Notes under the pieces: generated by a model
What the model was told of the DNA's origin: nothing
The model's input: only the letters and a program-made list of their open reading frames with translations
The model's database searches: none
In this document: positions 1-36,495 of the stretch, in pieces
How positions within the stretch are numbered: position 1 is the stretch's first letter
Layout of the letters: every line of letters begins with the position of its first letter
Assembly (NCBI GenBank): GCA_947623735.1
Contig: CANQHE010000009.1
Coordinates: forward strand, 1-36,495
Reading direction: 5' to 3'
Source: an uncultured Bacilli bacterium
Lineage (GTDB): Bacteria > Bacillota_I > Bacilli_A > RF39 > UBA660
DNA: 36,495 nucleotides
Translations under genes and position numbers: made by a program

Positions 1-75
1 GAGCTTAGTTGAAAAAAGTCCCCACCAAATGTTGGTGAGAACCTTCTTTTACTCCCCAGTAAATGTTGGAGAGCC
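1..75 (-). repeat. Two tandem hairpin repeats (locus C)
   Basis: On the minus strand two hairpins follow one another at about 37-base spacing, both with loops containing AACATTT and stems of the CTCC...GGGGAG and CACCA...TGGTG kind. The second is followed by a T run (GGGGACTTTTTTC), so it could act as a terminator. The layout resembles the two small RNAs at 15494-15862, but the loop sequence differs. No clear promoter of its own is seen, and the locus is cut by the window edge. Confidence 0.45.
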
Positions 76-101
76 AAAAAACCATCAAAATTTGATGGAA
101 T
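76..101 (-). terminator. Rho-independent terminator after the lectin-like gene
   Basis: Minus-strand hairpin CCATCAAA/TTTGATGG followed directly by TTTTTT, about 35 bases after the stop codon of the surface-protein gene. Confidence 0.75.
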
Positions 102-136
102 TTTATAAATTTATCCATAATAAAATAAGATTTAAT

Positions 137-1615
137 TTATGAAGTTTCTACTATATATGGATCTGTTGTGGTTCCTGAGCCTGATAATTTAACATTAGCC
201 TTTAAATTTATTACAGGACGTACTCCCTGGCCGGTGCCTTGCGCACCGCCGCCGTTAAGTTGTCCGTCGTTGCACAAAATGAACATGCGAGCATAGCCGC
301 TGAAAAAAAGCTGTGGAGACATGGTCCAATAATATTTATCAGTTTTTAACCAATAGTTCGCATTTGCTGTCCCTCCAAAGCCTCCAGCATATACTACTTC
401 ATCACTGGTAATTAATCCAACTGGCACTGGCAAAGCATTATTTCCTTCTACAGTTCCATTATTTGATTTCATTCCTTTTGAACTTGGGCCTGTATACAAA
501 TCTCTTTTTTGAGCATTTTTGTCTAGTTTTTTGTCTATAACATCATACCCACATTTTAATGTTGGAGTTTGTGGATTTGCAACATTTGTGCTTCCACTCT
601 GCCATACTCTATCTATTCCAGCATATGCTGTTTGCTGTGTTCCATAACCTGAGCCACTATAATTCCCATGGTTGCCTTTTGCTAAACTACTATCACTACA
701 AAAGCCTGTATCTACATCTATATACTGTTCTAATAACTCTCCTAAATTTGTATCTTCATTATACCATAATTCTATTTGGACTAAAGCATCGCTTTTGGTA
801 CTTTGACTATCCACTTTATGAGCATCATCAAAATCTACACTTGCTTTTTCTTTTTCTCCAGGATACATATATCCTACATATTTATTATCATTAGCTATTT
901 GATTAAAATATACAGCCATCTTATAATCTTCAGTGCTACTTATTTACTTTTTTGGTTTTATCATTGTTGTATTTCCTGTTGTCGCTGGAGCCTGAGAAGT
1001 ACTACCGCTTGTTCCAGCATAGATTAATCTTATAGTTCCATTTCCATTAATACGTATAATCCTCCACCATATATATTTATCTTCATCTGAAGTATCTTTT
1101 CCAAATACTAACCAGTTATTGTCGACTGTTCCTCGATAATAGTAACTTGTTCCAAAATCATCTTCAACTTCATATACTCCATTTTGTTTCATATTTGTCC
1201 CATTTCCACCACAATTTTCAGAATTTGCCTCACAACTAGGACCGGTAAATTCTTTCACTTCACCATTTGAGGTTATATTAAGTTTAGCTAAAGTTTTTCC
1301 ACTCTCTGTTAAATCAAAATATAAATAACAACTCGTATTATCTTTAGTTAAATTACTTAATTTTAAACTATTTGTATTACTATTCCATTTAGGAATTGCT
1401 CCATTACTACATTTACTCTTACTACTATTTAAAACATAATCTCCTTTAGGTATAGCATTTGTTTTTTCATAAGTTCCATCTTTTTCAATATATAAAGCCA
1501 TCTTATTATTAGCCATAATATCTTTTTCATTTAAAGTTTTGGTTTTACTACTAACAAACATTACTCCTAAAGTAACTCCAAAACTAATTAATACTAAACA
1601 TATTTTCTTTATCAC
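137..1615 (-). pseudogene. Secreted lectin-like variable surface protein, split by an in-frame stop
   Basis: The two track ORFs (944-1615 and 137-919) are one reading frame. The first ends ...TMIKPKK with TAA, and eight codons later the same frame continues into MAVYFNQ. The intact paralogue at 22132-23562 has Tyr where this TAA lies, so one base change (TAT/TAC to TAA) explains the break. The N-terminus has a GTG start preceded by AAGGAAG and a hydrophobic signal or anchor segment. The middle holds the conserved WWRIIRINGNGTIRLIY block, and the C-terminus holds PVPVGLIT, YWTMSP and GVRPVINLK motifs around a hypervariable stretch. By family resemblance this is a C-type-lectin-like fold of the kind targeted by diversity-generating retroelements (inference). 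It could be a true pseudogene, a strain-level nonsense allele or a sequencing error. Confidence 0.7.
218..313 (-). other. Candidate DGR variable region (copy A)
   Basis: Coding segment between the conserved TMSP and RPVINLK motifs. A hand count gives about 56 G+C in 99 bases, against an AT-rich gene on both sides. Codons run GGC GGC GGT GCG CAA GGC ACC GGC, as expected if NNC/NNT codons came from AAC/AAT by adenine mutagenesis. The residues are unlike those of the two paralogues at the same place. Confidence 0.5.
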
Positions 1616-1637
1616 TCTTATACTTCCTTTCTATTAT

Positions 1638-1653
1638 ATTAGAAATTTCTAAT
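1638..1653. promoter_or_regulatory. 16-bp perfect palindrome, possible operator
   Basis: ATTAGAAATTTCTAAT lies just downstream of the -10 box of the surface-protein gene and in the gap shared with the divergent XRE regulator, a natural place for that regulator to bind. No protein assignment can be made from sequence. Confidence 0.45.
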
Positions 1654-1664
1654 TCTATAGTTCA

Positions 1665-1693
1665 ATTATAATCAAGTAAATGTCAAAAGTCAA
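1665..1693 (-). promoter_or_regulatory. Sigma-A-type promoter of the surface-protein gene
   Basis: Minus strand TTGACT, 17 bases, TATAAT. The start point would be near 1658, about 40 bases before the GTG start codon. Confidence 0.7.
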
Positions 1694-1771
1694 TATTTTT
1701 AGTATATATTCAGTCAAAATAAACTTTTGCATAAATTTCATGAGAAAATAAATTAAAAGGAAAAGATAAAT

Positions 1772-2230
1772 ATGAATTATGGAGATATTTTAAAATATTT
1801 AAGAGAAGAAAATGAATTAACTCAAAAAGAAGTTGCGGAAAAATTAAAAATTAAAAGAAGTACTTACAATCAATATGAACAACAATATGATATTATCCCT
1901 AGTATTAGACTATGCCAAGTAGCGGACCTATTTAATGTTTCAATCGATTATATATTAGGTTTAACTACGACTAAAAAACATCCCGAAAGTAAAAAAGGTG
2001 CTGATATTGAATTAAGCAAAAATCGTCTAAGAACCCTTCGTAAAAATAACAAATTAAGCCAAGCATCTCTTGCCTCTTTTTTAGGTGTTAATCAAACTGT
2101 AATCGCTCACTACGAAACTGGAAGAAACTTAATAGCAACCCCATCTCTTTATTTTATCTGTAAAAAATATAAAATATCCGCTGATTATCTTTTAGGCCGT
2201 ATAGAAAATATTATCATTTACAACAAATAA
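1772..2230 (+). CDS. XRE-family regulator with two HTH domains
   Basis: A 152-residue protein made of two helix-turn-helix (HTH_3/Cro-C1) domains in tandem, roughly residues 5-62 and 85-142. Both have the usual pattern: LRxxxxLTQKEVAEKL in the first, LRKNNKLSQASLASFLGV in the second, each ending in a SxDYLLG-like motif. The start is set by AAAAGGAAAAG upstream. It is probably a DNA-binding regulator. It lies 74 bases before the Y-family polymerase and divergent from the surface-protein gene, so either may be its target (inference from position). No LexA-type Ser-Lys protease domain is present. Confidence 0.85.
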   Translation: MNYGDILKYLREENELTQKEVAEKLKIKRSTYNQYEQQYDIIPSIRLCQVADLFNVSIDYILGLTTTKKHPESKKGADIELSKNRLRTLRKNNKLSQASLASFLGVNQTVIAHYETGRNLIATPSLYFICKKYKISADYLLGRIENIIIYNK

Positions 2231-2252
2231 TTATCTTTCCATAATTTACCAC

Positions 2253-2281
2253 TTGTAATATACGTTAGTTCGCTTTATAAT
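2253..2281 (+). promoter_or_regulatory. Promoter of the polymerase-yolD pair
   Basis: TTGTAA, 17 bases, TATAAT, ending 23 bases before the likely start codon at 2305. No complete GAAC-N4-GTTC LexA box of the Bacillus type is seen here, so SOS control by LexA is not supported. Confidence 0.7.
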
Positions 2282-2304
2282 TATTAATGTCAGGAGATAC
2301 TATT

Positions 2305-3564
2305 ATGGAAAATGTTTATTTAAACCGTCATTTTTTATGTATTGATTTAAAAAGTTTCTTTGCCAGTTGTGAATGTTTAGAAAGAAACTTAAATCCTTTT
2401 TCATATCCTCTTGTAGTTGCTAGTCCCACCCAAGGAAGTGGTGCTATAACTCTCGCGGTTACTCCTTATTTAAAAGAAAAAGGCGTTAAATCTCGTGGTC
2501 GCTTATATGAAATTCCCAAAAATATTAAATACACCATTGCTAAACCCCGTATGAGTTTATATATTAAAAAAAGCCGTGAAGTAGTATCCGTCTATTTAAA
2601 ATATGTTGCTAAAACTGATTTACACATCTACTCTATTGATGAATGTTTTTTAGATGTCACTGATTATTTAAAAATGTATCAAAAAACTGATTATGAACTA
2701 GCCCAAGACATCTTAAAAGATATCAAAAAAACTACTGGTCTTTATGCCACCTGTGGTATTGGTCCCAACATGCTTCTTGCCAAAGTTGCCATGGATATTG
2801 AAGCCAAACATAATAAAGATTTTATTGCGAAATGGACATACGATGATATTGCAACAAAACTTTGGCCTATTACTCCCCTCTCTAAAATGTGGGGTATTGG
2901 CCCTCGGATGGAAAAAAATTTAAATAGTCTTGGAATTTATTCTATCAGAGATTTAGCCTATTATGACCGAAATAAACTTCAAAAAAAATATGGCATAATG
3001 GGAACTGAACTTTGGAATCATGCCAATGGTATTGATTTAAGTCGCATTAATGATTATAAAAAAGAGCAAAATAAATCCTATTCTCACTCTCAAGTTTTAT
3101 TTAAAGATTATAATGCCACCAATATATCTTTAATTATCTCGGAAATGGTAGAAGTTTTAACAACTCGTCTTAGAAAAAATCATAAAACATGTTCTAATAT
3201 TGGCTTTGGAATTGGTTATTCCCAAAATATCGGTGGTGGCTTTTATCACAGCACTAAACTAGAAAATCCCACTGACCAAAGTAATATCATTTATAATACT
3301 TGTATGATAATATTTGATAAATTTTATGAATTCTTACCCATTCGCAAAGTAACTATCTCTTGTGGTTCTCTAAAAGACAAAGTAGGCATTCAATTAAATC
3401 TTTTTGAAAGTATTAATGAAATAAAAGAAGAAGAAAACTTAAATGAAGCCATAGATAGTATTAAAACTCGTTTTGGCGAATCTAGTCTTTTAAAAGCCTC
3501 CAGCCTTCTTCCGGATTCAACTATCATTGAACGTAGTCATAAAATTGGAGGTCACAGTGCATGA
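2305..3564 (+). CDS. Y-family translesion DNA polymerase (UvrX/DinB-UmuC group)
   Basis: Y-family polymerase that would copy damaged DNA. The N-terminal palm has the metal-binding IDLKSFFASCE block and the catalytic SIDECFLDVT block. GIGPNMLLAKVA and WGIGPRM mark the helix-hairpin-helix region, followed by a little-finger domain. Near the C-terminus QLNLF matches the sliding-clamp binding motif. The track starts at 2287, but AGGAG at 2292-2296 sits eight bases before the ATG at 2305, so MENVYLNRHF is the likelier start. Its stop overlaps the start of the YolD-like gene (ATGA), a pairing known for UvrX/YqjW-type polymerases on Bacillus chromosomes, plasmids and prophages. Confidence 0.9.
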   Translation: MENVYLNRHFLCIDLKSFFASCECLERNLNPFSYPLVVASPTQGSGAITLAVTPYLKEKGVKSRGRLYEIPKNIKYTIAKPRMSLYIKKSREVVSVYLKYVAKTDLHIYSIDECFLDVTDYLKMYQKTDYELAQDILKDIKKTTGLYATCGIGPNMLLAKVAMDIEAKHNKDFIAKWTYDDIATKLWPITPLSKMWGIGPRMEKNLNSLGIYSIRDLAYYDRNKLQKKYGIMGTELWNHANGIDLSRINDYKKEQNKSYSHSQVLFKDYNATNISLIISEMVEVLTTRLRKNHKTCSNIGFGIGYSQNIGGGFYHSTKLENPTDQSNIIYNTCMIIFDKFYEFLPIRKVTISCGSLKDKVGIQLNLFESINEIKEEENLNEAIDSIKTRFGESSLLKASSLLPDSTIIERSHKIGGHSA

Positions 3565-3863
3565 TAGACCGTGGTTTTATTAAATGGATGCCCTTTAACT
3601 CTGTTATTCCCACTCAAGAACTTTTAAAAAATGATTTAAAAGAAGATATTAAACCCACTTTATTTCCTGAAGAAGAAAATATATTAAATGATAAAATAAT
3701 GGAAGCCTATTTTTCGCAAAATAAAATTACTATTACTTTTTATGAACATAATACTATTAAAAAAATAACTACTTATATTACTAAAATTTATCCCCCAACC
3801 AAAACTATAAAATTAACCAATAACAAAATTATTACTTTCTCTCAAATAATAAATATTACTTAA
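3561..3863 (+). CDS. YolD-like protein
   Basis: A 100-residue protein opening with DRGFIKWMPFNS, the signature of the YolD-like family, which is typically encoded next to Y-family polymerases. Its ATG overlaps the polymerase stop by four bases, so translation is coupled. Its role is not established; it is thought to be an accessory or regulator of the polymerase. The 3' end overlaps the convergent acyltransferase gene by four bases. Confidence 0.8.
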   Translation: MIDRGFIKWMPFNSVIPTQELLKNDLKEDIKPTLFPEEENILNDKIMEAYFSQNKITITFYEHNTIKKITTYITKIYPPTKTIKLTNNKIITFSQIINIT

Positions 3864-4723
3864 TCTAATACATAATAATAAAGCCAATTATGATATAAAA
3901 GTGTTTGATGCGCTTTCCAACTTAACTTTGGTTTTATTTTTTCATTTTGAAACCGATAATAATTATAAGGTTTTACTATATCTATTCCTCGTATCTTATC
4001 TCTTAAAAACTCTTTATCAAGTGTCCACTGTCCATATTCCGCATGTCCTGTTAAAAAGACTTGTTTTTTATTTTTAGCCTCTACAATATATACACCACTT
4101 AAATTAGCCTTACTAGTTAAAATTAAATCTTTATTTAAAAGTATTTCTTCTTCTCTTACTTTACAATATCTTGATATCGGTATTTCAAAATAATCATCAA
4201 AACCCTTAACTAACTTTGTTTCATTAACTACATAATGTTTAAATAATCCTGATAACTTCGTATTTTCTATATCCCTATTAATATCATAAAAATATTTAAG
4301 ACCTAATTCCGCGGCCCAACAAATAAAAATTGTTGATTTAACCAATTCTTTAGTATAATCTAAAAACTCTTCTAATCCTTTAATATAACTAACATCTAAA
4401 AATTCCAAATGTTCTAAAGGTGCTCCCGTAATAATTATTCCCTGAAAAATCTCCTCTTTATCCCAAAGTTTATAATACTTTTCTAAATATTCTTTTCTTT
4501 TTATATCTTGAGTCATATCTTTTAAATACAAAAACTCTACTTCGACTTGAAGGATAGGAGTATCTAATACTCTTAACAAATCTTTTTCAGTTTCTTCTAA
4601 ATTCGGCATTAAATTAAGAATCCCTATTTTTACTGTTTTTAATTTCTTATCTAATTTATCTAGAAAATTAACTTCTTCTAAATCTTTCTTAATCTTTAAA
4701 TTATTTTTTAATAATATTCCCAT
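3860..4723 (-). CDS. metA: Homoserine O-acyltransferase (MetA type, probably acetyl-specific)
   Basis: Acylates homoserine at the start of methionine synthesis in the cytoplasm. The 287-residue length is near the family's usual 300. Visible motifs are GILNLMP near the N-terminus, ITGAP at 98-102, FICWAAELGL with the catalytic Cys at about 135, and TGHAEY with the catalytic His at about 227 and Glu at about 229, then a C-terminal NWLYYYV. The residue after GAPL is Glu (about 104). In this family Glu at that position goes with acetyl-CoA and Gly with succinyl-CoA, so homoserine O-acetyltransferase is more likely than the succinyl enzyme often named by homology. The start has AAAAGGAG upstream. 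It lies 48 bases after the RNHCP gene and may be co-transcribed with it. No SAM riboswitch or T-box was recognised in that gap. Confidence 0.88.
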   Translation of the reverse strand: MGILLKNNLKIKKDLEEVNFLDKLDKKLKTVKIGILNLMPNLEETEKDLLRVLDTPILQVEVEFLYLKDMTQDIKRKEYLEKYYKLWDKEEIFQGIIITGAPLEHLEFLDVSYIKGLEEFLDYTKELVKSTIFICWAAELGLKYFYDINRDIENTKLSGLFKHYVVNETKLVKGFDDYFEIPISRYCKVREEEILLNKDLILTSKANLSGVYIVEAKNKKQVFLTGHAEYGQWTLDKEFLRDKIRGIDIVKPYNYYRFQNEKIKPKLSWKAHQTLLYHNWLYYYVLD

Positions 4724-4771
4724 AAAAAAATCTCCTTTTAAATTATATTCTCGGAGTATTTTTTTTATTTA

Positions 4772-5092
4772 TTATAAAATATTTTTATTTTTCATAACTT
4801 CTAATAATACTTCATAATTATCATCCCTCGCGGCTTTATTTTTCTTTATTTCTCCACACTTCTGACATCTATAAACAATTTTAAAAGTATCTTTTTTATT
4901 TTTTTCAACATCTATTGGTTTCAGTATTCCCAGACATTTATTTTCTCTATCCCCTGGATTATTATCGACATGTAAACTACACAAACAATTAGGACAGTGG
5001 TCTCTCGCACTATAACCTAAAGCCTTAACTTTAAATCCACATACTACACAAGTAAAATCTTCATCTATCATTTTAAATCTTTTTAAATCCAT
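4772..5092 (-). CDS. RNHCP-domain zinc-ribbon protein
   Basis: A 106-residue protein with CVVC near residue 15, the ARDHCPNCLCSLHVD block that defines RNHCP proteins, and a CQKCGE knuckle near residue 77. Together these suggest two zinc-binding ribbons. The family is predicted to bind RNA, but the role is unknown. It starts eight bases after the glycosyltransferase stop with AGGGGG as ribosome site, so the two are probably one operon. Confidence 0.8.
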   Translation of the reverse strand: MDLKRFKMIDEDFTCVVCGFKVKALGYSARDHCPNCLCSLHVDNNPGDRENKCLGILKPIDVEKNKKDTFKIVYRCQKCGEIKKNKAARDDNYEVLLEVMKNKNIL

Positions 5093-5100
5093 AAAGCCCC

Positions 5101-6072
5101 CTAATTAAATTTAAATATTTTTCTAACTACTTTATATATCGGAATAGATATAAAACTAGGTAAATTACTCATTTTAGCAATTTTAAATTTTTTAACTAAT
5201 TCTTTATTCTTATCTAAATAATTCCATAATTCCTGACGTTTTTCACTTGCCTCTTTACTTCCATCCATTCTAAGTAAAATCGTCGAAACAGCGACCATAA
5301 TATCTAAATAATGAATTAAATATTCTCTTAAATTTTTATTTTTAACTTCTAAAGGATTAAAATAATCTAGCATTAATTTATTAACCTTAAGTTGTTGGTC
5401 AATTCTTGATATCATAACCTTTTCATTAACAGATTGGTCATCTCTTCCAATAAAATAACGATAAAATGGCACATCTAAATAATACATTGTATCAACAAAC
5501 TTAAGCGGATAATAAACAAAAATATTATCGACATAAAAAGTATGCTCCGGAAGACTTAAATTAATATTTTTAAGTAAACTAGTTTTATATATTACTGAAT
5601 GCATCAATAAATATTTACTTATTGAAAACTTTTTTACTTCATCCCAACCAAATATTTTATTTTGTGGTAAAAACTTCTTATAATTCATCTCTCTACTTTT
5701 ACCATCTTTTTCATAAACATAATTAACTATACACATAGAAACATCTATTTTCTCTAACGTATCGAGTGTTTTTTTAAGCGCATCTTTATTTACCCAATCA
5801 TCACTATCAACCACTTTAAAATACTTCCCCTGTGCTATTTTTAACCCCGCGTTTACTCCACTTCCATGTCCCCCATTTTCTTTATCAATTACTTTTATTA
5901 CTTCGGGATATTTCTTTTTATATTTATTGGCTATCTTAAGAGTATTATCTTTACTACCATCATTAACAATAATTATTTCTATTTCTTCTTTTTTAACTAA
6001 TAAAGAATTTATTGCCTTTTCCATATAACTTTCTGAATTATAACATGGTATTACAAAAGATATTAACTTCAT
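5101..6072 (-). CDS. GT2-family glycosyltransferase
   Basis: A GT-A fold transferase of family 2 with the N-terminal FVIPCYNSE nucleotide-sugar block, IIVNDGSKDNT at about 35-45, GHGSGVNAGL at about 70, and the metal-binding DSDDW at about 91-95. The C-terminal 200 residues carry no membrane anchor that I can see. Donor and acceptor sugars cannot be read from sequence. It probably adds a sugar to a cell-envelope polymer or lipid. It lies upstream of the RNHCP gene in the same direction. Confidence 0.85.
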   Translation of the reverse strand: MKLISFVIPCYNSESYMEKAINSLLVKKEEIEIIIVNDGSKDNTLKIANKYKKKYPEVIKVIDKENGGHGSGVNAGLKIAQGKYFKVVDSDDWVNKDALKKTLDTLEKIDVSMCIVNYVYEKDGKSREMNYKKFLPQNKIFGWDEVKKFSISKYLLMHSVIYKTSLLKNINLSLPEHTFYVDNIFVYYPLKFVDTMYYLDVPFYRYFIGRDDQSVNEKVMISRIDQQLKVNKLMLDYFNPLEVKNKNLREYLIHYLDIMVAVSTILLRMDGSKEASEKRQELWNYLDKNKELVKKFKIAKMSNLPSFISIPIYKVVRKIFKFN

Positions 6073-6146
6073 CTTACTTCCTACTTTCTAAAATATTTAA
6101 AACATCTATATCCATATTAACGTATATTAATAAATTTTTCTAGCTA

Positions 6147-6176
6147 AAAAATAGAACTTTACACAGTTCTATTTAA
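6147..6176 (-). terminator. Terminator of the first DUF3419-like gene
   Basis: Minus-strand AATAGAAC/GTTCTATT hairpin followed by T residues, overlapping the stop codon of the gene. Confidence 0.75.
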
Positions 6177-7137
6177 TAACTCGCTCTAATATAACTCCAT
6201 CTTCAAATCTTTCTGAGACATGGTCATTATCTATATGGGGAACTAATATTAATTCTTCCGTTGTTAAATCATCAGGCTTCATTAAAGAAGGATAAATCAT
6301 GGGACACGCGAATAATTGTTTTTCTCTTTCATGTTTGCCAATTAAATAAGCAATAAATATAATTCCCTCTGGTTTTAATAATTTATGAAACTTAAGTATT
6401 TCTTTTCTTAAATCATTATATGTCCAAGCATTCCCTAAATACCCTTCTAAATAATCCGCAATATTGGAAAGTAAAATAAAATCTTGTTCTTTTTCATACA
6501 TATTAGGTACATCAAATACATTTATTGCATCATAAGTAATATTAACATTCCCTATAACGCTTTTTAAATAATCATATCGTTCTTTTGTAATTAAATAACT
6601 ATTTTTAAGTTTACTTATTCCATGGGCTGTACTATAAAAAATCATTCTAAATAAATTAATCGTCTTATATTGATATTCTTGTTCTTTAAAATTAAATTCT
6701 ATTACTTCTCGCCAATATTCTCGGTATTCTTTATCCATATAAGGTAATAAAAATTTAACCATATCAGTAAGTTCTATTAAACTAGTATCATCACTAAATA
6801 AAACTTCAAAATAAGAAATAAATTCTTCATAACTAAAAGCTTGAATCGCGGCTCTTTTAAGACCTAAAGCATAATATTCGGTAAGTTTATTAATATCAAA
6901 TGTAATAATATCTTTAATTCCTCTCGCGGCTAAACTAAAAGTTTGGTCTCCACTTGCTAAAACGGTAATTGCTCTCTCTTTATCTTTAAAATCACATAAT
7001 TTTAAATACCCTTCAATATTTTCTGTCGTTGTCCCATAAACTTTATCATACTCTAAAAAAGAATCAATTCGATATCTCTTTCTTCCAAGTAAATATTTCA
7101 TAATCATATCTTTTGTGGCTTCGATTGCCTCACTCAT
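6169..7137 (-). CDS. DUF3419-like (BtaA-type) SAM-dependent transferase, copy 1
   Basis: A 322-residue protein with AVTVLASGDQTFSLAA and a following D-I-N-x-L-x-x-YYALG block. This matches the S-adenosylmethionine-binding region of DUF3419 proteins, whose known member BtaA transfers 3-amino-3-carboxypropyl to diacylglycerol in betaine-lipid synthesis. The start is taken at the inner ATG, six codons into the track ORF, because GGAGGGG sits five bases before it. It is a paralogue of the next gene (SGD, LTEYYALG and the LSNIADYLEG region line up), with a tRNA-Glu gene between them. Its actual substrate is unknown. Confidence in the fold is moderate and in the reaction low. Confidence 0.55.
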   Translation of the reverse strand: MSEAIEATKDMIMKYLLGRKRYRIDSFLEYDKVYGTTTENIEGYLKLCDFKDKERAITVLASGDQTFSLAARGIKDIITFDINKLTEYYALGLKRAAIQAFSYEEFISYFEVLFSDDTSLIELTDMVKFLLPYMDKEYREYWREVIEFNFKEQEYQYKTINLFRMIFYSTAHGISKLKNSYLITKERYDYLKSVIGNVNITYDAINVFDVPNMYEKEQDFILLSNIADYLEGYLGNAWTYNDLRKEILKFHKLLKPEGIIFIAYLIGKHEREKQLFACPMIYPSLMKPDDLTTEELILVPHIDNDHVSERFEDGVILERVIK

Positions 7138-7200
7138 CCTAACCCCTCCAAACAAGTTTCATATTCTAGCATATAATTCCGAAAATTTCAATAATATTTC

Positions 7201-7229
7201 TTGCAATTTATTATCTTACTTGTTATAAT
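7201..7229 (+). promoter_or_regulatory. Promoter of tRNA-Glu
   Basis: TTGCAA, 17 bases, TATAAT, ending eight bases before the first tRNA base. Confidence 0.8.
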
Positions 7230-7237
7230 TATCTCAT

Positions 7238-7313
7238 GGCTCGTTGGTGAAATGGTTAACACATTGCCCTCTCAAGGCAACATTCATGGGTTCAAATCCC
7301 ATACGAGTCACCA
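7238..7313 (+). tRNA. tRNA-Glu (anticodon CTC)
   Basis: A complete 76-base cloverleaf. Acceptor GGCTCGT pairs with ACGAGTC, the T arm has GGGTTCAAATCCC, the anticodon stem is TTGCC/GGCAA with loop CTCTCAA, and the 3' CCA is encoded. Anticodon CTC at 7271-7273 reads GAG. It has its own promoter and terminator and lies on the opposite strand between two paralogous genes, with gltX close by. Confidence 0.95.
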
Positions 7314-7322
7314 TTAATTAGT

Positions 7323-7348
7323 TTTAAAGCCCTTTAAAGGCTTTTTTA
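7323..7348 (+). terminator. tRNA-Glu terminator
   Basis: AAAGCC/GGCTTT hairpin followed by TTTT, ten bases after the CCA. Confidence 0.8.
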
Positions 7349-7354
7349 TATGCT

Positions 7355-8275
7355 TTAATATTTTCTAAGCACTAAAACCGCATCTTTATCGCCTTTATAA
7401 TTATCTGTCCAAATAAGTTCTTCTCTTTTTAATTCTCTTTCTAAAATATCTGTAGAAGGTATCGGATAACTTTTATAACTTAAAGTTTTCTTATCTAAAA
7501 AACTATATATATAGTGGGCCATTATTATTCCATCTCCCTTAAGACTATTCCTTAAACTCCGATATAAACTATATAAACTATCCATATTAAATTCTCTTTT
7601 AATTACATAATCTAACACATTTGATGCCATTATTAAATCATAATAATCTTTTTTATCTTCTAAAAATATATTTTGTTTATTAAAACTAACTTTAACTATA
7701 TCTAAAAATTCTTTTAATTTTTCATAATTTTCTTCACTCATCATATATCCATTATAAAGTCTTAATGCTTCTTCATTATAATAATAATCTTTAGTTAAAA
7801 TTTGCATTAATCTAATTTTTCGTTTATATATTTTTTGCATTTTAAAATAAAAAGTAATAATATCTCTAAAAAAAGGTTGATATTTTTCTTCTATTAAATT
7901 AAATAACTTCTCCCAAAACTTTTTTTCAATATCTATATCATAATTATCAGATTTAAATAAATAATAAATAGCTTCAATATATTCCCCATAATCACACATC
8001 TTAAATAAAGCCTTTTTAAATCCTAAGGCATAATACTCCGTAAGAGGATTAATATCTACTAAATCTACTAAAGGTGGCTTTATTAAAGCTAAATTATATA
8101 AATGGTCCCCGCTTGCTAAAACGGTAAGAACTTTATCTATTTTATCTTTCTTTAACTTATTTAAATAATCATTTATATTTTCATTTGTAAAAGCATAAAC
8201 TGCTAAATCATTACTTACAATATTATCTCGAAGTCTTTTTAAAATACTTAATTTAACCAATTCTTGAAAGTTCAT
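7355..8275 (-). CDS. DUF3419-like (BtaA-type) SAM-dependent transferase, copy 2
   Basis: A 306-residue paralogue of the gene at 6169-7137. It has VLTVLASGDHLYNLAL at about 48, VDINPLTEYYALGFKKA at about 69-85, and MASNVLDYV near 220, matching the S-adenosylmethionine pocket and a following acidic/aromatic motif of DUF3419 proteins. The ribosome site is TTGGTGA before ATG. Sequence divergence between the copies is high, so the duplication is old. It may act on a lipid head group as BtaA does, but no downstream BtaB-like methyltransferase is in the window, so betaine-lipid synthesis is not shown. Confidence 0.55.
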   Translation of the reverse strand: MNFQELVKLSILKRLRDNIVSNDLAVYAFTNENINDYLNKLKKDKIDKVLTVLASGDHLYNLALIKPPLVDLVDINPLTEYYALGFKKALFKMCDYGEYIEAIYYLFKSDNYDIDIEKKFWEKLFNLIEEKYQPFFRDIITFYFKMQKIYKRKIRLMQILTKDYYYNEEALRLYNGYMMSEENYEKLKEFLDIVKVSFNKQNIFLEDKKDYYDLIMASNVLDYVIKREFNMDSLYSLYRSLRNSLKGDGIIMAHYIYSFLDKKTLSYKSYPIPSTDILERELKREELIWTDNYKGDKDAVLVLRKY

Positions 8276-8311
8276 TTATTTCACCAAGAAATTATTTTAC
8301 CATTAACCCTC

Positions 8312-8359
8312 AAAAAAAGAAAGTAATATTTATCTTTAATTTATTCTTACTTTCTTTTT
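8312..8359 (-). terminator. gltX terminator, possibly bidirectional
   Basis: GAAAGTAA/TTACTTTC arms with a 20-base loop and a T run on both strands, after the gltX stop. Confidence 0.6.
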
Positions 8360-8368
8360 CCTTAAATC

Positions 8369-10027
8369 TTAATATTTTAATTTAAAAATTTCTAATCTTT
8401 TTTTCATTCTTTCTTTACCTAAAATTTGCATAATATCATACAAATTAGGTGTCATATCAAGGGTTGTTAAAACAACTCTCATAACCATAGTAAAATCAGC
8501 AATACTCCCTTTATAATTATTAGGATTTTCTTTATATACTTTCATATTTTCTTGATATCCCATTTTAGTACATAATTCTTTTATTTTATTAAACCATTCT
8601 TCTTCTAAATCTTCTTCATTATAATAATTATCTAAATACTCTTCCATAATCTTTATAATCTCATCTTTATCAGTTATCTTTCCCAAATGATATTCAATAT
8701 CTCTATTCCAAGCTTCATCATACATATACCAAGATTTATCAAAAATACCTGCATAATTTTCATAATCTTTACGTGGTTTTTTACCATTTCTCTCAATATT
8801 TAAAAACTTAATTGTATCTGTCTCATTCTTACTTATAATATCATATACTTCTTTATTATATTTTTCCGCCCAATTCTTATATTCTTGATATAATTCTGTA
8901 GCTTTCATCTTGGCAATATAATTCTTACTTATATTATCTAGTTTATCAAGATCAAATAACGCTCCACTTGGACTCATTTTTTTAGGACTAAAAGGAAATT
9001 CATAAAATGGTTTATCCGGATTATTCCCTCGCCACTCTTCATAATTAGAATTAGCAATTGTAAGTACGGCATCTATAACCGCCATAATTGGATAACCTTT
9101 TTCTTCATAATAAAACATTAAAGCTTCAGGATCTTTTCTTTTTGAAATTTTTCTAATCGTATCTCCATCTTTTTTTAATATTAATGACGTATGAATATAT
9201 TTTGGCATCTTATACCCAAAAGTTTTAAATAATTCATAATGTAAAGGAACACTGCTCATCCATTCATTACCTCTTACTACATGAGTAGTCCGCATCAAAT
9301 GATCATCAACTAAATGTGCAAAATGATAAGTTGGAAGTAAATCGCCACTTTTCATGATTGGAACGTCTAAATCATTTTCTGGAAATTCAATTTTCCCTTG
9401 CGTTAAATCTTCAAACACAAATTTTCGATTAAAATCCCCCTGTGATTTAAAACGAATAACAAACTTTTCGCCATTCTTTATTCTCTTCGCAGCTTCATCC
9501 GGTGTTAAATCGCGACATTTCGCATACTTTCCATATATTCCAATTCTTTTTTTACTTTTTTGTTGATAATCTCTTATCTCTGTTAATTCATCAGGTGTTA
9601 AAAAGCATGGATAAGCTCTTCCAATACTAATTAAATATTTCACAAAAGCATGATATATTTCTATTCTCTCACTTTGAATATAAGGTCCATATTCTCCTAC
9701 TACTTTTCCCTGATATTCATATTCATCCGGCATAATATTATAATGATTTAAAATATGATGAATAAAATCTACGGCACCTTCTACAGTTCTTGCTTGGTCG
9801 GTATCTTCATTTCTTAAGAAAAATACTCCGCCACTAGATTTAGCCAGTACATAATTTATTGTTGCACTCATCATATTACCAATATGCATAAACCCTGTCG
9901 GACTTGGGGCATATCTTACAACTTTTGCTCCTTCTTTTAAATTTCTTTCTGGATATATTTTTTCATAATCTTCCGGTGTTTTATCTATATTTGGAAATAT
10001 TAAATCTGCCAAATCTTTATAGGTCAT
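8369..10027 (-). CDS. gltX: Glutamyl-tRNA synthetase
   Basis: Class I aminoacyl-tRNA synthetase charging tRNA-Glu. The 552-residue protein has YAPSPTGFMHIGN (HIGH motif, about 39-51), RNEDTDQAR binding-pocket residues, and KISKR (KMSKS motif, near 290), followed by an anticodon-binding domain. It is longer than the 470-490 residue E. coli or Bacillus type because of an N-terminal lead of about 35 residues and extra C-terminal length, a form seen in some Clostridia and relatives. Start ATG has AGGAAGAGGG upstream. It could serve as a non-discriminating enzyme that also makes Glu-tRNA-Gln, which the sequence does not settle. Confidence 0.93.
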   Translation of the reverse strand: MTYKDLADLIFPNIDKTPEDYEKIYPERNLKEGAKVVRYAPSPTGFMHIGNMMSATINYVLAKSSGGVFFLRNEDTDQARTVEGAVDFIHHILNHYNIMPDEYEYQGKVVGEYGPYIQSERIEIYHAFVKYLISIGRAYPCFLTPDELTEIRDYQQKSKKRIGIYGKYAKCRDLTPDEAAKRIKNGEKFVIRFKSQGDFNRKFVFEDLTQGKIEFPENDLDVPIMKSGDLLPTYHFAHLVDDHLMRTTHVVRGNEWMSSVPLHYELFKTFGYKMPKYIHTSLILKKDGDTIRKISKRKDPEALMFYYEEKGYPIMAVIDAVLTIANSNYEEWRGNNPDKPFYEFPFSPKKMSPSGALFDLDKLDNISKNYIAKMKATELYQEYKNWAEKYNKEVYDIISKNETDTIKFLNIERNGKKPRKDYENYAGIFDKSWYMYDEAWNRDIEYHLGKITDKDEIIKIMEEYLDNYYNEEDLEEEWFNKIKELCTKMGYQENMKVYKENPNNYKGSIADFTMVMRVVLTTLDMTPNLYDIMQILGKERMKKRLEIFKLKY

Positions 10028-10122
10028 AATTAATCCCTCTTCCTGTACTTTATTTTACTTTAAATTTTTAAAAAAGTAAATGAAAAGTAAAAGAGTTATT
10101 TATATAATTATCTAAATTACTA

Positions 10123-10151
10123 TTTACAATTAAAAAAAAATATACTAAAAT
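10123..10151 (+). promoter_or_regulatory. Promoter of the TPR-like gene
   Basis: TTTACA, 17 bases, TAAAAT, about 20 bases before the ATG at 10172; ribosome site GAGGTGG. Confidence 0.55.
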
Positions 10152-10171
10152 ACTAACTTCGAGGTGGCAAA

Positions 10172-10978
10172 ATGACAAATCTTTATTCATATTTAAGAAA
10201 TTTATCATTAAATGAAATTTTAACTATCCCTGATTTAACTGATTTATCCGAAGAAGAAAAAATAATCTATACTATTGCTTTTTATGATAAAAATAATTAT
10301 CCTGAAAAAGTTATTAATAATTATTTAAAAAAAGTATCTAAAACTTTTAGTACTAATAATTCGATTATAGAATTAATATCTCATCTTAAATCTTTTTTAA
10401 AAAATAAACCTAAAATCTTTGATATTAATGTCTATCTTAGTTTTAATATTCTAAAAAAAAATCCCCAGAATCAAAAAACCACCAACATGAATCCCATAAT
10501 ATGTCATGAATTAAAAGAGATGTTAAAAGCTGAAGATTATGCTAATATCTTAAATATTTGCAATAATGAAACATATGCCAATGATCCTAATATACAAAGT
10601 TTTAAACTAAAAGTTTTATATCGCTTAAAAAAAGATAACGAAGCCAAAATTCTTCGTCGTAAATTTCCTAATAATTCTATGATCCAATTAGTTTATATTA
10701 ACTATTTAATTGCTAATAAAAGATATAAAAAAGCTTTAAAAAAATGTTCCCGCAATATTTTTAGAAATGATTCAGCAATTCAAAAAAACAGAATAAAATT
10801 ATTATTAATGTTTGAAAGATATGAAGAAGCCTATGTCATTGCATCTGACCCTTTATTTGCTAAAGAATATGATTTCCAAGATTTTAAAAGAAACATTGAA
10901 AGATATTTTCTTCTAAGATTCTTAAAAGTTCTAAAAACCATGGAGAGTGAAAAAACTTCTTTAGCCAGAAAGTTATAA
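10172..10978 (+). CDS. Uncharacterised helical, TPR-like protein
   Basis: I do not recognise a named family. The 268-residue protein is strongly helical and basic. Residues from about 110 onward show repeated helix pairs (LKEMLKAEDYANIL, LYRLKKDNEAKIL, NYLIANKRYKKALKKC, LLMFERYEEAYVIA) with the spacing of tetratricopeptide repeats. There is no signal peptide or membrane segment, so it is probably a cytoplasmic scaffold or adaptor. It is convergent with the 3' half of sigK, and the two stop codons overlap by six bases. Confidence 0.6.
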   Translation: MTNLYSYLRNLSLNEILTIPDLTDLSEEEKIIYTIAFYDKNNYPEKVINNYLKKVSKTFSTNNSIIELISHLKSFLKNKPKIFDINVYLSFNILKKNPQNQKTTNMNPIICHELKEMLKAEDYANILNICNNETYANDPNIQSFKLKVLYRLKKDNEAKILRRKFPNNSMIQLVYINYLIANKRYKKALKKCSRNIFRNDSAIQKNRIKLLLMFERYEEAYVIASDPLFAKEYDFQDFKRNIERYFLLRFLKVLKTMESEKTSLARKL

Positions 10979-11344
10979 TCCCTTATTATTTTTTAAAAAT
11001 TCCCTTAATACTTTAGTTAAGGCTCTTTTTTCAATTCTTGAAACATAACTTCTTGAAATATGCAGAGTCTTAGCTATTTCTTTTTGGGTTTGTTCTTCTT
11101 CATTTAAAAGTCCATATCTTTTAATTAAAATTTCTTTTTCTCTCGGACTAAGTATTTTAAAATACTTTTTTAAAAGCATTACATTTTCTTTTGTATGTAA
11201 CATATCTATAATATCTATTGAATCATCTTTAATTACTTCCATTAAACTTACTTCATTACCATCTTTATCAAAACCTATCGCATCATTTAAACTAACCGTA
11301 TTATTATTTTTCTTATTACTTCTAAAGTGCATTAATATTTCATT
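10973..11344 (-). CDS. sigK: Sigma-K, C-terminal part (split gene)
   Basis: Encodes the second part of the mother-cell sporulation sigma factor, from EILMHFRSNKK onward. It includes the SLNDAIGFDKDGNEVSL linker, the LSPREKEILIKRYGL region 4.1 and the QKEIAKTLHISRSYVSRIEKRAL promoter-recognition helix-turn-helix. The track ORF starts at a GTG inside the inserted element (11356), giving four foreign residues (M-I-I-A) that would be lost on excision. Joined to the upstream part at the AATG core it gives CIEN-EILMHFR in frame, as in Bacillus sigma-K, for a 234-residue product (112 + 122). It should have no function until the element is excised. Confidence 0.93.
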   Translation of the reverse strand, partial: NEILMHFRSNKKNNNTVSLNDAIGFDKDGNEVSLMEVIKDDSIDIIDMLHTKENVMLLKKYFKILSPREKEILIKRYGLLNEEEQTQKEIAKTLHISRSYVSRIEKRALTKVLREFLKNNKGL

Positions 11345-13076
11345 CGCGATTATCACTTAAAAGAACAATTTGATCTTCAAACATCGACTTACCAAGCGCT
11401 GTTTGTTTTTTTGATCCTATCAGATCAACGTATATATCTTTGCCATCAGTATAACAATTTTTTATAAATAACTTTAAAAAATTTCTTTTTGATAATAAAT
11501 CTAATTCCTTAAAATTATCCATATAATTATCCAGAATATATATAATCATTTGATTAAATTCTTGATCAGTATAAGATCCTGATTTTTCTATTTTAAGTTC
11601 CTTAATTTTTGCAACAATTTCTTCATCTTCTTGTTTTAAATCTTTTATTTTATTTTGGATATCATTTAATATTTCTTTATCAATACATTGAATACGCGAT
11701 ATATAATTTTTAATACTTATAAGATTTTGATTATGTTTCTTTTCTAAAACTTCTAATTCACTATTTTTCTTATCTTTATTATAATTTTCATTTTTAATAA
11801 TTTTAAATAATTCTTGATATAGTTCACCTGTAATATTTGCGAGTCTCTTAATCCCAGCAAAAACTAAATTATCTCCTTCATTTCCATTAATATTAGAACA
11901 ATTACACTTTTTACCTTTAGATCTCATTTTTAAATCACATATATAATTAAACTTTCTATCCCCATTAAAAAGTGTTACATTTCTAAGTTTTGGCCTCATC
12001 AAATTTCCACAATATTTACATTTCAATATCCCCGATAGAATAGAATTATTTTTAATTGGAAGTCTATATGCTTTATTTTGATTACTATCCAGTAACATTT
12101 GAACTTCTACCCAATCTTTACCTTTAATAATTCCCCGATGTTTGCCTATAGCATTTATCCATTCTTCTTTATCTTTAAGTATAACTCTTCCCATTTTAGT
12201 CTTACCTGTCTTATTATAACTCATAGTGCCATAAGTTCCATCCCAATCAATCTCTTCATTAAATATATCCATATTATTAGTTTTAAAGTAATTAAACATA
12301 TCTTTATCGGCTATTGCATAAACCGGATTAGTAAGTATTTTTTTAAGTCCCCAGCGGGCAAAATCACATTCACGTCTTGTTTTTAAATTATTATTAAGTA
12401 AAAATGTTTCTAAATTAGTTAAAGATTTTAATTCTAAATATTTAGTATATATAAGTTTTATAATCTCTAATTCATCATTTATAGGACTTAATTTATATAT
12501 TGCCACTTTTTTACCATTAATATTAAACTTCTCCATTTTTTGTGACTCATACCCCATTGGTGTATTACCTCCAAGCCAGCGTCCAGTCTTAGCTAGTTCC
12601 ATCATATTATCTTTAATACGCTCAGCTATAGTCTCACGCTCTAATTGGGCAAAAGTCATTGTTATCATAAGCATTGCTCGACCCATTGATGTAGTAGTAT
12701 CAAAACTTTCAGATACACTAACAAATTTAGTATTATATTGTTCTAGTTCATTATACATCTCACAGAAATCTAAAACATTACGGGAAAGTCTATCTAATTT
12801 ATAAACCACTATCATTTTAACTTGTTTATCTTTAACAAGTTGCATCATCTCTTGAAATTGCGGGCGTCTAACATCTTTCCCACTAAAACCCTCGTCTTGT
12901 TTAATAATAATATCTTCTTCCTTCATATTTAGATCAAACTTACTCTTAATATAAGCTTTACATATTTCAATTTGATTTTCTACAGACTCACCTTTACCAG
13001 TAAACTTTGACTTCCGGGAATATATCACATATTTTCTCAGATCATTCCTAATTTTTTTTATATCTTCACTATCCAT
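11340..13076 (-). CDS. spoIVCA: Large serine recombinase of the sigK element (SpoIVCA-like)
   Basis: Site-specific recombinase expected to cut out the element and rejoin sigK. The 578-residue protein has the resolvase catalytic domain (YVIYSRKS with nucleophile Ser at about 20, DEGFSGKDVRRPQFQ, YKLDRLSRNVLDF, QLERETIAERIKDNM). A recombinase domain follows, then a zinc ribbon (CKYCG...CDLKMRSKGKKCNC, about 350-395), a coiled coil (about 415-480) and a short tail. Start ATG has AGAAAGGAATTAA upstream. Its last codons lie in the attachment site: the 16-bp arm encodes part of the tail and the stop TGA overlaps the AATG core. It is divergent from the cargo gene. Homologues in other spore formers are made in the mother cell under sigma-E; I could not identify such a promoter with confidence. 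Confidence 0.93.
   Translation of the reverse strand: MDSEDIKKIRNDLRKYVIYSRKSKFTGKGESVENQIEICKAYIKSKFDLNMKEEDIIIKQDEGFSGKDVRRPQFQEMMQLVKDKQVKMIVVYKLDRLSRNVLDFCEMYNELEQYNTKFVSVSESFDTTTSMGRAMLMITMTFAQLERETIAERIKDNMMELAKTGRWLGGNTPMGYESQKMEKFNINGKKVAIYKLSPINDELEIIKLIYTKYLELKSLTNLETFLLNNNLKTRRECDFARWGLKKILTNPVYAIADKDMFNYFKTNNMDIFNEEIDWDGTYGTMSYNKTGKTKMGRVILKDKEEWINAIGKHRGIIKGKDWVEVQMLLDSNQNKAYRLPIKNNSILSGILKCKYCGNLMRPKLRNVTLFNGDRKFNYICDLKMRSKGKKCNCSNINGNEGDNLVFAGIKRLANITGELYQELFKIIKNENYNKDKKNSELEVLEKKHNQNLISIKNYISRIQCIDKEILNDIQNKIKDLKQEDEEIVAKIKELKIEKSGSYTDQEFNQMIIYILDNYMDNFKELDLLSKRNFLKLFIKNCYTDGKDIYVDLIGSKKQTALGKSMFEDQIVLLSDNRE
11341..11366. other. Attachment site at the sigK C-terminal junction
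   Basis: Core CATT (AATG on the sigK strand) at 11341-11344, six bases, then the 16-bp arm TATCACTTAAAAGAAC at 11351-11366. The same arm occurs inverted at 14347-14362. Confidence 0.88.
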
Positions 13077-13158
13077 AAAATTAATTCCTTTCTGTATATT
13101 ATTACATAAATATTTTTACTATTATTTGTAAATTAAATTCTCTTAATTATAACATATG

Positions 13159-13187
13159 TTTACTTAACCTTTTTTATCTGCTATAAT
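13159..13187 (+). promoter_or_regulatory. Promoter of the cargo gene in the sigK element
   Basis: TTTACT, 17 bases, TATAAT, then AGAAAGGAG before the ATG at 13211. This vegetative-type promoter suggests the cargo is made independently of sporulation. Confidence 0.7.
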
Positions 13188-13210
13188 TAATATTAGAAAG
13201 GAGTTAATTT

Positions 13211-14044
13211 ATGGATAATCAAACAAAGAATACCAAATTATATGTATTAATTGCTATTTTATTTGTGTTAGTACTAGCATTAGTGTCATACATTATCTAT
13301 GACAAAACTCAAAACAAAACACCAGTAGAAACTCCAACTACTGATAAAACAAATACTGATGAGGATAGCGATGCTTTAGTTTCTAAAATAGATGATACTA
13401 AAGACTGGATATATGATGCTGAATATACCAAAAATGTAACTGCTGAATCTTATAAAACTAGTTCTAAAACTTACTATTCTAAAGATATTGTTGTGCCTTA
13501 CATAAATATCAAATCATCTTATGTCGAAAGTTCTAACAACGAAATTAAAAGTATATTTGAAGATGCTATCAAAACTTATAACCTTGGTGTAAATGATAAA
13601 ACAACTTATATAGATGAATGTAATTACCAAAAATATAATGACAATGATGTTTTATCTGTTTTATTAACTTATGGTGTTGGTGCTACTGATGTAGTTCACC
13701 CTAAATATTATACTTATAACATTGATTTAAAAACAGGAAAAGAACTAACATATGAAGAAGTATATAATATAGCTGGTTTTACATCTACTAATATTACTTC
13801 TAAAGTTGAAAATGCCATTACAAAAGTTATGCAAGAAAATATGTCAAATTTTTCTTCTGAAAATTATCCTAATGGAACAAATTTTGACACTTATAACAAT
13901 GAAAGTATAAATAATTATAAAAATTCTATTAGCAATAATACATTAAAATATTTTTTAACTGATAATGGCCAATTAAACATTGTCGTTAAATTAAGTATTC
14001 CGGCTGGAACTGGAGAATTTGACACAGTTATTACAGTAGATTAA
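13211..14044 (+). CDS. Membrane-anchored extracellular protein, DUF3298/RsiV-like domain
   Basis: A 277-residue protein with a short cytoplasmic start, one membrane helix (about 11-31), a Thr/Asp-rich linker and an extracellular domain. The pattern YYTYNIDLKTGKELTYEEVY near 180 is like DUF3298/PdaC domains found in RsiV, the lysozyme-sensing anti-sigma factor, and in surface deacetylases. No deacetylase catalytic domain follows and no ECF sigma gene is adjacent, so a binding or inhibitory role at the cell surface is the most that can be proposed. It is the main cargo of the sigK element, with its own promoter and terminator. Confidence 0.6.
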   Translation: MDNQTKNTKLYVLIAILFVLVLALVSYIIYDKTQNKTPVETPTTDKTNTDEDSDALVSKIDDTKDWIYDAEYTKNVTAESYKTSSKTYYSKDIVVPYINIKSSYVESSNNEIKSIFEDAIKTYNLGVNDKTTYIDECNYQKYNDNDVLSVLLTYGVGATDVVHPKYYTYNIDLKTGKELTYEEVYNIAGFTSTNITSKVENAITKVMQENMSNFSSENYPNGTNFDTYNNESINNYKNSISNNTLKYFLTDNGQLNIVVKLSIPAGTGEFDTVITVD

Positions 14045-14060
14045 AAATAAATTACTTTAA

Positions 14061-14090
14061 GTATATAGTTATTTGCTATATGCTTTTTTT
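14061..14090 (+). terminator. Terminator of the cargo gene
   Basis: TATAG/CTATA-centred hairpin (GTATATAG...CTATATGC) followed by a run of seven T. Confidence 0.75.
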
Positions 14091-14113
14091 ATAACCAAAA
14101 ATATAAAAAAAAA

Positions 14114-14142
14114 TTAATAGTTATTCTAATTTCACATATAAT
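14114..14142 (+). promoter_or_regulatory. Possible promoter of the 58-codon ORF
   Basis: TTAATA, 17 bases, TATAAT, ending 14 bases before the ATG. The -35 box is weak. Confidence 0.4.
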
Positions 14143-14156
14143 TAATCGGTGATAAT

Positions 14157-14333
14157 ATGAAACTAATAATGAATCTCCCCAGTAATAAGACTGGTTGGAA
14201 TGAGTTTAATCATGAATTTGCCAAATTACAAAGTAAACTTATCTTATTAGGAATTAATAAACTAAATATAAGTTTTGAAACCAAAGAAAAACTTCTATAT
14301 ACCCTATTAGATAAAATAAAAGAAAGATTTTAG
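14157..14333 (+). CDS. Small protein of the sigK element, candidate recombination directionality factor
   Basis: A 58-residue ORF too short for the track: MKLIMNLPSNKTGWNEF... to ...KIKERF. GGTGATA lies just before the ATG and a possible promoter is upstream. It is basic and amphipathic, with no transmembrane segment. It sits 13 bases inside the arm of the attachment site and points towards it. Small directionality factors are often encoded near the att site in serine-integrase elements; in C. difficile the small skin-encoded protein CD1234 is needed for excision. I see no motif that proves the function, so the assignment rests on size and position. Confidence 0.55.
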   Translation: MKLIMNLPSNKTGWNEFNHEFAKLQSKLILLGINKLNISFETKEKLLYTLLDKIKERF

Positions 14334-14346
14334 TTATATATCAAAA

Positions 14347-14370
14347 GTTCTTTTAAGTGATAGTTGCATT
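14347..14370. other. Attachment site at the sigK N-terminal junction
   Basis: The arm GTTCTTTTAAGTGATA (14347-14362), four bases, then core CATT at 14367-14370. It is the inverted partner of the site at 11341-11366. Confidence 0.88.
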
Positions 14371-14703
14371 TTCAATACATCTTGCCGCATACGTTGTTAT
14401 TTTAGTAGCTCTACTCTGGTTATAAGAATCTATTCCCTTAATTAACCCAATTGTCCCAATACTAATTAAATCATCAGTATCATACATCTTATTATCAAAT
14501 TTCTTTACAATATGGGCAACTAATCTTAAATTATGCAGAATTAATTTATTTCTTGCTTCTTTATCACCAGCAAGCATTTTCCTAATTGCTTCTTCCTCTT
14601 TTTTTTCCCCTAAAGGCTCCGGGAATACTTGATTTGAATAACTACCAGTAAAAAAGAGCATATCCCGAATTATATTAAGTAAATTTAAAAACATAAAAAA
14701 CAC
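14353..14703 (-). CDS. sigK: Sigma-K, N-terminal part with pro-sequence (split gene)
   Basis: Encodes a hydrophobic pro-sequence of about 20 residues (MFFMFLNLLNIIRDMLFF...), then PEPLGEKKEEEAIRKM, then sigma region 2 (ARNKLILHNLRLVAHIVKKF, DLISIGTIGLIKGID, TTYAARCIEN). The match to Bacillus sigma-K is close. The last four residues before the stop (A-T-I-T) come from the inserted element. Residues 1-112 are the sigK part. The ribosome site is AGGAAGTG. The pro-sequence implies proteolytic activation in the mother cell as in Bacillus (SpoIVFB), unlike C. difficile, whose sigma-K lacks one. Both controls, excision and pro-protein processing, are therefore predicted here. Confidence 0.93.
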   Translation of the reverse strand: MFFMFLNLLNIIRDMLFFTGSYSNQVFPEPLGEKKEEEAIRKMLAGDKEARNKLILHNLRLVAHIVKKFDNKMYDTDDLISIGTIGLIKGIDSYNQSRATKITTYAARCIENATIT

Positions 14704-14744
14704 TTCCTAATAAACTATATTAGAAAATATATTTTTTTAATACT

Positions 14745-14972
14745 TTACTTCAAAAAGAACTTATCTAAACTAACCTCAAGAATAACACTTATCTTATATA
14801 AATCATATATTGATATTTTTATATCTATTAGTTTTTCCAAACGCTTTAAATAATTAACATCAATCTCAGCATTTAAAGCCAGTTCTTCTAAACTCATATG
14901 GGCTTCTTCTCTAAATTTCTTTATATTTTTCGCTACCATAGTATACATATCTCTATCAAAATTTTCTTCCAT
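14745..14972 (-). CDS. Small XRE-family DNA-binding protein, copy 2
   Basis: A single helix-turn-helix domain of about 75 residues (NIKKFREEAHMSLEELALNAEIDVNYLKRLE...SLDKFF). The track ORF begins at a TTG; the ATG twelve bases further on has GGTGA five bases before it and is taken as the start. It is a paralogue of the preceding gene (same LYKISVxLxVxxDKFF ending). It lies directly upstream of the sigK 5' part on the same strand, which suggests but does not prove a link to its control. Confidence 0.75.
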   Translation of the reverse strand: MEENFDRDMYTMVAKNIKKFREEAHMSLEELALNAEIDVNYLKRLEKLIDIKISIYDLYKISVILEVSLDKFFLK

Positions 14973-15022
14973 AGCTTTCACCAACTAATATTGTACACTC
15001 TTTTGGTAAATTTAGGAAGTCC

Positions 15023-15268
15023 TTATTCTTCAAAAAACTTATCCATTGTAACATCTAAAACTACAGATATTTTATATAAAGTATTAAGACTCATTCCCTC
15101 TTTACCAAATGTTGATTCAAAACGTCTTAAAAAATCATTAGATACCCCAATATCTAAAGCCAACTGTTCTTGCGTAATACCTGCTATCTTTCGATACTTC
15201 CTCACATTTCTTGCTACTACTTCAATAATATTTACATTAAAATTAAATTCTCTTTTAAATGTTGTCAT
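15023..15268 (-). CDS. Small XRE-family DNA-binding protein, copy 1
   Basis: About 81 residues with one helix-turn-helix (NVRKYRKIAGITQEQLALDIGVSNDFLRRFE). The track start is a GTG at 15286; the ATG at 15268 follows GGAGATGA by eight bases and is preferred. A good promoter lies upstream. It forms a tandem pair with the next gene and is probably autoregulatory, though no operator is certain. Confidence 0.75.
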   Translation of the reverse strand: MTTFKREFNFNVNIIEVVARNVRKYRKIAGITQEQLALDIGVSNDFLRRFESTFGKEGMSLNTLYKISVVLDVTMDKFFEE

Positions 15269-15367
15269 TAGCCTTTTCATCTCCACTATTATTTTACTAG
15301 TTTACAAGATTTTAATCTATGAAGTTATACTTCCTTATCTTATCTTTTCATCTACTTTCTATGATAA

Positions 15368-15396
15368 ATTATAAATTAAAAAAGGCATTTAAACAA
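15368..15396 (-). promoter_or_regulatory. Promoter of the small XRE genes
   Basis: Minus strand TTGTTT, 17 bases, TATAAT. Confidence 0.6.
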
Positions 15397-15493
15397 GAGG
15401 AAAATTTTAGCTTTTTTTGTCGAGTTTGTGTCAAATTTCAATATTATTGATATTTTATAAAACATATTGTATCTTAAATAAAAATAACATTTT

Positions 15494-15652
15494 AAAAAAA
15501 CTAGAGTTCTGTTACTCTAGCAATCTTTTTTAGTCCCTACTTGACGGCTTAGGTACTCCTCTTTTTTGGTTCCCACTTAACGGTTAGGGTCCTCCTCTTT
15601 TTTAGTTCCCATTTAACGGCTTGGGTACTCCTCTTTTTTTATACTTTCGTAT
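15494..15652 (-). ncRNA. Small RNA B: three 36-nt tandem hairpins
   Basis: Minus-strand transcript predicted from promoter TTGACA-N17-TATATT and a perfect terminator (CTAGAGT/ACTCTAG then seven T). Between them are three consecutive 36-base units, each AAAAAAGAGGAG followed by a hairpin with stem AGT-x-CCCA/TGGG-x-ACT or variants and a loop like AAGCCGTTAA. Between units, stem pairs change together (CCCA:TGGG in one, CCTA:TAGG in another; AG:CT against GG:CC), which supports RNA structure. I recognise no known RNA family. Confidence 0.72.
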
Positions 15653-15658
15653 AAATAA

Positions 15659-15687
15659 AATATATCATATAAGAAATAAAATGTCAA
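15659..15687 (-). promoter_or_regulatory. Promoter of small RNA B
   Basis: Minus strand TTGACA, 17 bases, TATATT, within a block (GTCAAACTAA...ATAAATAAAATATA on the plus strand) that is repeated at small RNA A. Confidence 0.75.
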
Positions 15688-15761
15688 ACTAACAAGCTTT
15701 CATAATACTATTAATTCCTCAAAAATTCTATATACACTAAATTTACAATATCTTTACAAAT

Positions 15762-15862
15762 AAAAAAGATCGAGCAGCGAACTCTAATCTCAATTATCTT
15801 ACTAAGGCAAAGATTTCCACTTTTTTAGCTCCCTACTAAGGCAAGGGTCTTCCCGCTTTCAT
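15762..15862 (-). ncRNA. Small RNA A: two tandem hairpins
   Basis: Minus-strand transcript from TTGACA-N17-TATATT to a terminator hairpin (AGAT..GAG/CTC..ATCT then six T). It has two hairpins 34 bases apart, CCCT/AGGG and ATCTT/AAGAT stems, both with loop TTGCCTTAGTA-like sequence and A-rich, GGA-containing linkers. It has the same architecture and promoter block as small RNA B but a different loop, so it is a diverged duplicate. Confidence 0.7.
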
Positions 15863-15868
15863 AAATAA

Positions 15869-15897
15869 AATATACCACAAAAGCACTCACTTGTCAA
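15869..15897 (-). promoter_or_regulatory. Promoter of small RNA A
   Basis: Minus strand TTGACA, 17 bases, TATATT. The -35 box begins two bases after the mutL stop codon. Confidence 0.75.
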
Positions 15898-15898
15898 A

Positions 15899-17665
15899 CT
15901 AATTCATAACTCGTTTAAACATTCTTTCTAAATCATAAATACTAAACTTAATAATTGTTGGTCTTCCATGAGGACAATTATACGGATTATCACAAACTAC
16001 TAATTCATTTAAAAGTTCTTCTTGTTCTTCGTGACTTATTCTATAATTAGCCTTTATACTCATTTTACACGCGAGAGTAATCGCAATTTTTTCATTAAAT
16101 TTAACGGGACTAAAATCTTTATTAACTATTACTAAATCAATAATTTTTCTAACGCTTTCCTCTTCATACCCTTCTAAAATCCATGTCGGATGCCCCTTAA
16201 CTAAATAGGTATTAACCCCAAATTCTTCCATAACAAACCCAATATCTGTTAAAACCTGAATATTTTCTTTTAACACTAAAAAATCACTCGCCGATAACTC
16301 CACAGTAATAGGAATAAGTAAATTAGTTGTCGCAAACTTTCTTTCTCTTAAAGCCTTCATATATCTTTCATAATTTACTCTTTCTTGGGCAGCATGTTGG
16401 TCTATCAAATACATACCTTCTTCATTCTCGGCAATAATATAAGTTCCTAAAGCTAACCCCACCGGATATAAAACTAATGCTTTCATTTCCTTATTAACTA
16501 CTAAATCTTCACTAACTTCCAAATTTTTTTCTTTATCTTGCTTATCAGTTTCTATTCTAAAATCTAACTCTGTTTGCACTGGTTTTACTTCTTCAGTTTT
16601 CACCATATTAGATACAATACTTGCAATAACATTATCTTTAATAATATTTACACTTTGTTCTTTTAAAGCATTAGGAATAAGTAAATTATTATATAATGTA
16701 TCTTTAATAGTTGTATAAATTAAATCATATAATTCTTTAACTTTACTTAACTTAATATCTTGTTTAGTCGGATGAATATTAACATCTACTAAAGTAGGGT
16801 CCGTATTTATTTTAAGAACTACTACGGGGTATTTACCATCTGGTTTATAAGTATAATAAGCATCATTTATTGCTCTATTAATATCCGCATTTCTAACTAC
16901 TCTATCATTAACAAAAGTATTAAAATCATTTCTATTACTCCGAAGTATTTCTGGTTTACAAATATATCCGTATATATCAAAATCATTATTACTAGCCTTA
17001 AACTCTAACATTTTATTAGAAACATTAAGTCCATATATTTCATGAATAGTTTTAAGTAAATTGCCTCCTCCACTAGTTTTAACAACTACTTTCTCATTAT
17101 TCGTAAGCATAAACTTAATATCCGGATAAGCAAGCGCCAATTTTTCCACAAAATTTATACAATTATAAGCCTCTGTATTTTCACTTTTTAAATATTTAAG
17201 TCTTGCCGGAGTATTATAAAATAAATTAGTAACTTTAATATCTGTTCCTTTTCTTAAATCCCCGGCTTTATTTTGTAGTAATTCTCCCCCTTTAATATGA
17301 ATATAACTACTACTAACTCCATTACTTGTTTTAAGTTCTACTTCGGAAACACTTGCAATTGATGGTAATGCTTCTCCTCTAAAACCCATAGTATTTATAA
17401 AAAATAAATCATCATCTCTAACCAGTTTACTAGTCGCATGCCGGCAAAAAGCCATATTAGCATCCGTATTATCCATACCTTCGCCATCATCAATTACTTC
17501 AATCTGTTCTAATCCCCCTTTAATAAGATGAATAACAATATTTGTCGCTTTCGCATCAATACTATTTTCAACTAATTCTTTTACAATACTCGCACATTTT
17601 TCTACTACTTCTCCCGCCGCGATTTTATTGGCTAGAGTCTCACTCATAACTTTAATCTTACTCAT
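15899..17665 (-). CDS. mutL: DNA mismatch repair protein MutL
   Basis: Mismatch-repair ATPase and endonuclease. The GHKL ATPase domain has KIAAGEVVEKCASIVKELVENSIDA (Asn for Mg-ATP), DDGEGM and GFRGEALPSI. The C-terminal domain has the endonuclease motif DQHAAQERVNYE (DQHA-x2-E-x4-E, about 425-436), ACKMSIKA and CPHGRP zinc-site residues, so this is the nicking type used in bacteria without MutH. The 588-residue length is typical. It overlaps yqeH by eight bases and is last in the yqeG-yqeH-mutL operon. mutS, often next to mutL, is not in the window. Confidence 0.95.
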   Translation of the reverse strand: MSKIKVMSETLANKIAAGEVVEKCASIVKELVENSIDAKATNIVIHLIKGGLEQIEVIDDGEGMDNTDANMAFCRHATSKLVRDDDLFFINTMGFRGEALPSIASVSEVELKTSNGVSSSYIHIKGGELLQNKAGDLRKGTDIKVTNLFYNTPARLKYLKSENTEAYNCINFVEKLALAYPDIKFMLTNNEKVVVKTSGGGNLLKTIHEIYGLNVSNKMLEFKASNNDFDIYGYICKPEILRSNRNDFNTFVNDRVVRNADINRAINDAYYTYKPDGKYPVVVLKINTDPTLVDVNIHPTKQDIKLSKVKELYDLIYTTIKDTLYNNLLIPNALKEQSVNIIKDNVIASIVSNMVKTEEVKPVQTELDFRIETDKQDKEKNLEVSEDLVVNKEMKALVLYPVGLALGTYIIAENEEGMYLIDQHAAQERVNYERYMKALRERKFATTNLLIPITVELSASDFLVLKENIQVLTDIGFVMEEFGVNTYLVKGHPTWILEGYEEESVRKIIDLVIVNKDFSPVKFNEKIAITLACKMSIKANYRISHEEQEELLNELVVCDNPYNCPHGRPTIIKFSIYDLERMFKRVMN

Positions 17666-18587
17666 AATTTTCCCTACTAATACTTGCTCTTAATTCTAAA
17701 TCTTTAATATTTGTATAAACTATTGCTTTATTCTTAACATTAATAAAACCATAACCAGGTATTACAATATCACTATTATCAAGTACTTCTATCTTATATT
17801 CTCCATCTATATTATCATATACTTTTTTTATTTTACATGGTGCTACATTAAGAACTATTTTATTACTATTTCCAAAATAAAAACTTATTTTATCATCAAT
17901 TACTATTCCCATATTTTCTTTCAAATTATAACTTATAGGCTTAATTTCTTTATGCTTCATTATCTTCTCACTATTTTGATAACTAAAACCTGGTGTATCA
18001 TAAACAATAACTTCATTTATTGGTAATTTAATAAAATCTCTTGTTGTATTAGTTTTATCACTTACTACTATTTCTTTATTTTTATTATTAATTAATTTAT
18101 TAATAAATGTTGATTTACCCGCATTCGTAATTCCCATAATATATGCTTCATTATATTTATTTACTTTCATATATTTAAAAATATTAATTTCACTATAATT
18201 ATTTTTATTACTTAAAAAATAAACTGGCTTATCTATCTTATAAACATCTTTTAACCAACTTTTAATTTTATTAAATTTAATTTCTTTTCTAATAACATCA
18301 CTTTTACTAATAATTAAAACTTTATCTAATTTTATTTTTTCAAAATTTACAATATTTTCTCTATTAATATTAAGATAATCAATAAAAAAGAATACAACAC
18401 CCTTTCTTTTATTAATCTTTTTTATAATCTCATCATTATTAATAATTGTATCATCTAATCTTTCTCCATAATTCTTTAATCTAAAACACCTCATACAATA
18501 AATATTTTTAATATCTGGCGTATATCCTAAACTATTCTTATCTTCTGTTTGTAAGACTACTCCACATCCCATACATCTTTTATTCAT
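17658..18587 (-). CDS. yqeH: Ribosome-assembly GTPase YqeH
   Basis: Circularly permuted GTPase for 30S ribosome assembly. The N-terminal zinc finger reads CMGCG...YCMRCFRLKNYGE (about 5-40). GTPase motifs come in permuted order: ISKSD (G4, about 93), then GITNAGKSTFIN (G1, about 152-163), then DTPGF (G3, about 196). At 309 residues it is shorter than B. subtilis YqeH (about 366), mainly in the C-terminal domain. It overlaps yqeG and mutL by eight bases on each side. Confidence 0.92.
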   Translation of the reverse strand: MNKRCMGCGVVLQTEDKNSLGYTPDIKNIYCMRCFRLKNYGERLDDTIINNDEIIKKINKRKGVVFFFIDYLNINRENIVNFEKIKLDKVLIISKSDVIRKEIKFNKIKSWLKDVYKIDKPVYFLSNKNNYSEINIFKYMKVNKYNEAYIMGITNAGKSTFINKLINNKNKEIVVSDKTNTTRDFIKLPINEVIVYDTPGFSYQNSEKIMKHKEIKPISYNLKENMGIVIDDKISFYFGNSNKIVLNVAPCKIKKVYDNIDGEYKIEVLDNSDIVIPGYGFINVKNKAIVYTNIKDLELRASISRENYE

Positions 18588-19098
18588 AATACTTACCCTT
18601 TATTAAAACATTTTTTTTCTTTAATCTATAATAAACAAACTTTTCCATAAATCTATTTATTTTAGTTCCTAATTTTTCATATTCCCCAATTGGATTAATT
18701 AAAATTGAAGTAATACCCACTCTATTAGCGCCCCATATATCTGTTAAAAGTTGGTCCCCTATCGCGGCTATTTCATGTTCTTTAAACTTATACATTTCCA
18801 TTATTTTTACATACTTCTTCTTTAATGGTTTTCTAGCCGATGCTGCTACATCAACATTTAACCCTTCTTTAAAAGGAATAAGTCTTTTTCTATTACTATT
18901 AGATATAATTATAACTTTAAAATCATTTTCTAAATATAAAAATAATTCTTTTACTTTTTTAGTTGGTATATCTGTTTTAACTGGAACTATAGTATTATCT
19001 AAATCAAATAATAAACACTTAATTCCCATTTTCTTAAGTCTTTTATAATCTATATCATAAATATTTCTTTGGTATATATCAGGTATAAAATTTTCCAT
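18580..19098 (-). CDS. yqeG: YqeG-family HAD phosphatase
   Basis: Haloacid-dehalogenase-type phosphatase with LLFDLDNTIVPV (nucleophile Asp, motif I), IIISNSNRKR (motif II), SARKPLKKKY (motif III Lys) and GDQLLTDIWGANR (motif IV). The track start at 19155 lies in an upstream terminator; AAGAGGAG six bases before the ATG at 19098 fixes the start and gives 172 residues, the B. subtilis YqeG length. It begins the yqeG-yqeH-mutL operon, an arrangement widely conserved for yqeG-yqeH in Bacillota. Its substrate is unknown. Confidence 0.92.
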   Translation of the reverse strand: MENFIPDIYQRNIYDIDYKRLKKMGIKCLLFDLDNTIVPVKTDIPTKKVKELFLYLENDFKVIIISNSNRKRLIPFKEGLNVDVAASARKPLKKKYVKIMEMYKFKEHEIAAIGDQLLTDIWGANRVGITSILINPIGEYEKLGTKINRFMEKFVYYRLKKKNVLIKGKYYE

Positions 19099-19127
19099 AA
19101 CTAACTCCTCTTTTAAATTATACCAAA

Positions 19128-19152
19128 TATGCAAAAAAATGGAACTCTTTTC
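19128..19152 (-). terminator. Terminator between the ylbD group and yqeG
   Basis: Minus-strand ATGGAA/TTCCAT hairpin and seven T, directly upstream of a TATAAT likely to serve yqeG. Confidence 0.75.
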
Positions 19153-19160
19153 CATTTCTT

Positions 19161-19442
19161 TTATCTAACTTTTGCTCTATTATCATTTCCATTAATATAA
19201 TAATAATCCATTATTTCTATTACTAATAAATTATTATTAAGTATTGCTTCTCCATATAAATTAATAATCGTTTTATTATTCATATTCCACCAATTACGAT
19301 AAATACTAATTCTTTCACTTTCAGTTAAATTAGCCATTTTAATAAGTGGTAATAACCCCGTATTTAAAAAATTTCCCTCATATATTCTTTTCTTTGCTTC
19401 ACTTACTAATATTTCTTTTTCTCTTTCTAATTCTTCTCTCAT
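19161..19442 (-). CDS. Small uncharacterised protein
   Basis: A 93-residue, mainly helical, soluble protein (LEREKEILVSEAKKRI..., ISIYRNWWNMNNKT...). The start has AAGGAGGATGT upstream, an excellent ribosome site. It is third in a ylbD-ylbE-like group, ahead of a strong terminator. I do not recognise the family; the position suggests co-expression with the coat-protein homologue. Confidence 0.65.
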   Translation of the reverse strand: MREELEREKEILVSEAKKRIYEGNFLNTGLLPLIKMANLTESERISIYRNWWNMNNKTIINLYGEAILNNNLLVIEIMDYYYINGNDNRAKVR

Positions 19443-19475
19443 ACATCCTCCTTATTTATTATAACATCATCTTCT

Positions 19476-19697
19476 TTATTTTAAAACACTTAAAACACTA
19501 CTAATCATATCAATATTATCAATAGCACTATTTATTTTATCCGTAGTTCGAAGTTTATATTTAGCTTTCATTTCTTCTCGATAATTTTTAATACTTGCCG
19601 GATTTCTATTTAACTCTTTTATCCAATAAGAATTATATTTAAATAATTCCCACATTTTTTTATCTTTTTTAAGTTCCATTAAAGTCACAAATTGCAT
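19476..19697 (-). CDS. ylbE: YlbE-like protein
   Basis: 73 residues with the YlbE-type core W-I-K-E-L-N-R-N-P followed by a helical tail. It begins two bases after the ylbD-like stop with GAGGATTAAAG as ribosome site. ylbD and ylbE are neighbours in Bacillus too. Its function is unknown. Confidence 0.7.
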   Translation of the reverse strand: MQFVTLMELKKDKKMWELFKYNSYWIKELNRNPASIKNYREEMKAKYKLRTTDKINSAIDNIDMISSVLSVLK

Positions 19698-19699
19698 CT

Positions 19700-20041
19700 T
19701 TAATCCTCAAAAAATTTATTTATTGGTCTTGGTGTAACTGGTCCTTTAGTAACACTAGCGGTACTTTTTCCTGTTAATTCTTGCACTAAACCTAGAGCTT
19801 TTTGAGCTGTATTAATATGTTTTTGCACACTATCCATATCAATATTCTTCATTATATCCATTACACCAGCCCTAGGATTAGGAACTTGCTTATTAAAATA
19901 ATTAGACCATGCTCTATCATCTTCTCCATATATGTCATATATCTCATATAACTTTTGCCAAGAAGTATTACCATCTTTAATTGAATTAACAAGCTCTGGA
20001 TGTCCTTTAGCAAAACTTTTAAAAGCCTCTTTCTTATCCAT
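19700..20041 (-). CDS. ylbD: YlbD-like putative spore coat protein
   Basis: 113 residues with FAKGHPELVNSIKDGNTSWQKLYE and a GEDDRAW block, matching YlbD, a coat-associated protein in Bacillus. The C-terminus is low-complexity (Thr/Pro/Lys). It starts the ylbD-ylbE-small-ORF group. With the sigma-K gene it gives independent support for sporulation. Confidence 0.72.
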   Translation of the reverse strand: MDKKEAFKSFAKGHPELVNSIKDGNTSWQKLYEIYDIYGEDDRAWSNYFNKQVPNPRAGVMDIMKNIDMDSVQKHINTAQKALGLVQELTGKSTASVTKGPVTPRPINKFFED

Positions 20042-20077
20042 AAATATTCACCACTAAAATATATTCAAACACTTAAA

Positions 20078-20102
20078 AAGAATGAACCAAAATTCATTCT
20101 AT
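20078..20102 (-). terminator. Terminator after the surface-protein operon
   Basis: Minus-strand AGAATGAA/TTCATTCT hairpin followed by TTTT, just after the stop codon. Confidence 0.75.
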
Positions 20103-20105
20103 ATT

Positions 20106-22130
20106 CTATTCAGTTACAACAATATAAGGATTAGTACTAGTTCCAGGATCTCCATCACTTTCAATTTTAATTTTAACTGTTGACTTTAAGTTTATTACGG
20201 GACGAGCACCATAGTTATTGCCGTTCACATCAGTGCTGCCGAGAGAACCATCTCTATACACACTGAACACGACAGCATTCGGATAGAAATGCGGAGACAT
20301 TGTCCAATAGTATTGATTTGTATATAACCAGCAACCATTATTCGCCTGACCAGCAAATCCCCCTGCGTGTATTACTTCATCCATCGTAATTAAACCTACC
20401 GGTACAGGAAGTGCATTATTTCCTTCCACTTTGCCATCAATTCCTTTTGTTCCTCCTACTGTTGCATTTGGCCCTGTATACAAATCTCTTTTTTGTGCAT
20501 CTACACTGACTTCTTTTGTCTTGTAATCTACTCCACATTTGAATGTAGCAATTTGTTCATCTGTTTTCCAACTTGGACTTTCACTTTGCCATACTTTTTC
20601 TCCACCATATACTGTTGCTGTATTTTTCCAACCCAAGTCTCCTGTCCCTGGATAATAAGGTCCATGATTTGTTGTTGTATATGTTCTATCTCCACAAAAT
20701 CCTGTATCTACATCTATTTTAGTTGCTAATTCTTTTAAATTAGTCTTATTTTCATACCAATATACTATTTCATCTAATATTGTACTTTTCGTTTCTGGTT
20801 TATGTGCTGTCTCATAGCTTGCACTTATCTGGCCATCTTGACCTCCAAACATATATCCTACATATTTATTATCATTATAATTTGTATTAAATCTTACTGC
20901 TCGAGGATATGAACTACCTCCAATATTTTGCCTTGGTGTTATCATTGTATCTACACCCTGAGTACTTGGGGCAGTTTTTTTATCACTACTTGTTCCAGCA
21001 TATATTAACCTTATTGTTCCATTTCCATTTATTCTGATTATCCTCCACCAGATATATTTATCTCCATCTGAAGTGTCTTTTCCAAAGACTAACCAATTAT
21101 TATCTACTGTTCCTCTATAGTAATAACTCGTTCCAAAGTCATCTTCGGCTTCATATACTCCATTTTGATTCATATTTATAGTTCCACCACAATTAGAGTT
21201 ATTATTACAACTTGGACCTGTAAAACTATCTACTATTCCTTCTTCAGGAGTTATTCCTAAATTATCGAGTACATCTTTACTTGTTGGCTTATTTTTAAAA
21301 TATAAACTACAGTCTGTTCCACTTTTATTTAAATTATTTACTACTAAACTCCAATCGCTTTCATCCCATGTTGGTTTAGCTTCATTTGTACATGTACTTT
21401 GTTCTTCATCTAATATGTAATTTTCTTCACTTGTTGGAAGTGAATCTACTTTCTCATTATTGATATATACACCGATTATATTTACATCTGCTTCAGCATC
21501 ACTTGCTACACCTTGTACTTTTCCACTAAAGGAACCTTCTAAATCTCCATTTTGATTACTATCTAAATTTGGATATTCTAATATTAAATAATAATATATT
21601 GTATTACCACTTTCCGTTGCTGTGATCATTTCATTCATTGCTAAAGATATTGTTTGTTGTTCCGCTTTACTTTCTACTGTTCCACTTCCAACTAAATCTG
21701 TTAACTGAGTTTCATTTGTTATTGTACATTCTTCATTTAAATATTGAGCTCCATTTTGTACTTTAGTTTTTACTTCACAGTTAGTACTTATATTTTCTAT
21801 TTCTGTTTCACTTCGATATATTTTAAAATTTAAAGGAGTTGTTAAACTATTTGTTCCTACCCATTCTAAATTAAATACTACTAACTGATTATCTCCTGTT
21901 GCGGTTGCTGTTATTTTAGTTATGGTTCTATGTCCTGGATACATATTTAAATCTTCTAACTGTGGTGCTCCATCTATTATAAGTTCTGCTCCATTTATAT
22001 TAGCGGTTGTTGCTTTTGTTACTGCTCCTTTTCCATCAAACAAAGTTTTACCTACAAAATAAGCAAAAGCAACACCTATTCCAACTAGAAGAATAGCAAC
22101 TAGTAATGTTAACTTTTTATTCTTTTTCAT
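20106..22130 (-). CDS. Large lectin-like variable surface protein (copy C)
   Basis: 674 residues. The N-terminus is MKKNKK plus one hydrophobic segment (about 7-26), then a beta-rich extracellular domain of about 200 residues (YPGHRTITKI, NLEWVGTNSL, YYYLILEYP) that recalls TasA/camelysin-type SipW-dependent proteins. From about residue 310 it follows the same plan as copies A and B: paired Cys, DDFGTSYYYRGTVDNNW, WWRIIRINGNGTIRLIY, DVDTGFCGDR, PVPVGLIT, YWTMSP, variable segment, ARPVINLK. Its ATG follows the copy B stop by one base, with GAGGGGG as ribosome site. It is probably displayed on the cell surface and binds an unknown ligand. Confidence 0.7.
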   Translation of the reverse strand: MKKNKKLTLLVAILLVGIGVAFAYFVGKTLFDGKGAVTKATTANINGAELIIDGAPQLEDLNMYPGHRTITKITATATGDNQLVVFNLEWVGTNSLTTPLNFKIYRSETEIENISTNCEVKTKVQNGAQYLNEECTITNETQLTDLVGSGTVESKAEQQTISLAMNEMITATESGNTIYYYLILEYPNLDSNQNGDLEGSFSGKVQGVASDAEADVNIIGVYINNEKVDSLPTSEENYILDEEQSTCTNEAKPTWDESDWSLVVNNLNKSGTDCSLYFKNKPTSKDVLDNLGITPEEGIVDSFTGPSCNNNSNCGGTINMNQNGVYEAEDDFGTSYYYRGTVDNNWLVFGKDTSDGDKYIWWRIIRINGNGTIRLIYAGTSSDKKTAPSTQGVDTMITPRQNIGGSSYPRAVRFNTNYNDNKYVGYMFGGQDGQISASYETAHKPETKSTILDEIVYWYENKTNLKELATKIDVDTGFCGDRTYTTTNHGPYYPGTGDLGWKNTATVYGGEKVWQSESPSWKTDEQIATFKCGVDYKTKEVSVDAQKRDLYTGPNATVGGTKGIDGKVEGNNALPVPVGLITMDEVIHAGGFAGQANNGCWLYTNQYYWTMSPHFYPNAVVFSVYRDGSLGSTDVNGNNYGARPVINLKSTVKIKIESDGDPGTSTNPYIVVTE
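20202..20291 (-). other. Candidate DGR variable region (copy C)
   Basis: Segment between TMSP and RPVINL of copy C. A hand count gives roughly half G+C, far above the flanks, and the residues (HFYPNAVVFSVYRDGSLG...) share little with copies A and B beyond scattered F, V, D, G and L positions. Confidence 0.45.
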
Positions 22131-22131
22131 A

Positions 22132-23562
22132 CTAGACTGCCCCCTCTACTATATATGGATCTCCATCTACTCCAGTACCTGTTATTTTAACATTAGCCTT
22201 TAAATTTACTACTGGGCGAGCTCCAAGAACATCGCTCCCTGTTTCGTTACCAAGGATTACACCAGTATCCCGTACAGAAAACATAGCTGCACGACTGCTG
22301 GAAAACCAATATGGAGACATGGTCCAATAAAATCTGTTTGTATATAACCAATATGCATTGTTAGCTGTTCCTCCAAAACCTCCAGCATATATTACTTCAT
22401 CTACTGTTATTAAACCAACTGGTACTGGTAGTTTGTTGTTTCCTTCTATATTATTTCCATTACTTCCCTTAATTGCTCTAGCATTTGGGCCTGTATACAA
22501 ATCTCTTTTTCTTGCGGCTTCATCTGTTGAATTATCTGAATTATATCCACATTTTAACGTAGGAAATTGAGTTTTTTTCCAACTCCCATTATACAGTCTT
22601 TCCAATGATGCATACGCTGTTTCTTGCGTTGAAATTCCTTGACCAGTATATCCTGGTACTGCAGTTGTAACTTGCCTATCGCCACAAAAACCCGTATCTA
22701 CGTCCAAGTAATCATTAGCTAAGCCACTTAAATTTGTCCTATTTTCATACCAATATTTTATTGTATCTAACACAGTACTATTGTTAGCATTAGTATGTGT
22801 TTTTTCAAATGTATTTTGTCCTGTTGCTCCTGTCATATATCCAACATATGTATTACTACCATAATTTTGATTAAAATATACAGCCATTTTATATTCTTCA
22901 GTATTGTTTATATAAGTTTGTGGTTTAATCATTGTTCCATTTCCTGTTGTTTCTGGTGTTTGAGAAGTACTACTACTTGTCCCAGCGTAGATTAACCTAA
23001 TTGTACCATTTCCATTAACTCGGATTATCCTCCACCAGATATATTTATTCTCATCTGAAGTATCTTTTCCAAAGACTACCCAGTTATTATCTACTGTCCC
23101 ACGATAATAATAACTTGTACCAAAATCATCTTCGGCTTCATATACTCCATTTTGTGATAATGGGCAATTATTTTCACAGCTTGTTCCAGTAAATTCTTTT
23201 ACTTCACCATTTGATGTTAATCCTAATTGATTTAATACTTTTCCACTTTCTGATAAATCAAAATATAAGTAACAACTAGTATCATTCTTGGTTAAATTAC
23301 TTAATTTTAGTTTATTATTTGTATATGTTGGTTTGGCTCCATTACTACATTTACTCTTACTACTTAAAACATAGCTACTACTTGTAGGTATATTTTCACT
23401 TTTTTGATACCCACCATCTTTACTTTCAACATATATAGCCATTGTATCTTTATACTTTGCTATAGAAGTAGTATCTAATGTTTTTGTTTTATTACTTTTT
23501 ATACTTAAAGTAATACCCCCTATACTTACTAAACATATTATTAATAATATTGTTTTTTTCAT
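22132..23562 (-). CDS. Lectin-like variable surface protein (copy B)
   Basis: 476 residues and intact: a signal or anchor segment (about 3-21), the Ser/Lys/Cys-rich SKSKCSNGAKPTY block, paired Cys (CENNC), the conserved WWRIIRVNGNGTIRLIY block, DVDTGFCGDR, PVPVGLITVDEVIYAGG, YWTMSP, a variable segment and GARPVVNLK, ending in GDPYIVEG. It is the full-length reference for the broken copy A. It heads a two-gene operon with copy C; ribosome site AAGGAAG. By analogy to DGR targets the C-terminal part would be a C-type-lectin-like fold displaying the variable residues; this is inference. Confidence 0.7.
   Translation of the reverse strand: MKKTILLIICLVSIGGITLSIKSNKTKTLDTTSIAKYKDTMAIYVESKDGGYQKSENIPTSSSYVLSSKSKCSNGAKPTYTNNKLKLSNLTKNDTSCYLYFDLSESGKVLNQLGLTSNGEVKEFTGTSCENNCPLSQNGVYEAEDDFGTSYYYRGTVDNNWVVFGKDTSDENKYIWWRIIRVNGNGTIRLIYAGTSSSTSQTPETTGNGTMIKPQTYINNTEEYKMAVYFNQNYGSNTYVGYMTGATGQNTFEKTHTNANNSTVLDTIKYWYENRTNLSGLANDYLDVDTGFCGDRQVTTAVPGYTGQGISTQETAYASLERLYNGSWKKTQFPTLKCGYNSDNSTDEAARKRDLYTGPNARAIKGSNGNNIEGNNKLPVPVGLITVDEVIYAGGFGGTANNAYWLYTNRFYWTMSPYWFSSSRAAMFSVRDTGVILGNETGSDVLGARPVVNLKANVKITGTGVDGDPYIVEGAV
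22216..22311 (-). other. Candidate DGR variable region (copy B)
   Basis: Segment between TMSP and RPVVNL of copy B; about 48 G+C in 99 bases by hand count, with residues unlike copies A and C. Confidence 0.45.
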
Positions 23563-23743
23563 AATATTCTTCCTTTACTTAATAACCATCATACATCTAA
23601 AATTATATAATTTCATTAAGTTCGACAAATGTTGTCAAAACATTTCAATAATTAAATATAGTATGATTAAGCAATACTTAAATGCATTACTTTATGTTAT
23701 ATAAATATATTACAATATAATTAATAAAATTTCAATATTTTTA

Positions 23744-23772
23744 TTAAAAAAAGATTACCTTTTAAGTAACCT
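23744..23772 (-). terminator. Terminator of the lipoprotein/ABC operon
   Basis: Minus-strand GGTTAC/GTAATC hairpin followed by seven T, nine bases after the lipoprotein stop. Confidence 0.75.
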
Positions 23773-23780
23773 TTAATATA

Positions 23781-24776
23781 TTATTTAAAAATATCATCGA
23801 GTATTAAATTAGTTTTCTTCTCTATAAATTTAATTTCTCCCTCTTGATATTTAAAATAATAGGCTTCTATATAATCTTTTGCAGTAAAATCATCATTATA
23901 ATCATAAACATTTATTATAGCCATTATTTCTTTTTCTTCATCATAAACTCCTTTAGTTCTTGTTGCTTTTAAACTTTGAATTAAATAGGGATTATCATAT
24001 GGAACAAATACTTCACTATTATAATTACTATCGGCATAATAAAGTTTACTAACTCCCTCTCTAAATCCTTCTTTAAACAATTCTTTTAAATTTCCATTCT
24101 CTCCTTCATTTACTTCTTCGGCCATAAATAAAACTGTACTATCACTAGTTGTAACAACTTGCATTTTATTAAGATTAGTAACATAACTAACTTCTAAACT
24201 ATTTTCCAAACTACTAGTATCAAGCATCTTAAAACTTACTCTTTCTTCTCTTTGATATGTTTCACTAAATTCTTCAAAACTATTGTCTTCACTTGTTGCA
24301 ACTTCTTCTATTTCATAATCTTTTTCTTTGAATTTTAATCTTTCTATTGCATTCGCATCTGCTCCACCTGATGCATAAAAAAGTCCATTCTTTTTAATTG
24401 TAAGCATACTTCTAAGTCCAAAATAATACATATATACATTATTATCATATACATGAAAAACTAATCTATCTTCTGTATCTAATTCTATAATCATTTCAGT
24501 ATTACCATCTTGATCAAAATCCACAAACCCATAGCGGTTAAATTCTATCTTTTTTCCTAATACTTCTCCTTCATTAAGTAAACTTTTATTACCATCTTCA
24601 TCAATATATTCTCTCTTCGAATTTAAAACTTCTTCTAAAATATCTTGAGTATTATTTTTATCTTCTTGTTTGCTAGTATTATTAGTAGTATCAGTATTCA
24701 TATCTTCATTATTACCACAGCTACATAAACTAAAACCTAAAAAAACAATAACTAAAACTTTTATCAAAATCTTCAT
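23781..24776 (-). CDS. Lipoprotein of unknown function
   Basis: 331 residues with a type II signal peptide and lipobox LCSC (Cys at about 20), then an Asn/Thr-rich spacer. The rest has DFDQDGNTEMIIEL (about 72-85), a D-x-D-x-N/D-G-type calcium-loop pattern common in lipoproteins with FG-GAP or EF-hand-like repeats. It is last in the GntR-ATPase-permease operon, with a ribosome site GGAGGAG, so it may be an accessory or sensor of that transporter. Confidence 0.7.
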   Translation of the reverse strand: MKILIKVLVIVFLGFSLCSCGNNEDMNTDTTNNTSKQEDKNNTQDILEEVLNSKREYIDEDGNKSLLNEGEVLGKKIEFNRYGFVDFDQDGNTEMIIELDTEDRLVFHVYDNNVYMYYFGLRSMLTIKKNGLFYASGGADANAIERLKFKEKDYEIEEVATSEDNSFEEFSETYQREERVSFKMLDTSSLENSLEVSYVTNLNKMQVVTTSDSTVLFMAEEVNEGENGNLKELFKEGFREGVSKLYYADSNYNSEVFVPYDNPYLIQSLKATRTKGVYDEEKEIMAIINVYDYNDDFTAKDYIEAYYFKYQEGEIKFIEKKTNLILDDIFK

Positions 24777-24840
24777 AAACTTTACTCCTCCATTTATTTA
24801 AATAATTATATCATTTACCTAAAACTTATCGCAAGTATTT

Positions 24841-25461
24841 TTAATAATCTTTCTTTAATATAATTCTTCTAGCTATATAATATGATAATAAAAATAAACC
24901 AATAATAAATAAATTAATTAATATAATAAATATTTTATTATTAAGTATCTTACTAAATATTGTTAAATCTCCTATTTCTAAAGCTATTCCAAATATAGCC
25001 CCAATAAAAGCAATTATAACAAAAAGAAATACTCTTCCCTTTTCAATTCCAAACTTAAATATTAAAGGATACAAAATTGCTTCTAACACTATTATTCCAA
25101 TAAACCCTCCATATACTGTAATAAGTATCTCTATAAAATTAATATCTCTAAATAAACTTAAAATAAAGGCATAACCTAAAGTAAATAAACATCCTAAAAC
25201 AAACATTAATAAACTACCTAAATATTTAGCTTTAACTATATTTTTTCTCTTAACAGGTAAACTTATAGCATAACTATCAAAATTACTTAAATTATCATAA
25301 GAAAACGTACTTATATATATACTCATACTTAAAAATACGGGTAAAAAATATGCAAAATCATTCCCATTTAAACTAAGAAAAAATACTAATAAACATATTA
25401 CAATATATTGTTTTAAATTACTCTTAATAATTAATAAATCTTTTTTAATTAACCCTATCAT
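24841..25461 (-). CDS. ABC-2-type transporter permease
   Basis: A membrane protein with about six hydrophobic segments (LVFFLS..., VFLSMSIYIST, GSLLMFVLGCLF, ILITVYGGFIG, FLFVIIAFIGAIFG, FIILINLFIIGLFLL). The track start is a GTG inside the ATPase end; the ATG at 25461, two bases after the ATPase stop with GGGTGA before it, is more likely. It would form the membrane part of an exporter with the ATPase encoded just upstream. Confidence 0.8.
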   Translation of the reverse strand: MIGLIKKDLLIIKSNLKQYIVICLLVFFLSLNGNDFAYFLPVFLSMSIYISTFSYDNLSNFDSYAISLPVKRKNIVKAKYLGSLLMFVLGCLFTLGYAFILSLFRDINFIEILITVYGGFIGIIVLEAILYPLIFKFGIEKGRVFLFVIIAFIGAIFGIALEIGDLTIFSKILNNKIFIILINLFIIGLFLLSYYIARRIILKKDY

Positions 25462-25462
25462 C

Positions 25463-26302
25463 TTATTCACCCTTAATCATTAATACCATTAATTCATCTA
25501 AAGATATTTTATCTATAACCATATCTTTATATTTATTTTCTAATCTATTTTTATCTTTAACTAATATTTCATAATCATATTTATTTTTATAACATCTAAT
25601 AATATCTTCTTTATCTATCATTTTATATTCTTTTTCCCCGCATCTAATTACTCCATAATCTTCTATTAAAGTATCTCCTTCTTCATTAAGAATAATTCTT
25701 CCTTCATTCATGAATATTATTTTATCGGCGATTCTTTCTAATTCACTTGTAATATGAGTCGAAATTAAAATAGTATGGTCTTCTTGTTGCATAAATTCTA
25801 AAAATATATCTAATACTTCTCTTCTAACTACCGGATCAAGTCCACTTGTTGCTTCATCTAATATTAAAAGTTTGGGTTTATGAGCAAGAGCACTTGCAAG
25901 TTCTAACTTCTTTTTCATTCCTTTAGATAAAGTTTTAATTTGTTTATCTTTAGGTAAATTAAACTTTTCTAAATATTGATAAAATACTTCTTTCGAAAAA
26001 TTATTATAAATACTTGTCATAATTGTAACTAAATCTTTTACTTTTAAAACATCTGGATAAAACATATTATCTAAAACTACTCCAATATCATTAAAATCAA
26101 TTTCTTCTTTTGTTTTTCCCTCGATTTTAATAATACCTTTATAATTTGTAATAATATTTAAAAGACATTTAATTAAAGTTGTTTTACCCGCCCCATTTTC
26201 CCCAATTAAACCGACAATCATTCCTTTAGGTATTTTTAACTCTGGTATTTTTAAACTAAAATTATCATAACTTTTTTCTAAATCTTTAATTTCTATTTCC
26301 AT
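25463..26302 (-). CDS. ABC transporter ATPase (YtrB/BcrA-like)
   Basis: 279 residues with Walker A GENGAGKTT (about 34-42), Q-loop region, signature LSKGMKKKLELASAL, Walker B LLILDEATSGLD and the H-loop in ISTHI. It is coupled to the GntR gene (two-base gap) and the permease. GntR/YtrA plus ATPase plus ABC-2 permease is the arrangement of envelope-stress or bacitracin-type exporters; the substrate is unknown. Confidence 0.88.
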   Translation of the reverse strand: MEIEIKDLEKSYDNFSLKIPELKIPKGMIVGLIGENGAGKTTLIKCLLNIITNYKGIIKIEGKTKEEIDFNDIGVVLDNMFYPDVLKVKDLVTIMTSIYNNFSKEVFYQYLEKFNLPKDKQIKTLSKGMKKKLELASALAHKPKLLILDEATSGLDPVVRREVLDIFLEFMQQEDHTILISTHITSELERIADKIIFMNEGRIILNEEGDTLIEDYGVIRCGEKEYKMIDKEDIIRCYKNKYDYEILVKDKNRLENKYKDMVIDKISLDELMVLMIKGE

Positions 26303-26304
26303 CT

Positions 26305-26679
26305 TTAATCACTCCCATACATAAATTCCATTAAATCTAATATTTCTCTTTTACTAATATTATATTGTTTAGCTATTTCAATTATATTATCCATATATTT
26401 TTCGATTTCTCTTTGTTTTTGTTCTCTTAAAAGTTCTATATTTTGGGGTGCAACAAAACTTCCTTTACCCGCTTGAGTTACAATATAACCTTCTTTTTCT
26501 AATTCATCATAAGCTTTTTTGATGGTCATTACACTTATTCTAATATCTTTTGCTAAAACTCTAATTGAAGGCAAAGCATCTCCTTCATTTAATTCTTTAT
26601 TTCCTATTCCTCTTATTATTTCTTTTTTTATTTGTTCATAGATTGGTACTTTACTACTATTACTTATTACGATTCTCAT
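26305..26679 (-). CDS. GntR-family regulator, YtrA subfamily
   Basis: 124 residues: a winged helix (PIYEQIKKEIIRGI...LPSIRVLAKDIRISVMTIKKAYDELEKEGYIVTQAGKGSFV) and a short C-terminal helix pair, as in YtrA-type regulators, which lack a large ligand domain. It starts the operon; the inverted repeat over its own promoter suggests that it represses the operon. Confidence 0.88.
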   Translation of the reverse strand: MRIVISNSSKVPIYEQIKKEIIRGIGNKELNEGDALPSIRVLAKDIRISVMTIKKAYDELEKEGYIVTQAGKGSFVAPQNIELLREQKQREIEKYMDNIIEIAKQYNISKREILDLMEFMYGSD

Positions 26680-26688
26680 ATCTCACCT

Positions 26689-26728
26689 CTGTTATAACTA
26701 TTATATAACAGTATATACACATTGTCAA
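26689..26728 (-). promoter_or_regulatory. Promoter and inverted-repeat operator of the GntR/ABC operon
   Basis: Minus strand TTGACA, 17 bases, TATAAT (26700-26728). CTGTTAT/ATAACAG arms with nine bases between (26689-26711) cover the -10 box, a good site for repression by the GntR protein. Confidence 0.75.
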
Positions 26729-26729
26729 T

Positions 26730-26756
26730 CAAAAAAAAGAATACTTAAAGTACTCT
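26730..26756 (-). terminator. Terminator of the SDR operon
   Basis: Minus-strand GAGTACTT/AAGTATTC hairpin and eight T, at the stop of the last SDR gene. Confidence 0.7.
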
Positions 26757-27600
26757 ATTTATTATTTATTAAACCTTGATTTTTCCAACTAGATGTAAGT
26801 CCATGGTCAATATATATACATTCCCCAGACATATAAGAACAAATATCACTTCCCATGACCACTAGAGGATAGCCCATGTCTTTAGCCTCCGCGGCATATC
26901 CATTCCATCCTTTTATAAACATTCCCTCAATCATTTCTTTACCCTCTTCGGCATTTAAAGTAGGACTTGAAGATTTATTAAAGTCATCAGATAAACCCGT
27001 AATTGTATAACCAGGACATATCGCATTTATTCTAATATATTTGGAAATAAACTCTGTTGCCATACACTTATTTGTAACATAAGTATTCATACATTGCTTA
27101 GCAAATACATACGAATTACTTATAATATCGGGATGACTTTTATACCACTCTACCGCTTTATCCCAATTATCGATCTTAATTACTTCGAGACACGTTTTAT
27201 AATTTTGTTCATAGCCAAAACCACCCACAGATGAAATAAAATTAATACTCGCGTGTTTGCTAAGCCGTGGTAATAATGCCTCTACCATATATTTTTGGCC
27301 AAAAAAGTTTACTAATTGTACTTCTAATTCTTTTCCTTTGTAACCCGCGATAGCATGACATAAAAATAAAGCATCTATTCTTTCTGGTAATTCTTCTATT
27401 ACTCTATCAATTTCTTCTTTTCTTCCCAAATCAGCTTGTATCCTCTTGGTAACATTTGCCTCAATTGGATTAATATCTATCGCATAAACATTAGCTCCAA
27501 GTTCCCCTAATAACTCTGTTGCACTCCGACTCATTCCGGATGCCGAACCCGTAATTACTACATTTTTATTTTCATAACCAAATAATTTTTTTAAATCCAT
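26755..27600 (-). CDS. Short-chain dehydrogenase, 3-alpha-hydroxysteroid dehydrogenase-like subgroup
   Basis: 281 residues with TGSASGMSRSATELLGELGA (nucleotide-binding loop, about 17-36), a short DLGRKEEID segment, NFISSVGGFGY (catalytic Ser region) and SYVFAK (YxxxK pair). It has a long insert between Ser and Tyr (the YKTCLEVIKID...WYKSHPD part), typical of the subgroup with Comamonas 3-alpha-HSDH and coniferyl-alcohol dehydrogenases. It probably oxidises or reduces a ring or side-chain hydroxyl with NAD(P). It is last in an operon with a flavin reductase and a second SDR. The substrate is not readable from sequence. Confidence 0.75.
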   Translation of the reverse strand: MDLKKLFGYENKNVVITGSASGMSRSATELLGELGANVYAIDINPIEANVTKRIQADLGRKEEIDRVIEELPERIDALFLCHAIAGYKGKELEVQLVNFFGQKYMVEALLPRLSKHASINFISSVGGFGYEQNYKTCLEVIKIDNWDKAVEWYKSHPDIISNSYVFAKQCMNTYVTNKCMATEFISKYIRINAICPGYTITGLSDDFNKSSSPTLNAEEGKEMIEGMFIKGWNGYAAEAKDMGYPLVVMGSDICSYMSGECIYIDHGLTSSWKNQGLINNK

Positions 27601-27646
27601 AATCTAATCCTCCATTACTATTATAACCAATTTAATTATTTTCTAC

Positions 27647-28219
27647 TTATTTTTTATTTACATATTTAATTCCATTTTTCCAAGCTTGTCCGACTTTTTC
27701 TCCTACTACATAATAACCATTTTGAAATTGGTCAAATATTAAAGCTTGAATTTTACTAGGGTCAACTTTACCCTCTGTTAGAACTTCTTCTCTAACACTA
27801 ACATTTTTAATTCTCCCTAGTACTCTGTAATCATAAATAGTCTGTTCGGCCTCTACTAGTTCACACTCTAAAGTAACTGGAAACTCATCAATTATTGGGG
27901 CATCAACAAACTTACTTTTTATCGCCGTTAAACCTGTTCTGGCAAATTTATCACTAACTTTATTTCCACTTGCTATTCCAAAATAATCAGCTTCATCCAT
28001 ATATTTTAATGAAGCAATACTAACTGTAAAAGCCTTCCTTTTTTTAATATTATCTGTAGTTTTATGGTCTTCACTAATATTTAACGCGACCATATCTTCA
28101 CTACATATTCCACCCCAAGCCATATTCATCACATCAACTACATCATCACTTCCATAAGTGGCAATCATTAAAACTGGCATTGGAAACAAATATGGTTTTA
28201 CTCCTAAATCTTTACGCAT
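27647..28219 (-). CDS. Flavin reductase-like FMN-binding protein
   Basis: 190 residues of the flavin-reductase/flavoredoxin family: PMPVLMIATYGSDD, NMAWGGICSEDMVALNIS and KKRKAFTVSIAS blocks make the FMN-binding split barrel. The start has AGGAGGGAAAGATA upstream. It sits between two SDR genes and could pass electrons to, or act on the same small molecule as, the dehydrogenases (inference). Confidence 0.82.
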   Translation of the reverse strand: MRKDLGVKPYLFPMPVLMIATYGSDDVVDVMNMAWGGICSEDMVALNISEDHKTTDNIKKRKAFTVSIASLKYMDEADYFGIASGNKVSDKFARTGLTAIKSKFVDAPIIDEFPVTLECELVEAEQTIYDYRVLGRIKNVSVREEVLTEGKVDPSKIQALIFDQFQNGYYVVGEKVGQAWKNGIKYVNKK

Positions 28220-28231
28220 TATCTTTCCCTC

Positions 28232-28972
28232 CTAATTTCTCGCACATCCATCAACTTGTAATACTACCCCGGTAATATAACTCGCCATATCACTAGCTAA
28301 AAACAAAAAGGCATTTGCAATATCTCTTGTACTTCCAATTCTTCCAAGAGGAATACTCTTAATTAATGGCTCGATTACTTCTTTAGGTAAACTATCAACC
28401 ATTTCGGTTTTAATAATTCCTGGTGCGACCGCATTAACTCGAATATTAAATGGTGCAAGTTCTCTTGCTAAAGACTTCGTAATTCCATTTACAGCAAACT
28501 TTGATGCGGGATATCCCACGCCACTAGGTTGCCCATAAATACTAACCATCGAACTAGTATTAAGAATTACTCCTGAATTTTCTCTTTTCATATATGGCAC
28601 TACTGCTTTACACATATTAAATATGGCATTAACATTTATATCCATAATATTTTTAAAATCATCTATCGTAGTCTCTTCTATCTTTTTATTCGCTGATATT
28701 CCGGCATTATTAATAACAATATCTATCTTTCCATATTTATTATAGATATCTTTTATTGTCTCTTCTACTTCTTGATAATTAGAAAGTTTAGGATAGTATC
28801 CCTCGGCTTCTAATCCTTCTTTTTTTAACTCTTCTATTGCTTTATTAACGGTATCTTCTTTAGAACCAAATAAAATTACTCTAGCCCTATTTTGTAAAAA
28901 TGTTCTTACTACCTCTAAACCAATCCCTCTTGTTCCCCCAGTTACAATAACTACTTTTTCTTCTAAATTCAT
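28232..28972 (-). CDS. Short-chain dehydrogenase, FabG/BaiA-like
   Basis: 246 residues with TGGTRGIG (about 11-18), NNAG, the catalytic Ser in NTSSM, and GYPASK (YxxxK). Several stretches (IVTGGTRGIG, FKNIMDINV, SGVGYPASK, FLFLASDMAS) recall the bile-acid 3-alpha-hydroxysteroid dehydrogenase BaiA of Clostridium scindens more than FabG as I remember them, but many SDRs share these. A role on bile acids or another hydroxylated compound is possible; 3-oxoacyl-ACP reductase is less likely because no fatty-acid genes are near. It starts nine bases after the nuclease gene. Confidence 0.78.
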   Translation of the reverse strand: MNLEEKVVIVTGGTRGIGLEVVRTFLQNRARVILFGSKEDTVNKAIEELKKEGLEAEGYYPKLSNYQEVEETIKDIYNKYGKIDIVINNAGISANKKIEETTIDDFKNIMDINVNAIFNMCKAVVPYMKRENSGVILNTSSMVSIYGQPSGVGYPASKFAVNGITKSLARELAPFNIRVNAVAPGIIKTEMVDSLPKEVIEPLIKSIPLGRIGSTRDIANAFLFLASDMASYITGVVLQVDGCARN

Positions 28973-28981
28973 ATTTCCTCC

Positions 28982-30283
28982 TTAATTATCATAAATGTAA
29001 TTATATAATTTTTCTACTTCTTCTCTTGCTACATTTTCATTATATAAAATAACACATATATATCTTATCATATTTAGATAAACTTCATATTTATTATCTG
29101 TTATATCTCTAAAAGCCCATCTATTATCCATTATATTTTTAATAATATTTTTATTTCTTTTATAAAATTCTTTACAATCAAGAATAGTTATCCCATTTAA
29201 ATTTTTAATATACGGAATATCTTTAATATTAAATTGCATTTTATATTTATATCTTATATCCCTATATCTACCCGCTAGATAGAAAAAAGACTTTAAATAA
29301 TCCTCTAATATTACTTTATTTTTACCTTTATTATATTCCTTTAAATATACATTATCTACTAAATCTTTAAATAATACCACTTTATAGGGAAGATCATCAT
29401 CTCTAACTGTAATAAAAATACACTTATTCTTTTTCTTATCTCCAAGTTTATTAAAATATTCTTCATATCTTATACCCTGTTTATCTTGCGTATCTTTATA
29501 TTCATTTTCATAAGCATATAACTTCATTTCGATTATATATCTTACATCATCATTTTCAATTACTATATCCGGTTGAAACTTATTATCATATTTCTTTTGT
29601 AAATGAATCTCTAAACTATTAATATCTCCTTTAAAATCTTTATCAATTAAATTAATAAAATTTTTAAGAGGTAATTCCTGATATGAAAACACATTATTTC
29701 TATCTATAAAATTTGCTAAAAAATTAGTATGAATATTTTCTATATTATAATAATTTATTTGCGATAATAATGAGTAAGGTATCTTTTTAAATATTTTATC
29801 TCTAAAAATAGACCTATCTACTTTTCTATTTAAATATTTTAAAAACACCTCTTCATTTTTAACTTGATAAGCTTTAATTCCCATTCCATATTGTTTACTA
29901 TTATCATCTCTAAAACACTCTTTATTAAGAATACTATCCTCTATTGGAGGTATATCCAAAATATCGCTAAATTCATAATAATACTTATCGTATATATCAC
30001 CCTTACACTCCGGATATAAATATTTCCATTTAGCTCTTATTTTATCATCAATCACTAAAGGATAATCTTTTGTTTTATCTAACAGTTTTGCTTTAGCAAT
30101 ATAATAATTATTAAACTTAAATAATATATAATCAGCTCCATTTACTAAACTTTTTCTCATTCTACTGGTTACTCTAAAACGTCCCCTTAAGCCTTTTTCT
30201 AAGCTTTGTTCTTTTAGTTCATTTATAAAATATCTAACTTTATCTAAACTATCCTCTTTGATTATAAATACTGCTACCTTCAT
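28982..30283 (-). CDS. PD-(D/E)XK nuclease-superfamily protein
   Basis: 433 residues. The central part has IHTNFLANFID (about 200-210) and then QPDIVIENDDVRYIIEMKLYA (D...ExK, about 237-257) followed by QGIRYEEYF, the order seen in PDDEXK_4-type proteins. CIFITVRDD continues the fold. The N-terminal 150 residues and the C-terminal 120 are unassigned. It could be a defence or modification-linked nuclease, yet it is directly upstream of an SDR operon with a nine-base gap. Ribosome site AAGGTGA. Confidence 0.65.
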   Translation of the reverse strand: MKVAVFIIKEDSLDKVRYFINELKEQSLEKGLRGRFRVTSRMRKSLVNGADYILFKFNNYYIAKAKLLDKTKDYPLVIDDKIRAKWKYLYPECKGDIYDKYYYEFSDILDIPPIEDSILNKECFRDDNSKQYGMGIKAYQVKNEEVFLKYLNRKVDRSIFRDKIFKKIPYSLLSQINYYNIENIHTNFLANFIDRNNVFSYQELPLKNFINLIDKDFKGDINSLEIHLQKKYDNKFQPDIVIENDDVRYIIEMKLYAYENEYKDTQDKQGIRYEEYFNKLGDKKKNKCIFITVRDDDLPYKVVLFKDLVDNVYLKEYNKGKNKVILEDYLKSFFYLAGRYRDIRYKYKMQFNIKDIPYIKNLNGITILDCKEFYKRNKNIIKNIMDNRWAFRDITDNKYEVYLNMIRYICVILYNENVAREEVEKLYNYIYDN

Positions 30284-30438
30284 AATTTCACCTTAATATA
30301 ATCCTATTTTATCATAAATTTATAATTATAAAAACTATCTATACATAATTTTACTTTATTTATAATTATTTACGTGTTATAATACTTTTAAGAAAGAAAA
30401 ATACTTTAAAATACATATAATAGAGTAAATCAAAATAT
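30284..30438. other. Spacer upstream of the nuclease gene
   Basis: AT-rich spacer. It must hold the nuclease promoter on the minus strand (GATAAAAT-like -10 upstream of AAGGTGA), but I cannot place a convincing -35 box. A perfect inverted repeat AAATCAAA-ATA-TTTGATTT begins at 30427 and overlaps the next promoter. Confidence 0.4.
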
Positions 30439-30467
30439 TTGATTTTTATAAAAAAATATAGTATTAT
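30427..30467 (+). promoter_or_regulatory. Promoter and overlapping palindrome for the tandem-repeat small RNA
   Basis: TTGATT (30439-30444), 17 bases, TATTAT (30462-30467). The -35 box lies in a perfect inverted repeat, arms AAATCAAA and TTTGATTT (30427-30445), which could be an operator. Confidence 0.6.
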
Positions 30468-30473
30468 ATTACT

Positions 30474-30648
30474 ACAAGTTGTAATTGATTGCTTTGTGAA
30501 GATTTTATTCGAGGAACATATAAGTCAGTCTAAATTATGACATCATGAATAGCTTTGTGAAGAATTTATTCGAGGAACATATTAGTCTATTCGCTGTTAT
30601 AAAGGCTGTAATGAAATGAAATAATTTCATTCAGTCTTTTTTTTGTTA
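30474..30648 (+). ncRNA. Small RNA with two 36-nt direct repeats
   Basis: Predicted transcript between a good promoter and a strong terminator (AATGAAAT/ATTTCATT stem extended by CTG/CAG, then eight T, 30603-30648). It contains two copies, 61 bases apart, of GCTTTGTGAAG-W-TTTATTCGAGG continuing AACATA (30491-30526 and 30552-30587), differing at three or four bases. No ORF of useful length spans it. I do not recognise the RNA family. Confidence 0.6.
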
Positions 30649-30778
30649 ATCTATAATAAAAAATAAAAGATTTAATAATGTATTTATGAGTATAAATAAA
30701 AGTATTCGAATAATTTAGATAAGAAAACTTAACTGCTGAGCGCTTGCCAACTTTCGATTAAAAAGAAGGCTTGATATT

Positions 30779-30868
30779 ATGAAGAAAAAAATTTTATTAA
30801 TCTCTTATCTAATATTAATTATCATTTTATTAATAGTCTCTTTAATAATTCTATGTATAAAAAAATAG
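30779..30868 (+). CDS. Small hydrophobic peptide, candidate type I toxin 1
   Basis: A 29-residue ORF, MKKKILLISYLILIIILL... ending CIKK: a lysine-capped single membrane helix, as in type I toxins. GAAGG lies before the ATG. The mRNA leader (30721-30770) is almost the same as that of toxin 2, with CTTTC upstream able to pair near the ribosome site. The 3' region (30895-30934) is complementary to the leader (CTTAACT.../AGTTAAG), so 5' and 3' ends would pair. A minus-strand RNA overlaps the 3' end. Its own promoter is poor (AATAAT at -10). Confidence 0.65.
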   Translation: MKKKILLISYLILIIILLIVSLIILCIKK

Positions 30869-30949
30869 CATAGATTAAGTGCTTACCCTACTTTAAGCAA
30901 GTACTCAACTCAGCAAAGTTAAGTCTTCCTTTTTGCAAGTTTCCTTGCT
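30858..30949 (-). ncRNA. Candidate antitoxin RNA 1
   Basis: Minus strand promoter TTGCTA-N17-TATATT (30956-30984). The RNA would begin with the hairpin GCAAG-GAAA-CTTGC and run over the toxin 1 3' untranslated region to a short hairpin (AGCA/TGCT) with seven T inside the end of the toxin ORF. The terminator is weaker than that of antitoxin 2. Confidence 0.55.
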
Positions 30950-30955
30950 ATATTA

Positions 30956-30984
30956 AATATATCACAAATAAGTAATTTTAGCAA
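30956..30984 (-). promoter_or_regulatory. Promoter of antitoxin RNA 1
   Basis: Minus strand TTGCTA, 17 bases, TATATT. Confidence 0.6.
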
Positions 30985-31014
30985 TAAAAATGTTTAGTAT
31001 AAAGTATAAAATTC

Positions 31015-31043
31015 TTGTATAAATAGTGATTATTTGATATAAT
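31015..31043 (+). promoter_or_regulatory. Promoter of toxin 2 mRNA
   Basis: TTGTAT, 17 bases, TATAAT; the conserved leader shared with toxin 1 begins just after it. Confidence 0.75.
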
Positions 31044-31106
31044 TTAGATAGGAAAACTTAACTGTTGAGTGCTTGCCAACTTTCTATTAGAAAGGAGGCT
31101 GATGAT

Positions 31107-31190
31107 TTGTATAAGAAAGATTTTTTAATTTTATCTCTTATTCTAATTATCTTCTTACTCATAGCCTTACTTTTTACTTTAGTAATTTAG
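31107..31190 (+). CDS. Small hydrophobic peptide, candidate type I toxin 2
   Basis: A 27-residue ORF with a TTG start: (M)YKKDFLILSLILIIFLL... ending FTLVI. AAAGGAGG is a very strong ribosome site, and CTTTC-TATTA-GAAAG forms a hairpin next to it that could hide it. The in-frame alternative ATG four bases earlier gives only eight residues, so TTG is chosen. It is a paralogue of toxin 1 in the same orientation. The mRNA 5' leader and 3' end (31251-31288) are complementary over about 25 bases with gaps, and the RNA ends in a T run. Confidence 0.68.
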   Translation: MYKKDFLILSLILIIFLLIALLFTLVI

Positions 31191-31204
31191 TAACCTATAT
31201 TAAG

Positions 31205-31312
31205 AAAAAAGCACTCAATCTAGCATAGATTGGGTGCTTACCAATATAACGGCAAGTACTCAACTCAGCAAAGTTAAGTCTTCCTTTTTTATTTTATGCC
31301 ATTTTCTCTGAC
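31205..31312 (-). ncRNA. Candidate antitoxin RNA 2
   Basis: Minus-strand RNA of about 108 bases from a promoter at 31319-31347 to a textbook terminator, GCACCCAATCTA/TAGATTGAGTGC then six T (31205-31237). It is fully complementary to the 3' untranslated part of the toxin 2 mRNA, the arrangement of txpA/ratA-type type I systems in Bacillus. Confidence 0.72.
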
Positions 31313-31318
31313 AAATAC

Positions 31319-31347
31319 ATCATAACATAAAAACGACCTTTTTACAA
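31319..31347 (-). promoter_or_regulatory. Promoter of antitoxin RNA 2
   Basis: Minus strand TTGTAA, 17 bases, TATGAT. Confidence 0.7.
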
Positions 31348-31357
31348 GTCGTTTTCT
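31328..31357. terminator. Hairpin, likely bidirectional terminator
   Basis: AAAACGAC/GTCGTTTT arms with T residues after it on both strands. It overlaps the antitoxin 2 promoter, and a second perfect hairpin TACTCGAA/TTCGAGTA follows at about 31364-31383. It would end transcripts from the kinase gene. Confidence 0.55.
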
Positions 31358-31437
31358 ATTTTTTACTCGAATTATTTCGAGTATCAATCACCTGGTGCCC
31401 TAAAGGGAGAAGTACGACAACTTATAATTTTCTTTTT

Positions 31438-32277
31438 CTAAAATATTCTATTTATTTTATAAATTGCTTCTTTTGATATGATTTTCTGTTCTGGATTAAT
31501 CTTTTTCAAAATAGGACCAATATATGGTTTTTCATTAGCATCAGAAAATATTAATCTTAAACCGTCTTTTACTTCTTGACTAACATCCATGAATTCAATT
31601 AATTTTTTAAAATATACATCTGAATGATGTAATCTAATAATATCTCCTTTTATAAAATATTGAATAGCCATCATTGCAAAAACAAAACGATCATTGTCAA
31701 TTAGAGAAAACTTTTTATTAAAATTGTCGCTAAGCCAATCTGCTCTACCAGGATATACATCGAAACCATAATCATTATACATCCAGTTATCAGTATCGAC
31801 AAATCTTACATTTCCATTATAGTCAATCATTATATTATCACCTTTTATATCGCCAAGAATAATTCCCATTTTATGAAATCTTTGAATCGCTTCATCAGCT
31901 TGTATTATATATCCAAGTAATTGTCTCGTATCCTTTAAAAATTGAAGATAATCAAAATCTTTATAATTTTTAAGAGGTTTTACTAAGTTATAGTAATATC
32001 CTTCTTTTTTCTTATCTTCATACCCAACTAAACCAATTGGAAAACAAGCGGCTACGTCAGAAAGTTGTCCTAGTAATTCTATTTTTTCAAATTTTCTAGG
32101 TAATTTTTCTTTATCTCGCATAAAATCAAATGTTTTAAATGCTATTTGCTCATTATACTTATGTATCGATGCTTCATCACCGAATCCTATTTGAGGATAT
32201 TCCTTATAGCGTTTTTCTTCTTCAATTATTAAAATAGGTAAAGTCGTATTATATAAATCATCTTTAATATAACTCAT
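31438..32277 (-). CDS. Protein kinase-like protein
   Basis: A 279-residue kinase fold: glycine-rich loop IGFGDEASIHKY (about 30-41), ATP-binding Lys in AFKTF (48), catalytic loop GDIKGDNIM with Asp 143 and Asn 148, and DTD at 161-163 in place of DFG. Key residues for phosphotransfer are present, so it may be active on a protein or small molecule. There is no membrane segment or PASTA domain, so it is not PrkC. Start ATG has GGAGATGA upstream. It stands alone between tRNA-Arg and the toxin-antitoxin region. Confidence 0.75.
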   Translation of the reverse strand: MSYIKDDLYNTTLPILIIEEEKRYKEYPQIGFGDEASIHKYNEQIAFKTFDFMRDKEKLPRKFEKIELLGQLSDVAACFPIGLVGYEDKKKEGYYYNLVKPLKNYKDFDYLQFLKDTRQLLGYIIQADEAIQRFHKMGIILGDIKGDNIMIDYNGNVRFVDTDNWMYNDYGFDVYPGRADWLSDNFNKKFSLIDNDRFVFAMMAIQYFIKGDIIRLHHSDVYFKKLIEFMDVSQEVKDGLRLIFSDANEKPYIGPILKKINPEQKIISKEAIYKINRIF

Positions 32278-32326
32278 AACTATTCATCTCCAAACAAAGC
32301 AATACTAATATGTATAGGCTTATTGA

Positions 32327-32363
32327 CTTGTCAATATGCAAGTGTGTTTTCTAAATTGACAAG
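32327..32363. promoter_or_regulatory. Inverted repeat upstream of the kinase-like gene
   Basis: CTTGTCAAT and ATTGACAAG, nine-base perfect arms 19 bases apart, 50-85 bases before the kinase ATG. The minus strand also has TTGACA here, so the repeat overlaps a probable -35 box. Confidence 0.45.
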
Positions 32364-32410
32364 CAATCAATTTAAATTTGTGAATTATTATAACATATTT
32401 TCAAATATAT

Positions 32411-32440
32411 TAAAACCCGAACTATAAAAGTTCGAGTTTC
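32411..32440 (-). terminator. tRNA-Arg terminator
   Basis: Minus-strand AAACTCGAAC/GTTCGGGTTT hairpin with T-rich tail, ten bases after the tRNA. Confidence 0.7.
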
Positions 32441-32449
32441 CTATCAATC

Positions 32450-32526
32450 TGGTGTTCTCGGCGGGATTCGAACTCGCGACCTACCCCTTAGGAGGGGGTT
32501 GCTCTATCCAGCTGAGCTACGAGAAC
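32450..32526 (-). tRNA. tRNA-Arg (anticodon CCT)
   Basis: A complete 77-base cloverleaf with encoded CCA. Acceptor GTTCTCG/CGAGAAC, D arm AGCTCAGCTGGATAGAGC, anticodon stem ACCCC/GGGGT with loop CTCCTAA (anticodon CCT, reads AGG), T arm GAGTTCGAATCCC. Confidence 0.95.
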
Positions 32527-32571
32527 AGATGAACAAAATAATTATATAACTATTTTATCCAAACTACAAGT

Positions 32572-33594
32572 TTATCTTTTTAAATTTTGACTTAAGTTAG
32601 CTTTAATAAAGTCTCCAACCTCCATTATTACCGGATATATAACATCATAAAGAGAGTGTACTCCTGGACTAATACTAGCATAATAAACTGGCATCAACCC
32701 TTTTTCTTTATGATAATTCTCTATAAATGCAAATATTTTTTCTTGTTCTAAAGCATTTACCAGTTTATCTTCTACTCCTTGAAAAGCACATATTGGAACA
32801 TTTATTTTTTTCAAGTTTTCATAAAACATCGGTCTAAAACTTGCTACTTCCTGATAAGTTTTTATTCCCTCGACTTGATTACCCATTCGAAATTGTCCCC
32901 CATTTTTTATAACTTGTCTTTTATGATAACTAAAAGTATCATTACTATCACTTCTTAAAAAAGCTTGATCCAGTGTAAATAAAGGAGAAAACAAACTTAA
33001 ACTTTTAACCTTTAAAGGATTATCCATAATATATAATGCACTAATAAGACCACCCATACAAGTACCAACAAAGTGATAATTTTGATAATTACCCCCAATT
33101 TGTTCAAGTATTTCTTTGATATCATCTCGCATTTGATAAAATGAACTATCTTTGATAATTGGTCTTTTTACTAATTGTTTAAGCTCCATCTTATCTTTAT
33201 CATCAAGTTTTAAACCTTCAATTACTTCCTTTAATTTAATTTTATCATTTTGAAGTAATAAACTACAAATTAAACGCGCATTAAGAGACGTAATATTAAA
33301 CTCTTTTAATAATTCAAGCATCTTCAATGTATCAATATTTTTCCCACTTAACCCATGATTTCTTAAATCTATTCTAAGTATAGCAGCATCACTTTTTAAA
33401 ATATCACTTAAATATTCATAATTACCTCGAGGATTGTAAAAACACTTTTTCCCATTTTTATTCTGTTTTACTCCCCTCTCATTTCTATCATAACCCCCAC
33501 TATGAAGCATAATTACCAAGTCATTTGCTTCTATTTTCCCTTCTAATACTCCTCTAATTATAAGGTTATCCTTCATTTTAAATTCTACATTCAT
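32572..33594 (-). CDS. Alpha/beta-hydrolase-fold protein with Cys at the nucleophile elbow
   Basis: 340 residues. LVIMLHSGGYDRN gives the oxyanion strand, IDLRNHGLSG follows, and the nucleophile elbow reads VGTCMGGL with Cys at about 179 instead of the usual Ser. Asp in GVEDKL (about 276) and His in GVHSLYD (about 313) complete a Cys-Asp-His triad. A helical cap lies at about 90-165. No signal peptide. Its start is eight bases after the valS stop, so it is co-transcribed with valS. The reaction is unknown; esterase, thioesterase or acyltransferase are possible. Confidence 0.75.
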   Translation of the reverse strand: MNVEFKMKDNLIIRGVLEGKIEANDLVIMLHSGGYDRNERGVKQNKNGKKCFYNPRGNYEYLSDILKSDAAILRIDLRNHGLSGKNIDTLKMLELLKEFNITSLNARLICSLLLQNDKIKLKEVIEGLKLDDKDKMELKQLVKRPIIKDSSFYQMRDDIKEILEQIGGNYQNYHFVGTCMGGLISALYIMDNPLKVKSLSLFSPLFTLDQAFLRSDSNDTFSYHKRQVIKNGGQFRMGNQVEGIKTYQEVASFRPMFYENLKKINVPICAFQGVEDKLVNALEQEKIFAFIENYHKEKGLMPVYYASISPGVHSLYDVIYPVIMEVGDFIKANLSQNLKR

Positions 33595-33602
33595 CTTAAA
33601 TC

Positions 33603-36125
<2,523 letters not shown>

Positions 36126-36342
36126 ATTATCTCTCCCTAACTTAAAAAAAGATGGCTACCAAAGGGCGAATAATCCGCGGTACCACCTTTTATTTTACTT
36201 ATAATTTTAACGCTTTCCAGCGGGATTTTAATCCAAGCTCCCAAGCAACCTTCAGAATTTTAGCTTACTTATCTCTCACCCTTAATAAGCTCTCTTTAAA
36301 GCATCAATTCTTACTCCTCTTGTTCTTTGCTTTTTACGTCTA
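36126..36342 (-). promoter_or_regulatory. T-box riboswitch of valS
   Basis: Minus strand leader with the conserved antiterminator sequence AAGGTGGTACCGCGGA (36172-36189 region), a competing terminator GGTGGTACC/GGTAGCCATC followed by seven T (36144-36187), and an upstream stem I with AGTA and AGAGAGC/GGTGAGAG features. The candidate specifier is GTT (Val) in GAAGGTTGC, though exact register was not modelled. Uncharged tRNA-Val would favour the antiterminator and switch valS on. Confidence 0.88.
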
Positions 36343-36344
36343 CT

Positions 36345-36373
36345 ATTGTATCAAATATAAATTAATTTTGCAA
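36345..36373 (-). promoter_or_regulatory. Promoter of the valS T-box transcript
   Basis: Minus strand TTGCAA, 17 bases, TACAAT. Confidence 0.75.
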
Positions 36374-36389
36374 GCCTAAACCTCTTCAA

Positions 36390-36495
36390 TGTTAATCCTT
36401 TTTGAAAATGTCAGTACAAGATTTTTTGAAAATGTCAGTACTATCATATGATAGAATATATCTTCGGAAAGAAGGTATATTTTTATATTATATGC
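36390..36495. mobile_element. Possible end of an IS21-like insertion sequence (runs off the window)
   Basis: Two direct copies of TTTTTGAAAATGTCAGTAC (36399-36417 and 36423-36441), 24 bases apart, begin just after TGTTAATCC at 36390. Multiple internal terminal repeats and a 5' TG end are features of IS21-family elements. A hairpin (ATATCTTC/GAAGGTATAT) and a possible ATG at 36492 follow. No transposase can be read, so this is tentative. Confidence 0.35.

What the first reader, a model, noticed from the sequence alone, without database searches (positions are those of the whole stretch)
30700..31350. Two tandem type I toxin-antitoxin modules
Each unit has a lysine-tipped 27-29 residue membrane peptide, a shared mRNA leader with a hairpin at the ribosome site, complementary mRNA ends, and a minus-strand RNA from its own promoter that covers the toxin mRNA 3' end. 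The second module is very clean: promoters on both strands with 17-base spacing and a perfect antisense terminator (GCACCCAATCTA/TAGATTGAGTGC, six T). The layout matches txpA/ratA-like systems, while the peptide sequences look new.
Basis: partly seen in the sequence, partly recalled or inferred. Interest (0 to 1): 0.82.

Follow-up and report, generated by a model that had tools for sequence, protein, structure and literature searches.

The report
Large gut-bacterial type I toxin-antitoxin family
The two short repeats are one intact and one decaying copy of a large, apparently undescribed family of RNA-controlled toxin genes in uncultured gut bacteria: each encodes a tiny membrane peptide beside an antisense RNA that should silence it.

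Summary
It has promoters on both strands with 17-base spacing, a 27-codon membrane peptide, a near-perfect foldback between the two mRNA ends (fold z = -8.4), and an antisense RNA of about 108 nt with its own terminator. Module 1 (30709-30984) looks decayed. Its mRNA promoter is poor, its foldback is the weakest of 76, and it is the only copy with an intact-length ORF that lacks the antisense-terminator hairpin. It alone has lost the otherwise invariant Asp5. It keeps a good antisense promoter.

The family is large. A leader model matches 30 of 36 genomes of the genus and 199 of 288 of the order, all one family of uncultured gut Bacilli, with up to 15 matches per genome. No genome outside that family matched among 395 sampled across the class. 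Peptides are under purifying selection (pN/pS 0.23-0.31), the foldback covaries (0/500 shuffles), and antisense promoters are conserved. At least eight leader/3'-end pairs with distinct sequences share this design, driving at least four unrelated membrane peptides. In the genus, no intact toxin lacks the antisense end, but at least 13 antisense ends lack a usable toxin.

Best reading: a new, lineage-restricted, txpA/RatA- and bsrG/SR4-like type I toxin-antitoxin radiation. Toxicity and transcription are untested.

The parts
31015..31043 (+). module 2 toxin mRNA promoter (TTGTAT-17-TATAAT)
   Evidence: conserved in family
31050..31077 (+). module 2 mRNA leader; pairs with the mRNA 3' end (foldback)
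31080..31099 (+). module 2 Shine-Dalgarno hairpin (CTTTC/GAAAG then GGAGG at 31094-31098)
31107..31190 (+). module 2 membrane peptide ORF (27 aa, TTG start), putative toxin
31205..31237 (-). module 2 antisense RNA terminator (hairpin + T6)
   Evidence: helix 5
31252..31289 (+). module 2 mRNA 3' end: local hairpin, leader-complementary, T run
31205..31312 (-). module 2 predicted antisense RNA (antitoxin), about 108 nt, ends inferred
31298..31312 (-). module 2 hairpin at the predicted 5' end of the antisense RNA (varies in a compensatory way in relatives, by eye)
31319..31347 (-). module 2 antisense promoter (TTGTAA-17-TATGAT, extended TG)
30709..30714 (+). module 1 degenerate mRNA -10 (AATAAT); no good -35
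30721..30748 (+). module 1 mRNA leader, pairing weakened
30779..30868 (+). module 1 peptide ORF (29 aa), lacks the otherwise invariant Asp5
30859..30883 (-). module 1 remnant of antisense terminator (12-nt deletion relative to relatives)
30897..30934 (+). module 1 mRNA 3' end, identical to module 2 over 38 nt
30956..30984 (-). module 1 antisense promoter (TTGCTA-17-TATATT, extended TG), retained

Best explanation
Module 2 is an intact type I toxin-antitoxin locus and module 1 a decaying copy of one. The plus strand makes a short mRNA for a single-span membrane peptide that is presumably toxic when over-made. The two ends of this mRNA pair into a long foldback. From the other side, a minus-strand promoter beyond the mRNA terminator makes an antisense RNA of about 108 nt, fully complementary to the mRNA 3' region and ended by its own hairpin. 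The antisense RNA should bind the mRNA 3' end, displace the leader and create a long duplex for RNase III. In class A, freeing the leader lets its GCC pair with the GGC after the Shine-Dalgarno sequence, which lengthens the hairpin hiding that site. This would be a BsrG/SR4-like double action of decay plus translation block. Shown here: anatomy, conservation, covariation, gene-loss asymmetry. Inferred: transcripts, toxicity, RNase III, the refolding step.
For: Conserved peptide: pN/pS 0.23-0.31 in six groups, with the second codon position least variable in each. KKD invariant in 95 of 95 parsed copies. Foldback: 89.9% of cells paired in 73 class-A copies, 26 pairs with double changes, 0/500 shuffles, slid controls 38-50%. 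Cognate leader:3'-end pairing is strongest in 8 of 8 classes, mean -31.2 against -14.4 kcal/mol for non-cognate; it also beats 5000 of 5000 permutations within class A. Antisense promoter scoring at least 9 of 12 in 84% of copies against 26% in shuffles, with 17-nt spacing in 97 of 108. Antisense terminator hairpin in 104 of 106. Asymmetric loss: of 40 strong toxin-start matches, 36 have the antisense end, one is at a contig end and three have broken toxins, while at least 13 antisense ends lack a usable toxin. SD opening becomes costlier when the antisense-covered region is masked, 5.14 to 6.83 kcal/mol in class A. In published B. subtilis systems antitoxins bind mRNA 3' ends and SR4 extends SD sequestration (PMC6562991).
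Against: No RNA or toxicity data. Promoters are consensus matches. The SD-refolding effect is modest, not independent across related sequences, and not seen in class C (p = 0.34). Class B units (about 430 bp) have sharp boundaries in unrelated flanks, so part of the spread may be selfish dispersal. The orphan count rests on inspection of sequences and a model threshold.
Confidence: 0.85

Rival explanations
1. A MITE- or REP-like repeat whose inverted ends and hairpins serve mobility; the peptide ORF is incidental.
For: Multi-copy, dispersed, ends complementary; class B copies have sharp boundaries in unrelated flanks; tandem pairs are common.
Against: Peptide under purifying selection. The complementary ends coincide with transcript ends lying inside the promoters, not with the outer boundary of the unit. 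Both promoters and two one-way terminators are conserved. No obvious target-site duplication by eye. Toxin halves, not antisense halves, are lost.
Confidence: 0.05
2. A small membrane peptide with a regulatory or stress role, tuned by antisense RNA, not a toxin.
For: Toxicity is not shown; some type I peptides act at low dose; strong conservation.
Against: At least four unrelated hydrophobic peptides sit on the same control RNA. Toxin genes are readily lost while antisense genes stay. One would not expect antisense-only remnants for a beneficial peptide.
Confidence: 0.1
3. hok/aapA-type control within a type I system: the foldback hides the SD and 3' trimming activates translation; the antisense RNA only blocks the activated form. 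(A rival for the mechanism only, compatible with the toxin-antitoxin reading, so its confidence is not exclusive of the best explanation.)
For: The 5'-3' long-distance interaction and the conserved alternative local hairpins (93% paired) recall AapA and hok (PMC6733600).
Against: In the folding model the SD is not harder to open in full-length than in 3'-truncated mRNA: class A 5.2 against 7.9 kcal/mol, 0% of copies harder. The antisense RNA targets the 3' end, which trimming would remove.
Confidence: 0.2

Closest known systems
txpA/RatA and bsrG/SR4 (B. subtilis)
   Same: Convergent antisense RNA from its own promoter, paired over about 100 nt with the toxin mRNA 3' region; small membrane peptide; hairpin at the SD; bsrG/SR4 antisense binding extends SD sequestration (PMC6562991)
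   Different: Peptide shorter (22-30 aa) and unrelated by profile search; chromosomal and dispersed rather than prophage; many sequence classes of one design; near-perfect foldback of mRNA ends
aapA/IsoA (Helicobacter pylori) and hok/sok
   Same: 5'-3' long-distance interaction of the toxin mRNA; alternative local hairpins; several copies per chromosome (PMC6733600)
   Different: Here the antisense RNA covers the mRNA 3' end, and the foldback is not predicted to hide the SD
C. difficile CD2517.1/RCd8 type modules
   Same: Convergent overlapping toxin and antisense genes; short hydrophobic peptides (PMC6563280)
   Different: C. difficile peptides are 30-56 aa with a Lys-rich tail and widespread in phages and prophages; none of our searches found viral or plasmid copies
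par/Fst (RNAI/RNAII) of E. faecalis
   Same: Convergent toxin mRNA and small antisense RNA
   Different: Two separate one-way terminators here rather than the shared bidirectional one recalled for par; NF033608 does not match these peptides although it finds Fst

Membership tests
type I toxin-antitoxin (general) | small hydrophobic protein conserved as a protein | tested here: met
type I toxin-antitoxin (general) | cis antisense RNA gene with own promoter and terminator overlapping the toxin mRNA | tested here: met
   at sequence level only:
type I toxin-antitoxin (general) | toxin gene not kept without its antitoxin | tested here: met
   36 of 40 paired, the four others at a contig end or with broken toxin; at least 13 antitoxin-only loci
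type I toxin-antitoxin (general) | peptide is toxic and the antisense RNA suppresses it | not testable with these tools
   needs expression experiments
txpA/RatA-bsrG/SR4 group | antisense pairs with the mRNA 3' region | tested here: met
   layout
txpA/RatA-bsrG/SR4 group | toxin homologous to TxpA/BsrG | tested here: inconclusive
hok/sok and aapA/IsoA | 5'-3' long-distance interaction | tested here: met
hok/sok and aapA/IsoA | the interaction hides the SD until 3' trimming | tested here: not met
   computed only
par/Fst | Fst-type peptide (NF033608) | tested here: not met
known RNA family (Rfam) | match above gathering score | tested here: not met

The most novel reading that the evidence does not exclude
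One RNA control chassis (foldback mRNA plus 3' antisense RNA) has radiated into at least eight leader/3'-end pairs whose pairing parts do not cross-match and carries at least four unrelated membrane toxins, up to about 15 per genome, in a single family of genome-reduced gut Bacilli: a modular type I system in which the toxin can be exchanged while the control RNA is kept.
Probability: 0.6. Interest if true: 0.75.

Novelty: new member of a known kind. Interest (0 to 1): 0.64.

Why it matters
Type I systems are hard to predict, and the papers I could read place them in few phyla (PMC12390103). This is a large family, apparently undescribed in the literature held here, with hundreds of copies, in uncultured gut bacteria with small genomes. 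Eight leader/3'-end pairs that do not cross-pair give a natural data set for how antisense specificity diverges. The repeated loss of toxin with retention of antitoxin is a clear evolutionary trace of addiction.

Tried and rejected
Known-family membership: no Pfam, NCBIfam, PHROG or Rfam match. Phage or plasmid carriage: no match to the class-A pattern in IMG/VR and none in plasmids; one 28-nt coincidental match in two phage records of the same length. Mobile-repeat reading: sharp class-B units but no target duplication seen, and selection on the ORF. Hok-like SD hiding by the foldback: not supported by accessibility calculation. Structure prediction was not tried because the window peptides are under 30 residues. 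No paper on type I systems in RF39/Tenericutes gut lineages was found in the held library.

Full report
What is there. Two related cassettes lie between two minus-strand genes, at 30716-30934 and 31045-31295, 73% identical. Folded as RNA, module 2 forms a nearly uninterrupted helix between its two ends (-78.8 kcal/mol, z = -8.4, 0 of 200 shuffles). The antisense RNA also folds better than chance (z = -4.2).

Module 1 is not equivalent. Its mRNA promoter is poor (best match 8 of 12). Its foldback is the weakest of 76 class-A copies (-25.0 against a mean of -38.7). It lacks the 12 nt CACTCAATCTAG that make the 5' arm of the antisense terminator in relatives such as L025. It is one of two copies of 106 without a good antisense terminator; the other has a frameshifted toxin. 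Its peptide has Ile where all 95 parsed relatives have Asp5. Its antisense promoter is good (TTGCTA-17-TATATT). I read module 1 as a toxin gene in decay with its antitoxin half kept.

The family. The window's genome has five full copies of a sister class (86% identical) and members of two further classes (L244, L245). A pattern of leader, SD and start found over 111 stretches in GTDB species genomes, the listed ones from MAGs labelled mostly as uncultured Bacilli or Tenericutes, many from rabbit or ruminant gut (host read from the record titles). An 84-position leader model finds 30 of 36 genomes of the genus, 199 of 288 of the order (78 of 102 genera, up to 15 matches per genome) and 23 of 395 across the class, all in one family. 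From memory, an order with one such dominant family of small genomes fits GTDB RF39/UBA660, but the tools gave no names. The pattern was absent from IMG/VR, and the module 2 cassette had no match in plasmids and none of note in phages.

Selection on the peptide. In six peptide groups pN/pS is 0.23-0.31, and second codon positions vary least in all of them. Length groups of 22, 24, 25, 27 and 29 aa share MxKKD(F/L)LI followed by an Ile/Leu-rich span.

Selection on the RNA. On 73 class-A cassettes the module 2 structure pairs in 89.9% of cells; 26 of 47 pairs show changes on both sides. No shuffle of 500 reaches any of the five measures, and sliding the partners drops pairing to 38-50%. The structure was taken from one of these sequences, which favours it against the slid controls; relatedness can inflate the shuffle result, so the two controls should be read together. 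The local alternative hairpins of leader and 3' end are also kept (93% of cells). Between classes, leaders pair with their own 3' ends far better than with others: eight of eight rows and columns, -31.2 against -14.4 kcal/mol (representatives and segment ends were chosen by me). Within class A the cognate pairing beats all of 5000 permutations. The hairpin at the 5' end of the antisense RNA changes in a compensatory way (CAAG/CTTG to GAAG/CTTC, read by eye). Antisense promoters score at least 9 of 12 in 84% of copies against 26% in dinucleotide shuffles and 29% on the other strand of the same segment; 97 of 108 have 17-nt spacing.

Modularity. The mRNA-3'-end/antisense-promoter model (R2) also finds cassettes with the same layout and unrelated peptides: MKTKTFIIKVLRLIAIILFLLIIMIVVIKK, MRKSEKYLCSIIILLIIVILIILIKIVPTV, MTKRELSLFIIILLLFFVVITLLFK with the similar MTKREMTQFIIIILLFILVFVILFR, and MEYLVILVVLILVLKQDNTPKN. 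'Unrelated' is by inspection; short hydrophobic peptides can hide distant kinship, and none matches a known family. The last of these has one example and is the least certain.

Addiction signature. Of 40 strong leader/toxin-start matches in the genus, 36 are followed by the antisense end. The other four are at a contig end (G020:C37) or carry a broken toxin (G028:C36, 12 codons; G013:C1, 16 codons; G011:C3, stop lost and Asp5 changed). In contrast, at least 13 antisense ends stand without a usable toxin (for example L046, L243, L255, L257, L259, L265, L268, L274, L276, L277, L278, L281, L286). An antitoxin can be left over when its toxin is lost, whereas the reverse should be selected against, and that is what is seen.

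Mechanism. In the full-length model the leader GCC is taken up by the foldback; with the antisense-covered region masked, GCC pairs with the GGC after the SD and the SD stem grows by three pairs (module 2 structures). The cost of opening the SD rises from 5.14 to 6.83 kcal/mol over 73 class-A copies; class C shows no clear effect. This resembles the step described for bsrG/SR4 (PMC6562991) and differs from hok/aapA, where the foldback hides the SD (PMC6733600): here the SD is if anything easier to open in the full-length RNA. I therefore favour antisense binding at the 3' end, RNase III decay, and in class A an added translation block. All of this step is inference from folding.

Limits. No transcript, no toxicity test, MAG-based genomes, consensus promoters. 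Related sequences are not independent, so p-values are indicative only. The literature search covered an open-access library only.

Noticed in passing
window 30480-30645 (+): Two 39-nt direct repeats (GCTTTGTGAAGAtTTTATTCGAGGAACATATaAGTC, 92% alike) followed by a terminator-like hairpin and T8; looks like a small RNA gene, no Rfam match.
   Followed up: no
L009-L013, about 110 bases upstream of class B promoters: Class B units share an upstream block with several AAATCTG/CAGATTT repeats and a minus-strand terminator-like palindrome; the unit of about 430 bp has sharp edges in unrelated flanks, suggesting dispersal by an unknown route.
   Followed up: partly
window 30897-30934 and 31252-31289: The 3' ends of the two modules are 100% identical over 38 nt although the modules are 73% alike overall, so each antisense RNA could act on both mRNAs, or recent gene conversion occurred.
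   Followed up: partly
G012:C18 and C73, G014:C14, G032:C6 (L159, L160, L171, L248): Tandem pairs of modules, of the same or of different class, recur in other genomes.
   Followed up: partly
window 36159-36336 (-): T-box leader (RF00230) upstream of a valyl-tRNA synthetase-like gene.
   Followed up: no
window 137-1615 and 20106-23562 (-): Repeated secreted-looking proteins with a shared WWRIIRINGNGTIRLIYAGTS region.
   Followed up: no
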